This document shows positions 1 through 64,000 of a stretch of DNA of 64,000 nucleotides, one piece after another. The notes below the pieces were generated by a model. The model was not told where the DNA came from, did no database searches, and worked only from the letters and a program-made list of their open reading frames with translations. Source of the stretch: Malonomonas rubra (GTDB lineage: Bacteria > Desulfobacterota > Desulfuromonadia > Desulfuromonadales > Geopsychrobacteraceae); contig NZ_QKAP01000013.1 of NCBI RefSeq assembly GCF_003247215.1, positions 18,785-82,784 on the forward strand, given 5' to 3'. The translations under genes and the position numbers were made by a program. How positions within the stretch are numbered: position 1 is the first letter of the stretch; each line of letters starts with the position of its first letter.

Positions 1-8
1 TTTTCCGC

Positions 9-827
9 TTGGCAGTGATGATCTGCATGTCTCTACTGTTGCACTTGATGGTCTTTCAGATTGGAATCCCACCGCAGGCTGAGATGATGCAACGCGGCCG
101 CAATGATGGTGTCGGACTCGTGATGCGACCGGTAGGACAGTTTTTTTGTCCAGCGATCCCGCAGGAATATGGGGCAACGGGGTTGTCGCTTGGCTCGGGA
201 ATGGTTACTGGGAGAACTAAGACTTGGAACAAAAAACCTCATCAAGCGGCATTGATTGAGACAGGAAAGCGGAAAAGTAAACCGAAGGCTGAACTGTTAA
301 AAGCGAGTCCACAGGCTTTTAAGGCAAACCCAAAACAGGTGGTGACTGAGTCAATCATCGAGGAAGATGTCTTAAAGACCATTCCGTCTTTGGTGTCTTT
401 GATCGAACAGATTGAGGAGGTGCTGCCGGTAAAAACCTCCGCTGACGAAGTGCCCGGTGTGAGCTCTGGTGAGGAACTGGTCAGTCAAAAACCGCACCGT
501 TCAGCTTCAACCATTATCACTGAGGGGGGTGGGAGCAGTGAGGCAATTTTCCAACAGGCCCTACCTCGTTATGAGTTGAATCCACTCCCAGAATATCCGG
601 AGGCGGCAAAGCGCCGAGGACAGCAGGGTACAGTTTTTTTGGAGGTACTTGTATTAGTTGATGGTCGGGTTGGGGAGAGTCGTCTGATAGAATCCTCGGG
701 CTACAAAAGCCTCGATCGCGCGGCCCAAAAAGCGGTCCGGCATTGGCAGTTCAAACCGGCTATTTCCTTGGCAGGGCCTGTTGTGAGCCAGGTGATCGTC
801 CCGGTCGATTTTATTTTGAATCGGTGA
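9..827 (+). CDS. TonB family protein (C-terminal energy transducer domain); true start may lie upstream of the window
   Basis: C-terminus YPEAAKRRGQQGTVFLEVLVLVDGRVGESRLIESSGYKSLDRAAQKAVRHWQFKPA is typical of TonB C-terminal domains. Confidence 0.85.
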   Translation: MAVMICMSLLLHLMVFQIGIPPQAEMMQRGRNDGVGLVMRPVGQFFCPAIPQEYGATGLSLGSGMVTGRTKTWNKKPHQAALIETGKRKSKPKAELLKASPQAFKANPKQVVTESIIEEDVLKTIPSLVSLIEQIEEVLPVKTSADEVPGVSSGEELVSQKPHRSASTIITEGGGSSEAIFQQALPRYELNPLPEYPEAAKRRGQQGTVFLEVLVLVDGRVGESRLIESSGYKSLDRAAQKAVRHWQFKPAISLAGPVVSQVIVPVDFILNR

Positions 828-970
828 ACTACATTCCTCTTGCCTTTCTTTAAAGTTTTCTTATTTTCTTAAATTAAAAACTATGAATATTTAATCTTAG
901 GTGGTAAACTTCTAGCGTTTATCGCTTTTTTGCGTTTTAACAGCTTACATTCAGCTTGGAGATTGTGTAA

Positions 971-2260
971 ATGGCTACTGATGGAATCAAGGTTCTGCTG
1001 GTTGATGACTCACCAACTGTTCGCCGTTTGGGAGAGTTGATCCTTTCTCAGCACGGGTACAACGTCTACACGGCTGAAGACGGTGAACAAGGCCTGGAAA
1101 TGATCCAGAAAATAAGACCTTCGGTCATCCTAGTTGATTTTATCATGCCGAACATGAACGGCCATACTTTCTGTCGAAAGGTGCGTGAAGACGATAGTTT
1201 TAAAGATATCCCACTGATTCTCATTTCATCTAAAGGAGAATCGGTAGGCGAAGCGTTTGAGAAGGAATTTGGGGTTTTATATTATTTCTCCAAGCCGTTC
1301 GAACCGGATGATTTGATCAATAAAATGGAAGAGGTTCTAAAGGATGTTGTTGTTGAAGAACCCGAAGAGGAATCGGCTAAAGATACTGGAGGACCTATGA
1401 CATCTCCAGCCGTTCTTCATGAAATGATTGACAAGTTGCTGCGTCAGTACTTTCAGAAGGATTTCCCTCTGCTGATGCGCAATGTCATGTCGGATATGTT
1501 GACTGAAGCAGGCCTGATCAAAAAGGGTGGCGTGATTTTATCCGGTTCGCTGGAAAAAATTCCCCTACCTGATGTGATCAACTTCGCTTCTAATTCGCGT
1601 CTTTCCGGTCGATTGACTATTTTTTCCAGGGATGTTTTTGGTGAAATTTTCATTGAAGATGGCATGTTTGTTTTTGCCTCTTGCAGTAAGAAAGGGGGGA
1701 AACAGCCATTTTTAACTGACATCATGAAGAAGCAGAAGCTGCTTACTGTTGATGATGACACGATTCGTGATGTGGTTACGGAGGCTCGCGAGAGATGTTT
1801 GCCGATCGGTCGAATGCTAGTTGAAAAAAGGTTGGTCAATGAAGGTCAGTTGATGGAAGCTCTCCGCCTGCATGCAATGGATGCCTTCGGGAACATTCTG
1901 AGTGCAAAGACCGGGAGTTTTTTTCTCGAGCAAGACGAACTGCCGACCAACTTGCGCGACATGCAGGTGCGCATTTCGTTGATGAACGTATTAATGGAAG
2001 GCCTTAGCCAGCTTGATGAAAGGCAGCTTGCAGCGACAGAATTCAAAGATGAAAGCATGGTCCTGGTTCGTTTGATTACCAACGAAGATGCAATGGATAC
2101 CGTGCAGCTCAAAGCCCGTGAACTTGATATTTTTGCTTTGATTGATGGACATAAACCCTTATCGGAAATTATCCATTTGAGCCAACTCGATCCTCTGGAA
2201 ACCAAGCGCATCTGTTATGCCTTGCGTAAGGTTGGCCTGTTACGGTTAAAAGCGGCCTAG
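971..2260 (+). CDS. Response regulator (REC) with DUF4388/PATAN-like C-terminal region
   Basis: REC signature VLLVDDSPTVRRLGELIL...VILVDFIMPNMNG; C-terminal GSLEKIPLPDVINFASNSRLSGRLTI resembles DUF4388. Confidence 0.85.
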   Translation: MATDGIKVLLVDDSPTVRRLGELILSQHGYNVYTAEDGEQGLEMIQKIRPSVILVDFIMPNMNGHTFCRKVREDDSFKDIPLILISSKGESVGEAFEKEFGVLYYFSKPFEPDDLINKMEEVLKDVVVEEPEEESAKDTGGPMTSPAVLHEMIDKLLRQYFQKDFPLLMRNVMSDMLTEAGLIKKGGVILSGSLEKIPLPDVINFASNSRLSGRLTIFSRDVFGEIFIEDGMFVFASCSKKGGKQPFLTDIMKKQKLLTVDDDTIRDVVTEARERCLPIGRMLVEKRLVNEGQLMEALRLHAMDAFGNILSAKTGSFFLEQDELPTNLRDMQVRISLMNVLMEGLSQLDERQLAATEFKDESMVLVRLITNEDAMDTVQLKARELDIFALIDGHKPLSEIIHLSQLDPLETKRICYALRKVGLLRLKAA

Positions 2261-2270
2261 GAGGGGTGCA

Positions 2271-3698
2271 ATGGATGACTTGCGGCAGAAGTTGTTCCCG
2301 ATCTTCCTTGGTGAAGCAGAGCGTAATCTGACAGCCCTGAGGCAGTTCCTCGATCATGAGGATCTGTCGCTTGCCTCAGCCGAAGAGTTGGAAACTGCTT
2401 TTCGTGCAGCACACACATTAAAGGGTACGGCAAATCTGGTTAAGGCAGATTCGATCTGCAAGATTGCCCGTCGGCTAGAAGCAATGCTGGAAAAGCATTT
2501 TGAAGACAGGACCAAGCCAACCCGGGTCGAACATGAAGCGATGCGCTTGGCCGTAGACTGGCTCGCGCCACTGGTTTCTGCATTGCAAGGCGACTTACAG
2601 GAACCGAAACTGTTTGTCGCCGAAGCGTTGCAGGCACTCGATTTGGCGGAAAAATTTCCTGGTCGTACTCCGCTGGTCGAACTACTCGACAGCCAGGCTG
2701 AACAGCGCGCTCCGCAGCTCGATGATCCGTTTTCAGATGACCCGGATTTATTGACAGAAGAGGATCAATTATTACAGTCTGAACCAGACCCGTTTGCTGA
2801 TGACCCTCATTTCGGAATAGAAATCGATGGCGGTCTTTCCGTTCAAAAAGTTGTTGTGCCACGGCCAGATATTGCAGCGGGGAGTGACCCGTTTGCCGAG
2901 GATCTTGACCTTGCAATCGACTCGCCCGATCTGCAGGACATTGTTGCTGAAAAAAATGACGTGGACTCTGCGGAGGAGGGAAACCTGCCTTTTGACCCTT
3001 TCGCTGAAGATGAGCTGGGCGTTGAAGTTTCTACAGTCGAAGATCTCCTAGATGTTTTCCCAGGTGATGATTCAAGTGAAAGGCTCACTGAGGAGAACAA
3101 ATATAATGAAGGGGGACCTTCTCCAGAAATTTTAGAAGCTGATTTTGCAGATGACCCTTTTGCCGATGATGAAGATTTTACTTCTGAGGTAGCCCTAACT
3201 ACTAAAGCTGTAAATGAGGGCGCCGCTGAAGTGGACATTGCTGGCGATTCACTTGTCCCTCCCACCGACATTGTTGCCGCACGTGCTGAAGAGATTGCAG
3301 AATCACTGTTGTTGCCGCAGGACGAGACGGCTCCACGTAAAGATTATGTCTGCTGTGTTTTTTCCGTCGGTGGCCATGATTACCACTTGCCGATTAAGCA
3401 GATGATAGAGATAAGCGACCTGCCGCAGGTGCTGCCTTTGCCGCTGGCGCCGCCAATGGTAAGTGGACTGACCAACTTGCGTGGTCGAGTACTCCCGGTC
3501 ATCAACCTGGCCATCCTCAATCAGCATCAACTTGAGGAAGTTCGGGTCCAGCATCGACTGGTAATTGCTGAGCATGAGGGTGAGTCTTTAGCATTTCTTG
3601 CCGATGGAATTCCTTTTTTGGCGGAAGAATTCAGTGGAGAGAAGATCGATATGTCTAAATTTCTTTCCCTTTACCGGGTTAGAGGGGGGGAGTCATGA
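2271..3698 (+). CDS. Hpt-CheW fusion protein with a long acidic repetitive linker
   Basis: N-terminal Hpt motif AAHTLKGTANLVKA; C-terminal CheW-like GGHDYHLPIKQMIEISDLPQVLPLPLAPPMVSGLTNLRGRVLPVINL. Confidence 0.85.
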   Translation: MDDLRQKLFPIFLGEAERNLTALRQFLDHEDLSLASAEELETAFRAAHTLKGTANLVKADSICKIARRLEAMLEKHFEDRTKPTRVEHEAMRLAVDWLAPLVSALQGDLQEPKLFVAEALQALDLAEKFPGRTPLVELLDSQAEQRAPQLDDPFSDDPDLLTEEDQLLQSEPDPFADDPHFGIEIDGGLSVQKVVVPRPDIAAGSDPFAEDLDLAIDSPDLQDIVAEKNDVDSAEEGNLPFDPFAEDELGVEVSTVEDLLDVFPGDDSSERLTEENKYNEGGPSPEILEADFADDPFADDEDFTSEVALTTKAVNEGAAEVDIAGDSLVPPTDIVAARAEEIAESLLLPQDETAPRKDYVCCVFSVGGHDYHLPIKQMIEISDLPQVLPLPLAPPMVSGLTNLRGRVLPVINLAILNQHQLEEVRVQHRLVIAEHEGESLAFLADGIPFLAEEFSGEKIDMSKFLSLYRVRGGES

Positions 3699-5986
3699 GC
3701 ATCCTCGACAATGTCTTCGAATTTTTTGTAGAAGAAGCCACCGAGCATCTCGCGACCTTAGAAGATGGCCTGTTGCAATTGGAGAAAGACGCCTCTTTAG
3801 CGGATGAGCTTATTGAGCCGTTGTTCCGTTCGGCTCACACCCTGAAAGGGGCTGCAAATCTGGTCAACGTGACCGATGTCGGTTCCATCGCTCACCGGTT
3901 GGAGGACTCGTTGGAAGCAATCCGCGACGGTGAACAGGTGATGACAGGTGGGAAGGTTGACGCCATGCTGTTTGCTCTTGATCAGATGCGCGAACTGATA
4001 CAGTTGCGCAAGTCTGGAATAGAGAGTCCCGAAAATATCGTGACCGATGTGCTGTCGAAGCTCGCCAAAGGCGAGGTATCGCAGGATGAGTTTGTTGCTC
4101 CGCTAGAGTCAGTCACTGAAAAAGAATTAGAGACAGAAGATCTTGAGCAAGCGGATGAAAGTGTTCCGCAACCGGAATCCTACGTCGGCGTTGAGCGACG
4201 TAAACCGACGCGAAGGATGGAAGAAGCTGGAGTCGTCCGGGTCGGCATGAATAAAATAGAATCCTTGATGGGATTGGTTGGTGACTTCACTGTGACCAAG
4301 AACCATTTGCTCGACCGGCTTCCGGTTATGGAGCGGATGAAGGGGGAGATCGACTTTGCCGGCCAGCGCTTGCTCAAAGAGGTGACCAGTTTTTCAGAGC
4401 GCTACGACTATACTTTACCGCAGCAGAATGCCATTGCTGGTGACGATGCTTTCGATGAGCTTGAGTTCGACCGCTATGATGAGTTGAATCTTTTTTCCCG
4501 GAAATTGCGTGAAATTACGGAAGATATTGAGGAAGCACTGCGGGAAATGGCTGGCTTCTTTAAGGTTTTTTCACAGGATGTGCTCTCGCTTGACCGGATG
4601 ACCGACGAGATGAAAGAACAGATCTCGGCGGCGCGGACGGTTCAAGCTGGCCAATTATTCCAACGGTTCAATCGTTCCATTCGTGACTTGGCGCAGGAGC
4701 AGAACAAGTCGGTCGAATTGTGTATCTCAGGTGGCGAGACGGCGATTGACCGGGTTATTTACGATGGTCTTTTTGATCCTTTACTGCATATTGTTCGTAA
4801 CTCTTTTGCTCATGGCATTGAGCCGCCGGAAGAACGCTTGGCCCAAGGGAAGCAGGAGAAGGCGACGATCTGGTTGAAGGCCGAGCGACGTGGGAATACC
4901 GTTGAAATTGTAGTAGAAGATGACGGCCGCGGGATCAACATCGATCGGGTTCGTGAAAGAGGGATCGAAAAAGGCTTTATCCGGGAGGATGACCTGCTTT
5001 CTGAGCAGGACTTAATCCAGTTGATCTTTCGTCCCGGGTTCAGTACCACTGCCGAAGCAGATAGCACCTCAGGTCGCGGTGTCGGAATGAACGTCGTTAT
5101 GGACCGGCTTTCCAGCTTGAACGGTACAATTGACGTCTGGACAGCCAAAGGTGAGGGGAGCCGTTTCCGGTTACGCTTGCCGCTGTCATTGGTTATTGTC
5201 AACGTCATCCAATTTACCTGCTGCGGACAAAAGTTGGTCATTCCCTCGGCCTTGGTCGAGGAAATCGTTGATCTCGATTACGAGGCCAGAAACGTCGAAG
5301 GAGACAGATTCGACCTGATGCAGAAGGTTGGCCTGGCGAGCTTGTTAAACCTGCCATCCTGTACCGAAGAACCGAAATACGGGATTATTACCCAGTCAGA
5401 AGGGACACCGATCATGCTGCTGGTTGATAATGTCATCGGCCAGGAGGATACGGTCATCAAGCCGTTCGGATCTTTCCTTGAAGAATTGCCCTATTTCTCT
5501 GGTTCCAGTCTGTCCGGTGATGGAACGATGCGTTTGGTGGTCAACCCGGCCCGCATGAAACATCAACGGATTTCGGTGTCTGCTGTTGTTGCGCCTGTTG
5601 AACAAGAACCAGTGGCTCCGAAGGTCATGGTGGTAGATGATTCGCTCAGTGTGCGGAAATTTGCCAGCTTGATGCTTAAGGCAAACGGTTTTGCCGTCGT
5701 CACGGCCGTCAACGGGCAGGATGCCTTGGACAAGTTGGAAGAGGGGGAAAACGTTTTTTCAATTATTACCGATCTTGAAATGCCGGTGATGCATGGTTAT
5801 GAGCTATTGATTGAAATTCAAGAGCGGGGCATCGATATTCCCGTGGCGGTACTCACATCGCGTGCCGGCGAACAGCATCGCAAAGAGGCTTTGTCCCTGG
5901 GAGCTTCAGATTATTTGGTAAAGCCGTTTGACGAAGAAGGTTTGGTTTCTGTCGTCACCAAACATCAGGAGTTGGCGCGGGTATAA
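3695..5986 (+). CDS. CheA-type hybrid histidine kinase (Hpt-HATPase-CheW-REC)
   Basis: Hpt AHTLKGAANLVNV; HATPase HIVRNSFAHGIE, DDGRGIN, GRGVGMNVV; C-terminal REC VMVVDDSLSVRKFASLML; overlaps the previous ORF by 4 nt. Confidence 0.95.
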   Translation: MSILDNVFEFFVEEATEHLATLEDGLLQLEKDASLADELIEPLFRSAHTLKGAANLVNVTDVGSIAHRLEDSLEAIRDGEQVMTGGKVDAMLFALDQMRELIQLRKSGIESPENIVTDVLSKLAKGEVSQDEFVAPLESVTEKELETEDLEQADESVPQPESYVGVERRKPTRRMEEAGVVRVGMNKIESLMGLVGDFTVTKNHLLDRLPVMERMKGEIDFAGQRLLKEVTSFSERYDYTLPQQNAIAGDDAFDELEFDRYDELNLFSRKLREITEDIEEALREMAGFFKVFSQDVLSLDRMTDEMKEQISAARTVQAGQLFQRFNRSIRDLAQEQNKSVELCISGGETAIDRVIYDGLFDPLLHIVRNSFAHGIEPPEERLAQGKQEKATIWLKAERRGNTVEIVVEDDGRGINIDRVRERGIEKGFIREDDLLSEQDLIQLIFRPGFSTTAEADSTSGRGVGMNVVMDRLSSLNGTIDVWTAKGEGSRFRLRLPLSLVIVNVIQFTCCGQKLVIPSALVEEIVDLDYEARNVEGDRFDLMQKVGLASLLNLPSCTEEPKYGIITQSEGTPIMLLVDNVIGQEDTVIKPFGSFLEELPYFSGSSLSGDGTMRLVVNPARMKHQRISVSAVVAPVEQEPVAPKVMVVDDSLSVRKFASLMLKANGFAVVTAVNGQDALDKLEEGENVFSIITDLEMPVMHGYELLIEIQERGIDIPVAVLTSRAGEQHRKEALSLGASDYLVKPFDEEGLVSVVTKHQELARV

Positions 5987-6011
5987 ATACTTTCGATTTT
6001 TCCAACAAAGT

Positions 6012-6044
6012 AAAAAAAGGCGAGCATCGGAGCTCGCCTTTTTT
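6012..6044. terminator. Bidirectional intrinsic terminator between cheA-like and MCP genes
   Basis: AAAAAAGGCGAGC-loop-GCTCGCCTTTTTT perfect palindrome between convergent genes. Confidence 0.9.
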
Positions 6045-6107
6045 AATATTTCCATGGGTTTAATATCAGGATATTGGAACCTCTTGGCTGTACTTATTTT
6101 CTTCTTC

Positions 6108-8021
6108 CTATGAAGTAAAGATTTGATTGACAAAATCCTCATGGACAGGTTCCACAGCAATTTCGATAGTCGCCGGTTTCTGCGGTTCTTCTGCGGAGAG
6201 CCGGAACTGGCCGAGTGATTGGAGCAGCGACTCGGAGACGCCGTTGAGACCTTCGGAAATCTGCGAGGAGGTGGTGATCATGGCTGAGGTTTCCGCAGTA
6301 ATGTTCGCCATCTCACGAATGGTGGTAACTAGTCCCTCGGATATTTTCTGCTGCTCCTGAGATAGCTCGGTAATCTCGGTGACGATCTGCTTCGATTCGC
6401 TAGTTGATTTGTTTATCGCGGCCAAAGCTTCGCCGGTTTCCTGAGCGATCTTTGTTTGCTCTTCAACCGTACTGGTTTCTTCCTCCAGTGCCAGGGTAAC
6501 TTCGTTCGCTTCTGACTGAATTGCTTTGATGATGCCGCCGATCTGACGGGTCGCCTCGGACGCTTCGTCCGCCAGACGTTTGATTTCATCGGAAATGACT
6601 AGAAAGCCCCGGCCTTGTTCCCCTGCACGCGATGCTTCTATTGATGCGTTCATCGCAAGGATGGTGGTACGGGTTGCGACATCAGAAATTAGCTGAGAGA
6701 TGGTGCCTATTTCGAGCAGGCGCTCGGAAAGGGATTTCATCTTCTTGTTGATGACCTGCACAGTGACTCGGATCAACTGCATCCCCTCAATGTTTCGGTT
6801 AACCCGTTCGTTACCGAGGGTAGTCGCTTTATCCACCTGTGATGCAGCACTTTGAGCTAGCGACGTTTTTTTCGCGATCTGGGTCGCCGAAGCTGCAGTT
6901 TCCTCGGCTGCATCAGTGGCATCCGTAACGTTAGCTAGCTGGCTATCGGCACCGTCCCTCATCGACTGGAAGATTTCAAGCAACTGACGCGATTCTTCAC
7001 CTACTTCTTCTGCGTTGATGGTTGTGTCCATCAGTAGAGAGGCCAAGCTTTCAATCATGAGGTTGTAGGAGTCGGCGATAGTACCAAAGGTATCTTCGGT
7101 GACAGGTGCACGTAGGGTCAGATCACCATCGGATGCTTCACTGACAACTTCGAGGAAATTGATAACGTTTTCTTCTGTCGCTTTTCGTTCTTCATCACTC
7201 TTGATAAAAGATTTGAGACGGGTGAAGACCTCGTTGAATGCTTTGGCTATTTCCTGGTACTCGTCCTTGGAGTTGATGGTGATTTCCCTGAACTCACCTT
7301 TACCAACCGACTCGATACCCTCCATCAGCAGGTTTAGTGGGCGGGTGATCCGGTTTGAAGCGCGGAGACCGGCAAAGATGCCGAAGATGATCATGCCACC
7401 AACAAGAGCGATCATTGTGCCAAGCATCTCGGTTTCAAACTTTGCAGATTCGGTTTTCTGCTTTTGCAGAGCGATGCTGATGTGAGTGCGCATTTTTTCG
7501 ATACTGGCAACAAGGGCGTGGACACTTTTTTTGTAAACTTCATAGTTGTCCTTGACCTGAACGAAGCTTTTTCCATCAAGAAGTTCTTTGGCCAGTGGGC
7601 GAAGGCTGTTCATGGTGCCGTTATAGGTAAGGCGAATTTCGTTGGAGAGCTCTTTGCGCTCTTTTTGGTTTGAGAATTCGTCGTAATTGCCAACAGATAA
7701 TTTTTTTAGTTCGGTTGGTATCTTGTTAAAGGTTGCTAGCATCTTCTGGTGATAACCGACCTGCTTTTGTTTGAATTCGGAATTATTGCCAAGGCTGGAG
7801 AAAAGAAAAAACTCTTTCTCGTAGCGGCGAGCGAGCGCTACATTAGCGTCAAGGGCGTGTGCTGCTTCAAGCGCTGACAGGAGTTTTGGTTGGTATTTCT
7901 CAACTGCTTTCGAGAGACCGTAGAAGGAAATTGCGCTGACTGCGATTGAGATGAAAACCAGCAGCAGAACCATCGTCAACAATTTGGTCCTGATTCTCAG
8001 CCCTTGAGTTTTAGTTGCCAT
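6108..8021 (-). CDS. Methyl-accepting chemotaxis protein
   Basis: Two TM segments, HAMP-like region, signalling tip EIGTISQLISDVATRTTILAMNASIEASRAGEQGRGFLVISDEIKRLADEA. Confidence 0.95.
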   Translation of the reverse strand: MATKTQGLRIRTKLLTMVLLLVFISIAVSAISFYGLSKAVEKYQPKLLSALEAAHALDANVALARRYEKEFFLFSSLGNNSEFKQKQVGYHQKMLATFNKIPTELKKLSVGNYDEFSNQKERKELSNEIRLTYNGTMNSLRPLAKELLDGKSFVQVKDNYEVYKKSVHALVASIEKMRTHISIALQKQKTESAKFETEMLGTMIALVGGMIIFGIFAGLRASNRITRPLNLLMEGIESVGKGEFREITINSKDEYQEIAKAFNEVFTRLKSFIKSDEERKATEENVINFLEVVSEASDGDLTLRAPVTEDTFGTIADSYNLMIESLASLLMDTTINAEEVGEESRQLLEIFQSMRDGADSQLANVTDATDAAEETAASATQIAKKTSLAQSAASQVDKATTLGNERVNRNIEGMQLIRVTVQVINKKMKSLSERLLEIGTISQLISDVATRTTILAMNASIEASRAGEQGRGFLVISDEIKRLADEASEATRQIGGIIKAIQSEANEVTLALEEETSTVEEQTKIAQETGEALAAINKSTSESKQIVTEITELSQEQQKISEGLVTTIREMANITAETSAMITTSSQISEGLNGVSESLLQSLGQFRLSAEEPQKPATIEIAVEPVHEDFVNQIFTS

Positions 8022-8172
8022 AATGTTCGTCTCCCGATTAACTTTTTGCCGAATGAATAAATATCAGATTTTTCCAATAATAGATTCCTAACATGAAAAT
8101 ATCAACATTTTTTGAGGTATTTAATGTTGTTTTTTTACTTTTGCAAGGCTTTCTAAAAATTAGGATTGTGCT

Positions 8173-8466
8173 GTGTCAGGAGCTTTTGTTGACTTGATGA
8201 ATGAAGAGGAAAATGTGATCGGTCAGGAGTTACGCAAGGATTGTCACGGGAATCCCAAGCTGAGCAATCGTGCTGTTCATGTACTGTTCAATGCACGGCA
8301 GCAACGTCTTCTGCAGAGAAGTGTATTGGCGAAAGATATTCAGTCGTGGAAATGGGATACTAGTGTCGGTGGGCATCTTGATTCTGGTGAAGATTATTGA
8401 ACGGCTGCGGTTCGTGAAATGTTTAAGGAAGTAGGCGTTGAAGGGGTACCAGTGACGGGCCTGTAA
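8173..8466 (+). pseudogene. Truncated Nudix hydrolase with an in-frame TGA
   Basis: GGHLDSGEDY*TAAVREMFKEVGVEG: a Nudix box (GX5EX7REUXEEXGU) interrupted by TGA at 8398-8400; reading resumes in frame and ends at TAA 8464-8466. Confidence 0.8.
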
Positions 8467-8471
8467 AGTTT

Positions 8472-8575
8472 ATTGATGTAATGGTCTCTCCCCGGCTACC
8501 GGAGTCGGCTTCAATGTGACATGGTGGAAGAGTCGCCTAACCATCAAAGAAGTTGAGAGAAGACCATTACATCAA
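8472..8575. repeat. Small inverted-repeat (MITE-like) element or large hairpin
   Basis: TTGATGTAATGGTCTCTC (8473-8490) and GAGAGAAGACCATTACATCAA (8555-8575), bracketed by AAAGTTT at 8465-8471 and 8574-8580. Confidence 0.5.
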
Positions 8576-8866
8576 AGTTTTTTTCACCTTCGTTTTTGGA
8601 GGTGCCCAGGGTTGACCTGCTGGATCCTAATATCGAGATTCCCGAAGAGGTTGAGGACGCTTTGTTTCACAATCTCGTTGTCAAGGTAAGGCGAAGTGAT
8701 CGAGAGGCTATGGAAAGATTGTATAAAGATCTTGAGGCTAAGAACCTGGCCAATAGACAATTCTGGACTAAAAACAGGCAAAATAATTTTTTTTCTAGAC
8801 TAATTACCTCATAATTTCATATGGTGCTGCCGCAGAAGATCATTGAAATTTAAAGTTCTTCTTAAT

Positions 8867-8943
8867 GCGCCCGTAGCTCAACTGGAGAGAGCATCGGCCT
8901 TCTAAGCCGAGGGTTACAGGTTCGAGTCCTGTCGGGCGTGCCA
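8867..8943 (+). tRNA. tRNA-Arg (anticodon TCT)
   Basis: Cloverleaf GCGCCCG...GGCCTTCTAAGCC...GGTTCGAGTCC...CGGGCGT-G-CCA. Confidence 0.93.
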
Positions 8944-8960
8944 TTTATATTATGCATGTG

Positions 8961-9036
8961 GTGGGTGTTGCTTCGTTGGGAGAGCACCAAATTGTGGCCC
9001 TGGCTGTCGAGAGTCCAAGCCTCTTCACTCACCCCA
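8961..9036 (+). pseudogene. Degenerate tRNA-His copy (anticodon GTG retained)
   Basis: GTGGGTG...TTGTGGC...CACTCACCCCA matches the intact tRNA-His at 9290-9366, but the D-loop and T-loop differ and two anticodon-stem pairs are broken. Confidence 0.75.
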
Positions 9037-9245
9037 TTTATTGCTTCGTTTAAAATTATCAATAAGTTTTTTTGTTCTTTGAGATTTGTTTGCTTCACTT
9101 AATTTAAACGAAGTTGGCTAAAAAGCACAGGATCAATGAACACTTGTATTTGTGCAGTTTTGAAGCGGTGTCAGGCACGCGCATACACATGCCGTGAAAT
9201 TTTTAGTACAGATAACAAATCCTCCCTGACGTGCAATTTTTTGAA

Positions 9246-9274
9246 TTGACAAGTGCAGACCGTTTCCGTAACAT
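9246..9274 (+). promoter_or_regulatory. Sigma70-type promoter for tRNA-His
   Basis: TTGACA (9246-9251), 17-nt spacer, TAACAT (9269-9274), then a GC-rich discriminator. Confidence 0.7.
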
Positions 9275-9289
9275 GGCCGAGCTTTTTAT

Positions 9290-9366
9290 GGTGGGTGTAG
9301 CTCAGTTGGCAGAGCACCAGGTTGTGGCCCTGGTTGTCGAGGGTTCGATCCCCTTCACTCACCCCA
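9290..9366 (+). tRNA. tRNA-His (anticodon GTG), with G-1
   Basis: G-GTGGGTGTAGCTCAGTTGGCAGAGCACCAGGTTGTGGCCCTGG...GGTTCGATCCCCTTCACTCACCCCA. Confidence 0.95.
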
Positions 9367-9463
9367 TTTAAATATAATGCTCACCTTCCGCACCCAATGA
9401 CCCCGGCAACAGATCGGGTGGGTATGGGGGGTGAGCATTGTTAATTTATCATCAATTGTGTTA

Positions 9464-9550
9464 GCGGACGTGGTGGAATTGGTAGACACGCTAGGTTTAG
9501 GCCCTAGTGGGGGTTGCCCTGTGGGAGTTCGAGTCTCCCCGTCCGCACCA
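9464..9550 (+). tRNA. tRNA-Leu (anticodon TAG)
   Basis: Class II tRNA with long variable arm: GCGGACGTGGTGGAATTGGTAGACACGCTAGGTTTAGGCCCTAG...CGTCCGCACCA. Confidence 0.95.
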
Positions 9551-9642
9551 ATCTTAAGCAAATACAGTTTGTTTTTCGATGAAATGAACTGTTCTCTTTT
9601 TTATCGCTTCAAAGCGAAATAATCATCGGGAAGGAAAAGTTT

Positions 9643-10974
9643 ATGAGTGTCACTGTAGAGCAGGTGAGTTCCATTAAAAAGAAGCTGAGCATTGAAGTTG
9701 CTGCCGAAATGGTTGCCGAAGAACTCGAGAAGGGCTTCAAAAAAGTGGCCAAGGGTGCCAGCATCAAGGGATTTCGTAAAGGGAAGGTGCCTAAGGCTAT
9801 CCTTGAGCAGCACTTTGGTCCGCGCGTTGAGTACGAAACGATCAACTCGCTAGTGAATAACACACTCTACAAGTCGATGGTTGAAAATAAGATCGAAGCT
9901 GTATCTCAGCCGGAAATAGTCGAGACTGGTGCGATCGAAAGGGGCAAGCCGTTCACCTACCAGGCTGAGGTTGAGGTTCGCCCGGAAGTCACGGCAAAGG
10001 ACTATACTGGTCTGGATCTGGAAAAAGAAAAGTTCGTTTTCGACGATGCGATTGTTGATCAACAAATCGAGCAGATGGCTGCTTCCCGGGTTCAACTTGA
10101 GGTGTCCAAACGCAAGAAAGCCCGTGAAGGTGATACCGTTATCATTGATTTCGAAGGTTTTATTGATGACACCCCTTTTGAAAATGGTGCCGCGAAGGAT
10201 TATCAGCTTGAGCTTGGCTCCAACAGCTTTATCCCTGGATTCGAAGATCAACTCATTGGCTTGAAACGTGAGGAAGAGAAAGAAATCAATGTCTCTTTCC
10301 CGGAGAGTTACGGGGCCAAAGAACTGGCCGGCAAGCCCGCAATGTTCAAAGTTTTGGTAAAGGAAATCAAAGAAAAGGTCGAACCGAAAATTGACGATTC
10401 TTTCGCAAAGGAGATGGGCTCTGAAAACCTTGAGGATTTGCGTGAAAAGGTTAAGGAGAACGCCATCAAGCAGGAGGAGGGGCGGATTAAAGGTCAACTT
10501 CAAGAAAACTTGATGGCCGCTTTGATCGAAAAGAACGAGTTTGAAGTCCCCGAAGGTATGGTGAAAAATCAGCTGATGCACCTTAAAGATAGTTTTTCCC
10601 AGCGTCTTAAGGCTCAGGGCATGTCTCTTGAGATGCTCGGAATGAACGATGAGAACTTCGCGAACACATATCGCGACATGGCGCTTCAGCAGGTCAAAGG
10701 TGAGATCCTGCTCGATTCGATCGCCGAACAGGAAAAAATCGAATTGGCAGAGAACGCTGTTGATGACAAAATCAAGCAGTTTGCCGATGAGAGTAATGCT
10801 TCACTGGAGGATGTGCAAAAGTATTTCGAGAACGCTTCCGCCATGGCTGGTCTGAAAGGTCAGCTGTTGAATGAAAAAGTCATCGCTTTTCTGTTGGAGT
10901 CTGCTAGTGTGACAGAGGTCGATCCGAAGCAGCCAGAAGTTGAGCAGGATGAAACTACCGAGGAGGAAGCCTGA
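9643..10974 (+). CDS. tig: Trigger factor
   Basis: Trigger factor N-terminus [18 protein letters not shown] and PPIase region [20 protein letters not shown]; upstream of clpP/clpX. Confidence 0.97.
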
Positions 10975-10976
10975 TT

Positions 10977-11561
10977 ATGAGTTTGGTCCCGATGGTAGTA
11001 GAAGATTCCGGTCGTGGTGAACGTGCATATGATATCTATTCGCGTTTGCTTAAGGATCGGATCATTTTTCTTGGGGGTGCCATCGAAGATCATATGGCCA
11101 ACCTGATCATTGCCCAGCTGTTGTTTCTGGAGTCTGAGGATCCGGATCGAGACATCCACCTGTACATCAATTCTCCAGGGGGGGTCGTTACCGCAGGGAT
11201 GGCGATTTACGATACCATGCAGTACCTCAAGGCGCCGGTATCGACCATCTGTGTCGGTCAGGCTGCCAGTATGGGGGCTGTGCTGCTGGCTGCCGGAGAA
11301 GAGGGGAAACGGTACGCGCTGCCGCATGCGCGCATTATGATCCACCAACCGCTCGGTGGTTTTCAGGGACAGGCGACGGACATCAACATTCATGCCCAGG
11401 AAATTCTCCGAATGCGGGAAAGTCTGAATGGTCTGCTGGCGAGGCATTGTCGGCAGGATATAGAGAAAATCGCCGCAGATACTGAGCGTGATTTTTTCAT
11501 GGATAGCGCAGCGGCCTGTACTTATGGTATCATCGATTCCATCGTCGACAGAAAGAAGTAA
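10977..11561 (+). CDS. clpP: ATP-dependent Clp protease proteolytic subunit
   Basis: [65 protein letters not shown]. Confidence 0.98.
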
Positions 11562-11589
11562 ATCGACCAGTATCTGGAGGAGATGATAC

Positions 11590-12837
11590 GTGAGCGCAAA
11601 AGACGAAAATGGCCAGTTGACTTGTTCATTTTGCGGCAAATCGCAGGATGAGGTCAAAAAGCTGATAGCGGGTCCGACAGTTTATATTTGTGATGAATGT
11701 ATAGAACTGTGTAACGACATCATTGATGAAGAGGCACGTCTCGATGATGCGTCTGAGCAGGAATCGCGGAAATTGCCGAAGCCGGCTGAAATTCGCGAGA
11801 TCCTTGACGAGTACGTCGTTGGTCAGGATCGGGCGAAAAAGGTTCTTTCGGTTGCGGTATACAATCATTACAAGCGGGTTGAGTTCGCAGAGAAGAACGA
11901 TGATATAGAAATTCAGAAGAGTAATATCCTGCTGCTCGGCCCGACCGGTAGCGGTAAGACACTGCTGGCCCAGACCTTGGCCAAAGTGCTTGATGTGCCT
12001 TTTGCCATTGCTGATGCAACCAACCTGACCGAAGCTGGTTATGTCGGTGAAGACGTAGAGAATATTATTCTCAGTCTGCTTCAGGCTGCAGATTATGATC
12101 TGGAAAAAGCACAGCGTGGTATCATTTATATTGATGAAGTTGACAAGATCGCCCGTAAGTCGGAATCGCCGTCGATTACCCGTGATGTGTCAGGTGAAGG
12201 AGTTCAGCAGGCTCTGCTGAAAATTATTGAAGGAACCACTGCCAGCGTACCGCCGAAGGGTGGGCGCAAGCACCCGCAGCAGGAATTTCTTAAGGTCGAT
12301 ACCACCAATATTTTGTTCATCTGTGGAGGCGCTTTCTCCGGGTTGGAAAAGGTCATCAACAAGCGGATTGGTTCCAAAGTGATGGGTTTCGGTGCTGAAG
12401 TCAGGTCGATCAAAGAAGAGGAATTGGGCGAACTGCTGAGCAAGGTGCAACCGATGGACCTGCTCAAATACGGTCTGATCCCGGAATTTGTTGGCCGGTT
12501 ACCGGTCATCGCGACCCTCAACGAACTTGACGAAGAGGCGTTGATCCAGATTCTGCGGGAACCGAAGAATGCGCTGATCAAACAGTATCAGCGCCTGCTT
12601 GAGATGGAGCGGGTTAACTTGAAGTTTACCGATGGAGCACTGATTGCAATTGCCAAAGAAGCGCTTGAGCGTAAAACCGGTGCTCGTGGTCTGCGCTCCA
12701 TTCTTGAGAATGCCATGTTGGATGTGATGTACGATATCCCCTCGCAAGATCGGGTTAAGGAAGTCGTGCTGAATGAAGATGTTATTACCAAGGGTAGCAA
12801 GCCGATTATTCTCTATGATGTTGCTGAGAGCGCTTAA
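11590..12837 (+). CDS. clpX: ATP-dependent Clp protease ATP-binding subunit ClpX
   Basis: Zinc finger [30 protein letters not shown]; Walker A GPTGSGKT. Confidence 0.98.
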
Positions 12838-12863
12838 GTCCCTATCTTAAAACAATACAAAAT

Positions 12864-12901
12864 AAAGAGCGTGGGTCCGTCGGTTGACGCCACGCTCTTT
12901 T
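12864..12901 (+). terminator. Intrinsic terminator between clpX and lon
   Basis: AAAGAGCGTGG-loop-CCACGCTCTTTT. Confidence 0.8.
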
Positions 12902-15268
12902 CTCTTCACAGGTAAACCTATGTCTGAGCTTGTTGATCAAACCATGCCGACAGAACCTGTAGTGCTTCCGGTTTTGCCGCTGCGTGATATTGTTGTCTTC
13001 CCCTATATGGTTGCTCCTTTGTTTGTCGGGCGACCGCAGTCGATCGGTGCTTTGGAGAAGGCGACCGACAGCGACAAGTATATTTTCCTGATTAGCCAGA
13101 AGGATCCCAAGGTTGATTCTCCAGCCGAAGAAGACCTCTACCAAGTAGGCTGCATCGGCAAGGTAGCGCAACTTCTCAAGCTGCCTGACGGGACAGTCAA
13201 AGTTCTGGTCGAAGGTTGCTGGCGCGCTCGGGTGTTAAAATTCTATCCTGGTGACGCTTTGATTCAGGCCGAGGTGGAGCCGCAGGAAGAGGTGCTGGAG
13301 AATACCGCCGAGGTCGCTGCATTGATGCGGGCCATTAACACCGCCTTTGAAAGCTACGTGAACCTGAGCAAAAAGCTATCCCCTGAGGTCAGTAACAGCG
13401 TTACCGGTATCGAGAGTCCGACCCGGCTGGCAGATACCATCGTCGGGCATCTGCAGATACCGATTGCCGATAAACAGGAGATTCTCGAACTGCTCAACCC
13501 CATGTTGCGTCTTGAGCATATTCTCGCCGTTCTGGAACAGGAAATAGAAATCCTGCAGATTGAAGGACGGATTCGCAGCCGGGTTAAAAGCCAGATGGAG
13601 CGCAGCCAGAAAGAGTACTATCTGAATGAGCAGATGCGCGCTATCCAGAAGGAATTGGGCGAGAAGGACGAGTTTAAACAGGAAATTCTGCAGTTCGAAG
13701 AGCAGATCAAAAAGAAGCGCATGTCGAAAGAGGCCACGGACAAGGCCCATGCTGAACTGCGCAAATTAAAAATGATGTCGCCCATGTCGGCCGAAGCGAC
13801 GGTAGTGCGCAATTACATCGAATGGCTGCTGTCGCTGCCGTGGAAGAAGATGACCAAGGATCGGCATGACCTGCTGCAGGCGGAAGCAATCCTTGAAGCT
13901 GATCACTACGGGTTGGAAAAGGTCAAGGAGCGGGTGCTTGAATATCTCGCCGTGCAGGCTCTGGTAAAGCAGATCAAGGGGCCGATCCTCTGTCTCGTCG
14001 GTCCTCCCGGAGTGGGGAAAACTTCCCTTGGGCAGTCGATCGCCAAAGCGTTGCAGCGAAAATTCGTCCGAATATCATTGGGGGGGGTTCGTGACGAAGC
14101 GGAGATCCGTGGACATCGGCGCACCTACATTGGCGCCATGCCGGGAAAAATCATTCAAGGATTGCGCAAAGTCGGGGTGAATAATCCTGTCTTTATGCTC
14201 GATGAAATTGACAAGATGAGTACCGATTTTCGCGGTGACCCTTCTTCTGCCCTTCTTGAAGTCCTCGATCCGGAGCAGAACAGCACCTTTGTAGACCATT
14301 TCCTTGATGTTGATTACGACCTGTCGCAGGTCTTGTTTGTCGCTACCGCCAATAACCTTCATTCGATTCCTCGGCCACTGCATGATCGCCTTGAAGTGAT
14401 CCGGGTGGAAGGTTATTCGGAGGAGGAAAAGCTGCATATCGCGCGGCGTTATTTGCTAAAAAAGCAGAGCAATGCACATGGCCTGGGTGACAAGCAGGTT
14501 AAGTTTTCTGACCGTGCTCTCTATGAGATTGTTCGCCGCTATACTCGGGAATCTGGGGTTCGCAGCCTTGACCGCAGTATCGCTTCAGTGATGCGGAAAT
14601 TGGCAAAAAGGGCACTTTTGGAAGGGAAAAAGAAAGCTTTTTCGGTCGCAGAGAATCAGATCAAGCAATATCTTGGAGTGCCGCAATATAAGTACGGGGT
14701 GCGCGAAGAAGAAGATCAGGTCGGGGTATCGACCGGCTTGGCTTGGACGGAAACCGGCGGTGAGTTGCTGTCGATTGAGGTGACAACTCTGCCGGGCAAA
14801 GGGAAATTAACGATTACCGGTAAACTAGGTGAGGTTATGCAGGAATCTGCTCAGGCGGCAATGAGTTATATCCGTTCTCGCTGGCAAGAGCTTGGCTTGG
14901 AGGAAGATTTTTACTCCAAACTGGATATCCATATTCATGTTCCCGAAGGAGCTGTGCCGAAAGACGGACCATCTGCAGGGATTACTATTGCGACAGCTTT
15001 GGCTTCGGCTTTAACCGGGAAGGCGGTTTGTAAGGACCTCGCGATGACTGGCGAGGTTACTTTACGCGGTCGAGTGCTGGCAATCGGCGGTGTTAAGGAG
15101 AAGTTGCTGGCTGCACGCCGTGGTGGAATAAGAAAAATATTGATTCCGCAAGAGAATGGAAAAAATCTTTCTGAATTACCTGTTGAACTGACACGTTCAG
15201 TTGAGGTCATAACAGTTGCTCATATGGATCAAGTACTTAATGCAGCGATCCCGGAATTGGATATCTGA
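12884..15268 (+). CDS. lon: ATP-dependent protease Lon (likely start ATG at 12920)
   Basis: [18 protein letters not shown]; catalytic region [21 protein letters not shown]. Confidence 0.97.
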
Positions 15269-15339
15269 AGGCCGGTCTTAATGAATCCCTGAACCTTCGG
15301 AAAATCGCATAAAATGGGCAGAAAACAGGGAAAAAGGGC

Positions 15340-15369
15340 TTGACAGTTTTTTTGCAAACCTGATATATC
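15340..15369 (+). promoter_or_regulatory. Sigma70-type promoter upstream of HU gene
   Basis: TTGACA (15340-15345), 18-nt spacer, TATATC (15364-15369). Confidence 0.6.
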
Positions 15370-15424
15370 TTATCGCGTTTTTAAGAAGTTTAATTTACTT
15401 TTAACTATCTATTGGAGGTGTGCT

Positions 15425-15697
15425 GTGACAAAAGCTGATCTGGTCAATGCAATGGCTGATAAGGCTGGTTTGAGCAAAACTGATGCTGAGGGTGCTTTGA
15501 AAGCTTTTACCGAAGCTGTTACCGATGCCTTGAAGGCCGGTGAAAAAGTTGCTCTGGTTGGTTTCGGAACATTCAGTGTTGGTAAGCGTGCTGCTCGTAC
15601 CGGTCAGAATCCTCAGACCGGCGCTAAGATCGAGATCGCTGCCGCGAATGTCCCTAAGTTCAAAGCTGGCAAAGCCTTGAAGGATTCCGTTAACTAA
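15425..15697 (+). CDS. hup: HU family DNA-binding protein
   Basis: [25 protein letters not shown]...[22 protein letters not shown]. Confidence 0.96.
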
Positions 15698-15790
15698 ACA
15701 GCACAAACAAGTAAAATAGATCGGAAGTAGGAAGCATAAGCAGCCCATCCACTGATCCCGCGCGGGCAGACTTGCTTCCTATTTCTTTCT

Positions 15791-15867
15791 GGGGCTGTAG
15801 TAGAGTCGGTTACAACGCCGGCCTGTCACGCCGGAGGTCGCGGGTTCGAGTCCCGTCAGCCCCGCCA
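15791..15867 (+). tRNA. tRNA-Asp (anticodon GTC), copy 1
   Basis: GGGGCTG...GCCTGTCACGC...GGTTCGAGTCC...CAGCCCC-G-CCA. Confidence 0.95.
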
Positions 15868-15878
15868 TTTAAAAATAT

Positions 15879-15954
15879 GGGCGAATAGCTCAGCTGGGAG
15901 AGCGCCTGCCTTACAAGCAGGATGTCGGGGGTTCGAGCCCCTCTTCGCCCACCA
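15879..15954 (+). tRNA. tRNA-Val (anticodon TAC)
   Basis: GGGCGAATAGCTCAGCTGGGAGAGCGCCTGCCTTACAAGCAGG...TTCGCCCACCA. Confidence 0.95.
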
Positions 15955-15958
15955 TATT

Positions 15959-16035
15959 GGGGCTGTAGTAGAGTCGGTTACAACGCCGGCCTGTCACGCC
16001 GGAGGTCGCGGGTTCGAGTCCCGTCAGCCCCGCCA
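15959..16035 (+). tRNA. tRNA-Asp (anticodon GTC), copy 2, identical to copy 1
   Basis: Same 77-nt sequence as 15791-15867. Confidence 0.95.
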
Positions 16036-16044
16036 TACATATCA

Positions 16045-16075
16045 AGAGGTAATCGTTTTGCGGTTACCTCTTTTT
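16045..16075 (+). terminator. Intrinsic terminator after the tRNA operon
   Basis: AGAGGTAA-loop-TTACCTCT followed by a T run. Confidence 0.85.
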
Positions 16076-16213
16076 TTGTGTCCATTTAAACGGTCGAGTG
16101 AAATGGATTACCATGAGCGGAAATCTGAAATCATATAATGTAAAAATGGTAATTTAAGTTTGTCAAAAAGGGTAGGGAGGACTGGCTAGTAAGTGCTGCT
16201 CGCAAAATGGGTG

Positions 16214-16990
16214 TATGACGAGATTTACCCTTCGGCATTTATCTTTTTGGGTTTTGCTGATCAGTGCCACCTGGGACTGCCTTTCACTCGCATCTGCAGC
16301 CCTGAGTCTGCTAGGCGACAATAACGGAGCCAATTCCCATCCACACAATTTATGCAGTAGCAGTAGCGCCGCAGGTCATTCCGGTACCGAAGATCGAATC
16401 TGTGTTTTCTTTTCTGTGGTGCTCCTCATGGGACCTTGTTAGCGGGATCTTGTGGAACAGAGATGATTCGTCAGACAACTTTCTTCTATATGCAGAAGTG
16501 GAGTCGTTGTTAGATAACCCGGGTGTAACAGGTTATGATTATTCTGACCAGACCGAATATCATAACGGTTCCACAAGGCTCTGCCTGTCATGTCACGATG
16601 GTGTTACCGCCATTGCCGAGGTTATCAATGGCGGCAGCTTGAATCCATCCGGTTTAGGTAGTAGTAACTTTAATGGATCTGTTTGGGGCATAGGAATGCG
16701 GCACGAATACGATTATCGATCTTTCCAATGCTCATCTCAATTCCTTTGTTTTTAGCGATTCCGCCCTCGCTTTGTATGCGACGATCCCTTATCCTGATGT
16801 CCCTAATTTCCGGGCTGACTGGACCGAGTTGTTGCCTGGTTTGCTTGATTCGCACAATCGACTGCAATGGGGCGGTTGTCATGAACCACATACCGATATT
16901 TATAACGACGGGGTTTATGATTTACCGATGTGGCAACATTGTACCGGTGAAGATGTTGCTGAAATGCCGTTTTCAAGAGCTGTTATATGA
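16214..16990 (+). pseudogene. Decayed c-type multiheme cytochrome gene (first relic)
   Basis: Signal-peptide-like N-terminus, then frameshifts: RICVF | CGAPHG, then STRLCLSCHDGVTAIAEV, then another frame with DVPNFRADWTELLPGLLDSHNRLQW. Confidence 0.75.
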
Positions 16991-17040
16991 GGCCACCGGC
17001 CAATATTAATCATAATTAGCGAAGAATTCGGTAGGAGATG

Positions 17041-18135
17041 ATGAAGAAACAAACGCTGATTGCTCTTATTTTTTGTCTTTTGGTGACCTCAGGATATGCT
17101 TATATCAGAAGGCGCATTCTGAAATGAGCACACGTGGATAAGAGGCTTCTCCCGAAGAGTTGCCGTGGTTGTCATCGCGGCATGAACATGTCGATTCGGA
17201 ACGAAGAGCAGACTTGTCTTAATTGTCACGGTACCCCGATCAGAAGACAAAAGATGGTTGTTGGTGGATTATTGAAAAAATCAGCCGAAGGCCGCTTTGC
17301 CAACATCGAATCCGAACTGAAAAATCCTTATAAAAACCTAGTGTTAACGACCCAAAGGATCCACAACCCGCTTGAAATTCTGCCAGAAACGTAGCTCAAT
17401 GCGGCACGGCAAATAGAATGTGTTGATTGACACGACCCACATCTAGTTTTCGAAGAAAACCCTTTCAGCGGGATAACCGGGAAACGGGTCGGCAATTTTG
17501 GAACCGAGATTACCGAAGAATATGAACTTTGATATAAGTGTCATGCAAATAGCGCCTACCTGCCAGCCGATGCCACCGACAAGAAGCCTGAGTCTCGTCC
17601 GACCAATAAATCCTATCAACCGGTTGAAAAAGAAGGGGCGAACGCCTAGGTTATCAGCCTGAAATAATCTTATGTAGCGAGAAAAGAACGGCCCGGTGAT
17701 ATCTCGATAATCATCTGTAGTGATTGTCATGGCAACGATAACGAGGCAGGTCCCCGTGGGCCACACGGGTTGATCTATCGTGGGTTGCTCGTCGCCAACT
17801 ACGAGATGGAGGATGGCCGTAACGAAAGCACCTACGCATACGCTCTCTGTTACAAGTGTCATGACCGTGCTAGCATTTTCATGGATGAATGCTTCCCTTA
17901 TAACTCATTGCATATTATCGGCAATCGTAGCAGTAACCAGCGGCGAATCTCCCATTTCACCTGCCACGATGCACATGGCAGCACCAGTAATCAGTATTTG
18001 ATCCGTTTCAACACTGATGTCGTGGGAGAATACATGGAAGGTAAGTTGCGGTTCAGTGCACAAGGCGTCGCATCGTGGCACGGTTCCTGTGCGTTGAATT
18101 GTCACGGCGTTGAGCATGAACCGAAAGAGTATTGA
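17041..18135 (+). pseudogene. Decayed c-type multiheme cytochrome gene (second relic)
   Basis: MKKQTLIALIFCLLVTSGYA signal peptide, TGA, then in frame CRGCH and CLNCH; several stops and frameshifts; 3' part (17770-18135) with CYKCH, TCHDAHG, CALNCHG. Confidence 0.75.
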
Positions 18136-18197
18136 ATCCTGATATCCATGTAAAAGGTAGCCAGCCTCGCCGATCCGCTCGGACGAGGCTTTTTGCT

Positions 18198-19967
18198 TTA
18201 GAATGGAAAGACAAAGGGGATAGCCAAACTGGCAAGCAGCCAGACCAGGATGTTTAGCGGGGTGCCGACTTTCAGATAATCGCTGAACTGATAGCCGCCG
18301 GGGCCGATCACCAGTGCGTTTGATTGATGACTGACCGGAGTCATGAAGCAGGTTGATGCCGCCAAGGCCACGGCCATGAAAAAGGGTTGCGGGTTGACGC
18401 CAAAGTGTTGCGACAGGTCGTAGGCGATTGGCGCCAGCAGAACCGCTGTGGCTGCATTGCTCATGATGCAGGTAAGCAGCATGGTAATCAGGAACAGCAC
18501 CCCTAACGTGATCCAGGGGCCGTAGGGGCCGGCCATGTCGGTCAGGTGGGCGGCCAGAAAACTCGAAGCTCCGCTGGTCTCCATCGCGGTACCAAGGGGC
18601 AACGTTCCGGCAATCAACATGATGACCGGCCAGTTGATGCTCTCGTAGGCATCGGATAGTTTGATGCAACCGGACAGGATCATCGCGACAGCACCGAGGG
18701 CGGAAGCGTGCATGATCGGGAGCAGACCAGCGGTCACCGAGAGGATAACCGTGACCATGATGATGATCGCCAGCGGTGCCTTGTCGGGTAGATAGGGTTC
18801 TGGCTTGATGCCACCCAGAAGCAGAAAATCATGCTTGTCGGCAAGGTGCAGGATTTTACTTTCCGGCCCTTCGATTAGCAGCATGTCGCCAAACTTAAGA
18901 ACCACGTGATCGACCCGCTTGACAACCGGTTCACCTCTCCGCCAGATCGCCAGAACATTCAATCCGTGAGTGTCACGAAAGTGGACTTCCCGCAGGGTTT
19001 TCCCGACAAGTTCATTGGTTGGGGTCAGGGCAACTTCCGCTACCTGATTTTCCTCTTTGTTTTCGGCGGCGATAACCTGTGCTGTTCCCGGAACAACTTC
19101 AATCCCTTTGACGCCTTTCAGTTTTAACAGTTGTTCCGGCTTTCCTTCTAAAAATAGAATATCGCCTGCGCGCAGTACTAGAGAGCTTCTGGGGGAGGTG
19201 ATCTTTAACTGTTCACGCATCAGGGAACGGACCTTGAGCTGGAAGTCGGAAGAAAAGCCAGTTTCCTGCAGCGTTTTGCCTATATATGTAGCTTCTTCAG
19301 ACAGGCGAATTTCCGAGACGTAGGCTTTGAGTTGACTCATTTGCTGAACCGAGGCTGATGGGTTGTCGGGTAACAGTCTCCGACCGATCAGCATCATGTA
19401 GCAGATACTGATGATAACCACCACAACGCCAAGGGGAGTAAAGTCGAACATGTTGAACTGTTGTCCCGAATATTCGAGCATCAATTCGTTGATTAAGATA
19501 TTTGGTGGGGTTCCGATCAGCGTACAGACTCCACCGATCAGTGAACCGAAAGCCAAAGGCATCAAAAGCCGCGAGGCGGCAATTTCAGCTTTTTTGGCGA
19601 TACCGGTGACCATTGGAAGGAGTACCGCGGCAGCGCCGATATTGTTGATGAATGCTGAGGCAACGGCAGTAAGGCTCATGATGGCCAGTACCAGTTTGGC
19701 TTCACTCTTTTCAGCAAAGCTGAACAGCCAGCGCCCCAGATGTGCCGTGACCCCGGTATTGGCGATCGCGGCACTGATGATGAACATGGCGGCAACCGTG
19801 ATGACGGCGGGGTTGCTGAAGGCGATGAAGGCTTGTTCTGCAGGGATAACGTTGAACAGGGGCAGGCTCAGCAGAATCAACAGGCTGACTAGGTCCATGC
19901 GAATCCAGCCGGTGGCAAATAAAAGAATTGCCACGCTCAGAATGCTGAGAACAAGAATAATTTGCAT
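18198..19967 (-). CDS. SLC13/DASS-type permease with TrkA-C-like (RCK_C) domains
   Basis: Multi-TM; AFINNIGAAAVLLPMV, PLAFGSLIGGVCTLIGTPPNILIN; two central RCK_C-like regions. Confidence 0.9.
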   Translation of the reverse strand: MQIILVLSILSVAILLFATGWIRMDLVSLLILLSLPLFNVIPAEQAFIAFSNPAVITVAAMFIISAAIANTGVTAHLGRWLFSFAEKSEAKLVLAIMSLTAVASAFINNIGAAAVLLPMVTGIAKKAEIAASRLLMPLAFGSLIGGVCTLIGTPPNILINELMLEYSGQQFNMFDFTPLGVVVVIISICYMMLIGRRLLPDNPSASVQQMSQLKAYVSEIRLSEEATYIGKTLQETGFSSDFQLKVRSLMREQLKITSPRSSLVLRAGDILFLEGKPEQLLKLKGVKGIEVVPGTAQVIAAENKEENQVAEVALTPTNELVGKTLREVHFRDTHGLNVLAIWRRGEPVVKRVDHVVLKFGDMLLIEGPESKILHLADKHDFLLLGGIKPEPYLPDKAPLAIIIMVTVILSVTAGLLPIMHASALGAVAMILSGCIKLSDAYESINWPVIMLIAGTLPLGTAMETSGASSFLAAHLTDMAGPYGPWITLGVLFLITMLLTCIMSNAATAVLLAPIAYDLSQHFGVNPQPFFMAVALAASTCFMTPVSHQSNALVIGPGGYQFSDYLKVGTPLNILVWLLASLAIPFVFPF

Positions 19968-20047
19968 TTGGCACCAGTCGGAAAAGATTAAACGGCTACC
20001 GTAGCAATAATTTTAGTCTAACTGGCTGGAATGACAATTTGAAGGGC

Positions 20048-20707
20048 TCAGGAGCCGAGTATTTTCAGCAACCGGCAACAACTTTCAAAGGGAGAGTGTG
20101 CACTGAGCAGGGCGGAAATCAAGGCCACACCATGTGCTCCGCTGTTGCGCACGGCAGAACAATTTTCCCTTTTTATGCCACCTAAACCGTAAACTGGCAG
20201 TTTGGAATGGGTACAAGCTGTTTTGAGAGCATCCAGCCCGAGCGGCTTCCCGTAAGCTGCTTTGGATGGGGTGTAAAAGACCGGCCCGTAGGTTACGAAA
20301 TCAGCTCCCTGCCTTTCAGCAGTGAGAATGTCTGTTACGCTGTGGGTTGAAACGCCGATCAGCTTGTTTGGGCCGAGCCGCTCTCTTGCCACCGCTGGTG
20401 GGACCGAGTTCCCGCCAAGATGGACGCCGTCGGCATCGACTGCCATGGCAACATCGACCCGGTCGTTGATTAACAGTTTACAGTTGTAATGTTTGGTTAA
20501 CTCCCTGATGTCTCTGGCTAGAGGGAGCAGCTCAGCCCCAGAGAGGTCTTTCTCCCGCAGTTGCAACATCGTCACTCCGGCTTCGAGCAGTTCTTCCAGC
20601 ACCTTGAGCAGCAGTCGAGCCTCGGCCAGTTGCTTTCGGTCTGTGATCAGATAAAGCGGTGGCAGTTCTGACATCAGCAGGCTTGGTTCAAAAAGGCACT
20701 GTCCCAA
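20048..20707 (-). CDS. thiE: Thiamine-phosphate synthase
   Basis: LYLITDRK; TMLQLREKDLSGAELLPLA; LLINDRVDVAMAVDADGVHLG. Confidence 0.93.
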   Translation of the reverse strand: MGQCLFEPSLLMSELPPLYLITDRKQLAEARLLLKVLEELLEAGVTMLQLREKDLSGAELLPLARDIRELTKHYNCKLLINDRVDVAMAVDADGVHLGGNSVPPAVARERLGPNKLIGVSTHSVTDILTAERQGADFVTYGPVFYTPSKAAYGKPLGLDALKTACTHSKLPVYGLGGIKRENCSAVRNSGAHGVALISALLSAHSPFESCCRLLKILGS

Positions 20708-21798
20708 TCCTTCCAGACCGGATCATATCCCTTTGATTGGAGCAGCCTTACCATCTCTTCGGGAGAGCGCTCGTCGTTGATGGCGAATTGCTCGCCTTCA
20801 TGCCCCCCTTCACCATATCCACCGGGGGCAGTGCAGGACCCGGCGCTCATCTGGGTAATCCCGAGCGGCAACAGATTGTCGCGCAGTTGCGAACTCTCGC
20901 GGGTCGAGAGGACCAGCCCGGCATCCGGAACCAGCAGCCGCAGCGCACAGATGAACTGGGTGAGCTGTCGGTCGCTGACAATGCTGTTCGGTTGAAAACC
21001 GCCTTCTGCCGGACGCAGGCGCGGGAAGGAGATCGTCACCTGGGTGCGCCAGTAGTTGCGAGCCAGGTAGAGTGCATGCAGGCCTGTATAGAAGACGTCG
21101 CTCAGACATTCGCCGAGCCCGAGCAGGGAGCCGATGCCGATGCGCCGCAAACCGGCTTCTCCTGCGCGTTCCGGGGCCGCTAGGCGATAGCTGTAATCGC
21201 TCTTCGGACCGTAAGGATGCAAATCCCGGTAGAGCTCAGCATCGTAGGTCTCCTGGTAGAGAGTCAGTCCATCGACGCCTGCAGCAACCATCCGCTGGTA
21301 TTCATCGGTATCCATCGGGAAAACCTCGATTGAAACCGAACCGCAATGGGTTTTGACCGAATGTATTGATTGTTCAAGGAAGTCGATGCCTGCCGACTCG
21401 GGCGCCTCACCAGTGAGCAGCAACATGTGGCGAAAGCCCTTGCCGCGCAGCAGTTTGGCTTCGCGCTCAATTTCTGCCATAGTCAAAGTTTTTCGCGACA
21501 AATGATTGTCGGCACTGAAGCCGCAGTATTTGCAGCCGTTGTGACATTCATTGGACAGATAGATCGGAGCGTAGAGCAAAATCGTCCGACCGAACCGTTG
21601 CATGGTGATCTTATTGGCGCGGATGGCTATTTTCTCAAGTTGTTCGTCGCTGATCTGCGGTGCCAGCAGGCAGGCAAAATCCTCCATGTTCAAGCGCGGG
21701 CGGCGCAGGGCCTGATCGATCTGCTGCGGTGTCGCGTTAAGAATCCTGTTAAGGATTTCTGCTTGCGGAAATTGTTGCAGTTGTTGTTCGAAGCTCAT
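20674..21798 (-). CDS. thiH: 2-iminoacetate synthase (radical SAM)
   Basis: Radical SAM motif CHNGCKYCGFS (CX3CX2C); ThiH-like ASAGSCTAPGGY-type C-terminus; thi operon context. Confidence 0.94.
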   Translation of the reverse strand: MSFEQQLQQFPQAEILNRILNATPQQIDQALRRPRLNMEDFACLLAPQISDEQLEKIAIRANKITMQRFGRTILLYAPIYLSNECHNGCKYCGFSADNHLSRKTLTMAEIEREAKLLRGKGFRHMLLLTGEAPESAGIDFLEQSIHSVKTHCGSVSIEVFPMDTDEYQRMVAAGVDGLTLYQETYDAELYRDLHPYGPKSDYSYRLAAPERAGEAGLRRIGIGSLLGLGECLSDVFYTGLHALYLARNYWRTQVTISFPRLRPAEGGFQPNSIVSDRQLTQFICALRLLVPDAGLVLSTRESSQLRDNLLPLGITQMSAGSCTAPGGYGEGGHEGEQFAINDERSPEEMVRLLQSKGYDPVWKDWDSAFLNQAC

Positions 21799-21802
21799 GA
21801 TT

Positions 21803-22606
21803 TCAATCTCTCAGAAAACCGGTTAGCGGACTGGATGCTTCTGCCTTGTTCCGCTGCGGTCCAAGCCCTGCGAGATAGGCTTCTCGGCCTGCTTCAACCC
21901 CTTTTTTGAAGGCACGGCCCATGGCTGCTGGATCGGGGGTGTCAGCCAGTGCGGTGTTGACTAGCACGGCGTCTGCGCCCATTTCCATCGCTTCAGCGGC
22001 ATGGGAAGGAGCTCCCAAACCGGCATCGACCACCACAGGTACCTTGGCCTGCTCAATGATGATCGCAATATGGTCGCGGGTCCGCAGGCCGCGGTTGGTA
22101 CCGATCGGTGCTCCGAGCGGCATGACCGTCGCGGTACCGGCTTCTTCCAAATGCTTGGCCAGGACCGGGTCCGCCGGCATGTAGGGCAGCACGACAAAGC
22201 CCTCTTTAACCAGCACTTCGGCGGCCTTTAACGTCTCAATCGGATCTGGCAGCAAGTAGTAGGGGTCGGGAGTGACTTCCAGTTTAATCCAAGGCTCGCA
22301 ACCGGCGGATCGGGCCAGGCGGGCTAGGCGAATTGCTTCTTCAGCATCACGCGCACCGCTGGTGTTCGGTAGCAGTAGATAACGATTGCGGTCGATATGC
22401 GTAAGCAGTGAATCTTCCGGGTTGTCTATATCGACCCGGCGCAAGGCTACGGTGACGATTTCGCTGCCGGAGTGTTCCATGGCATCGACCATCGCCTGAT
22501 TGGAGGCGAATTTCCCGGTCCCGACCATCAAACGTGAGCTGAATTCCCGACCGGCGATGACTAACTTGTCCATAAGATTTTTCCCTGTCTGTTTGGGTAA
22601 ACTCAA
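21803..22606 (-). CDS. thiG: Thiazole synthase (likely start at [11 protein letters not shown], 22573)
   Basis: [65 protein letters not shown]. Confidence 0.96.
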
Positions 22607-22800
22607 CCGCCGCCGACGAACTGGATGATTTCCAGGTTGTCACCTTCGTTCAGTGCAGTATCGTGTGCTTCGGCAGTGAGGATTTTTTTGTTCAGTTCAA
22701 TGACCACACGCTCCGGCGACAGCTCAAGTTGCTGCAAAAGCTGAATGATGGTCAGCGGGGAATCAAAAGAGCGGCTCTGGCCGTTGATCTTCAGTTGCAT
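22603..22800 (-). CDS. thiS: Sulfur carrier protein ThiS
   Basis: Short ubiquitin-like fold ending in GG; operon position. Confidence 0.94.
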
Positions 22801-22811
22801 CGTTAATCCTT

Positions 22812-23618
22812 TTACTCCGGCTCTTCGCCCAGCAGCAGCCGCAAGACGGCGTTAGCTTGATGATGTGCGGCGATTCCAACCCGGGGAGCCATTAGTCCGC
22901 AACCCGGCTCAGCGGCAGTGGTGCCGTCACCGCAGAGATAGAAGCGGTCGCTGATTTTCAGGGTCTGGATGCTGTTCGAAGACCCGTAACCTGCCATGCC
23001 GGATGCCGCAATCAGAGGCTTGTCTTTCATCTGGGTAAGAAAGTTGCTGGTCAGCATCGCCTTTTGTTCGGCAGCGTCGAAAGCTTCAACCAGCACATCG
23101 ACGCTTGCGAACAGTCCGGCCAGGTTTCCTCCCGTCACCCGAAGATAATGAGCGACAACTTCAACGCCGGGGTTGATGCGCGCCAGGTTGGCCTTTAGGG
23201 CCTCAACTTTTGGCAAACCGATCTGGTCGATAAAATACTGCTGACGATTCAGGTTCGATGGCTCCACCACGTCGAAGTCGACCAGGACCAGTTTGCCGAC
23301 TCCTATTCTAGCCAGAGCGATTGCGATGTTCGAGCCGAGGCCACCGACGCCGGCAATGCCGACGCAGCTGTTTTTGATCTTCTCATGTACGCCAGGAGTG
23401 TGCCGAGCCCTTATCAAACGCTCGAGTTCTTCCGTTGACGGTTCTTCGCCGCGTTGTATCAAGACGACCCGGTCGCCATTTTTAAGTGCCTGGTCGTTAC
23501 TGGTCGGATAACCGTTAACGATCAGCAGATCCGCCTGGGGTTTTTTCTGCTCACGAAGCGCAAAAAGCGACAACTCGCCAGCGATCTCTTCCGGTTGTTC
23601 ATTGAGATAGATCAGCAT
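22812..23618 (-). CDS. thiF: ThiF family adenylyltransferase with N-terminal ThiS-like extension
   Basis: GVGGLGSNIAIALARIGVGKLVLVDFDVVEPSNLNRQQY; N-terminal MLIYLNEQPEEIAGELSLFAL... Confidence 0.93.
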   Translation of the reverse strand: MLIYLNEQPEEIAGELSLFALREQKKPQADLLIVNGYPTSNDQALKNGDRVVLIQRGEEPSTEELERLIRARHTPGVHEKIKNSCVGIAGVGGLGSNIAIALARIGVGKLVLVDFDVVEPSNLNRQQYFIDQIGLPKVEALKANLARINPGVEVVAHYLRVTGGNLAGLFASVDVLVEAFDAAEQKAMLTSNFLTQMKDKPLIAASGMAGYGSSNSIQTLKISDRFYLCGDGTTAAEPGCGLMAPRVGIAAHHQANAVLRLLLGEEPE

Positions 23619-23633
23619 AAAAGTCTATAAAAA

Positions 23634-23659
23634 CGAAAAAAGCCACCCAATAGGTGGCC
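23634..23659 (-). terminator. Riboswitch-associated intrinsic terminator upstream of thiF
   Basis: Minus strand GCCACCTATTGGGTGGCTTTTTT between the TPP aptamer and the thiF start. Confidence 0.8.
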
Positions 23660-23689
23660 GTCAACATTACAGCTAATGTTGGTTACGAC

Positions 23690-23777
23690 AGCCACTTCCC
23701 TACGCCGGTATTAGCCGGATCAGGTTCCAAGGGTCGCTCGAATTTCGAGCTCTCAGTAACGATGACTCCCCTAGGGC
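23690..23777 (-). promoter_or_regulatory. TPP riboswitch (THI element)
   Basis: Minus strand GGGGAGTCATCGTTACTGAGAG...ACCCTTGGAACCTGATCCGGCTAATACCGGCGTAGGGAAG matches the THI-box consensus. Confidence 0.96.
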
Positions 23778-23933
23778 TAATGTGAAAGTTGAAACTAGCA
23801 GTCTGACGAGTTGAAAGTCAATATCTTTGCAACATTTTCTAGTGTTCTGCGATTGATCTTTTCGACGACTTTGCTTAGGATGGCGAACTCTTCTTGGTTG
23901 CTTGAAGAGTTCTTGTAAAGAAAGGAAGAAGAG

Positions 23934-24254
23934 ATGTCGATATCTGAACGTTACCGGCAAATTTGGGAGCAGATCGATACCGAATCGGATCGTCTGTATG
24001 AGATTTTGCCCGAGGAAATGGCAAAGGCGTTGCGCCAGGTTGATCGGGCGGTGGAAGAAATGCAGGAATTTGCCGAGACGGTCGGTGAAATCCCGCAGTT
24101 TCAGCTGGAGGCAAAACTGTCTCCGGTGCTGTTGAAAGGGCATGAGTGTCTCGATCGGGCGCGGGTGATGTTGGAGGCCGCCGGTCATGAAAAGGAGGCC
24201 GCCGGTATCTGGGAACTGGAACAGTTGATCTATCGGTTGTTGAATGATCTGTAA
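23934..24254 (+). CDS. Small helical hypothetical protein (106 aa)
   Basis: Ribosome binding site-like AAAGGAAGAAGAG upstream; terminator downstream (AGGGCGTCCAAAGTGACGCCCTTTTT); codon pattern consistent with coding. Confidence 0.7.
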   Translation: MSISERYRQIWEQIDTESDRLYEILPEEMAKALRQVDRAVEEMQEFAETVGEIPQFQLEAKLSPVLLKGHECLDRARVMLEAAGHEKEAAGIWELEQLIYRLLNDL

Positions 24255-24393
24255 CAGATCATGACATAGCGTGTGCAGGGCGTCCAAAGTGACGCCCTTT
24301 TTGCTGGCATACACCTTGCTTTACTGGTAGCGGGTTTTGTGAGTTGTTATTTTTGCGTTGCTTGGAGGGTAACGCCTGTCTGCACTGGAGCAT

Positions 24394-25284
24394 TTGGATA
24401 TTATGCATAAGAAACTGGAAAAAATATTTTACGAAGTCCGTGAGCCGGTTCTAGATTGGGACAATATTGGTGGCTTCGCAGAGGTCAAAGAGATCCTCAA
24501 GGAGATGGTCTGCCTGCCGTTGCAGAAGCCGGAAATGATCAAGCAGCATCAACTCGGTATCCCGGCCGGTGTGATGATGTGGGGACCGCTTGGGGTCGGT
24601 ATCACCATGCTGGCGGAAGCCTGCGCCAAGGAAGCCGGCGCTTCGTTCGTCTATATCAGCGGTCAGGAGATGCTCGGAAAAGGTGAAGAGCTGGTTGAGG
24701 CCTTCGATACAGCGATTCACGAGGCACCTTGTGTGCTGTTTATTTCCGATTGTGAATGGCTGGCACCACGGGTCGGTTGCAATTATGAATGGGATCCGGG
24801 CAACCTGCGCGGGATCCCGCCGACATTCGCCACCAAGGAACTGAACCGGTTATTTATCGAACAGATTGATCGGATCAATAAAGTGGAAAACGTGATGCTG
24901 GTCGGTTCCTGTTACCGTATCGATACGGTCGATCAGGCGATCATCAAAGAAAAGAAGCGCTTCAACCGGAAGGTGTTCGTGCATCCACCACGGGTTGTCG
25001 ACCGTCGCGGTATGCTCGATATTTACATGGACCAGATGCCGAATCTGGCTGACGATGTCGACCGGGACAAGCTGGCCGAGCTGACCGAAGGCTATGTCGG
25101 CTGGGACGCAGAGAGCCTCTGTAAGCGGGCGACGGTCAATGCCATCAAGGAAGATGCGCCGCAGGTGACGATGGCTCATTTTCTCAAGTCGCTAAAAGAG
25201 GTCCGCTACTGGCTGACCCCCGATATGACACGGGTTTATCACGAGATTTACGAAAACGATTGCCCGCATCATTACGCTTTTTAG
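24394..25284 (+). CDS. AAA-family pseudo-ATPase (Cdc48/FtsH-like AAA fold with degenerate catalytic motifs); start TTG 24394 or ATG 24403
   Basis: AAA scaffold WDNIGGFAEVKEILKEMVCLPLQKPEMI...ISGQEMLGKGEE...LAELTEGYVGWDAESLCKRA; Walker A reads GPLGVGIT, Walker B LFISDCEW, sensor-1 region GSCYR. Confidence 0.85.
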   Translation: MDIMHKKLEKIFYEVREPVLDWDNIGGFAEVKEILKEMVCLPLQKPEMIKQHQLGIPAGVMMWGPLGVGITMLAEACAKEAGASFVYISGQEMLGKGEELVEAFDTAIHEAPCVLFISDCEWLAPRVGCNYEWDPGNLRGIPPTFATKELNRLFIEQIDRINKVENVMLVGSCYRIDTVDQAIIKEKKRFNRKVFVHPPRVVDRRGMLDIYMDQMPNLADDVDRDKLAELTEGYVGWDAESLCKRATVNAIKEDAPQVTMAHFLKSLKEVRYWLTPDMTRVYHEIYENDCPHHYAF

Positions 25285-25296
25285 GTCCAGATTGAC

Positions 25297-25707
25297 GTGA
25301 TGGATCTCTACGCAAAACTCGCCGAAATCCATGGCCACTATTGCCCCATGAGCACCCTTGGACTGCGGTTGGGGCTGGAGGCGGCACGGTTAGTAACAGT
25401 GACCAGTCAGGCAGATTGGAACTTCTGTTACCTGGCACGCACCTGTGCTGCCGACGGAATTGCCATGGCCCTAGGGGAAACGGAACGGTCGATTGAGTTC
25501 TCCGTTGATCCGCAGGGACAGCATTTGCTCGTTTGCCGCTCGGTAGATGGCAAAGAGTTGTCACTTGCCCTCTCTGCTGAGGCACTGCAGTTGGCCAAGG
25601 ATTACCACGGGTTTGATGACGACGGTAAAAGCCGACAACTTCACCTGTTAAGAACAATTGCCAGCGAGCGTCTGATCGACATGTCAGGACCGACCGAAAA
25701 TGTCTGA
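25297..25707 (+). CDS. FmdE-like (formylmethanofuran dehydrogenase subunit E family) protein
   Basis: N-terminal IHGHYCPMSTLGLRLGLEAARL motif and CAADGI motif of FmdE-type proteins. Confidence 0.75.
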   Translation: MMDLYAKLAEIHGHYCPMSTLGLRLGLEAARLVTVTSQADWNFCYLARTCAADGIAMALGETERSIEFSVDPQGQHLLVCRSVDGKELSLALSAEALQLAKDYHGFDDDGKSRQLHLLRTIASERLIDMSGPTENV

Positions 25708-26656
25708 TTCCATATTTATCCAGGTGTTCAATGTAATTCAGGACGAAATCCTGAAGATGTGGTGGTTCTTTCTGCTGTCGATCCTGCTGGTGGGAATCAT
25801 CAAAGGCTACAAAATTGATCTGCGGATTCGTGATTCGATCAACCGGGCCGGTTTTTGGGGGATTCCGATTGCCGTGGCTGTCGGAATGGTTTCTCCGCTG
25901 TGCGCTTGTGGCATTCTGCCGGTGGTGATCTCTCTGGCGATGATGGGAACTCCATTGGCGCCGCTGATGGCGCTGCTGGTTACTTCGCCAGTGATGGGAC
26001 CGGATGCCCTGTTACTGACTTATCGCGGACTGGGTGCTGATTGGGCGCTGATGAAATTCGTCGGTGCCGGGATTCTCGGTCTGACCTCCGGGATGTTGGT
26101 GCTGTGGCTGCAGAGAAGCGGTTATCTCGCCAGCGATATGGTGCGTTTGCAGCCGGTCTATAAGGATGATGGTACCTTGGCGACGGCTGCCGAGATCGGC
26201 GCCGCGCATGGCATCAAGGTCAAGCGGATGCAAGTGATACCGCGTGACAGCAGGGTACGGTTTATTTTCGATCGCACCGTCGATGCCGGTCTGTTTGTTG
26301 GGAAGTACCTGCTTTTGGCGATTATCCTTGAAGCGATTATCGTTACGCTGGTGCCCATTTCCTGGATTACCTTTCTGGTCGGTCAACATAATTTTCAATC
26401 GTTATTCGCCGCAGCGTTTATAGGCCTGCCATTGCCGACCAATCAGATCCCGATTATCCCCATTATGGCAGGGCTGCTGGAACGAGGGATCGACACTGGT
26501 GCGGGGCTGACTTTGTTGCTGGCCGGCCCGGTCACCAGCCTGCCAGCGATGCTGGCGCTCTGGGCAATGTTTCAGAAGCGCTTGGTGCTGGTTTTTGTTG
26601 CGCACGCCTTATCAGTCTCCATTCTACTCGGCTGGATTCTGCAGTCGTTTCTTTAG
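25700..26656 (+). CDS. Permease (ArsP/DUF318-type)
   Basis: Multi-TM; SPLCACGILPVVISLAMMGTPLAPLMALLVTSPVMGPDALLLTYRGLG; second half FIGLPLPTNQIPIIPIMAGLLERGIDTGAGLTLLLAGPVTSLPAMLAL; overlaps the upstream ORF by 8 nt. Confidence 0.8.
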   Translation: MSDSIFIQVFNVIQDEILKMWWFFLLSILLVGIIKGYKIDLRIRDSINRAGFWGIPIAVAVGMVSPLCACGILPVVISLAMMGTPLAPLMALLVTSPVMGPDALLLTYRGLGADWALMKFVGAGILGLTSGMLVLWLQRSGYLASDMVRLQPVYKDDGTLATAAEIGAAHGIKVKRMQVIPRDSRVRFIFDRTVDAGLFVGKYLLLAIILEAIIVTLVPISWITFLVGQHNFQSLFAAAFIGLPLPTNQIPIIPIMAGLLERGIDTGAGLTLLLAGPVTSLPAMLALWAMFQKRLVLVFVAHALSVSILLGWILQSFL

Positions 26657-26661
26657 GGCAC

Positions 26662-27504
26662 ATGATGCGCTGGTTTATTTTTGTCTTCATGTTCATCGCC
26701 CTGTCTGCTTGTGCCCAATCACGTAAGATTTCACGTCAGAGCTATTCCGATCTGGTCATTGCTGAAGATACGCTATGGAGCGGTTCGATCCTGATCGACG
26801 GCCAGGTTGAGGTGCTGCACAACGCCAAGTTAACGATTGCACCAGGAACGGACATCGCTTTTTCCTATCGGGATGAAAACCGTGATGGCCTGGGGGACGG
26901 GACTCTGATCGTTAAAGGGGAACTGGTGGCGGTCGGCAGCAAGCAGCAGCCGATCCGTTTTCGGAGCGCTAAAGAGAACCCTCAGCCGGGAGATTGGCTG
27001 GAAATAGCGGTCGATTTCTCCAAGGAGGTGCATCTTCGTTATTGTGAGATCCGTGATTCCGCCTATACGTTACATGCCCACTTTACCAACGGTCTGGTTG
27101 AAGACTGTCATATTCATCACAATATTGATGGTTGTCGCATCGGTCAGGCGACAATGGTTCTGCAACACAACCTAGTCGAGCATAATACCGGCAAGGGGAT
27201 TAATTTCCGGAACTCGCGGGTCAAGGTGCTCAATAACCTGATTCGCAACAATACGGCAGGGATTTTCCTGTTCGAAAACGATCAGCCCTTTGAGATCAGC
27301 GCCAACAATATACTCGATAATCAGTATCAGCTGCGGTTGGGGGATTTTTATGTGGCGGATGTCGATCTGCACGGTAATTGGTGGGGAACGGCGGACGAGG
27401 TTGCAATCAGAAAAGGAATTTACGATCGGCAGGTCGATCCGGAAATTGGGGTTGTCACGATTGATCCTTCCCCCACGCCGGTAAATAATGCCGGTCCGCG
27501 TTAG
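26662..27504 (+). CDS. Lipoprotein with right-handed beta-helix (NosD/CASH-like) domain
   Basis: Lipobox LSAC; repeats LVEDCHIHHNIDGCRIG, LQHNLVEHNTGKGINFRNSRVKVLNNLIRNNTAGIFLFEND; HGNWWGT. Confidence 0.8.
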   Translation: MMRWFIFVFMFIALSACAQSRKISRQSYSDLVIAEDTLWSGSILIDGQVEVLHNAKLTIAPGTDIAFSYRDENRDGLGDGTLIVKGELVAVGSKQQPIRFRSAKENPQPGDWLEIAVDFSKEVHLRYCEIRDSAYTLHAHFTNGLVEDCHIHHNIDGCRIGQATMVLQHNLVEHNTGKGINFRNSRVKVLNNLIRNNTAGIFLFENDQPFEISANNILDNQYQLRLGDFYVADVDLHGNWWGTADEVAIRKGIYDRQVDPEIGVVTIDPSPTPVNNAGPR

Positions 27505-27601
27505 ATCTGGCGGTTAAATTGCAATGAATTGAGATTCTCGAGCAATTTGTTTGTTTCGTTACGAAGGTTTGTCGTTGTTTTTGACAAGACGCGGGTAGGT
27601 T

Positions 27602-28960
27602 TTGACGGTTTTTTGCCACTATGAGGCTGGTTTGAAAGTTTTTCGGCCAATTATCCTTTTGGTTATGATGTTTCTGGCTAATCCTGTGTTGGCTGCCGAG
27701 CAGAGACATCTACTGATTGATAAAAATCAGCGCTGGCAGGGGACGGTCGAGCTTGATCGGCCGGTTCTTGTGGCGGTTGACGCCCGGCTGGAAATTGCTC
27801 CCGGAGCGCGGATCAATGTTACGGCAAAGAAGGTCGTGCTTAAAGTTGAAGGCGAACTGGAGGCTCTCGGATCGGTTGCTCAACCAATCCGCTTTGAAGC
27901 GCCTCACGGTTGGTTCGGGATAGAGCTCCAGACTACAGAAAATAGCCGTTTTGAGCATGTGCAAATCGAAGGGGCGGAATCTGGAATTGCTGCATCGCAA
28001 AGCCGGTTCGAGGTAAGGAATAGTCTTTTTAGTAGTTGTAAAACGGCAATCAAACTAGATCGTCAATCTGAATCGGAGATTGCGCAGAACGAGTTTGTCG
28101 ATAATCAGACCGGCATCGATATCGGAACCCGTTCGCAGGGAGTGGTGAAGGAAAATTTATTTAAAGGAAATGCGGTGGCGGTTGTAGCCAGTCATAACAG
28201 TACCGGTATCGTCCGCGAAAATCGTTTTATTGCCAATCAGCAGGGAGTTTATGTACAACATCTTTTTCCTGGGACGATGAATGAAAACAGTTTCGAGCAG
28301 AATAAGACAGCGGTTATCTGCGACCAGACCATGGCCAGCCCGCTGATTACCGACAATCGTTTTGTCGGTAATGAAAAGGGGATTGTTAATCTGCTGGCGT
28401 CCAAACCGCAGGTGCGAAATAATTTGTTTCACGATAATGATATCGCCCTCGTGAACAATCAACTTGGCAGCCCAGTGGTTGAGAAGAATCTGTTTGTTGG
28501 TAACCGATTGGCGATCAAAAGTGAGCGGCGTTCCGCACCGCAGATAGAGTACAATCGGTTTCTGGAAAATGATTTAGCACTGTTCTGTGACTATCTTTCC
28601 TATCCGACGGTTAAACAGAATAATTTTATTACGAACAACATGGCGGTTAAGCTGGGTGACCATCAGAGTGCCGATATGGAGAAGCAGGGAGCTGCCGATA
28701 AACAGACGGAAAAAATACTTGCTGCTTCCGGGCGTCAAGGCAAACCAGCTGTTTTTCACCCTGCCTCTGGAATCGTTGATGTAAGTTTAAACTGGTGGGA
28801 ACCTGATGTGGAAGAAGAGATCGAGAAGTTCTTTTTCGACCGTTCTCAGGAGAAATGGGTGCTTGATGACGCGACCGGTAAGCGTTATCTTCGGGATGAA
28901 ATATCTTTTCGGCCAAGGTTGACGAAACCGGTTACCGATGCCGGAAGAAAATATCAATAG
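27602..28960 (+). CDS. Exported right-handed beta-helix (NosD-like) protein; probable start near 27632
   Basis: Signal peptide ILLVMMFLANPVLAA; about 22-aa repeats (VRENRFIANQQGVYV, MNENSFEQNKTAVICDQ, ITDNRFVGNEKGIVN, VRNNLFHDNDIALVN...); SLNWWEP. Confidence 0.82.
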   Translation: MTVFCHYEAGLKVFRPIILLVMMFLANPVLAAEQRHLLIDKNQRWQGTVELDRPVLVAVDARLEIAPGARINVTAKKVVLKVEGELEALGSVAQPIRFEAPHGWFGIELQTTENSRFEHVQIEGAESGIAASQSRFEVRNSLFSSCKTAIKLDRQSESEIAQNEFVDNQTGIDIGTRSQGVVKENLFKGNAVAVVASHNSTGIVRENRFIANQQGVYVQHLFPGTMNENSFEQNKTAVICDQTMASPLITDNRFVGNEKGIVNLLASKPQVRNNLFHDNDIALVNNQLGSPVVEKNLFVGNRLAIKSERRSAPQIEYNRFLENDLALFCDYLSYPTVKQNNFITNNMAVKLGDHQSADMEKQGAADKQTEKILAASGRQGKPAVFHPASGIVDVSLNWWEPDVEEEIEKFFFDRSQEKWVLDDATGKRYLRDEISFRPRLTKPVTDAGRKYQ

Positions 28961-28971
28961 GTGAGGACTGG

Positions 28972-29283
28972 ATGGAAAAGAAAAAAGAAACGGAAGTGAA
29001 ACTGGAAATACAGATAGATGACGATGTCGCCGCAGGCCAATACATTAATATGGTGGTTATTAATCATAATGACAGCGAGTTTGTGCTTGATTGTATCTTT
29101 TTACAACCGCAAGCGCTGAAGGCAAAGGTGCGCTCTCGGTTGATTACCTCGCCGCGCCACGCCAAGCGACTGTTGTTGGCGCTGCAGAACAATGTTGTCA
29201 GTTATGAAAAGAAATATGGTGTCATTAACCTTGATGAAGGGAAACAGGCACCGGTTGAAAAATCTGACTCCCCGGTACATTAG
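28972..29283 (+). CDS. DUF3467-like protein
   Basis: GQYINMVVINHNDSEFVLDCIFLQPQALKAKVRSRLITSPRHAKRLLLALQNNVVSYEKKYG pattern. Confidence 0.75.
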   Translation: MEKKKETEVKLEIQIDDDVAAGQYINMVVINHNDSEFVLDCIFLQPQALKAKVRSRLITSPRHAKRLLLALQNNVVSYEKKYGVINLDEGKQAPVEKSDSPVH

Positions 29284-29286
29284 CTG

Positions 29287-29901
29287 TTGAGGAAGGATGA
29301 AATGATGGCCTGGATCAAAAAGAAGATTGTGTTTCTGTTTCTGTTGTTTCTCACCACTTTGCCGGTAACTGGATTCGCCTGTGTCGGAAAGACTCTGGTT
29401 GTCGGTTCGACCGGAGGAGTGCAGCAGGAACTGTTAGCGAATATGCTCGCTCAACTGATCACTGAGCGGACCGGAACTTCAGTCAAATTGGTAAATCATG
29501 ACTCTAGCCAGAGTGCACACCAAGCGTTGATGAAAGACGATCTGGATATTTATGTCGAGTATACCGGAGTCGGGCAAATTGAAATATTGGGTGGTGAGCC
29601 GATTAACGACCCTGAACTGCTGTATGAAGCGGTAAAGAAACGTTACAATGAAGAGCTGAATATTGTCTGGCTCAAGCCGCTTGGTTTTGAAGCCAATATT
29701 GTGGATCTTACTTTACCAGCACAGGCGGTTCCGATAGCGAGGAAGGATACACTGAAAAAATTTCCTGCTCTGGCGCGTTTGATCAACAAATTGAGTGGAA
29801 AAATTAATGCACGGACAATCGCCCAGCTTGAAGAGCAGACTACTTCACAGGGAGTAAAAGAGGTTGCTCGGGGGTTTTTAAAGCAGAATCGGCTGATCTG
29901 A
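29287..29901 (+). CDS. Short OpuAC/ProX-like substrate-binding protein, apparently missing one lobe
   Basis: KTLVVGSTGGVQQELLANMLAQLITERTG...DLDIYVEYTGVGQIEIL...IVWLKPLGFE, then directly VPIARKDTLKKFPALARLINKLSGKINARTIAQL. Confidence 0.8.
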   Translation: MRKDEMMAWIKKKIVFLFLLFLTTLPVTGFACVGKTLVVGSTGGVQQELLANMLAQLITERTGTSVKLVNHDSSQSAHQALMKDDLDIYVEYTGVGQIEILGGEPINDPELLYEAVKKRYNEELNIVWLKPLGFEANIVDLTLPAQAVPIARKDTLKKFPALARLINKLSGKINARTIAQLEEQTTSQGVKEVARGFLKQNRLI

Positions 29902-29920
29902 TTTAAATCCGTCAAAGACA

Positions 29921-29970
29921 AAAACACCAAACCGCCCGGTCAGTATGACTCGGACGGTTTGGTGTTAAAA
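29921..29970. terminator. Bidirectional terminator between convergent genes
   Basis: AAACACCAAACCG...CGGTTTGGTGTT. Confidence 0.85.
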
Positions 29971-29990
29971 GGTCCTTCTGGTTGTAGAGA

Positions 29991-30917
29991 TTAATTGGAA
30001 ATCTCTTTGTCTCTGACTTGGTTACGACCACGATTTTTGGCTTCGTAGAGAGCATCATCTGCGACCCGAATAATCTCATCGATCGAGCCTTCATCCGTAC
30101 CATCATAGCCCGCCACTCCGAAGCTCATGGTCAGTTGATAATTTTCCATCGGTGCAGGCAACTTCATTTCGGTAGCAAGTTTCCGGATCCGTTCAGCGAC
30201 ATCATAAGCGGACTCCAGATCGGTTTCCGGCAGTACCAAACAAAATTCCTCCCCGCCATATCGCGCTGCAAGGTCATAGGTCCTGAGTTCATCCTGCAGC
30301 AAATCGGCAACATTGGTTAAGACTTCGTCGCCGATCTGGTGACCGTAGTTGTCGTTGACTTTTTTGAAGTGGTCGATATCAGTCATAATCAAAGAGAGTG
30401 GTTTTTTGTTCCGGAAGCAGCGGTTTAACTCCACCTCAAGCTTTTCATAGAGATGGCGGCGATTGTAGAGGCGGGTCAGCGGATCAGTTTGAGCCAACTG
30501 CAGCAAAAGTTGATTGCTGCGGCGCAACTCATCCTGCAATGTTTTGATCTGCATTTGGACATGCACGCGTGCTACGATTTCCGCTGGCTCGAATGGCTTG
30601 GTAATGTAATCGCAAGCGCCAGATTCTAAACCACGGATTTTCGTGCTCAGGTCACCATGACAGGTCAGCATGATGATCGGTATTGCTTTTAAATCTTCTC
30701 GAGATTGCATCATGGCGAGAAATTTCAATCCATCGATGCCAGGCATTTCGATATCGCATAAAACCAGATCAACCTTGTTGCTGACGAGCAATTTGAAGGC
30801 TTCGATGCCATCGGCAGCCGTCAGGATTTTGGAAAACAACCGTCCATCAGCAAAAATCTGCTCCACCTGGGTGCGGATTGCCTTGGAATCATCGATGATA
30901 AGTAATGAGCGATTCAT
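29991..30917 (-). CDS. Response regulator diguanylate cyclase (REC-GGDEF)
   Basis: REC LLIIDDSKAIRTQVEQIF...LVLCDIEMPGIDG; GGDEF-domain motif ARYGGEEFCLVLP. Confidence 0.96.
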   Translation of the reverse strand: MNRSLLIIDDSKAIRTQVEQIFADGRLFSKILTAADGIEAFKLLVSNKVDLVLCDIEMPGIDGLKFLAMMQSREDLKAIPIIMLTCHGDLSTKIRGLESGACDYITKPFEPAEIVARVHVQMQIKTLQDELRRSNQLLLQLAQTDPLTRLYNRRHLYEKLEVELNRCFRNKKPLSLIMTDIDHFKKVNDNYGHQIGDEVLTNVADLLQDELRTYDLAARYGGEEFCLVLPETDLESAYDVAERIRKLATEMKLPAPMENYQLTMSFGVAGYDGTDEGSIDEIIRVADDALYEAKNRGRNQVRDKEISN

Positions 30918-31138
30918 TGATATGCGCTTATGGATATATGCATTTATAGTAGGGAGCTTGGTTGATTCTAATTTCAGTCTATCCGCAAAGTAAAGATTTT
31001 TTGGAGAAATTTTTCCCGAAAATTAGTAAATGTAGCAGGAGGCGATTGAGCTATTAATTTTATTGGCTCTAGATTGGCAGACCTTTTCTGCTAATCTAGA
31101 GCCGCATATCAAATTATCTTACAAATCTAAATTCGCTC

Positions 31139-32185
31139 TTATCGCCCTAGTCGCTCAAAGGTTCGAATCAGCATATCTTCGGTTGTTTTCCAGTCGACAC
31201 ATTTGTCAGTGACAGAAACTCCATATTTTAGCTGGCTTAAATCTTCAGGGATGCCCTGGTTCCCGGCTTCCAAGTTGCTTTCGATCATCACACCATTGAT
31301 CGCTGTAGTGCCAGAAATGATCTGCTCAACAATGCTGTCGAGCACCTCCCCTTGGCGCTCGTGGTCTTTGTAGGAGTTGGCATGGCTGCAGTCGACCATG
31401 ATTGATGGCGGAAGCCTGTTGTTTTTTAGTAGTTCGCTAGTATCAGCGATGTCTTGTGGCGAGTAATTCGGCCCGTCGTTTCCGCCGCGCAAAACAATAT
31501 GGATGTCCGGGTTGCCGGTCGTTTCTACAATGGAACTGCGACCCTCGTAATTGATCCCCAGAAAGCTGTGTGGTTGGCAGGCCGCTGCCATGGCATCGGT
31601 TGCAATCTTCAGTCCACCGTCAGTGCCATTTTTGAAGCCGACCGGAAAAGAAAGGCCGCTGGCCATTTCGCGATGGGTCTGTGATTCGGTAGTACGGGCA
31701 CCGATAGCTCCCCAACTGATGATGTCAGAGAGATATTGCGGGATGGTTGGCTCAAGCATTTCGCTAGCAATCGGTAACCGAAGCTTGGTGATGGCATTGA
31801 AAAGCTGTCGGGCGATGCCTAGTCCCTTGGAGATTCTGTGGGTACCGTTCATGTCGGGATCGTTGATCAAGCCTTTCCAACCTACCGTAGTGCGCGGTTT
31901 TTCGAAATAAACGCGCATGACAATGAACAGCTTTTCCTTTACTTTTTCAGAAAGCTTGGCCAGGCGCTCCGCATATTCGAGGGCTGCTTTCGGGTCATGG
32001 ATGGAGCAGGGACCAACGACAACGATCAGACGCTTGTCTTCACCACGCAGGATTGCTTTGATGGTATTGCGGCTGTTGTTGACAAAAACTGCATCTTCTG
32101 TGTCTAAGGGGAAAACCTGCTTCAGGTCAGCAGGGGCGATGATTGGAGTGACTTCGCGAACGTTAAGATTGTTTGTCTGAACCAT
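31139..32185 (-). CDS. 3-deoxy-7-phosphoheptulonate synthase (class I, AroF/G/H type)
   Basis: LIVVVGPCSIHDPKAALEYAERL; MRVYFEKPRTTVGWKGLINDPDMNGTH; MVDCSHANSYKD. Confidence 0.97.
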   Translation of the reverse strand: MVQTNNLNVREVTPIIAPADLKQVFPLDTEDAVFVNNSRNTIKAILRGEDKRLIVVVGPCSIHDPKAALEYAERLAKLSEKVKEKLFIVMRVYFEKPRTTVGWKGLINDPDMNGTHRISKGLGIARQLFNAITKLRLPIASEMLEPTIPQYLSDIISWGAIGARTTESQTHREMASGLSFPVGFKNGTDGGLKIATDAMAAACQPHSFLGINYEGRSSIVETTGNPDIHIVLRGGNDGPNYSPQDIADTSELLKNNRLPPSIMVDCSHANSYKDHERQGEVLDSIVEQIISGTTAINGVMIESNLEAGNQGIPEDLSQLKYGVSVTDKCVDWKTTEDMLIRTFERLGR

Positions 32186-32304
32186 GGTTTCCTCGCAAAA
32201 TAATATATATGTCGTAATTGCAGAAAATGAAAAGTTGTCTTAATCTATCGGCTTTCCGCATTAAAGTCAAAGTTTCTGCGGGTTTGGGAATGTCGAACTA
32301 CGGT

Positions 32305-32333
32305 TTGACAGGTTTTTGCAGGTTTTGTATAAG
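32305..32333 (+). promoter_or_regulatory. Sigma70-type promoter upstream of yggT-divIVA-yggU-fmdB
   Basis: TTGACA (32305-32310), 17-nt spacer, TATAAG (32328-32333). Confidence 0.65.
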
Positions 32334-32384
32334 TATATAAAATTACGGTAAATTTACTTCGTTTGTTAGGGAAGGTGGGATGTT

Positions 32385-32666
32385 ATGGGTATGCTAATCG
32401 TTGCGATTGCCAGGATTATCGATCTGGCTTTCAATATTTATATTTTTATTGTCATCGCCCGTGCGCTGATTTCATGGGTCAACCCGGATCCGTATAATCC
32501 GATTGTCCGTTTTTTGCATAGTGCAACCGATCCGGTCCTCTACAAGTTACGTAAAATGCTCCCATTTTTGCGCGCTGGAAGCTTCGATTTTTCACCGATC
32601 GTGTTGCTTTTACTCTTGTCCGTCATCCAGCAGTTGGTGATGTCATTCCTGATGCAGTTGGCATAA
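32385..32666 (+). CDS. YggT family membrane protein
   Basis: IVIARALISWVNPDPYNPIVRFLHSATDPVLYKLRKMLP. Confidence 0.93.
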   Translation: MGMLIVAIARIIDLAFNIYIFIVIARALISWVNPDPYNPIVRFLHSATDPVLYKLRKMLPFLRAGSFDFSPIVLLLLLSVIQQLVMSFLMQLA

Positions 32667-32693
32667 TTGTTTGCTGATCAAAGAGGATAATAA

Positions 32694-33224
32694 ATGCGTA
32701 TTACTCCGATAGAAATTCAGCAACATCAGTTCAAGAGCCGCCTGCTGGGGTACGACACAGCAGCTGTCGATCATTTCCTCGAGATGCTTGCTGATGAACT
32801 TGAGCGTTTGCACAAGCAGAACAATGAACTTAAAGAGTCTCTGGCGCGAACCCGGACATCGCTTGAGCAGATGCGCGATCGTGAAAAGGCGCTTCAGGAA
32901 ACGCTGATGACTGCACAGCGGGTGACAGAAGAATTGAAGGAAAATGCTCGGAAAGAAGCCGAGATCTTGGTCGCCGAAGCTCATCTTGAGGGGGAACAGG
33001 TTGTCCGGGATGCCGCCGAACGGCGAGTCCAGCTGATCAGCGAAATTCAGGAATTGAGGCGGCAAAAGATCTCGTTTGAAGCTAGTTTACGGTCGTTGAT
33101 TGAAGGTCACCTGAAGCTTCTCGATCTTGATATCCTGCAAATCGAAGCAGATGAACATCAAGCAAGGCTACTCGATCAAGTTTCTTCTGGACTGCCTTTC
33201 GATAAAGAGGGCGATCAATTTTGA
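32694..33224 (+). CDS. DivIVA domain protein
   Basis: MRITPIEIQQHQFKSRLLGYDTAAVDHFLEMLADELERL then coiled coil. Confidence 0.93.
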   Translation: MRITPIEIQQHQFKSRLLGYDTAAVDHFLEMLADELERLHKQNNELKESLARTRTSLEQMRDREKALQETLMTAQRVTEELKENARKEAEILVAEAHLEGEQVVRDAAERRVQLISEIQELRRQKISFEASLRSLIEGHLKLLDLDILQIEADEHQARLLDQVSSGLPFDKEGDQF

Positions 33225-33532
33225 GTTATCCGTGTCTGAAAGAAAACGTGGTCGGGGTCATTTTGCAGATTCAGGTTCAACCTCGTTCGAGCCGCAATCA
33301 GTTGGTCGGTCTTCAGGGTGATGCCCTGAAGATCAAGCTGACTTCTCCTCCTGTGGATGGTGCTGCCAATAAAGCATGCTGTGCCTTTTTGGCAAAGGTT
33401 TTTGGAGTCGCCAAGGGAGATGTTGAGCTTGTTGCCGGGGACAAATCGCGGCAAAAAAGAATCTTGCTCAACGGCTTGGATTTGGCGACGGCAGAACAAA
33501 TACTCAAATCCCAGCTTGAAGCTGCGTCTTGA
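33221..33532 (+). CDS. DUF167 (YggU) family protein
   Basis: VQPRSSRNQLVGLQGDALKIKLTSPPVDGAANKACCAFLAKVFGV. Confidence 0.94.
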   Translation: MSYPCLKENVVGVILQIQVQPRSSRNQLVGLQGDALKIKLTSPPVDGAANKACCAFLAKVFGVAKGDVELVAGDKSRQKRILLNGLDLATAEQILKSQLEAAS

Positions 33533-33600
33533 CAGCGGTTGTTTCTGGTTATATTATCTCCCTTCATTTCTGTAGAATAAAAAAATAATTGCAGGAGTAG

Positions 33601-33849
33601 ATGGTTATGCCGTTGTATGAATATCAGTGTGAGTCGTGCGGACTACAATTTGAAGTCCGGCAAAAGTTTTCTGATGATCCGGTCAGCAAATGCCATGAAT
33701 GCGGCGGACCGGTCAATAAGCTGATCTCGCAAGGGGGATTCGCTCTGAAAGGCGGGGGATGGTATCAGCAGGGTTACAGCCAGAAGCCTTCTTGTGGTAG
33801 CCAGAAGAGTGAAGGCTGCGCTGGGTGTCCGAACGCTGTTAACAGTTGA
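33601..33849 (+). CDS. FmdB family zinc ribbon protein (start probably 33607)
   Basis: MPLYEYQCESCGLQFEVRQKFSDDPVSKCHECGG. Confidence 0.93.
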   Translation: MVMPLYEYQCESCGLQFEVRQKFSDDPVSKCHECGGPVNKLISQGGFALKGGGWYQQGYSQKPSCGSQKSEGCAGCPNAVNS

Positions 33850-33870
33850 TCCGGTAAAATGATCAGTCTG

Positions 33871-33902
33871 TAGCCCCGCATCAGCTTTGCGGGGCTTTCT
33901 TA
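33871..33902 (+). terminator. Intrinsic terminator
   Basis: AGCCCCGCATCAGCTTTGCGGGGCTTTCTT. Confidence 0.85.
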
Positions 33903-34076
33903 TGTGACCCCTGTCAAGACAAACTTTCCTGTTGTTAAAGACTGAAGGCGTTTGAGCAATATCCCTTTCTCATTCGTGTCCTTTAATCGCCAAGTACCAA
34001 TCCGGTACGCCCAACGAACCTCACCCTTTTCGTTCCGCCACCCGAAGTGGACAAAGTCCCGTCGCGTCAGACCTGT

Positions 34077-35149
34077 TTATGTTGCAGGTCGGTAGGCTCT
34101 TTGTTCGATGCTCAAGCACCAGAGGATAATTGCTGATTTTTTTGCCGAAGCAGCAGTCGCCTTTTGTGGAATACCGGTTTTGTTGAGCAGTTTGTTGTAT
34201 AGTTCGCCAGCCTTGTAACCTTTTGCTCGCCATATTCAGGCGGCTTCTATTAGCAATGATCGTAAGCGTTTTTGTCCAACTGGCATTAAATAACAACGAG
34301 GTGTTTTCTCACCGCTGTGTCGAACTGTTGGTGCAAATCCAAGATAACTGTTGACCTTTTCTGCACGGTTAAATCGTTCAGGGTGAAACGGCTCAAGATG
34401 AAAGGTTGTGGCGACAACCTTGCCGAGCCCAGGGACTGTTGTGAGTACTCGAATCACCGGCCGATGACTCGGGCGCCGGTTGAGTTGTTCCGTTGACCTG
34501 CCACTTCACTCAGCTTTCGTTGAAGAAATTCCAGCTCTCACAAGTGGCTGTCAATGGATAAGCGCCCCTCGGGCAAAAGAGGGAGTGCGGCGAGGTGGGT
34601 TTTGAAATCCGAGCGCCAGTTCTTGACAGCAATTGTTTCCTCGAACCCGTGACAGAGGAGAAAACCCTTAATCCGCTGTTTGCATTGGCGAGTTCGACCT
34701 GGCATCGGATGCCGACGACGCAACAAGGCTCGATGAACCTCCTCCTAGGCTGAAGGTAGAGATAGGGCGAATCAACTTTTTTTGTACAATAGTGAGCCAG
34801 CTTCAAACAATCGAGCCGATCCGTTTTGGAATCAGGACTGACGCTTCTTGGAATTTTACTCGGGGCTGTAACAATCACAGGGAACCCTTCTACCTGTAAA
34901 GCACGAGCCAGGGAAAAGCCAGTCAGTCCTGCTCCATAGGTAACTCCCACAACGTGAATGTTTAGCTGGCACAATGTTTTACAAAAACTTCCGGGCAAGC
35001 AAACCGTTGTGAATGTAATATGTTCTGTCGTCTACTCTGAGCAGAGCGAAATGGTAACTACGCTTGTGGACGTCCAAGTCGATCCAGAACGGTTCCGCTT
35101 GATGTGTCGAGAGAAAAGACTGCAGAGCAGATAAACTCTATCTTGCCAT
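34077..35149 (-). pseudogene. Decayed IS110-family transposase
   Basis: N-terminal WIDLDVHKRSYHFALLRV with a TAG right after MAR; PRSVSPDSKTDRLDCLKLAHY; C-terminal VLTTVPGLGKVVATTFHLEPFHPERFNRAEKVNSYLGFAP...; frames broken between the parts; ends RAYRPAT*. Confidence 0.85.
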
Positions 35150-35229
35150 ACTGGCCTCCTGACTTGTTCAGAAATGCGGATTTCTTTCAAGTCTACCGTG
35201 GGGGCCAACATGGTATTTTCTTTTGTTCA

Positions 35230-36183
35230 TCAGTCATTAAATTGCACTTCGAAAGTCAGTGTGAAAATACCGGTCGGATCGAAATCCTTCTCCCGTCTCC
35301 ATTGGACTTCCGGTTTTAATTCTATAAACAACCATTTCTTGATAATACGTTGCCGGTATTTTATGAAGCTATCATATTCGGTTACATGGTTTTGCGGCCG
35401 TGTTTCGCCAACCACATATGAACCGATTGCCAGGGCTTTTTTGTGGCTGAAAGACTGTAGCCACTGCCCCATTGTCAGCCACTCGTAACCGTTGCTCGAT
35501 TCGGAGAAAAATCCTCGTCCGGTTGTCCGGATCAGCATTGATTTGTTCAGCGGCAGATCGTAATCGATGCGGCTCTCTTCGCCGAAGCCTTCCTTGTTCT
35601 CCCAAAAGACTGCTTGCGTCAAGGTCAGCAGCGATTCCTGTGCGATCGGAATCGAATATCGGACACGCGATCCCAAATGTGGGTTGAACTCATTTTCCAA
35701 ATCGATTTTGATTCTATGGGTTAGGCTGAATTGTGTGTTTCGTTCCTGAGTGTACTGCAGGGCTAGGCTGGTATCCTGGCCGTTGGCGAGCTCTTGATTA
35801 ATCCTCGAGTCTTTGAGGGCTTCATCGCGTAAATCCTCATCTTCGCTGGACAGAATTAAATGAAAGCGATTGGTCAGGTTGGGAAGGTAGAGCTGTGCTT
35901 TGACCTTTCCTTTAAAGCTAAGCTTTTCACCATCTTCAGCGATAAGTGAGCCGCGCAACCGCAGCGAAGTGCCTGCAATCTCTTCATCCAAACGTGGGTC
36001 CTGGAAAAAGTTATCGAACCATCTGGCCGGAGTCGACAGCGATTGGGAAATTTCTTTATGGGTTTTGTCAACCAAGGTAGTGCCGGGCGTCTCCGTATTC
36101 TCCTGTGCGTTGCAATATTGGGCTGTGGATAGGAGCAGGAGTAAAAAAAGCAGAGTTGTAATCGGGAAAAAGCTGGTTTGCAT
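35230..36183 (-). CDS. Exported hypothetical protein, probable outer-membrane beta-strand-rich protein
   Basis: Signal peptide LLFLLLLLSTAQYCNA; alternating strand pattern; last residues EVQFND. Confidence 0.65.
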   Translation of the reverse strand: MQTSFFPITTLLFLLLLLSTAQYCNAQENTETPGTTLVDKTHKEISQSLSTPARWFDNFFQDPRLDEEIAGTSLRLRGSLIAEDGEKLSFKGKVKAQLYLPNLTNRFHLILSSEDEDLRDEALKDSRINQELANGQDTSLALQYTQERNTQFSLTHRIKIDLENEFNPHLGSRVRYSIPIAQESLLTLTQAVFWENKEGFGEESRIDYDLPLNKSMLIRTTGRGFFSESSNGYEWLTMGQWLQSFSHKKALAIGSYVVGETRPQNHVTEYDSFIKYRQRIIKKWLFIELKPEVQWRREKDFDPTGIFTLTFEVQFND

Positions 36184-36351
36184 AAAGCAATCCCCTGTTG
36201 GAAAAGTATATGTGGTACAGGTGCTTCAGCGTCTTTACATTCGCTAAATGCTTACGTATAGTTTGGCATCCAGCTTTTGAAAATTAAGCATCTCCACTCA
36301 TTTAAGAATGATCTCACTTGGCTATAAGTATAGCAGTTATGGAGGAGTTAC

Positions 36352-37206
36352 GTGGCTCAAGTTATCGATGGTAAAGCAATTGCGGCAGATTTAAGAGAAG
36401 AAATCAAAGCAGATACGGCCGAGTTGGTGGCCCAGGGGGTCACTCCCGGATTAGCGGTAGTACTGGTGGGCGAGGACCCGGCTAGCCGGGTTTATGTATC
36501 AATGAAAGAAAAAGCATGCGCTGTAGCGGGGATATTTTCTGATGAACATAAGCTGCCAGCCGAAACCACTGAAGATGAGCTTTTGGAGTTGATCGACAAG
36601 CTGAATGCTGACGAGAGGATCGATGGCATTCTGGTTCAGTTGCCTTTGCCCAATCATATCGACGAATCGAAGGTGCTCGATACCATATCGCCGAAGAAGG
36701 ATGTTGACGGTTTCCATCCATACAATGTCGGTCGACTGGCGACCGGTAACCCGCTGTTTCAACCCTGTACCCCTTACGGAGTCATGAAGATGCTGGAGCG
36801 TACCGGTGTTGACCTCAAGGGGAAAGAAGTTGTTGTTGTCGGGCGTTCCAATATCGTCGGCAAGCCGGTTGCCCTGATGTGTCTGGCCGAACATGCCACC
36901 GTTACCATCTGTCATTCCCGCACCCAGGATTTGCCGGCTAAGGTTGCCGCTGCAGATGTGGTGATCGCAGCTGTCGGCGTACCGGAAATGATCAAAGGGG
37001 AATGGATTAAGGAAGGCGCTGTGGTGATCGATGTTGGTGTCAACCGGGTAGGAGAGAAGAAACTGGTCGGAGATGTCGAATATGACGCGGCATTCGAGCG
37101 CGCATCTGCGATCACACCGGTGCCGGGCGGTGTCGGCCCGATGACCATTACCATGTTGCTCTACAATACTGTGGTTAGCGCCAAACGACGGGCGGGGGGA
37201 AAATAG
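36352..37206 (+). CDS. folD: Methylenetetrahydrofolate dehydrogenase/cyclohydrolase
   Basis: [64 protein letters not shown]. Confidence 0.98.
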
Positions 37207-37214
37207 GAATTTGA

Positions 37215-37877
37215 ATGATTATCAGCACCCCGAAAGGGCGCGAAGAACTCGCGGCTTTGCTCGCAGAATACCACTCCCTGTATATTATCGGCTGTGGAGC
37301 TTGTGCAACGGTCTGTAAAGTGGGTGGCGAGGACGAGGTCTTCGCTACCCAGGAGTGGCTCGAGGAAAACGGGCATGAGGTGGTTGGCAGCATGGTGCTC
37401 GAAGAAGCCTGCCATATCATGCGCGCTGCCCGTGAGCTGCGTCGCTGCAAGGCCCAGATTGATGAGGCTGATGCTTTGCTGATTCTTTCCTGTGGCGCTG
37501 GGGTGCAATCGATTTCCAACTGTGTCGACAAGCGTGTGTTGGCGGGGGTCAACTCGCTGTTTCTGGGGAATATCCGTCGCTTTGGCGAGTTCGAAGAAAA
37601 ATGCTCGCTGTGTGGTGACTGCATCCTCAGCGAAACGGCCGGAATCTGTCCAGTAACTAACTGTGCCAAGGGAATGCTGAATGGTCCTTGTGGCGGTATG
37701 GAAGACGGGCATTGCGAGGCGGATGAATTACGTGACTGTGCCTGGCTGAAGATCTACCAGCGTTTGGAAAAGCAGCGGCGGCACGGGGTTTTCGAGCGGG
37801 TGGTCGAGCCGAAGGATTGGGCCAAGAAGTTCAAACCGGGTCAGCATCGGCTCGACAAGAATGGGGACAAGAAATGA
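37215..37877 (+). CDS. metV: Methylenetetrahydrofolate reductase C-terminal/zinc-binding domain protein (MetV-like)
   Basis: CGACATVCKVGG; CSLCGDCILSETAGICPVTNCAKGMLNGPCGGMEDGHCEAD; next to metF. Confidence 0.85.
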   Translation: MIISTPKGREELAALLAEYHSLYIIGCGACATVCKVGGEDEVFATQEWLEENGHEVVGSMVLEEACHIMRAARELRRCKAQIDEADALLILSCGAGVQSISNCVDKRVLAGVNSLFLGNIRRFGEFEEKCSLCGDCILSETAGICPVTNCAKGMLNGPCGGMEDGHCEADELRDCAWLKIYQRLEKQRRHGVFERVVEPKDWAKKFKPGQHRLDKNGDKK

Positions 37878-38731
37878 GTCGGTTGGCGGACAAGCTGGCT
37901 CGCCAGCAGTTTGTTGTGACTGCGGAAATCGCTCCGCCGAAAGGGATCGATGTCGCCCCCGCGTTGGCCAAGGCGGAAGTGTTGCGCGATATGGATGCCA
38001 TCAATGTGACCGACAACCAGGGGGCCTGTATGCGCATGTCACCTTTGGTTTTATCCCGCCTGCTGGTCGAGCAGGGGTTCGATCCGATCTTACAGATTAC
38101 CTGTCGTGATCGTAATCGGATGGCGCTACAGTCCGACCTGCTTGGCGCTGCCGCCATGGGGATCGAGAACCTGCTGCTGTTGACCGGCGATCACCCGAAA
38201 TTCGGAGACCATAAAGCCTCACGCCCGGTGTTTGATCTTGATTCTGTGCAATTGCTCAAAGCTGTCGAGCGTTTGCAACAGGGCGTCGATATGGCCGGAA
38301 AACAACTCTCGGAAGCTCCGCATTTTTTTTCTGGCGCTGCAGTTGCTCCTGCTGCAGAACCACAAGCCCTGACCCTGAAAAAGTTCAAGAAAAAGATTAA
38401 CTGTGGTGCAGAGTTTTTTCAGACTCAGGCTGTTTTTCAGCGCACGCAACTTGAGTCATTTATTGCCGAAGCAAAACAGTTTCAGGTTCCTGTTATACTG
38501 GGGGTGCTGCTGCTGAAAAATGTCCGTATGGCAAATTTCCTCAACAAGAATATTCCGGGTGTACAGGTGCCGCAAGATCTGCTACAACGCCTTGAAGATG
38601 CAGTGAATCCATTGCAGGAAGGTGTTCGGATCGCTCGTGAAATGGTAGCTCTGGCACGCGAGTTCTGTCAGGGGGTACATCTGATGACATTCGGTCAAGA
38701 AAATTTGATACCGCAGATCCTTGCGGAATAA
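37874..38731 (+). CDS. metF: Methylenetetrahydrofolate reductase
   Basis: VTAEIAPPKGIDVAPALAKAEVLRDMDAINVTDNQGACMRMS; start ATGA overlaps metV stop. Confidence 0.93.
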   Translation: MSRLADKLARQQFVVTAEIAPPKGIDVAPALAKAEVLRDMDAINVTDNQGACMRMSPLVLSRLLVEQGFDPILQITCRDRNRMALQSDLLGAAAMGIENLLLLTGDHPKFGDHKASRPVFDLDSVQLLKAVERLQQGVDMAGKQLSEAPHFFSGAAVAPAAEPQALTLKKFKKKINCGAEFFQTQAVFQRTQLESFIAEAKQFQVPVILGVLLLKNVRMANFLNKNIPGVQVPQDLLQRLEDAVNPLQEGVRIAREMVALAREFCQGVHLMTFGQENLIPQILAE

Positions 38732-38782
38732 TTTGTTACAACTCTGTAGTTCAATAAAATCCAGATACCAGGGAGCCTGCCG

Positions 38783-39868
38783 ATGAAAAAAACCGTACTG
38801 AATCAGGTCCACCGAGATGCGGGTGCCCGCATGGTCGAATTCGGCGGCTGGGATATGCCGGTGCAATACTCGGGAGTGCTTGCCGAACATATGGCCGTAC
38901 GTGAAGCCGCCGGTCTGTTCGATGTTTCTCATATGGGGGAGATCGAAGTCAGCGGTCCGCAGGCCTTCGCTTTCCTTCAGTATGCAACCATCAATGATGT
39001 CTCTGCATTGTCCGATGGCCAGGTGCAGTACACCGCACTTTGTTATCCTTCCGGCGGGGTGGTGGATGATTTGACCCTGTACCGCTTTGCTGCCGACAGT
39101 TATCTGCTTTGTGTGAATGCTGCCAACACCGACAAGGATTTTGACTGGTTGCAGCAATTGCTCAAGGAAACCGATTACGTTGAGCTGCAACTGATCAATC
39201 GCAGCAGTGAATATGCCCAACTCGCGCTACAGGGGCCGAAGGCGGAAAAAATTCTTGCGGAATTGACCGATTCCGATCTGTCTTCGATCAAATATTACTG
39301 GTTTGCCGAAGGTGATGTTGTCGGGGTAGCGACGATCATTTCCCGTACCGGGTACACCGGCGAAGACGGTTTTGAACTTTATTGCCCCGCCAAAGATGGG
39401 GTAAAACTCTGGCAGGCATTGATGGTTGCCGGTGGACCGTACGGCTTGCTCCCAACCGGGCTTGGTGCTCGAGATACCCTGCGCCTGGAAAAAGCATATG
39501 CCCTTTACGGCCATGAAATAACCGCTGATATTTTGCCGCTCGAAGCACGATTAGCTTGGATCACCAAGCTGAATAAGGGCGAGTTCGTCGGTTCGCAGGC
39601 ACTCATTGCGGCTAAAGAGGGCGGTTTGAAGCGTAAATTGATTGGTTTGAAATTGACCGAACCGGGTGTGCCGCGCGAAAATTATCCGGTTTTTTGTGAC
39701 GGCCTCGAGGTCGGCTATGTCACCAGCGGAACGCTGTCCCCCTGTTTAAAGCAGGGGATTGCGCTGGCGCTGGTTGAAGCGGATTGCGCTGATGGAGAAC
39801 AGCCGTTGCAAATCGGAATTCGTAAGCGACAGGTGGGGACCGAGAGGGTAAGACCACCTTTTGTCTAA
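38783..39868 (+). CDS. gcvT: Glycine cleavage system aminomethyltransferase T
   Basis: [40 protein letters not shown]. Confidence 0.97.
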
Positions 39869-39920
39869 AATTTTGTTATAGATCAACTCGTACACACAAT
39901 TGACTGTCCAGGAGGATACC

Positions 39921-40304
39921 ATGGATTTTCCCGACGAGCTGAAGTACACCGAAGAACATGAGTGGGTTTTGGTCGAAGATGAAATAGCAACTGTCGGTAT
40001 CACCGATTTTGCCCAGGATCAGTTGGGCGATGTTGTTTTTGTTGAGCTGCCTGAGGTCGGTGACCAGCTGGAAACCGGTAAGCCGCTCGGTGTCGTCGAG
40101 TCGGTCAAGGCGGTTTCCGATGTCTATGCCCCGGTCAGTGGTGAAGTTGTTGAAGTTAACAGCGATCTTCCGGACGAGCCGGAAATGCTTAATACCTCTC
40201 CCTATGATGACGGTTGGATGATCAAGATCAAGCTGGACGATCCTGGCGAAGTGGAGGATCTGATGGATGCCGCTGCTTACCAGGAGTTTATCGAGCAGGA
40301 CTGA
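39921..40304 (+). CDS. gcvH: Glycine cleavage system H protein
   Basis: YTEEHEWVLVEDEIATVGITDFAQDQLGDVVFVELPEVG; AGGAGG upstream of ATG 39921. Confidence 0.97.
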   Translation: MDFPDELKYTEEHEWVLVEDEIATVGITDFAQDQLGDVVFVELPEVGDQLETGKPLGVVESVKAVSDVYAPVSGEVVEVNSDLPDEPEMLNTSPYDDGWMIKIKLDDPGEVEDLMDAAAYQEFIEQD

Positions 40305-40364
40305 GACGGCCCCTGATCGGCTCATGTTGTGATTCCATCAGATTGTACTGCTGAGAGGATACCT

Positions 40365-41714
40365 ATGCGCTATTTGCCCCACACCGAAATGGATATCCGG
40401 CAGATGCTGGAAACTATTGGTGTTAAAAACATTGACGAACTGTTTTCCGGTATTCCCGATTCCTGCCGGCTGCAATCGCCACTCAATCTGCCTTCTGCCC
40501 TTTCGGAATCGGAGGCTGTGGCGGTTTTAAAAACATTGGCTGAGCGGAACGCCAAGGTTTCAGAGTGGGATTCCTTTCTCGGTGGTGGGGCGTATAACCA
40601 CTTCATTCCGGCGGTCGTCGACCATCTGGTTAGCCGTAGCGAATTCTACACCGCCTACACTCCTTATCAGCCGGAGATCAGCCAGGGAACCCTGCAGGCG
40701 ATCTTTGAGTTTCAGACCATGATCTGCCAGTTGACCGGAATGGATGTCGCCAACGCTTCGATGTACGATGGCGCATCTGCCTGTGCTGAGGCGGTACTGC
40801 TGGCGCTGCGCACCGGACGCAAACGCAACAAGGTGTTGCTTTCTGAGGCGTTGCATCCGCAGTACCGGGAAACAGTGGCGACCTATTGCCGTTACCTTAA
40901 TGTCGAACTGATCGAAGTGGGAAGCGCCGATGGTGTTACCGATCGGCAACAGTTGAAAGGGTTGCTAGACGAGCAGGTTGCCGCGGTCGTGGTCGGCTAC
41001 CCGAACTATTTCGGACAGATCGAAGATCTGCAGAAGCTGGCAGACGCTGCTCATGCTGCCGGGGCTAAATTGATTACAGCAGTGTCTGAGCCGCTGGCCC
41101 TGGGACTGTTCAAGGCTCCAGGCGATCTCGGAGCCGATGTGGTGGCCGGTGAAGGGCAGGCTTTCGGTATCCCGCTTTCATTCGGTGGGCCAGGGATCGG
41201 TTTCTTTGCGGTCAAGCAGAACGACATGCGCGCCCTGCCGGGACGTTTGGTTGGGGAAACCGTCGATCAGGATGGCAAGCGCGGTTTCGTGCTGACTTTA
41301 GCTACTCGCGAGCAACATATCCGGCGTGAGAAAGCGACCTCGAATATCTGCTCCAATCAGGGAATGTGTACTTTGATGGTTGGGATCTTCCTTGCGCTGC
41401 ACGGCAAGCAGGGCTTGCGCAAACTGGCCGAACTCAACTATTCCAAAGCGGCTTACGCAAAAAAGCAGATTAGCGCACTCGATGGTTTCGCTATTGCTTT
41501 CTCCGGTGAGGTGTTCAACGAGTTTGTCGTTGTTTGTCCGGAGCCGGTTGCAGAGTTGCAGAAGCGTCTGGAGGAGCAGGGGATTCTATCCGGAATCGCT
41601 TTGGCAAAGGATTACCCGCAACTGGAAAATGGACTTTTGATTTGTGTGACTGAGCAGAACAGTCGCGAGCAGATCGACCGACTGGTCTCTGCCCTGGCAG
41701 GAGGTGAACGATGA
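40365..41714 (+). CDS. gcvPA: Glycine dehydrogenase subunit 1
   Basis: MRYLPHTEMDIRQMLETIGVKNIDELF; FLGGGAYNHFIPAVVDHL; YTPYQPEISQGTLQAIFEFQ. Confidence 0.97.
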   Translation: MRYLPHTEMDIRQMLETIGVKNIDELFSGIPDSCRLQSPLNLPSALSESEAVAVLKTLAERNAKVSEWDSFLGGGAYNHFIPAVVDHLVSRSEFYTAYTPYQPEISQGTLQAIFEFQTMICQLTGMDVANASMYDGASACAEAVLLALRTGRKRNKVLLSEALHPQYRETVATYCRYLNVELIEVGSADGVTDRQQLKGLLDEQVAAVVVGYPNYFGQIEDLQKLADAAHAAGAKLITAVSEPLALGLFKAPGDLGADVVAGEGQAFGIPLSFGGPGIGFFAVKQNDMRALPGRLVGETVDQDGKRGFVLTLATREQHIRREKATSNICSNQGMCTLMVGIFLALHGKQGLRKLAELNYSKAAYAKKQISALDGFAIAFSGEVFNEFVVVCPEPVAELQKRLEEQGILSGIALAKDYPQLENGLLICVTEQNSREQIDRLVSALAGGER

Positions 41715-43168
41715 GCCGTACAGACAGCCGCGGACTGGTTCTCGATGAAAAGCTGCTCTTTGAATTGACCGATCCTGGCCGGGTTGGTTACAGCCTGCCG
41801 GCGTGCGATGTCCCGGAGGTAACACCTCAGAAAAGTCTGCAGCGGGATGAGATTGCCGATTTTCCGGAACTTTCCGAAGTTGATGTTGTTCGTCATTACA
41901 CCCGCCTCTCGACTTGGAACTATGGTGTTGACAGTGGTTTCTATCCGCTGGGCAGCTGCACCATGAAGTACAATCCGAAAGTTAACGAACAGGCGGCGCG
42001 TCTGTCTGGTTTTGCCGAGTTACATCCGCAAGCCCCGGAGCATCTCTGTCAGGGGGCGCTGGAGCTGATGTATCGGCTGCAACAGGACCTGGGTGAAGTC
42101 TCCGGTTTCCCTGCCATCACTCTGCAGCCGGCGGCAGGAGCTCAGGGTGAATTTACCGGGATGTTGATGATCCGTGCCTGGCACGAAGCGCAAGGCAATA
42201 AGCGGAACAAAGTTATTATTCCCGATACTGCGCACGGCACCAACCCGGCATCGGCCGCCTTGTGTGGTTTTGACGTGGTTCCGGTTGCTTCGGATGGGGT
42301 GCTCAGCAAAGCGGCAGTCGAAGCGGTAATGAATGATGAAGTAGCTGCGTTGATGGTGACCAACCCGAACACGCTCGGCCTGTTTGAAGCGGATATCCGC
42401 GAGATCTGCGACCTGATCCATGAGCGGGGCGGACTGGTCTATTGCGATGGGGCGAACCTGAATGCTTTGATGGGGATCAGTCGGCCAGGTGATATCGGCA
42501 TCGACGTCATGCACTTCAATCTGCACAAAACCTTTTCCACGCCGCATGGCGGCGGCGGACCCGGCGCCGGCCCGGTCGGTGTGGTCGAAAAGCTCCGTCC
42601 TTTTATGCCGGTGCCGATTGTGGTCAAAGAGGGGGAGCGGTATAGGCTCGATTATGATCTGAAACAATCGGTCGGTCGGGTTAAGGGATTTTCCGGACAT
42701 TTCGGTATCTTGGTACGGGCCTACAGCTATATCCTGTCGATGGGCGGTGAAGGGTTGAAGCGCGCGACTGAATTGGCCGTACTGAACGCCAACTATATTC
42801 GGGCGAGGCTGGAGGGGTCGTACGATCTTCCCTTTAAGCAGCGCTCGCTGCACGAGGTGGTCTTCTCCGAGGCGGCCCTGGAGAATGATTGCCATACCCT
42901 CGACGTTGCCAAGCGGCTGATCGATTACGGTTTTCATCCGCCGACCATCTATTTCCCGCTGGTGGTCAAGGGGGCGTTGATGATCGAGCCGACTGAGAGC
43001 GAAAGCAAACAGAACCTTGATGAGTTCTGCGATGCGTTGCTGTCGATAGCCGAAGAATCGCTGTCGAAGCCGGAGTTACTGAAACAAGCGCCGATCAGAG
43101 CCAAGGTCAAGCGGCTTGACGAAGCGACAGCAGCGCGCAAGCCGAAATTGCGCTGGGTAAAAGAATGA
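41711..43168 (+). CDS. gcvPB: Glycine dehydrogenase subunit 2
   Basis: YPLGSCTMKYNPKVNE; DTAHGTNPASAALCGF; PLP lysine region NLHKTFSTPHGGGGPGAGPVGV. Confidence 0.97.
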   Translation: MSRTDSRGLVLDEKLLFELTDPGRVGYSLPACDVPEVTPQKSLQRDEIADFPELSEVDVVRHYTRLSTWNYGVDSGFYPLGSCTMKYNPKVNEQAARLSGFAELHPQAPEHLCQGALELMYRLQQDLGEVSGFPAITLQPAAGAQGEFTGMLMIRAWHEAQGNKRNKVIIPDTAHGTNPASAALCGFDVVPVASDGVLSKAAVEAVMNDEVAALMVTNPNTLGLFEADIREICDLIHERGGLVYCDGANLNALMGISRPGDIGIDVMHFNLHKTFSTPHGGGGPGAGPVGVVEKLRPFMPVPIVVKEGERYRLDYDLKQSVGRVKGFSGHFGILVRAYSYILSMGGEGLKRATELAVLNANYIRARLEGSYDLPFKQRSLHEVVFSEAALENDCHTLDVAKRLIDYGFHPPTIYFPLVVKGALMIEPTESESKQNLDEFCDALLSIAEESLSKPELLKQAPIRAKVKRLDEATAARKPKLRWVKE

Positions 43169-43210
43169 CGACAAAGGCTGGCATTAAGGTGTCAGCCTTT
43201 TTGTTGCTGC

Positions 43211-44263
43211 TCAGCGGTTTCTTCCGAAGATGTATTTCCCGGTGAGTTGGTACCGGAAGTGGGCCATGATCTTCAGCTCTGGGTATGGATAGTGTTTGCC
43301 TAGGGGGCCAAAAGGTGCTGCCCTGTAAACCGCCTGGATCGCTTCGTAGTCGAGAATGTCCGATCCGCTGCTGTTGAGCAGATCGGCATCGAGCAATTTT
43401 CCTTCACGATCGACGGTTATCTTCAGCAGCAGGGTACCTTGCTGTTCTTTTTCGATCGCTTCTCGTGGATAGTTCCAAACCCCCTCTATCTGGTTGCGGA
43501 ACCGGCGAAAAAAAGAAATCAATAGCCCGCGTTCCAGATTCAACCAGACGGTATCCCCAGATTCCAGATCATTTCTCTCTTTGATTTTTTCCTGCGCTGC
43601 CTGCTCCGTTCGGACGATCCGACCGAGGGTCGAAGGCGTCAAGTGAGTCAACTGCTCAAGTGATGGTAGCGGTTGGTCTGTTGGGTCCGGCAGCTTTCCA
43701 TCTTCTTTAGGTGTGGGTTTGCGCACGGCCTCAAGTTGATGCTCTGATTCTCTATGAGTAGGTTGCTTCTTTTCGGCTTTAACGGTTTTGTTTGTTGGCT
43801 GTGGCTGTATTGGCTTTGTCGGGGCCGGGCGGGCCGCTTGATCGCGAGAGTCCTCACCTTTGGGGGCCATCTCCTTCTCGACCCGCTGGTTGGCTTCTGC
43901 CAGCCGAGAGCTCTCTGGTGGGGGTTCCGGTGATGGTTTGACCGGTTGTTGATCCAGTTCATAGACTTTATTTTCTCTGTTTTCTGGTTTTTCGACTAGT
44001 TTGACAATAGTCGGTTGCTGACGCAATTCTGCGGGCTGCTCTTCGTTCAATTTATCCCAGGGAACAAGTAGGACGATTGAAAGGTGTAGCAGGATAGAGA
44101 ACAGTAATGATACGACCAGCAGTGCTGGGCGATTATTCTGTTGATTGGCGCTGAGACGGTTCGACGTGTCCATAAGTTGGCGATTATAACGACTGTTGTT
44201 TGTCTCTGCCAGTATCATCCTGTGGCAGAGAATGAAAAAGCGATTGACCGGCGACGAATCCAT
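43211..44263 (-). CDS. TonB family energy transducer
   Basis: TM LLVVSLLFSILLHLSIVLLVPW; Pro/Lys/Glu-rich linker; C-terminal GTLLLKITVDREGKLLDADLLNSSGSDILDYEAIQAVYRAAPFGPL. Confidence 0.9.
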   Translation of the reverse strand: MDSSPVNRFFILCHRMILAETNNSRYNRQLMDTSNRLSANQQNNRPALLVVSLLFSILLHLSIVLLVPWDKLNEEQPAELRQQPTIVKLVEKPENRENKVYELDQQPVKPSPEPPPESSRLAEANQRVEKEMAPKGEDSRDQAARPAPTKPIQPQPTNKTVKAEKKQPTHRESEHQLEAVRKPTPKEDGKLPDPTDQPLPSLEQLTHLTPSTLGRIVRTEQAAQEKIKERNDLESGDTVWLNLERGLLISFFRRFRNQIEGVWNYPREAIEKEQQGTLLLKITVDREGKLLDADLLNSSGSDILDYEAIQAVYRAAPFGPLGKHYPYPELKIMAHFRYQLTGKYIFGRNR

Positions 44264-44372
44264 TCGGTATAAACGAGGCTATTCCCTTGAAGATCTCTTT
44301 ATCCTAGGGATTTATTTTTTTCAAATAACGTTTTAATTGGAGAAAAAACAACGTAAAGTGAAGGAGGAGTTA

Positions 44373-45374
44373 ATGCATCTCGTCGATCAAATTAAAGCTA
44401 AAGCTCGTGAAAATTTGCAGACCGTTGTCCTGCCGGAAGGTTATGACGATCGTATGGTTGAAGCCTCGGCAAAGATTGTCGCTGATGGGTTGGCCAAGGT
44501 TGTTCTGCTCGGCAATGTCGATGCGCTAAATGTCAAGGCTGCCGAGATGGGTGTGACGCTTGATGATGTAACCCTGATCGATCCAAAGAATTCCGACCTG
44601 CTTGACGGATATGCCGATAAGTTGGTCGAGTTGCGGAAGAAGAAGGGTTTAACCAAGGAACAGGCGATTGAACTGCTGACAGGTAATGATAACCTTTATT
44701 TCGGTGCCATGATGGTGCGTATGGGTGATGCCGGAGGTGCTGTGGCTGGTGCTTTCAATACCACTGGCGATGTTTTGCGTGCGGCCCTCCAGGTGATCGG
44801 TACCGCACCAGGGATGAACACCGTCTCCTCGGTGTTCCTGATGGTGACCAATACTCCCGAGTTTGGAGAGAACGGCGTACTCTGTTTCGCTGACTGTGCT
44901 GTTAATCCGAATCCTGATGCCCAAGCTCTGGCAGAGATAGCGGTCAGTACCGCGGTGAGCTGCAAGCGTTTTCTCGGTGTTGAGGCGAAGGTTGCCATGC
45001 TTAGCTTCTCGACCAAAGGCAGCGCCAAGCATGAGGACTGTGACAAGGTTCTGAAGGCACTGGAGATAGCGAAAGAGATGGCCCCTGATCTGGCGATCGA
45101 TGGCGAACTTCAAGCGGATGCAGCGTTGCTACCGAATGTCGGGGAGAAGAAGGCTCCCGGTTCCGCAGTGGCCGGAAAAGCCAACACCATCGTATTCCCG
45201 GATCTGGATGCGGGCAACATCGGCTACAAACTGGTCGAACGTTTGGCTGGCGCTGAAGCTGTCGGCCCGATTGTACAGGGGTTGGCGCAACCGGTTAACG
45301 ACCTGTCGCGTGGCTGCTCGGTCGACGACATTGTCAGTGTCTCGGCGATCACTGCAGTGCAGGCACAAGGTTGA
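44373..45374 (+). CDS. pta: Phosphate acetyltransferase
   Basis: MHLVDQIKAKARENLQTVVLPEGYDDRMVEASAKI; GGAVAGAFNTTGDVLRAALQVIGTAPGMNTVSS. Confidence 0.95.
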   Translation: MHLVDQIKAKARENLQTVVLPEGYDDRMVEASAKIVADGLAKVVLLGNVDALNVKAAEMGVTLDDVTLIDPKNSDLLDGYADKLVELRKKKGLTKEQAIELLTGNDNLYFGAMMVRMGDAGGAVAGAFNTTGDVLRAALQVIGTAPGMNTVSSVFLMVTNTPEFGENGVLCFADCAVNPNPDAQALAEIAVSTAVSCKRFLGVEAKVAMLSFSTKGSAKHEDCDKVLKALEIAKEMAPDLAIDGELQADAALLPNVGEKKAPGSAVAGKANTIVFPDLDAGNIGYKLVERLAGAEAVGPIVQGLAQPVNDLSRGCSVDDIVSVSAITAVQAQG

Positions 45375-45532
45375 TTTAGCGATACTTTTTAATCATCTTG
45401 AACTGGTAATGGGGAGCGGCTGTAGAACGGCTGCTCCCCGTTTTTGTTTGGCTGGGTTAATTGCGGGAAATTTATATGTTTTTTACATTGAAGAATTCTC
45501 TTTCTGGAGGGGTTATGTTAGACTCGTAAGCT

Positions 45533-46741
45533 ATGCCTAGCTTTGTCTGTAAAATAGGAACTGCCGATGGACGTGTGGTTGAAAAAGAATTCGATTCCAC
45601 GTCGAAAGAGCAGTTGAAAGAAAACCTGCAAGAGCAGGGATTCTACGTTTTTAAGATCCGGCGTAAATCCTTTCAACTTCTTTCTGCTGGAGAGCGGCAG
45701 ACCGGTCGTTTGAGTGGTCGCCGCTTTCTCTCTTTTAATCAGGAGTTACTCGTTTTGTTGCGTTCCGGTCTCCCGGTGGTGCAGATACTCGATACCCTGA
45801 TCGGGCAGATGGAGGCTGGCAGTTTTCGCGATGCTTTGACCGATATCCGTGAAGACATCAAAAGCGGCAGTGTACTCTCAGATGCTTTTGTCAAATTTCC
45901 GCGTTTTTTCCCGCCACTTTATGTTGCAGCTGTCAAGGCAGGGGAGAAAACCGGTGACTTGCCTGAAACCCTGTCCCGCTTCATGCAATATCAGAAACGG
46001 GTAGAAGCAATTCGCGCAAAAGTCAAAAGCGCCTCTTTTTACCCGCTGTTGCTAACCTCCGCAGCGGTTCTGGTTGTTATCTTTTTGATGCTTTTTGTCG
46101 TCCCGACCTTTACCCAAATTTATACCGATGCCAACGTGGAACTGCCGTTAATGACCCGCATATTAATGGCTTTTTCCGCACTGGTGAAAAATTACTGGTT
46201 CCTGCCGGTATTTGCTGGTGTAGGGGGGGGGATTTCTGCCAGAATGTTGCTGCGTACTTCCCGAGGCAAACTTAAGCTGGACAAAACGATTTTGGTGTTG
46301 CCGTTTTTGGGGCGGTTAAAGCTCGATTATGCGCTTTCCGGCTTCTGCAGAACGTTGGGTACGACCCTCGCCAGCGGTACGCCGCTAGTCCCGGCGATGC
46401 AGATGTCGCGGGGTACCTTGAATAATTTGAGCTTGGAGAAGGAGATGGTCCAGGCGATCCGGCGGGTTGAAGAGGGGACTTCCCTCTCTGATTCACTGGA
46501 GCGGACCGGCTTCTTCCCATCTCTCGCTTTGCGCATGGTCAGTGTTGGTGAAACCTCTGGTTCCTTGACCGATATGCTCAACGATGTTGCAGATTATTAC
46601 GAAGCTGAAGTTGAACACCGGCTGACCCGATTGACTACGCTGATCGAACCGATCCTGATGGTGACGATGGGGGTTCTGATCGCCTTCATTATTGTCGCCA
46701 TGTATATACCGATCTTCCAACTGGCTGGCACTGTCGGTTGA
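45533..46741 (+). CDS. gspF: Type II secretion / type IV pilus inner membrane protein (GspF/PilC)
   Basis: FNQELLVLLRSGLPVVQILDTL; KAGEKTGDLPETLSRF; VGETSGSLTDMLNDVADYYEAEVEHRLTRLTTLIEPILM. Confidence 0.95.
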   Translation: MPSFVCKIGTADGRVVEKEFDSTSKEQLKENLQEQGFYVFKIRRKSFQLLSAGERQTGRLSGRRFLSFNQELLVLLRSGLPVVQILDTLIGQMEAGSFRDALTDIREDIKSGSVLSDAFVKFPRFFPPLYVAAVKAGEKTGDLPETLSRFMQYQKRVEAIRAKVKSASFYPLLLTSAAVLVVIFLMLFVVPTFTQIYTDANVELPLMTRILMAFSALVKNYWFLPVFAGVGGGISARMLLRTSRGKLKLDKTILVLPFLGRLKLDYALSGFCRTLGTTLASGTPLVPAMQMSRGTLNNLSLEKEMVQAIRRVEEGTSLSDSLERTGFFPSLALRMVSVGETSGSLTDMLNDVADYYEAEVEHRLTRLTTLIEPILMVTMGVLIAFIIVAMYIPIFQLAGTVG

Positions 46742-46762
46742 GCTCTTGGGATGAAGAAATAA

Positions 46763-48481
46763 ATGAAGTTTAAACGAAAAATGATCGGCCGGATTCTTGT
46801 CGATATGGGCGCGATTACGACTGCTGAAATCGACATTGTCATGGAAAAACTGCAGGCTAGCGGAAAAAACTTCGGTGACACCGGAATAATCGAGGGCCTG
46901 TTTAGCGAAGAAGAGCTGGCCCAAGCGTTGGCTATTCAGTTTCAGTATGAATACATCGACTTAAGTGATCAGGTGCTCGATCCGGAGTTGTTGTCGCTGT
47001 TGCCGACCGATGTGCCGATGAAATACAATCTGGTTCCGCTCGATCAATATGACGGACACCTAGTTGTTGCCATTGCTGATCCTACGAATGTCGTGGCACT
47101 GGATAACCTCGAGTTGCAGCTCGGTCTGCAACTCGACCTGAAAATTGCCGCAAAAGGTCAGATCGAACGTCTGATCGAACGAGGGGCTGGGTCGCAGAGG
47201 GTTTTGCGAGAAGCATCAGAAGACTTTAAACTGCAGCTGATCAAGGAGACCGACAAGGGGGACGAAGTCCTCTCCATTGAAAAGCTGACGGCAGATACCA
47301 GCCCAATTATCCGCTTGATCGACTCAACCCTGTTTGATGCTTTGAAAAAGCGTGCGAGTGATATCCATATCGAGGCGACCGGTGAGGGGGTTGTGATCAA
47401 GTACCGCGTTGACGGAGTCCTCTATCAGGCGACCGAAACGATAGACGGTCGCTTTCAGGGGCCGATCATTTCACGGATCAAGGTTATGAGTGAGCTTGAT
47501 ATCTCGGAACGTAGGATTCCGCAGGATGGCCGTTTCAAGGTTCGTCTGGGGAACAAAGCGATCGACTTCCGGGTATCGATCATGCCGACGATCTTCGGTG
47601 AGGACGCTGTTATCAGGATCCTCGACAAAGAGTCGATTGCCGCTGACATGAAGGGATTAACTCTTGAAGTTCTCGGATTTGAGGAACGGGAGCGAATCAG
47701 GATCCGGAGCCGAATTCGGGAACCGTACGGGATGGTGCTGGTCACTGGACCGACCGGTAGCGGTAAAACCACCACTCTTTATGCGGCCTTGTCGGAGATC
47801 AATTCTGAAGAAGAGAAAGTGGTGACCATCGAAGACCCGGTTGAATACCAGGTCAAGGGAGTTGTGCAGATCCCGGTTAACGAGAAAAAGGGGCTGACCT
47901 TTGCCCGTGGCCTGCGTTCGGTGTTACGTCACGACCCGGACAAGATCATGGTTGGTGAGATCCGCGATCCGGAAACGGCGCAGATTGCAGTGCAGTCGGC
48001 TCTGACAGGTCATCTGGTATTTACCACGGTGCATGCCAATAATGTTTTCGATGTCCTCGGCCGTTTTCTGCACATGGGGATCGACCCGTACAACTTTGTT
48101 TCCTGCCTCAATTGTGTTCTGGCCCAACGGCTAGTGCGTAAGCTTTGCCCACATTGTAAAGAACCGATAACTCATGACCCTCAGTTGCTGCGCAATTATG
48201 GATTGAGCGAAGAACAGTGTGCTAAGGCTAATTTTCAGGATGCAAAAGGTTGTAAAGAGTGTAATGGATTGGGGTATGTTGGTAGAAGCGCCATCGTTGA
48301 ATTGCTGGAAATGAACGACGAGTTGAGGGAACGGATTGCAGATAAAAGTCCGGTGTCGGAATTAAAAAAACTGGCTCGTGCCAATGGCACGGTTTTTTTA
48401 CGCGAGGCCGCACTGGAAAAGGTTTTGCAGGGAGTAACCACTTTCCGTGAGATTGATCGCGTGACCTTTGCGGAGATTTGA
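46763..48481 (+). CDS. gspE: GspE/PilB family assembly ATPase
   Basis: [51 protein letters not shown]; zinc motif CPHCKEP...CKECNGLGYVGR. Confidence 0.96.
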   Translation: MKFKRKMIGRILVDMGAITTAEIDIVMEKLQASGKNFGDTGIIEGLFSEEELAQALAIQFQYEYIDLSDQVLDPELLSLLPTDVPMKYNLVPLDQYDGHLVVAIADPTNVVALDNLELQLGLQLDLKIAAKGQIERLIERGAGSQRVLREASEDFKLQLIKETDKGDEVLSIEKLTADTSPIIRLIDSTLFDALKKRASDIHIEATGEGVVIKYRVDGVLYQATETIDGRFQGPIISRIKVMSELDISERRIPQDGRFKVRLGNKAIDFRVSIMPTIFGEDAVIRILDKESIAADMKGLTLEVLGFEERERIRIRSRIREPYGMVLVTGPTGSGKTTTLYAALSEINSEEEKVVTIEDPVEYQVKGVVQIPVNEKKGLTFARGLRSVLRHDPDKIMVGEIRDPETAQIAVQSALTGHLVFTTVHANNVFDVLGRFLHMGIDPYNFVSCLNCVLAQRLVRKLCPHCKEPITHDPQLLRNYGLSEEQCAKANFQDAKGCKECNGLGYVGRSAIVELLEMNDELRERIADKSPVSELKKLARANGTVFLREAALEKVLQGVTTFREIDRVTFAEI

Positions 48482-48484
48482 CCT

Positions 48485-49417
48485 GTGTTTCATCGTAACT
48501 ACTTGGGATTGGAAATAACCCGTGATGGTTTGCGGGCAGTCGCTATCCAGCGCCGTGGCTCAGGAGTCGGTTTGAGTGGGGGGCAGACCCTGAAGTTCAG
48601 TGATGGGATATTGGTGCCGTCGGTAGTTGAGCCGAACGTACGTAACCCGGAACGGTTTGTTGATGCGGTTCGTGAAGTGCTTCTACCGCTGGCGAAAAAG
48701 GAAAAACGGATTGCGGTTGCTTTGCCGAATGCTGCCGGTCACCTTTATCTGCTCGATATTGATACCCCTTTCAAGAGTCATTCAGAGGGCTTGGATATTG
48801 TGCGCTGGAAGCTCAAAGAACTGTTGCCGCCAAAGTTGAATCGCTATGCTGTTGATTTTCAGGTTCTGGAGGAACGGGAATCGGACGGCAAACGGATTCT
48901 GGCTTCGGTTTTGGCAGAAAATGTTTTGACGCAATATGAAGAGCTTTTGTCGCAGGCTGGTTATTCTCCTGGGTTGATAGATTTTCAGACGTTTAACATG
49001 TACAACGCATATCATGCCAGGATTGAGTTGGGAACAGATTTTTTCCTGGTTGGCGTAGATGGCAGTCAGTTCTCCCTGCTGGCCTTTGAAAATCGCCTGC
49101 TTGATCTTTGCCGCACCAAAACAATTACTGAGAATCCAGAGCAGATTTTTCAAGAAATTAATCGGTCGATGGTCGGTTATCGGCGATCGCATGGGTCGAT
49201 GTCGCGAACTAAGATTCATTTGCACACTAACTGGTCGCAGCCGGAAGATTTGCAGGAGGCCGTCCAAGCTGCATTTGAAAAGGATGTCGAACTGTTACCA
49301 TCCCCCTTGAAATCCTTGCCCGGTTCACAAAGACTGAATGTGATAGATGCTGACGCCAAAGGGATGGCAACCGCTCTTGGCGTTGCCGAGCGGATGATTC
49401 AGAGAGTATCGCAATGA
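48485..49417 (+). CDS. PilM/GspL-like actin-fold protein
   Basis: FHRNYLGLEITRDGLRAVAIQRRG; ALPNAAGHLYLLDIDTPF; operon position before PilN/PilO-like genes. Confidence 0.8.
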   Translation: MFHRNYLGLEITRDGLRAVAIQRRGSGVGLSGGQTLKFSDGILVPSVVEPNVRNPERFVDAVREVLLPLAKKEKRIAVALPNAAGHLYLLDIDTPFKSHSEGLDIVRWKLKELLPPKLNRYAVDFQVLEERESDGKRILASVLAENVLTQYEELLSQAGYSPGLIDFQTFNMYNAYHARIELGTDFFLVGVDGSQFSLLAFENRLLDLCRTKTITENPEQIFQEINRSMVGYRRSHGSMSRTKIHLHTNWSQPEDLQEAVQAAFEKDVELLPSPLKSLPGSQRLNVIDADAKGMATALGVAERMIQRVSQ

Positions 49418-49962
49418 GATTAACATTAAATCTAGCCAGCCGACGCTATGTTAATGAACGGGCTCTCAAGCTGTTTTGCCTGGCGCTGACGCTTCTTTTA
49501 GTTCTGTTGTTAATTTTGCAGGGTCAGTTATTGTTGCAAAGTCGTGAGCATAATCTGGCGTTTCGAGCGAATATCGAAAAGTTACAGGTACAGCTGAGTG
49601 GAAAAATTCCGGAACGCTTTACCAAAGAGCAGATTGCTGTTCAGCAACAGGAATTTGCTCAGGCTAAAGCGATCTTGCAGCAGGACGCTTTCCGTTGGAC
49701 TGCTCTTTTTGATCGTATGGAAAAGCTGTTGCCGAAAAATGTCAGTATCACCAGTTTCAGTCCTAATTATAAGTCCGGAAGTTTGATGATAAACGGAGTG
49801 GCAAAAAATCTGATTGATTTACAGGACCTGCTGGACAACTTGCACGCAGATTCGTTCAGTCAGGTTTTTTTGAAAAACCAAAGCCAGATTGAAGTCCTCG
49901 ATTATCAGGACCAGAAGCACTTGGCCATACAGTTTTCTATTCAGCTCGAGGGGGTATTCTGA
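49414..49962 (+). CDS. PilN-like protein
   Basis: NLASRRYVNERALKLFCLALTLLLVLLLILQGQ; LLPKNVSITSFSPNYKSGSLMINGVA. Confidence 0.85.
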   Translation: MRLTLNLASRRYVNERALKLFCLALTLLLVLLLILQGQLLLQSREHNLAFRANIEKLQVQLSGKIPERFTKEQIAVQQQEFAQAKAILQQDAFRWTALFDRMEKLLPKNVSITSFSPNYKSGSLMINGVAKNLIDLQDLLDNLHADSFSQVFLKNQSQIEVLDYQDQKHLAIQFSIQLEGVF

Positions 49963-49964
49963 CG

Positions 49965-50536
49965 ATGTTGAAAAATCCCCTTCTGAAGACAATCTGGGAG
50001 CAGAGTCGCGTATGGGTGTATGTGATCGGAATTTTGGCGTCGCTTTCAATTGTAATCCTTTTCTATCAGACCCAGGTGGTTACACTTGAAACTGAGCAGT
50101 TACAGCATCGACAAAGTAGCTTGCAGAAGCAAGTACTGGCCCGAGAAGCGAAACTTTCTGAATCTGGCGTACCGGTTTCCGCTGTTGAACTGATGGAGGA
50201 TAATCTAAAGCAGTTTTCGCAGTTGATTCCTCCCAAACAGAAATTATCCGATTTCATTGGGGAACTTTTTCATTGGGCGGATGAAGCAAACCTTGAGATC
50301 CATCAGGTTTCCTATCAACCGAAAATAGACAAAGAGACCGAGTATCTTAATTACGGACTCAGTTTTTCGCTGCAGGGAACCTACAAACAGCTGAAAAAGT
50401 TTATGTATCTGCTTGAGAATTCCAAGCGGATTTTAATCGTTGACAAAATCGGACTGACAGGCAAGCGGAACAAAGACAACTCTACTTCGGTCAACCTGCA
50501 GATCAATCTGACCACTCTGTTCCAGGAGGTCCCGAA

Positions 50537-50540
<4 letters not shown>
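49965..50540 (+). CDS. PilO-like protein
   Basis: Single N-terminal TM, coiled coil, ferredoxin-like region YLNYGLSFSLQGTYKQLKKFMYLLENSKRILIVDKI. Confidence 0.82.
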
Positions 50541-51235
<695 letters not shown>

Positions 51236-51289
51236 TATTTATAGATGTAAGGTATATAAGGAAAATCTGCAAATAGGAGTTTAACAAAT

Positions 51290-53902
51290 ATGCAATTTTT
51301 GATCAGACGATGGGCCGTTCGGTTCGCTTGTCTATTATTGTTGGCCTCATTGCTTGCAGGCTGTGCTGTCGGTACTCGAGAATTCAAAAAAGGAGAACAG
51401 GCCTTGACTGAAGGGAACTACGACCGTGCGGTTACCTCTCTTCTGTCGGCAGTTGAAAAAGACCCGAAAAGTTCGAAGTATCGCCTGAAGCTGAATCTAG
51501 CCAGAGATAAAGCCTCACAGACGCACAAACATTTAGGTGATAGCTTCTTTCAGCAAGAGCAGTACCTGTCGGCCAAGCAAGAGTACCAGCTGGCGGTTGA
51601 TATGGACGGGGCCAACTTTTCTGCTGCAGATGCTCTGTCGCAGACGGTCAAGCATCTGCAGGCGGAAAAAATGACTCAGGAGGCGGCTGCTTTGTTGAAG
51701 GAGCGACGGCGTCTGCAAGCAAAGAATACCGTCGAGCAGGCCCTTGGACTGGTTGCTGATTTCCAGCCAGCGTTGCGGTTGAAGCAGCAGATTGAGAAGA
51801 CCGCGCTGACCATTATTGACGGCGTTGAACTGGAGGTAACCTCCGACCAACCCATAACGCTAAATTTTACCAATGCCAAGCTGCCCGACGTTTTTGAAAT
51901 CCTGACCAGCCTGTCGGGAATCAATTTTATCCTCGATGAGGATGTGCGTGGAACCAATACGACCCTGTTTCTGGAAAATGCCACCTTTGCTCAGGCTTTG
52001 GAACTGCTGTTGAGGATGAACAAGCTGGACAAGAAGATACTTAACAGTAAGACGATTATTCTCTTTCCACAAACCCGGGACAAGCAGAAGCAGTTTGAAG
52101 ATCAGCTGATTCATACCTTTTATCTATCGAATATCGATGCCAAAAAGGCGGTCAACCTGCTGCGGACCATGTTGCAGATCCGCAAGATATATGTTCACGA
52201 AGAACTCAACGCGATCATCGTTCGCGATACCCCGCCGGTTATAAGGCTTGCCGCTAAAATTATTGAAGCGAACGATCGCTCTAATTCCGAAGTTGTCTTC
52301 GACCTTGAACTGATCGAGGTCAATCACACCGATACTAGGAATTTAGGTTTGAAGTTAAGTGATTACCAGTTGAGTGGCGGTGTAAGCCTTGGTGGTGAAA
52401 CGCTGGTTAAATCAGCGTTGGAGGCTGGGGCTACTGTCGCTGGGCTAGTTCCTGGAGGCACCGCAGCAGATGAATTCAGCTCTTTTTATACGCTGCCGAC
52501 AGCTACGTTCCGATTGGTGAAAACTCAGGTTGATGCAGAGGTGTTGGCCAGTCCCAAAATTAGGGTAAAAAACAAGGAAAAAGCCAAGGTACATATTGGC
52601 AGTCGCGAACCGGTTATTACTGTAACCACAAGTGGTACGGACAATGTTTCGGAAAATGTTCAGTATGTTGATGTTGGTGTAAAGTTGGATGTTGAGCCAA
52701 CGATTCAGTTGGACAACACCATCGTTACAAAAGTAGGTCTTGAAGTTAGTAACGTATCGGGCAGGCAAACAACTGATAACGGTACTGCTGTTATCACTAT
52801 TTCCACAACGAATGCAAATACCTCATTAACGCTAAAAGATGGTGAGCAAACTATTATTGGCGGTTTGATTCGTGATGATAAGTCGACCACCAAAAACAAG
52901 ATACCGATTTTGGGGGATCTCCCGTTTATAGGCGAACTGTTCAACGGTACAGACAAAAGCGATATCAAGCGGGAAATATTACTGTCGATCACCCCGCATA
53001 TTGTCAAATCGGTCACTTTGCCGGAACATGATGTGGCCAGTATCTGGTCCGGCGGGGAAGATGATTTGAAGGATGGCCGGAATTTCGGTTCTTTTGCAAG
53101 AGAGTATGAAGCTGGACAGAAAGGATTAGAACCAGAAGTTGATTATCGCCCAACCGATCTGGAAAGTGCCGAAGTGATGCCTGCGGCAGAGGAACCGGGT
53201 GGAACAACTACTCCTCCGGTTGTAGAAGAAAAAGCGCCACCTCAACCAGCGCTAGGACAGGGGCCGGCAGAAACTCAACCGGCAATGGTTCCGTCTCCAA
53301 CCGCGTTGCCAGCGCCAGAGACTGCAGCGCCTGAGACTGCAGCGCCTGAGACTGCAGCGCCTGAGACAGCAGCGCCTGAGACAGCAGCGCCTGGTTTCGT
53401 GACCGATTCTGAAGTCCCAACTCCTACAGCTGAGCCTGGTGTTGCTGTGACTGAAGTGCAGATGCCAACCGCTGAACCCCCCGCCGAAGTGGTGCCGAGG
53501 GTCTATGTACAGGGTTCTCAACTGGTTAAAGTAGGTGAGACCTTTTCGTTAGGTTTTCAAGTCGATGAAATCAAGGAGTTGTTCAGCGCTCCGCTGTATG
53601 TGCAATACGATGAAAACCTGTTCGAATTTGTCAGCGCAACGGAAGGTCCTTTTCTTAAACAGGGGATCAGTCCGACTATCTTTACTCACACTGTCTTGGA
53701 AGGTTCTGGTCGGGTCATCGTAGGTTTGAAGCAAGGCGCTGGGGGGAAAGGCGTCTCTGGTAGCGGTGAGCTGTTTATTATGAATTTTAAAGGCAAAACA
53801 GTGGGTAAGGGCACGATTGAGACGACCCGGACGAATTTCCGCAATCCGCGTGGTGTTCGTTTGAAGGTCGAGTCGACCGGTCTGCAGATTGAGGTTCAGT
53901 AG
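51290..53902 (+). CDS. gspD: Secretin (GspD/PilQ family) with C-terminal cohesin-like domain
   Basis: Lipobox LAGC; LPDVFEILTSLSGINFILDEDVRG; secretin core LASPKIRVKNKEKAKVHIGSREPVITV and GEQTIIGGLIRDD; C-terminal VKVGETFSLGFQVDEIKELFSAPLYVQYDENLFEFVS. Confidence 0.92.
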   Translation: MQFLIRRWAVRFACLLLLASLLAGCAVGTREFKKGEQALTEGNYDRAVTSLLSAVEKDPKSSKYRLKLNLARDKASQTHKHLGDSFFQQEQYLSAKQEYQLAVDMDGANFSAADALSQTVKHLQAEKMTQEAAALLKERRRLQAKNTVEQALGLVADFQPALRLKQQIEKTALTIIDGVELEVTSDQPITLNFTNAKLPDVFEILTSLSGINFILDEDVRGTNTTLFLENATFAQALELLLRMNKLDKKILNSKTIILFPQTRDKQKQFEDQLIHTFYLSNIDAKKAVNLLRTMLQIRKIYVHEELNAIIVRDTPPVIRLAAKIIEANDRSNSEVVFDLELIEVNHTDTRNLGLKLSDYQLSGGVSLGGETLVKSALEAGATVAGLVPGGTAADEFSSFYTLPTATFRLVKTQVDAEVLASPKIRVKNKEKAKVHIGSREPVITVTTSGTDNVSENVQYVDVGVKLDVEPTIQLDNTIVTKVGLEVSNVSGRQTTDNGTAVITISTTNANTSLTLKDGEQTIIGGLIRDDKSTTKNKIPILGDLPFIGELFNGTDKSDIKREILLSITPHIVKSVTLPEHDVASIWSGGEDDLKDGRNFGSFAREYEAGQKGLEPEVDYRPTDLESAEVMPAAEEPGGTTTPPVVEEKAPPQPALGQGPAETQPAMVPSPTALPAPETAAPETAAPETAAPETAAPETAAPGFVTDSEVPTPTAEPGVAVTEVQMPTAEPPAEVVPRVYVQGSQLVKVGETFSLGFQVDEIKELFSAPLYVQYDENLFEFVSATEGPFLKQGISPTIFTHTVLEGSGRVIVGLKQGAGGKGVSGSGELFIMNFKGKTVGKGTIETTRTNFRNPRGVRLKVESTGLQIEVQ
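53318..53392 (+). repeat. Five tandem 15-bp repeats encoding (ETAAP)5
   Basis: gagactgcagcgcct x3, gagacagcagcgcct x2, in the secretin ORF. Confidence 0.95.
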
Positions 53903-53920
53903 GTCTGTCGGAATAGGCTG

Positions 53921-54406
53921 ATGCGCAGATTTCGTCTTTTAAATAACTCTGGGCTGACGTTGATAGAACTGGTAATCGCTATGGCCTTGATGGCTATTTT
54001 AGCCGCCGTAGCGTTGCCGATGGCAGAGGTTACAGTCGTACGGACGAAGGAGCTGGAACTCCGGCGTGCGTTGCGTGATGTACGGACTGCTATCGATGAA
54101 TATCACGCAGATTACCAAGCCGCGGTTGAGCAGAAGAAGATTTTTGCCACAGTTGATGCTTCTGGCTACCCAGAAGAATTGAAAGCCCTGGTCGAAGGAA
54201 ACGATTGGGGGGGGCTCTATCCGTACAAGAAAAAATATCTGCGTCGTATCCCTCGTGATCCCTTTGATAGATATGACGATGGCTGGGGGTTGAGGTCTTA
54301 CGAGGATGAACCGGACTCCACGGTTTGGGGCGGCAACGATATTTATGATATCTATTCGCAAAGTGACGAAATTGCTTTGGATGGCACTTATTATCGTGAT
54401 TGGTAA
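53921..54406 (+). CDS. GspG-like pseudopilin
   Basis: Prepilin motif GLTLIELVIAMALMAILAAVALP; YLRRIPRDPFDRY; ends YYRDW. Confidence 0.9.
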   Translation: MRRFRLLNNSGLTLIELVIAMALMAILAAVALPMAEVTVVRTKELELRRALRDVRTAIDEYHADYQAAVEQKKIFATVDASGYPEELKALVEGNDWGGLYPYKKKYLRRIPRDPFDRYDDGWGLRSYEDEPDSTVWGGNDIYDIYSQSDEIALDGTYYRDW

Positions 54407-54814
54407 ATGATGAGGCGTATCAAGAAAAAAAATAATCGTGGTTTCACCTTGATAGAATTGCTGACCGTTATGGTAGTGATGGCTATTTTAGCGGCAATTG
54501 CCGTTCCTTCTTATCGGCGGAGCCAAGTCAAAGCCCGCGAATCGGTATTGGCTGAAGATCTCTACCAGATACGCAAGGCGCTCGATGCTTATTTTGCCGA
54601 TAATGCCGCGTATCCGGATACTCTTGATCAGCTGGTAAATAGCAAATATTTAAGGGCAATTCCGAACGATCCCTTTACCCGGTCCAGTGATAGCTGGGAG
54701 TGTGTTCCACCAGAACCGGCCGACAGCGGTCAACTCGCTGAGGGTGGCTGCTTCGATGTGCACAGTGGCAGTGATCTGGTTGGTGGCAACGGGATACCCT
54801 ATCGGGACTGGTAA
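54407..54814 (+). CDS. GspG-like pseudopilin
   Basis: GFTLIELLTVMVVMAILAAIAVPSYRRSQVKARESVLAEDLYQIRKALDAYFADNAAYP; ends YRDW. Confidence 0.92.
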   Translation: MMRRIKKKNNRGFTLIELLTVMVVMAILAAIAVPSYRRSQVKARESVLAEDLYQIRKALDAYFADNAAYPDTLDQLVNSKYLRAIPNDPFTRSSDSWECVPPEPADSGQLAEGGCFDVHSGSDLVGGNGIPYRDW

Positions 54815-54819
54815 AACGG

Positions 54820-55494
54820 ATGATCCAGCTGTTTAATGTGACCAAAAGTTACGGTGGCGAATCTGCAGCGGTTAAGGATTTGACCATCCAGATCCCCAAA
54901 GGCGATTTCGTCTATGTTACCGGCGCATCTGGGGCCGGGAAAACCACCTTCTTGCGGATGCTTTATGCCGCCGAAAAACCGACCAAAGGACAGATCCTGG
55001 TCAACAATCAGAATATCACTCGTATCCGCTCCAGCCAGATTCCTTATCTTCGGCGCAAGATCGGAGTCGTTTTTCAGGACTTCAAATTATTGCAGAGCCG
55101 TACCGTTTATGAAAACGTCGCATTCGCCCTGGAAGCCCAAGGCAAGAAGCGTTACGAAGTAAGCAAAAAGGTTTATCAGGCACTCAAAGAAGTCGGCCTA
55201 GAGCATCGTCTGCAGCGAAAACCACTGGAATTGTCTGGCGGAGAGCAACAGCGGATTGCCATCGCCCGGGCATTGGTGGTCGATCCGCTGATTCTGTTGG
55301 CGGATGAACCGAGTGGTAATCTCGATATGGAAGTTACTCTGGATATCATGGAACTGTTTAAAAAGGCCAATGCCCGAGGGACCACAGTGTTGCTTGCAAC
55401 GCATGACCACAGTTTGCATCAACGCTTTCCGCGGCGGGTGATTACTCTCGAAAAAGGGAAGCTGATCACCGATCAACAATCGCACCATAGCTAG
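54820..55494 (+). CDS. ftsE: Cell division ATP-binding protein FtsE
   Basis: GASGAGKTTFLRMLY; LSGGEQQRIAIARALVVDPLILLADEPSGNLD; followed by ftsX. Confidence 0.95.
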   Translation: MIQLFNVTKSYGGESAAVKDLTIQIPKGDFVYVTGASGAGKTTFLRMLYAAEKPTKGQILVNNQNITRIRSSQIPYLRRKIGVVFQDFKLLQSRTVYENVAFALEAQGKKRYEVSKKVYQALKEVGLEHRLQRKPLELSGGEQQRIAIARALVVDPLILLADEPSGNLDMEVTLDIMELFKKANARGTTVLLATHDHSLHQRFPRRVITLEKGKLITDQQSHHS

Positions 55495-55532
55495 TTTAGT
55501 TTAGCTCTGCACTAACTCCGGAGGGTCCAGCT

Positions 55533-56429
55533 GTGCTGGAAAATATCCGTTACTTTTTCCGTCGGGCAATACGCAATATGCAGCAATGGCCGCTATTGTG
55601 TTCTGCGGCAATTCTGACCATGGCTGTGGCTCTGGCAACAGTCGCCACCTTTTTTCTGGTTGTTGTCAACGTTGAACAGCTCGCTGCCAACTGGACACGA
55701 GAAATTCAGGTCATTGCTTATTTGGAAGATGCCCCCACTGCGCGGGAACTGCCTGGACTGTTTGCCAAGTTGGAAAATTTTCCTGAAGTTGAAAAAGTCA
55801 AATACATTTCGCCCAGCGATGCAATGGCTCGGTTCAAAAGTCGCCTGGCGGATGAGGCCAGCCTGCTTGAAGGGGTAGATCGTAATCTGCTGCCAGCGTC
55901 ATTCGAACTAATGCTGAAAGCGAAATTTCGTAATCAGGATGGCATTGATCGAGTCATTGAGCGGCTCGACAACACTATAAATGTAGAAGATTTGCGCTAT
56001 GGGCAGAAATGGCTTGAACGATTTAATACCTTTGTGGGTATGTTGCGCTTTATCAGCCTGATACTCGGCAGCTTTTTGATTTTTGCGGCTCTTTTTATTG
56101 TGTCTAACACCATCAAGTTGACGCTTTACGCACGAAGGGACGAACTGGAAATTATGGCCCTGGTCGGTGCGACAATGCGATTTATCAAAATTCCTTTCCT
56201 GCTGGAAGGAGCATTGCAAGGATTGCTCGGGGGGGTTGTTTCCCTCGGTTTTCTGGCGATCTCTTTCCATCTTCTGATCAAGCGTAGCTTGACATCCTTC
56301 TGGTTAACTCCGACCGATTTGAATCTGCTGTTCATGACCCCTGGACAACAGTTGATGCTGGTCATTGCCGGTGTTATGTTGGGCATCTTGGGAAGTCTTA
56401 CCTCTTTGCGTAGATTTGTACGCTTCTGA
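55533..56429 (+). CDS. ftsX: Cell division protein FtsX
   Basis: YFFRRAIRNMQQWPLLCSAAILTMAVALATVATFFLVVVNVEQLAANW; ABC permease C-terminus. Confidence 0.94.
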   Translation: MLENIRYFFRRAIRNMQQWPLLCSAAILTMAVALATVATFFLVVVNVEQLAANWTREIQVIAYLEDAPTARELPGLFAKLENFPEVEKVKYISPSDAMARFKSRLADEASLLEGVDRNLLPASFELMLKAKFRNQDGIDRVIERLDNTINVEDLRYGQKWLERFNTFVGMLRFISLILGSFLIFAALFIVSNTIKLTLYARRDELEIMALVGATMRFIKIPFLLEGALQGLLGGVVSLGFLAISFHLLIKRSLTSFWLTPTDLNLLFMTPGQQLMLVIAGVMLGILGSLTSLRRFVRF

Positions 56430-56435
56430 TTACTT

Positions 56436-57587
56436 ATGGTTTGTCGGTTTTTTATTTTATTGTTTCTGACGCTGTGTCTTGGGAGCGGTCACGGGTGGGC
56501 GGATCTGCAGGATAGTCGAAAGGAATTGCAGCAGATTCAACAACGGATCGAAAATGCACAGATCGATCTAAAACACAAGAAGAGGTCAGAGCTGCAGTTC
56601 AGCAGAGAATTGGCGTTGTTAAATAGCACCTTGGAAAAGATTGATCTCCGTATCGATGGTTTGAAAAATGAACAGCAGCTAGTATTGAAGAGGATTTCTA
56701 AACAGAAAAATGATGTTGATCGTGCCCAGAAGCACGTCAGAAGTACCAGCAAGCAGTTGGAAAAGCGCTTGATCGCCTTGTATAAGGAGGGCGATCTCGG
56801 CCCGTTAAAAATTCTTTTCTCTGCGGACTCGCCCACCGAATTAGTGCAGCAGTATCATTATTTAAGCCTGATTGCGCAGCATGATCAGGAAATGCTCGAG
56901 GAATTCAACGCTATGGTTGCAATGCACGAGCAGGCGCTCTCTGAACTTGAAAAGCTGAACCGACAGAAGGCCGATCTGCTTGGAAAAGAACAGCAGCAAA
57001 GGCAGGTCGCAGCCGACGGTCGTGGCCTGCAGTCGCGACTTCTGAAGCAGGTCAAGCGAGAAAAACAGCAGCTTAAAAATGAATTGGCGCAATTGAAGGA
57101 GCATGCTGAACGTCTTCAGCAGTTGGTTGTGCGTCTGCAACAAGAGCAAAAGACATCGGCTTCTCCGACGGTAAAAAGGGGAGCCGTCAGTTTTGGAGCG
57201 GGCAAGGGGAAACTGCGCTGGCCTGTTGTGGGTCGGGTTCTGATTGGTTATGGCACCCAGAAAGATCAGTCTCTGGGAACCTTCTACGAGAGCAACGGCA
57301 TCGAGATCGGAATAGCGCCCGGATCTTCAATTCATGCGGTGGCTGATGGTAAGGTTGTCTTTTCTGACTGGTTTAAAGGCTATGGAAATCTTTTGATTCT
57401 CAGTCACCCAGGAGGCTTCCATACGCTTTATGCTCATGCTGATCAACTAGGAAAAAGCATTGGCGAGAAGGTAGCTGCCGGGGAAGTGATCGGGAAAAGT
57501 GGGCTGGGAGGACGCGATAGTATTTATTTCGAGATTCGTCAAGATGGTTCACCGATCAATCCGCTTAAATGGTTGCAGCGTCGATAG
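56436..57587 (+). CDS. EnvC-like murein hydrolase activator / M23 peptidase-fold protein
   Basis: Signal peptide, long coiled coil, M23 region SNGIEIGIAPGSSIHAVADGKVVFSDWFKGYGNLLILSHPGGFHTLYAHA. Confidence 0.92.
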   Translation: MVCRFFILLFLTLCLGSGHGWADLQDSRKELQQIQQRIENAQIDLKHKKRSELQFSRELALLNSTLEKIDLRIDGLKNEQQLVLKRISKQKNDVDRAQKHVRSTSKQLEKRLIALYKEGDLGPLKILFSADSPTELVQQYHYLSLIAQHDQEMLEEFNAMVAMHEQALSELEKLNRQKADLLGKEQQQRQVAADGRGLQSRLLKQVKREKQQLKNELAQLKEHAERLQQLVVRLQQEQKTSASPTVKRGAVSFGAGKGKLRWPVVGRVLIGYGTQKDQSLGTFYESNGIEIGIAPGSSIHAVADGKVVFSDWFKGYGNLLILSHPGGFHTLYAHADQLGKSIGEKVAAGEVIGKSGLGGRDSIYFEIRQDGSPINPLKWLQRR

Positions 57588-57596
57588 GAGAAATTA

Positions 57597-58886
57597 ATGG
57601 TTCAATTCAGACTGTGTTTGGCTTTTGTTATGATTTCCCTGGTTGCAGGCGTGATAGTCTGTACTCCGTTTGCTGTGGCCACTAACGAGAAGACCAATTA
57701 TCAGGCTCTCGAACTGTTTACCGATGTGCTGTCGATCATCCACAAAAGCTATGTTGAAGAAACAGACACGACCGAGCTGATCTATGGTGCGATCAAAGGG
57801 ATGCTGGCAACACTCGATCCGCACAGCAGCTTTATGACCCCGGACATGTATCAAGAGATGAAGAATGATACCGAAGGAGAGTTCGGTGGACTGGGGATCG
57901 AAATCACCAAAAAGGATGGCATATTGGTCGTTGTTTCCCCGATAGAAGATACCCCAGCGTTCAAAGCGGGCATTAAGGCTGGCGACCAGATTGTCAAGAT
58001 TAATGATCAGCCGACCAAGGACATGGAAGTGATGGAGGCGGTTCGCCTGTTGCGTGGTAAGAAGGGGGATGCTGTGACCATCTACATCATGCGCGAAGGA
58101 TTTTCCGCTCCTGAAGCGTTTGAAATCGTGCGCGACATCATTCACCTGTACAGTGTAAAAAGCAGACTGTTACAACCGGGCTACGGTTATGTGCGTTTAT
58201 CGCAATTCCAAGCGCGTACCGGCGAAGATCTGAAGGAACAACTGGCTGCTTTGCAGGAAGCGAATGGCAAACAGTTAAATGGCTTGATTCTCGATTTGCG
58301 CAATAATCCTGGGGGACTGCTTGATCAGGCTGTTGCAGTGGCAGACCTGTTCCTGTCTGAGGGGCTGATCGTTTATACTGAGGGACGAGAGGTGGGCAGC
58401 CAAGTAGAATTTCGCGCGCAAAATGAAGGTACTGAACCCAGATATCCCCTGATAGTGTTGATTAATGGTGGCAGTGCCAGTGCTTCCGAGATCGTTGCTG
58501 GTGCATTACAGGATCATGACCGTGCCCTGTTGTTGGGGGAGCAGAGTTTCGGCAAGGGCTCCGTTCAGTCAATCATCCCGATGGGAGACAACTCGGGGCT
58601 GCGCCTAACGACGGCACGTTATTTTACCCCGGCTGGGGTATCGATCCAGGCTCGAGGGATTACCCCTGATATCCTGGTTGCGCCCTTGGTGAAGGAGGAA
58701 CACAACGGTAATCACTTAAGGGAAAAGGACCTGCAGAATCATTTTAGCCCCTTGGAGAACAAGCAGGCAGAGCCAACAGATGAAGTTCAGCTCGATGAAG
58801 AGGATAAAAAAGATTACCAATTGATGCGCGCTCTTGATCTGCTTAAAGGTGTCGACATCTTCATGCAGCACAGCCCGGCTGCTTGA
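57597..58886 (+). CDS. S41 family C-terminal processing peptidase
   Basis: GMLATLDPHSSFMTPDMYQEM; PDZ; NGGSASASEIVAGALQDHDRALLLGEQSFGKGSVQ. Confidence 0.96.
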   Translation: MVQFRLCLAFVMISLVAGVIVCTPFAVATNEKTNYQALELFTDVLSIIHKSYVEETDTTELIYGAIKGMLATLDPHSSFMTPDMYQEMKNDTEGEFGGLGIEITKKDGILVVVSPIEDTPAFKAGIKAGDQIVKINDQPTKDMEVMEAVRLLRGKKGDAVTIYIMREGFSAPEAFEIVRDIIHLYSVKSRLLQPGYGYVRLSQFQARTGEDLKEQLAALQEANGKQLNGLILDLRNNPGGLLDQAVAVADLFLSEGLIVYTEGREVGSQVEFRAQNEGTEPRYPLIVLINGGSASASEIVAGALQDHDRALLLGEQSFGKGSVQSIIPMGDNSGLRLTTARYFTPAGVSIQARGITPDILVAPLVKEEHNGNHLREKDLQNHFSPLENKQAEPTDEVQLDEEDKKDYQLMRALDLLKGVDIFMQHSPAA

Positions 58887-58916
58887 ACAAACTATTAGTA
58901 AAGATTGCACACATAG

Positions 58917-60095
58917 ATGGCTAGAAAAAAAAACGGGAAAAAGTCGAAAAAGAGTTCCATTTTAAACCGAAAATCCCTATTCCAGTCACAGAAAGTTCGT
59001 GTGGCTCTTGCGTCGGTCTTTTTGCTGGCGTTTGTTGGGGTTTGCCTGTTGGCGCTAGGCAGCCTGCGTTCTTGGCTTCTGTCTGATGTCAGCCATTATG
59101 AGGAACCAACAGCAATAAAACCGCAGCCTGCGGAACAGATTTATGACTATCAACAGATTTATAAATTGGTCGAAAGTGAATTGCTAAGTGGTCCGCAGTC
59201 GCAGGGCTGGCAGAAATTGCCGGTTGAGAAGAATCTGCAGCGGATGAAAATGTTTGGTGACTTTCCCGATCACAACCGTCTGCTCGATCTGTCGGCCAGG
59301 ATTGCCGAAACCGGTGCCCCGGCGCAGCTCGACTTGCTGCCGCGCATGGGATGTGTACGACTTTACTGGAAGAAAGAGCTACACCTTGAATTACGCTACC
59401 GGGTGCCGATCGAGGTGACCAGCAGCAGGCCTCGGATTGCTATCGTGATGGACGATATGGGGCGATCGCTGAAAACCTTCCGCGCACTTCTCGATCTTGA
59501 CCTGATGGTGACCCCGGCGATTATCCCGGAGACGCACAGCGCGACTGAAGCAGCGCTGTTATTTCAGAAGGCTGGTCGTGAATACTTGATCCATATGCCG
59601 ATGCAGCCGATCAACTATCCCAGTATAAATCCTGGTAAAAACGCACTGTTGCTTGGGCAGACAGAAACGGAAACTCGGCGTTTGGTGCGTCATTATATGG
59701 ACCGTGTGCCGGGCGCGGTTGGTGGCAATAACCATATGGGATCGGGATTTACGCAGAATCGTGCCGCCATGCGGATTGTCCTCGACGAACTGCAGCAGGC
59801 GGCTCTTTTTTTCATCGATAGTAAGACGATCGGCAACTCAGTCGCATATGATGAGGCACGGCGGATGAAAGTGCCGACCGCATCCCGCAATATATTCCTC
59901 GATAACGAAGAGAATATAGCTTATATTCGCAAGCAGATCCGCAAAATGGTGCGGATGTCCGACGAGCGTGGTGAACTGGTTGCCATCTGCCATCCCTACT
60001 CAGAAACCCTTGAGGCATTACGGTTAGAGCTCCCTTGGTTGAGGCAGCAGCAGGTCGATTTCGTTCCCGCTTCGACGCTGGTCAAGGTTTACTGA
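58917..60095 (+). CDS. Divergent polysaccharide deacetylase family protein
   Basis: RIAIVMDDMGRSLKTFRALLDLDLMVTPAIIPETHSATEAALLFQKAGREYLIHMPMQP; GGNNHMGSGFT. Confidence 0.9.
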   Translation: MARKKNGKKSKKSSILNRKSLFQSQKVRVALASVFLLAFVGVCLLALGSLRSWLLSDVSHYEEPTAIKPQPAEQIYDYQQIYKLVESELLSGPQSQGWQKLPVEKNLQRMKMFGDFPDHNRLLDLSARIAETGAPAQLDLLPRMGCVRLYWKKELHLELRYRVPIEVTSSRPRIAIVMDDMGRSLKTFRALLDLDLMVTPAIIPETHSATEAALLFQKAGREYLIHMPMQPINYPSINPGKNALLLGQTETETRRLVRHYMDRVPGAVGGNNHMGSGFTQNRAAMRIVLDELQQAALFFIDSKTIGNSVAYDEARRMKVPTASRNIFLDNEENIAYIRKQIRKMVRMSDERGELVAICHPYSETLEALRLELPWLRQQQVDFVPASTLVKVY

Positions 60096-60194
60096 TTGCT
60101 TTACCCCTTCACGTTCAATCTGAACCCGGTTGAGCACTTTCTGCTACTGTTGATAACTTCGGTCCTCCAGCAGTTCCAATGGAATTTCACCTCT

Positions 60195-60560
60195 TCAATG
60201 GGAGAAAATGATTTGCGTAGCAACTTGTTTTTCATCGGCAGAAATTTTGCCGAAGATATTTGTCAAAATCGAGGTTTGTACGCGACTGGAAAAAAGCCTT
60301 TTCCCTTGATGACGATCTGGCGGTCGGAAATTTTTCCCCGAACTTGTTGATGCGGATGAAAAATCCTGCACGATTGAATAGAGAAAACACTCCTGCTCAG
60401 CGAAACCTGCCAGCTTTCCATTGCTGATTTCCAAGTAGAATGCGTCTGGCCAGATCTGCCAATAGCAATCGGCTTTTCGCCGCGTAGGCAGTCCTGGTCC
60501 GTTCTGGTACATTAAACGGGCCTTCGTTCGGTTATCAAGGAACCTATCAAATCCTGTTCG
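60195..60560 (-). pseudogene. Decayed copy of the C-terminal region of the adjacent ParA-like gene, inverted
   Basis: AFYLEISNGKLAGFAEQECF vs AYYLESSNGKLAGFVEQDCF; GKRLFSSRVQTSILTNIFGKISADEKQVATQIIFSH vs EKGFFSRAQNSTLVKLFKKVTSEHEQSMPQILFAR. Confidence 0.8.
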
Positions 60561-60753
60561 AATAAAACACATAAAACCTAGAATATTGATCACAAGCAAT
60601 AGATAGTTTTACATAATACCTGCTCAGACTTTAGACAAAAACTCCCGGAAGGTATTGGATGTTAAAAGGTGGAGTGTAAATATCCTGAAAGATTGACAGG
60701 ATTTCTGTGTTGACCTATAACTATTTAAAAACATTATAAATTATTTAGGTGAG

Positions 60754-62157
60754 GTGTTTATGGCTCGTCCCTATGTGATTACCATTTCCTGCGAAAAAGG
60801 CGGGGTAGGAAAAACCACTTTAGCAACAAATCTGGCGATCTATCTCAAAGGGTTGGCGGAAGACCTGCCCGTTACCCTTTTCAGCTTTGACAATCATTTC
60901 ACTATTGACAAGATGTTTCAACTCGGCAATCAAAAGTCTGAATCGCAGGTTAGCGATATTTTTTCCGGTAAGCCTCTTGAGGAACTCGTTGTTCCAGGTC
61001 AATACGGTGTAGAGTACATTCCCTCAACCCGTCAACTCTTCGAATTACAGTTACAGTTCAAAGGATTCGATCAATTGGCTAATGTACTCAGTAGCAGCCA
61101 TCTAGGTGGGGTGGTTGTTATAGATACAAGTCCGATTCTTGATGCCTTGACACGTAATGCATTGTTTGCGGCAGATAGGGTTATTGTCCCGATCAAAGAC
61201 TCATCTTCACTCGAAAACTGTAATCATCTGGCAGTCTTTCTCCAAGAGCAGGAACGGCCCAGGTCCGTCTTGCGCATGCTTCCTTGCATCATTGATACGC
61301 GGATTCGTTTTGAGGGTCCGTTCCGCAATTCCTATCAGTTACTGAAAGCTTATGCAATCAACCGTGGATACAAATGTTATGAAGGTTACATAGCAAAAAG
61401 TCCAAAGGTAGAATCACTCAACACCAACCCTGCCGGTAAACTGTACCCGGTCATAACCCATGGTCGAAACACTGATGTCCATTTACAATTCATGCATTTA
61501 GCTCGACAGGTCTATTTAGACTACTTGAAACACGGGCCCAAAAGGATGAACCAATTAGCCAAACAGAAGTCAGAACAAGAGTCGATATTTGAGAGAGGAA
61601 GGTATGAGCGGTACCAGCGCCTGCAGAAAACTTGTCTCTGTTGCGATAAGTTGATTGAAGGCGATTATGTCTGGCCGGGGGCCTATTATCTTGAGAGTAG
61701 CAATGGAAAACTTGCGGGTTTCGTTGAGCAGGACTGTTTTTTGGATTTAGTTGTTGAGGATTGTTTTGGAGAACAAAATGCAAAAGGTTTGCAGGATTCT
61801 TTACGTGAGCTTCTTTTAGAAACGGCCCCTAATTCTTATATTATGCTGCATCGCACTCAGCTTCCAGAGGATGAAGCGAGATTTGATTTTTATCGTCTCG
61901 ACAATGTGGGAGAAAAAATATCTGATCGACAATTTATCATCAAGGAAAAAGGCTTTTTCAGCCGTGCACAGAACTCCACATTGGTGAAGTTATTTAAGAA
62001 AGTTACATCGGAACATGAACAAAGCATGCCGCAGATTCTTTTCGCCCGTCGCAGTAGCGGAAACCCTTTAAATTTACTTGAACATCAAAAATATCTGGAA
62101 TTTCAGACAGTGTTCAATCGGGTTCTGATTGATACGATGACAGAGCAGACTCAATAA
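60754..62157 (+). CDS. ParA/MinD-family ATPase with C-terminal cysteine-containing extension
   Basis: Deviant Walker A EKGGVGKTTLATNLA; VVVIDTSP; C-terminal CLCCDKLIEGDYVWPGAYYLESSNGKLAGFVEQDCF. Confidence 0.9.
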   Translation: MFMARPYVITISCEKGGVGKTTLATNLAIYLKGLAEDLPVTLFSFDNHFTIDKMFQLGNQKSESQVSDIFSGKPLEELVVPGQYGVEYIPSTRQLFELQLQFKGFDQLANVLSSSHLGGVVVIDTSPILDALTRNALFAADRVIVPIKDSSSLENCNHLAVFLQEQERPRSVLRMLPCIIDTRIRFEGPFRNSYQLLKAYAINRGYKCYEGYIAKSPKVESLNTNPAGKLYPVITHGRNTDVHLQFMHLARQVYLDYLKHGPKRMNQLAKQKSEQESIFERGRYERYQRLQKTCLCCDKLIEGDYVWPGAYYLESSNGKLAGFVEQDCFLDLVVEDCFGEQNAKGLQDSLRELLLETAPNSYIMLHRTQLPEDEARFDFYRLDNVGEKISDRQFIIKEKGFFSRAQNSTLVKLFKKVTSEHEQSMPQILFARRSSGNPLNLLEHQKYLEFQTVFNRVLIDTMTEQTQ

Positions 62158-62779
62158 AACTATACAAGCATCGAGTCAGAAATACTGAATTGGCACAACC
62201 ATTCCGGAATGGCGGGTTTGGACAATAATAACCTTTCAGGTTTTCCCAAGGGAACATTGAATCTCAATCCTCACCTCGCCATGTCACCAAGTGAGTGTAT
62301 CGAGTCATCCTCCATGAGTTGCCATATTACTGAGCACAGCCACAGCGATAGGCTCTATCGCTTGGTGAACCAGATTATTCCGAATTGGGAGCAGGTGAAG
62401 ACGAGACTGGTTGAGATTGCAAGTAATTTGCTGTTGTTTCTCCGATAAAGACTTTCTCATCAAAAAAAAGTTTGCGGAAGAACTGGTTAAGACTATCCGT
62501 CGGATTAAAAGTAGATGGTAGAAGGGTTGTCAAGTGATCTCCAAGTTGCCCAAAAGTGTGAAGGTGGCTTTTCTAACAAACGATGTTAGGGTAGTTAAAC
62601 CCACCATTTGGTTTGAAATAGCGATTATATAGGAATGAGGCAGTGCAAACCTCGTAAAAAAGAAATAATAAAATTATCTATTTCCAGGGAATGTCTATGC
62701 CCCTGTCAATCTTTGTCCAAGATCTGTATAATGGCCGACCGTGAAAATCAGGAGGGAAAAAAGAGGATAACTTGTTTCG

Positions 62780-63985
62780 ATGACAAGCGGACAAATCGTT
62801 ACTGTTACGATGCTGGTTCACCTGCTGCAGGAGCTAGTGGAAGAAAACTTTGTCGATGTGCTGGTACAGGGAGAGTTGGCCAGCATCTCCCGACCTGCTT
62901 CCGGTCATTACTATTTTAACTTGAAGGATTCGAAAACCCAGCTGCGCTGCGCTATGTTCCGTAGCCATGCCAGGGCGCTTCGGTTCAAGTTGGAAGAGGG
63001 GATGGAAGTGATTTGCCGGGGGAGGGTGTCGGTCTATCCGCAGCGTGGCGACTTGCAATTGATCGTTGAAGGTCTCGACCCGGTGGGTGTCGGCGGGCTG
63101 CAAATTGCTTTTGAACAGTTACATCAGAAATTGGCTGCAGAGGGGTTGTTTGATGAAGGGCGGAAGCGTCCGTTGCCTGAGTTCCCTGCAACGATAGGGG
63201 TGGTCACTTCCGCGACCGGCGCAGCGATTCACGATATTTTGACCGTACTGCGGCGGCGCTCTGCAGGAGTTCGGGTGATTTTGCGGCCAGTGCGGGTGCA
63301 GGGGGGTGGTGCCGCAGAAGAGATCGGTGCAGCGATTGAAGATTTAAACTGGGACGGTCGTTCGGAAATTGTGATCGTCGGGAGGGGCGGCGGTTCGAAA
63401 GAGGATCTCTGGGCGTTTAACGAAGAGGTCGTAGCCCGGGCTATTGCCGCTTCGAAGATTCCGGTAATATCAGCGGTTGGACACGAGATCGATCTCTCTA
63501 TCTCCGACCTGGTTGCCGACTTACGGGCTGCGACGCCGAGTGCCGCTGCAGAGCTTGTAGTGCGAAACCGGCTCGATTTGGAGCGCCACCTTGATCAACT
63601 GGTTATACGGCTTGGCAAGCAGATGCATTCGCGGCTCCAGCTGTTGCAAATCCGTCTGCAGGGGCTGGAGAAGCGCCTTAAATCGCCGCTTGAACAGGCT
63701 CGCTATCAACGAATACGTCTGCAGCAGTTGGAACATCGCCTGCAGCAGGCGATTTCAATGGCCCTGAACCGCCGCAAAGAGTTCTTTTCGGTATTATGCG
63801 GACGTCTGGATGCACTTTCCCCGTTGGCGGTACTCAGTCGTGGCTATGCCATCGTTCGGAGTTGCAAAACAGGTGGAGTCGTTAGGGATGAGCAGCAGGT
63901 TGTTGTTGATGAACACCTCGAAGTCAAACTGGCTAAGGGAGAGCTGTTTGTAAAGGTGGAGTCAGGAAAACCAGAAAAGAAGTGA
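62780..63985 (+). CDS. xseA: Exodeoxyribonuclease VII large subunit
   Basis: FVDVLVQGELASISRPASGHYYFNLKDSKTQLRCAMFR; IGVVTSATGAAIHDILTVLRRR; GRGGGSKEDLWAFNEE. Confidence 0.97.
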   Translation: MTSGQIVTVTMLVHLLQELVEENFVDVLVQGELASISRPASGHYYFNLKDSKTQLRCAMFRSHARALRFKLEEGMEVICRGRVSVYPQRGDLQLIVEGLDPVGVGGLQIAFEQLHQKLAAEGLFDEGRKRPLPEFPATIGVVTSATGAAIHDILTVLRRRSAGVRVILRPVRVQGGGAAEEIGAAIEDLNWDGRSEIVIVGRGGGSKEDLWAFNEEVVARAIAASKIPVISAVGHEIDLSISDLVADLRAATPSAAAELVVRNRLDLERHLDQLVIRLGKQMHSRLQLLQIRLQGLEKRLKSPLEQARYQRIRLQQLEHRLQQAISMALNRRKEFFSVLCGRLDALSPLAVLSRGYAIVRSCKTGGVVRDEQQVVVDEHLEVKLAKGELFVKVESGKPEKK

Positions 63986-64000
63986 CGGGTGAGGGAAAGA

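Follow-up and report, generated by a model that had tools for sequence, protein, structure and literature searches.

Seven closely packed genes in a 64,000-nucleotide stretch of the Malonomonas rubra genome (the window) raise the question of whether an apparently inactive AAA protein, a metal-site protein, a permease and several exported proteins form a single system, and of what such a system might do. The layout of seven consecutive co-directional ORFs given in a preliminary description, with an 8-nt overlap between the FmdE-like and permease genes and a gap of about 100 nt before the second beta-helix gene, is what an ORF check of the window returns: all seven lie on the + strand between 24394 and 29901, tightly packed, the overlap spanning 25700-25707 and the other gaps being 12, 5, 97, 11 and 3 nt. 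Pfam confirmed each family name it had used, with E-values of 6e-17 (AAA and AAA_lid_3), 8e-9 (FmdE), 1e-39 (ArsP_1), 1e-22 (DUF3467) and 4e-24 (OpuAC), and with Beta_helix/NosD matches in both beta-helix proteins.

24277..24298, +, terminator-like (strong) hairpin, upstream boundary of the unit
24394..25284, +, pseudo-AAA protein, degenerate p97/CDC48-D2-like, hub of the system (Pfam, alignment, AF2)
25297..25707, +, FmdE-like protein, ligands H12/H14/C16/C50 intact, lacking the zinc finger (Pfam, alignment)
25700..26656, +, ArsP1, ArsP_1/DUF318-type permease with invariant CxCG (Pfam, alignment)
26662..27504, +, first NosD-like beta-helix protein, exported (Pfam)
27602..28960, +, second NosD-like beta-helix protein, exported (Pfam)
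28972..29283, +, DUF3467 protein, a resident neighbour within the cluster and not system-specific (Pfam, phyletic pattern)
29287..29901, +, one-lobe OpuAC-type binding protein, exported, invariant mature N-terminal CVGK (Pfam, alignment)

The pseudo-AAA gene probably starts at ATG 24403 rather than at 24394, because its homologues begin MH(K/R)KL. The nearest named relatives of its product are encoded in MAGs labelled uncultured Desulfuromonadales and Geopsychrobacter.

A conserved neighbourhood and its residents

Across about 19 kb flanking the pseudo-AAA gene in 20 genomes of Desulfuromonadales the order AAA-FmdE-ArsP-beta-helix is kept in nearly all, with OpuAC further along. A wider survey took in 80 non-redundant loci. 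Among those with enough flank, 50 of 67, spread over several lineages, have FmdE within 1.5 kb downstream of the AAA gene; for ArsP the count is 49 of 62. Conservation of the gene set is thus far past chance, its order being kept in dozens of genomes; homologues scattered without synteny, the outcome named beforehand as telling against the set, were not what the neighbourhood comparison returned. The full cluster covers about 16 kb and starts with AAA, FmdE, ArsP, FG-GAP/UnbV, a carboxypeptidase-regulatory lipoprotein and a beta-helix fused to a PQQ propeller, continuing with a spermine-synthase-like membrane protein, more lipoprotein/beta-helix pairs, DUF3467, a beta-helix, OpuAC, DUF362 and a NapGH-like polyferredoxin; the exported, beta-rich proteins in it number about nine at most. 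The window holds a reduced copy lacking the genes for the spermine-synthase-like protein, FG-GAP and lipoproteins. The proposal that the seven genes form one set therefore stands in so far as they belong to a conserved, undescribed unit, but as a list it was incomplete, since relatives carry FG-GAP/UnbV, lipoproteins, the PQQ propeller and more. In the collections searched no paper was found that joins two of ArsP, FmdE, NosD and DUF3467, or FmdE with peptidase U32, and no described system has a matching gene set, in agreement with the earlier remark that no pathway with this set had been described.

Pseudo-AAA loci also occur in Nitrospirota, Actinomycetota, Rokuibacteriota and Desantisbacteria MAGs, and the AAA tree has a patchy make-up in which Nitrospirota form one clade and Actinomycetota two, a pattern that fits horizontal transfer without proving it. 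No FmdE or ArsP gene lies near the Nitrospirota and Actinomycetota loci, so not every locus has the export part. Certain lineages also carry a YedE-type Se/S transporter, which at 309 bits exceeds its cut-off of 200, together with a PhnD-like binding protein; in others there is a gene that reads as a cysteine synthase.

Two neighbours are conserved in place and nevertheless do not belong. The small ORF at 23934-24254 is found in 103 of 118 Desulfuromonadales genomes, and the terminator-like hairpin stands between it and the unit. Congeneric and confamilial genomes without the AAA gene show ThiEHGF, this small ORF and then, adjoining it, DUF3467. The two are directly side by side in four AAA-less relatives, and in one of these (G080) they are 16 nt apart at the place where the window has 4.7 kb of AAA-FmdE-ArsP-beta-helix, so DUF3467 is taken to be a resident. 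Its inclusion in the original set was right as to family and place and wrong as to specificity. The AF2 model of the DUF3467 protein is weak (pLDDT 74), and no solved relative of it was found. Multihaem cytochromes were likewise set aside, being next to some loci of another class only and on the opposite strand. The NapGH-like polyferredoxin and DUF362 are a separable module; they lie on another contig of the window genome and occur also in some AAA-less genomes.

A retyped AAA protein and its partners

The pseudo-AAA protein contains just one AAA domain, which in profile comparisons is matched best by CDC48, PAN and VCP-like D2 domains. With these p97/CDC48/VAT ATPases it shares the fold, the second region of homology and AAA_lid_3, as indicated by Pfam and by an AF2 model (pLDDT 91, pTM 0.89) that superposes on p97 D2 with a Foldseek E of about 1e-20; VCP-like D2 domains are its best solved relatives. 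It differs in having one AAA domain only and in the loss of all three catalytic signatures, in keeping with the preliminary description of a catalytically degenerate protein. In the window Walker A reads GPLGVGIT in place of GPPGxGKT, Walker B reads FISDCEWL in place of hhhhDE and sensor 1 reads GSCYRID, and across the family these become GPLGxGIT, (F/Y)(I/V)(S/T)D and GSCYR. The Walker A lysine of GxxxxGK[ST] is missing from 64 of 64 homologues at as many loci in public genomes, its position being Ile in 63 and Met in one, with a Lys one position further on in three Actinomycetota proteins; the Walker B Asp-Glu and sensor-1 Asn of active AAA+ proteins are replaced by (S/T)D (SD in the window) and by Tyr or Phe. 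Further departures from p97 are a new conserved aromatic segment after Walker B and a conserved C-terminal DC(P/S)H(H/Y)YxF, which is DCPHHYxF without exception in 22 aligned sequences (53-94% identical, about 90 of 296 columns invariant) and DCSHYYTF in three Actinomycetota proteins. Measured against congeners, its dN/dS of 0.016-0.034 is similar to that of ThiG and is the lowest among the unit genes with a computable value. Judged from its sequence, then, the pseudo-AAA is a repurposed protein and its gene is not decaying. A role in anti-phage defence was rejected, the match to IetA being merely generic AAA.

The metal motif of the FmdE protein and the CACG of the permease, both pointed out in the preliminary description, are intact. 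The FHGHxC and second Cys that define FmdE (PF02663) are present, and in the homologue alignment H12, H14 and C16 are nearly invariant and C50 invariant. Solved FmdE relatives (2gvi and 2glz) bind Zn or Ni/Zn through His, His, Cys and Cys (PMC2954224), and these Zn ligands are retained in the window-type protein. No fmd or fwd genes were seen in annotated loci. ArsP1 matches Pfam ArsP_1 over its full length (136.5 bits), with C68 and C70 of its CxC motif invariant, features shared by the ArsP/DUF318 permeases ArsP, SO_0444 and SaoE. The nearest named families are Cu/Zn efflux SO_0444 and SaoE, yet ArsP1 falls far below these and every other NCBIfam cut-off (99 and 91 bits against 300 and 325). 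It differs from these permeases also in that annotated loci hold no arsenic operon genes and in that two paralogues are co-inherited with the pseudo-AAA gene.

The exported proteins are likewise relatives of known types at some distance. The suggestion of a half OpuAC binding protein proved apt: it consists of lobe I and a C-terminal return, about 75 second-lobe residues being absent in comparison with solved relatives, so that the two-lobed Venus-flytrap of OpuAC proteins is not present, and the predicted mature protein begins with an invariant Cys. Orthologues of the first beta-helix protein are about 600 aa long with a C-terminal PQQ/BamB-type propeller, which the window protein does not have. 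With nos clusters, known for NosD/NosR-type periplasmic maturation, the system shares its NosD-like beta-helix proteins, and relatives also share a NapGH-like polyferredoxin; the system differs in that NosZ, NosF, NosY and NosL are missing from annotated loci and in that NosD models score only 22-64 bits against a cut-off of 300.

Co-inheritance with genes elsewhere in the genome

A pair of U32 genes is found immediately upstream of the pseudo-AAA gene in nine deep-branching loci from several lineages (L088, L091, L139-L142, L146, L150 and L155), with U32b alone preceding it in L139. Within Desulfuromonadales U32a and U32b occur in the same genomes as the pseudo-AAA gene at unlinked places, as does a second ArsP paralogue, ArsP2. 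In the window genome (G000) all three are outside the window:

contig C90, 6369-7307, U32a
contig C110, 11574-12329, U32b
contig C110, 2062-2997, ArsP2

Orthologues were scored in the 118 genomes of Desulfuromonadales, of which 43 have the pseudo-AAA gene and 75 do not. U32b is present in 43/43 of the former against 5/75 of the latter, OpuAC in 42/43 against four genomes, ArsP1 (62-72% identical) in 41/43 against one, ArsP2 in 41/43 against five and FmdE in 37/43 against none; U32a, followed in 18 genomes, is in 9/9 against 1/9. Fisher p values for co-occurrence run from 1e-23 to 1e-28 overall and from 1e-24 to 1e-28 for FmdE, ArsP1 and OpuAC, all uncorrected for phylogeny. Losses are concordant inside single genera (g1, with G080 and G103; g9, with G001 and G035; g33, with G050), which shows repeated independent events. 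Genomes that break the pattern are mostly incomplete or contaminated. A genuine exception is G020, a complete genome with U32a, U32b and ArsP2 and no pseudo-AAA gene; the four further genomes with U32b and no pseudo-AAA gene are less complete or contaminated. G111 is in a partial state, having kept the small ORF, second beta-helix, DUF3467 and OpuAC and lost AAA, FmdE, ArsP and the first beta-helix. In G063 ArsP is frameshifted, which may point to erosion of the system in this genus or else to an error in the MAG. Two genes adjoining the unlinked partners were rejected as members: the tetrapyrrole methylase beside U32a is found in many AAA-less genomes, and the UbiE-like methyltransferase beside ArsP2 in 105 of 118 genomes. 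Overall the pseudo-AAA system is a conserved and co-inherited unit of gain and loss, in which pseudo-AAA, FmdE, ArsP1, OpuAC, U32a, U32b and ArsP2 are linked by synteny and co-inheritance, and with which beta-helix lipoprotein genes also travel.

The known O2-independent hydroxylases are U32 proteins, and their families include rRNA and tRNA hydroxylases (PMC11574389). Comparison with the four-Cys [4Fe-4S] motifs of UbiU and UbiV (PMC6747719) finds such a motif in both partners here, U32a having the UbiU-type CX6CX12-14CX~35C in 18 of 18 sequences and U32b the UbiV-type CXnCX8-16CX3C in nearly all. As in UbiU-UbiV(-UbiT), a longer UbiU-like protein (about 320 aa, CX6C...C...C) is paired with a shorter UbiV-like one (about 255 aa), the genes being adjacent in the deep branches. 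In contrast to that system, the partners here are a dead AAA protein, FmdE and ArsP, and the hosts found are mostly Desulfuromonadales. Scores of 82-90 bits against 440 are far under the curated UbiU (NCBIfam) equivalog cut-off and no UbiT gene was found in annotated loci, so a quinone substrate is not implied.

What the system may do

The reading we prefer, with a probability of roughly 0.4, is an O2-independent modification module, a U32 pair on a pseudo-AAA scaffold, that would feed a Cys-motif permease and, beyond it, binding proteins outside the cytoplasm. The pseudo-AAA protein, having presumably lost ATP hydrolysis and kept its subunit interface, could form a ring that serves the U32 pair as scaffold or chaperone; by analogy with UbiU-UbiV this pair may hydroxylate a small molecule without O2, probably a thiol- or metal-binding one. 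The FmdE protein might then hold the product or a metal, one or both ArsP permeases would carry the product across the inner membrane, presumably outwards, and the single-lobe OpuAC and beta-helix/propeller lipoproteins may receive and retain it in the periplasm or at the surface. The labels of active AAA ATPase, two-lobe OpuAC protein and curated ArsP, NosD or UbiU are not claimed, because the features that define them were looked for and not found.

The model first put forward, in which tolerance comes from export of a metal, metalloid or thiol complex by the permease, with FmdE and the pseudo-AAA as its sensors or delivery proteins and with sequestration by exported proteins, draws on the CxCG motif and named relatives of the permease, the four FmdE ligands, the distribution of ArsP2 and the YedE-type and cysteine-synthase-like genes of some lineages. 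We regard it as unlikely: annotated loci showed none of the regulators or enzymes of ars, mer, cop or czc systems, the permease is under every NCBIfam cut-off, and the U32 pair, which is the most strongly linked partner, does not come from a metal-resistance family and adjoins AAA in its nine loci mostly where FmdE and ArsP are missing. That the U32 pair and pseudo-AAA instead modify RNA or another macromolecule in the manner of RlhA and TrhP, the envelope genes being a separate system that shares location and regulation, would suit the RNA hydroxylases within U32, the distance between U32 and envelope genes in Desulfuromonadales and the U32a-U32b-AAA trio of Actinomycetota, which has no FmdE, ArsP or beta-helix genes. 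It is nonetheless quite improbable given one phyletic pattern common to all parts within Desulfuromonadales, the single run of U32 and envelope genes in L140, L088 and L091 and a U32 Cys spacing that fits UbiU/UbiV. Assembly of a surface layer from beta-helix, FG-GAP, PQQ-propeller and carboxypeptidase-regulatory lipoproteins, with the cytoplasmic genes as assembly factors, would account for the abundance of exported beta-rich proteins in the full cluster, but the window, G063 and G047 retain the cytoplasmic core with most lipoproteins shed and Actinomycetota have no such lipoproteins near the AAA gene, which makes this idea a distinctly poor prospect. Plain neighbourhood conservation with no functional link, which the small ORF and DUF3467 do illustrate, is scarcely credible, since those two are separable by phyletic pattern and system genes at unlinked loci have common gain and loss.

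If the modification module is the right reading, the system could, more tentatively and as a rather doubtful extension, represent a new class of anaerobic biosynthesis and export, spread over several phyla among metal-reducing and subsurface bacteria. A repurposed, ATP-independent p97-like ring would then be the assembly platform for a UbiU/UbiV-type hydroxylase pair, and the product of that pair would leave through the Cys-motif permease to be taken over outside the cytoplasm by beta-helix, propeller and half-binding proteins. Few substrates are known for U32 proteins, a class of O2-independent oxygenases that is now emerging, and the UbiUV-like pair described here is inherited together with a dead AAA protein, metal-site proteins and permeases, both within the anaerobic, metal-reducing Desulfuromonadales and outside them. 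The pseudo-AAA protein, with an active site that is both retyped and fixed and a constraint stronger than that on its neighbours, is a clear test case for the repurposing of an ATPase fold. For finding a new reaction, the system offers a concrete gene set, hosts (among them the isolate Geothermobacter hydrogeniphilus HR-1) and genomes in which co-loss has occurred naturally.

Thiamin operon side of the unit and the DUF3467 protein

23680-23782 (-), TPP riboswitch, scoring above the gathering threshold
23934-24254, ORF for a conserved small protein
28972-29283, DUF3467 protein

The riboswitch precedes the thiamin operon ThiFSGHE, which runs divergently. Homologues of the small protein are carried by 103 of the 118 genomes of the order, thiF being the usual neighbour of its gene across the order, and searches with it gave nothing above the cut-off in Pfam and no match in NCBIfam. 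Within the clade of the DUF3467 protein a C-terminal histidine is invariant (18/18 aligned sequences) and is preceded by a variable tail.

Cluster components in Malonomonas rubra and a congener

A DUF362 and NapGH-like polyferredoxin pair forms the end of the full cluster in relatives, and in the genome of M. rubra itself this pair is found on a contig other than that of the window (locus L203:9-2308, G000:C97). In the congeneric genome G063 the first ArsP-type permease, ArsP1, is split by a frameshift (L031:9786-10708).

Neighbours at other pseudo-AAA loci

A YedE-family putative selenium transporter together with a PhnD-like binding protein occurs near the pseudo-AAA gene at loci L152 (10091-11161, where the transporter exceeds the TIGR04112 cut-off), L088, L091, L137 and L158. 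Loci L083-L087 come from a different class within the phylum; there an ORF for a multihaem cytochrome with 9-11 CxxCH motifs lies divergent to the pseudo-AAA gene and a few kb upstream of it.
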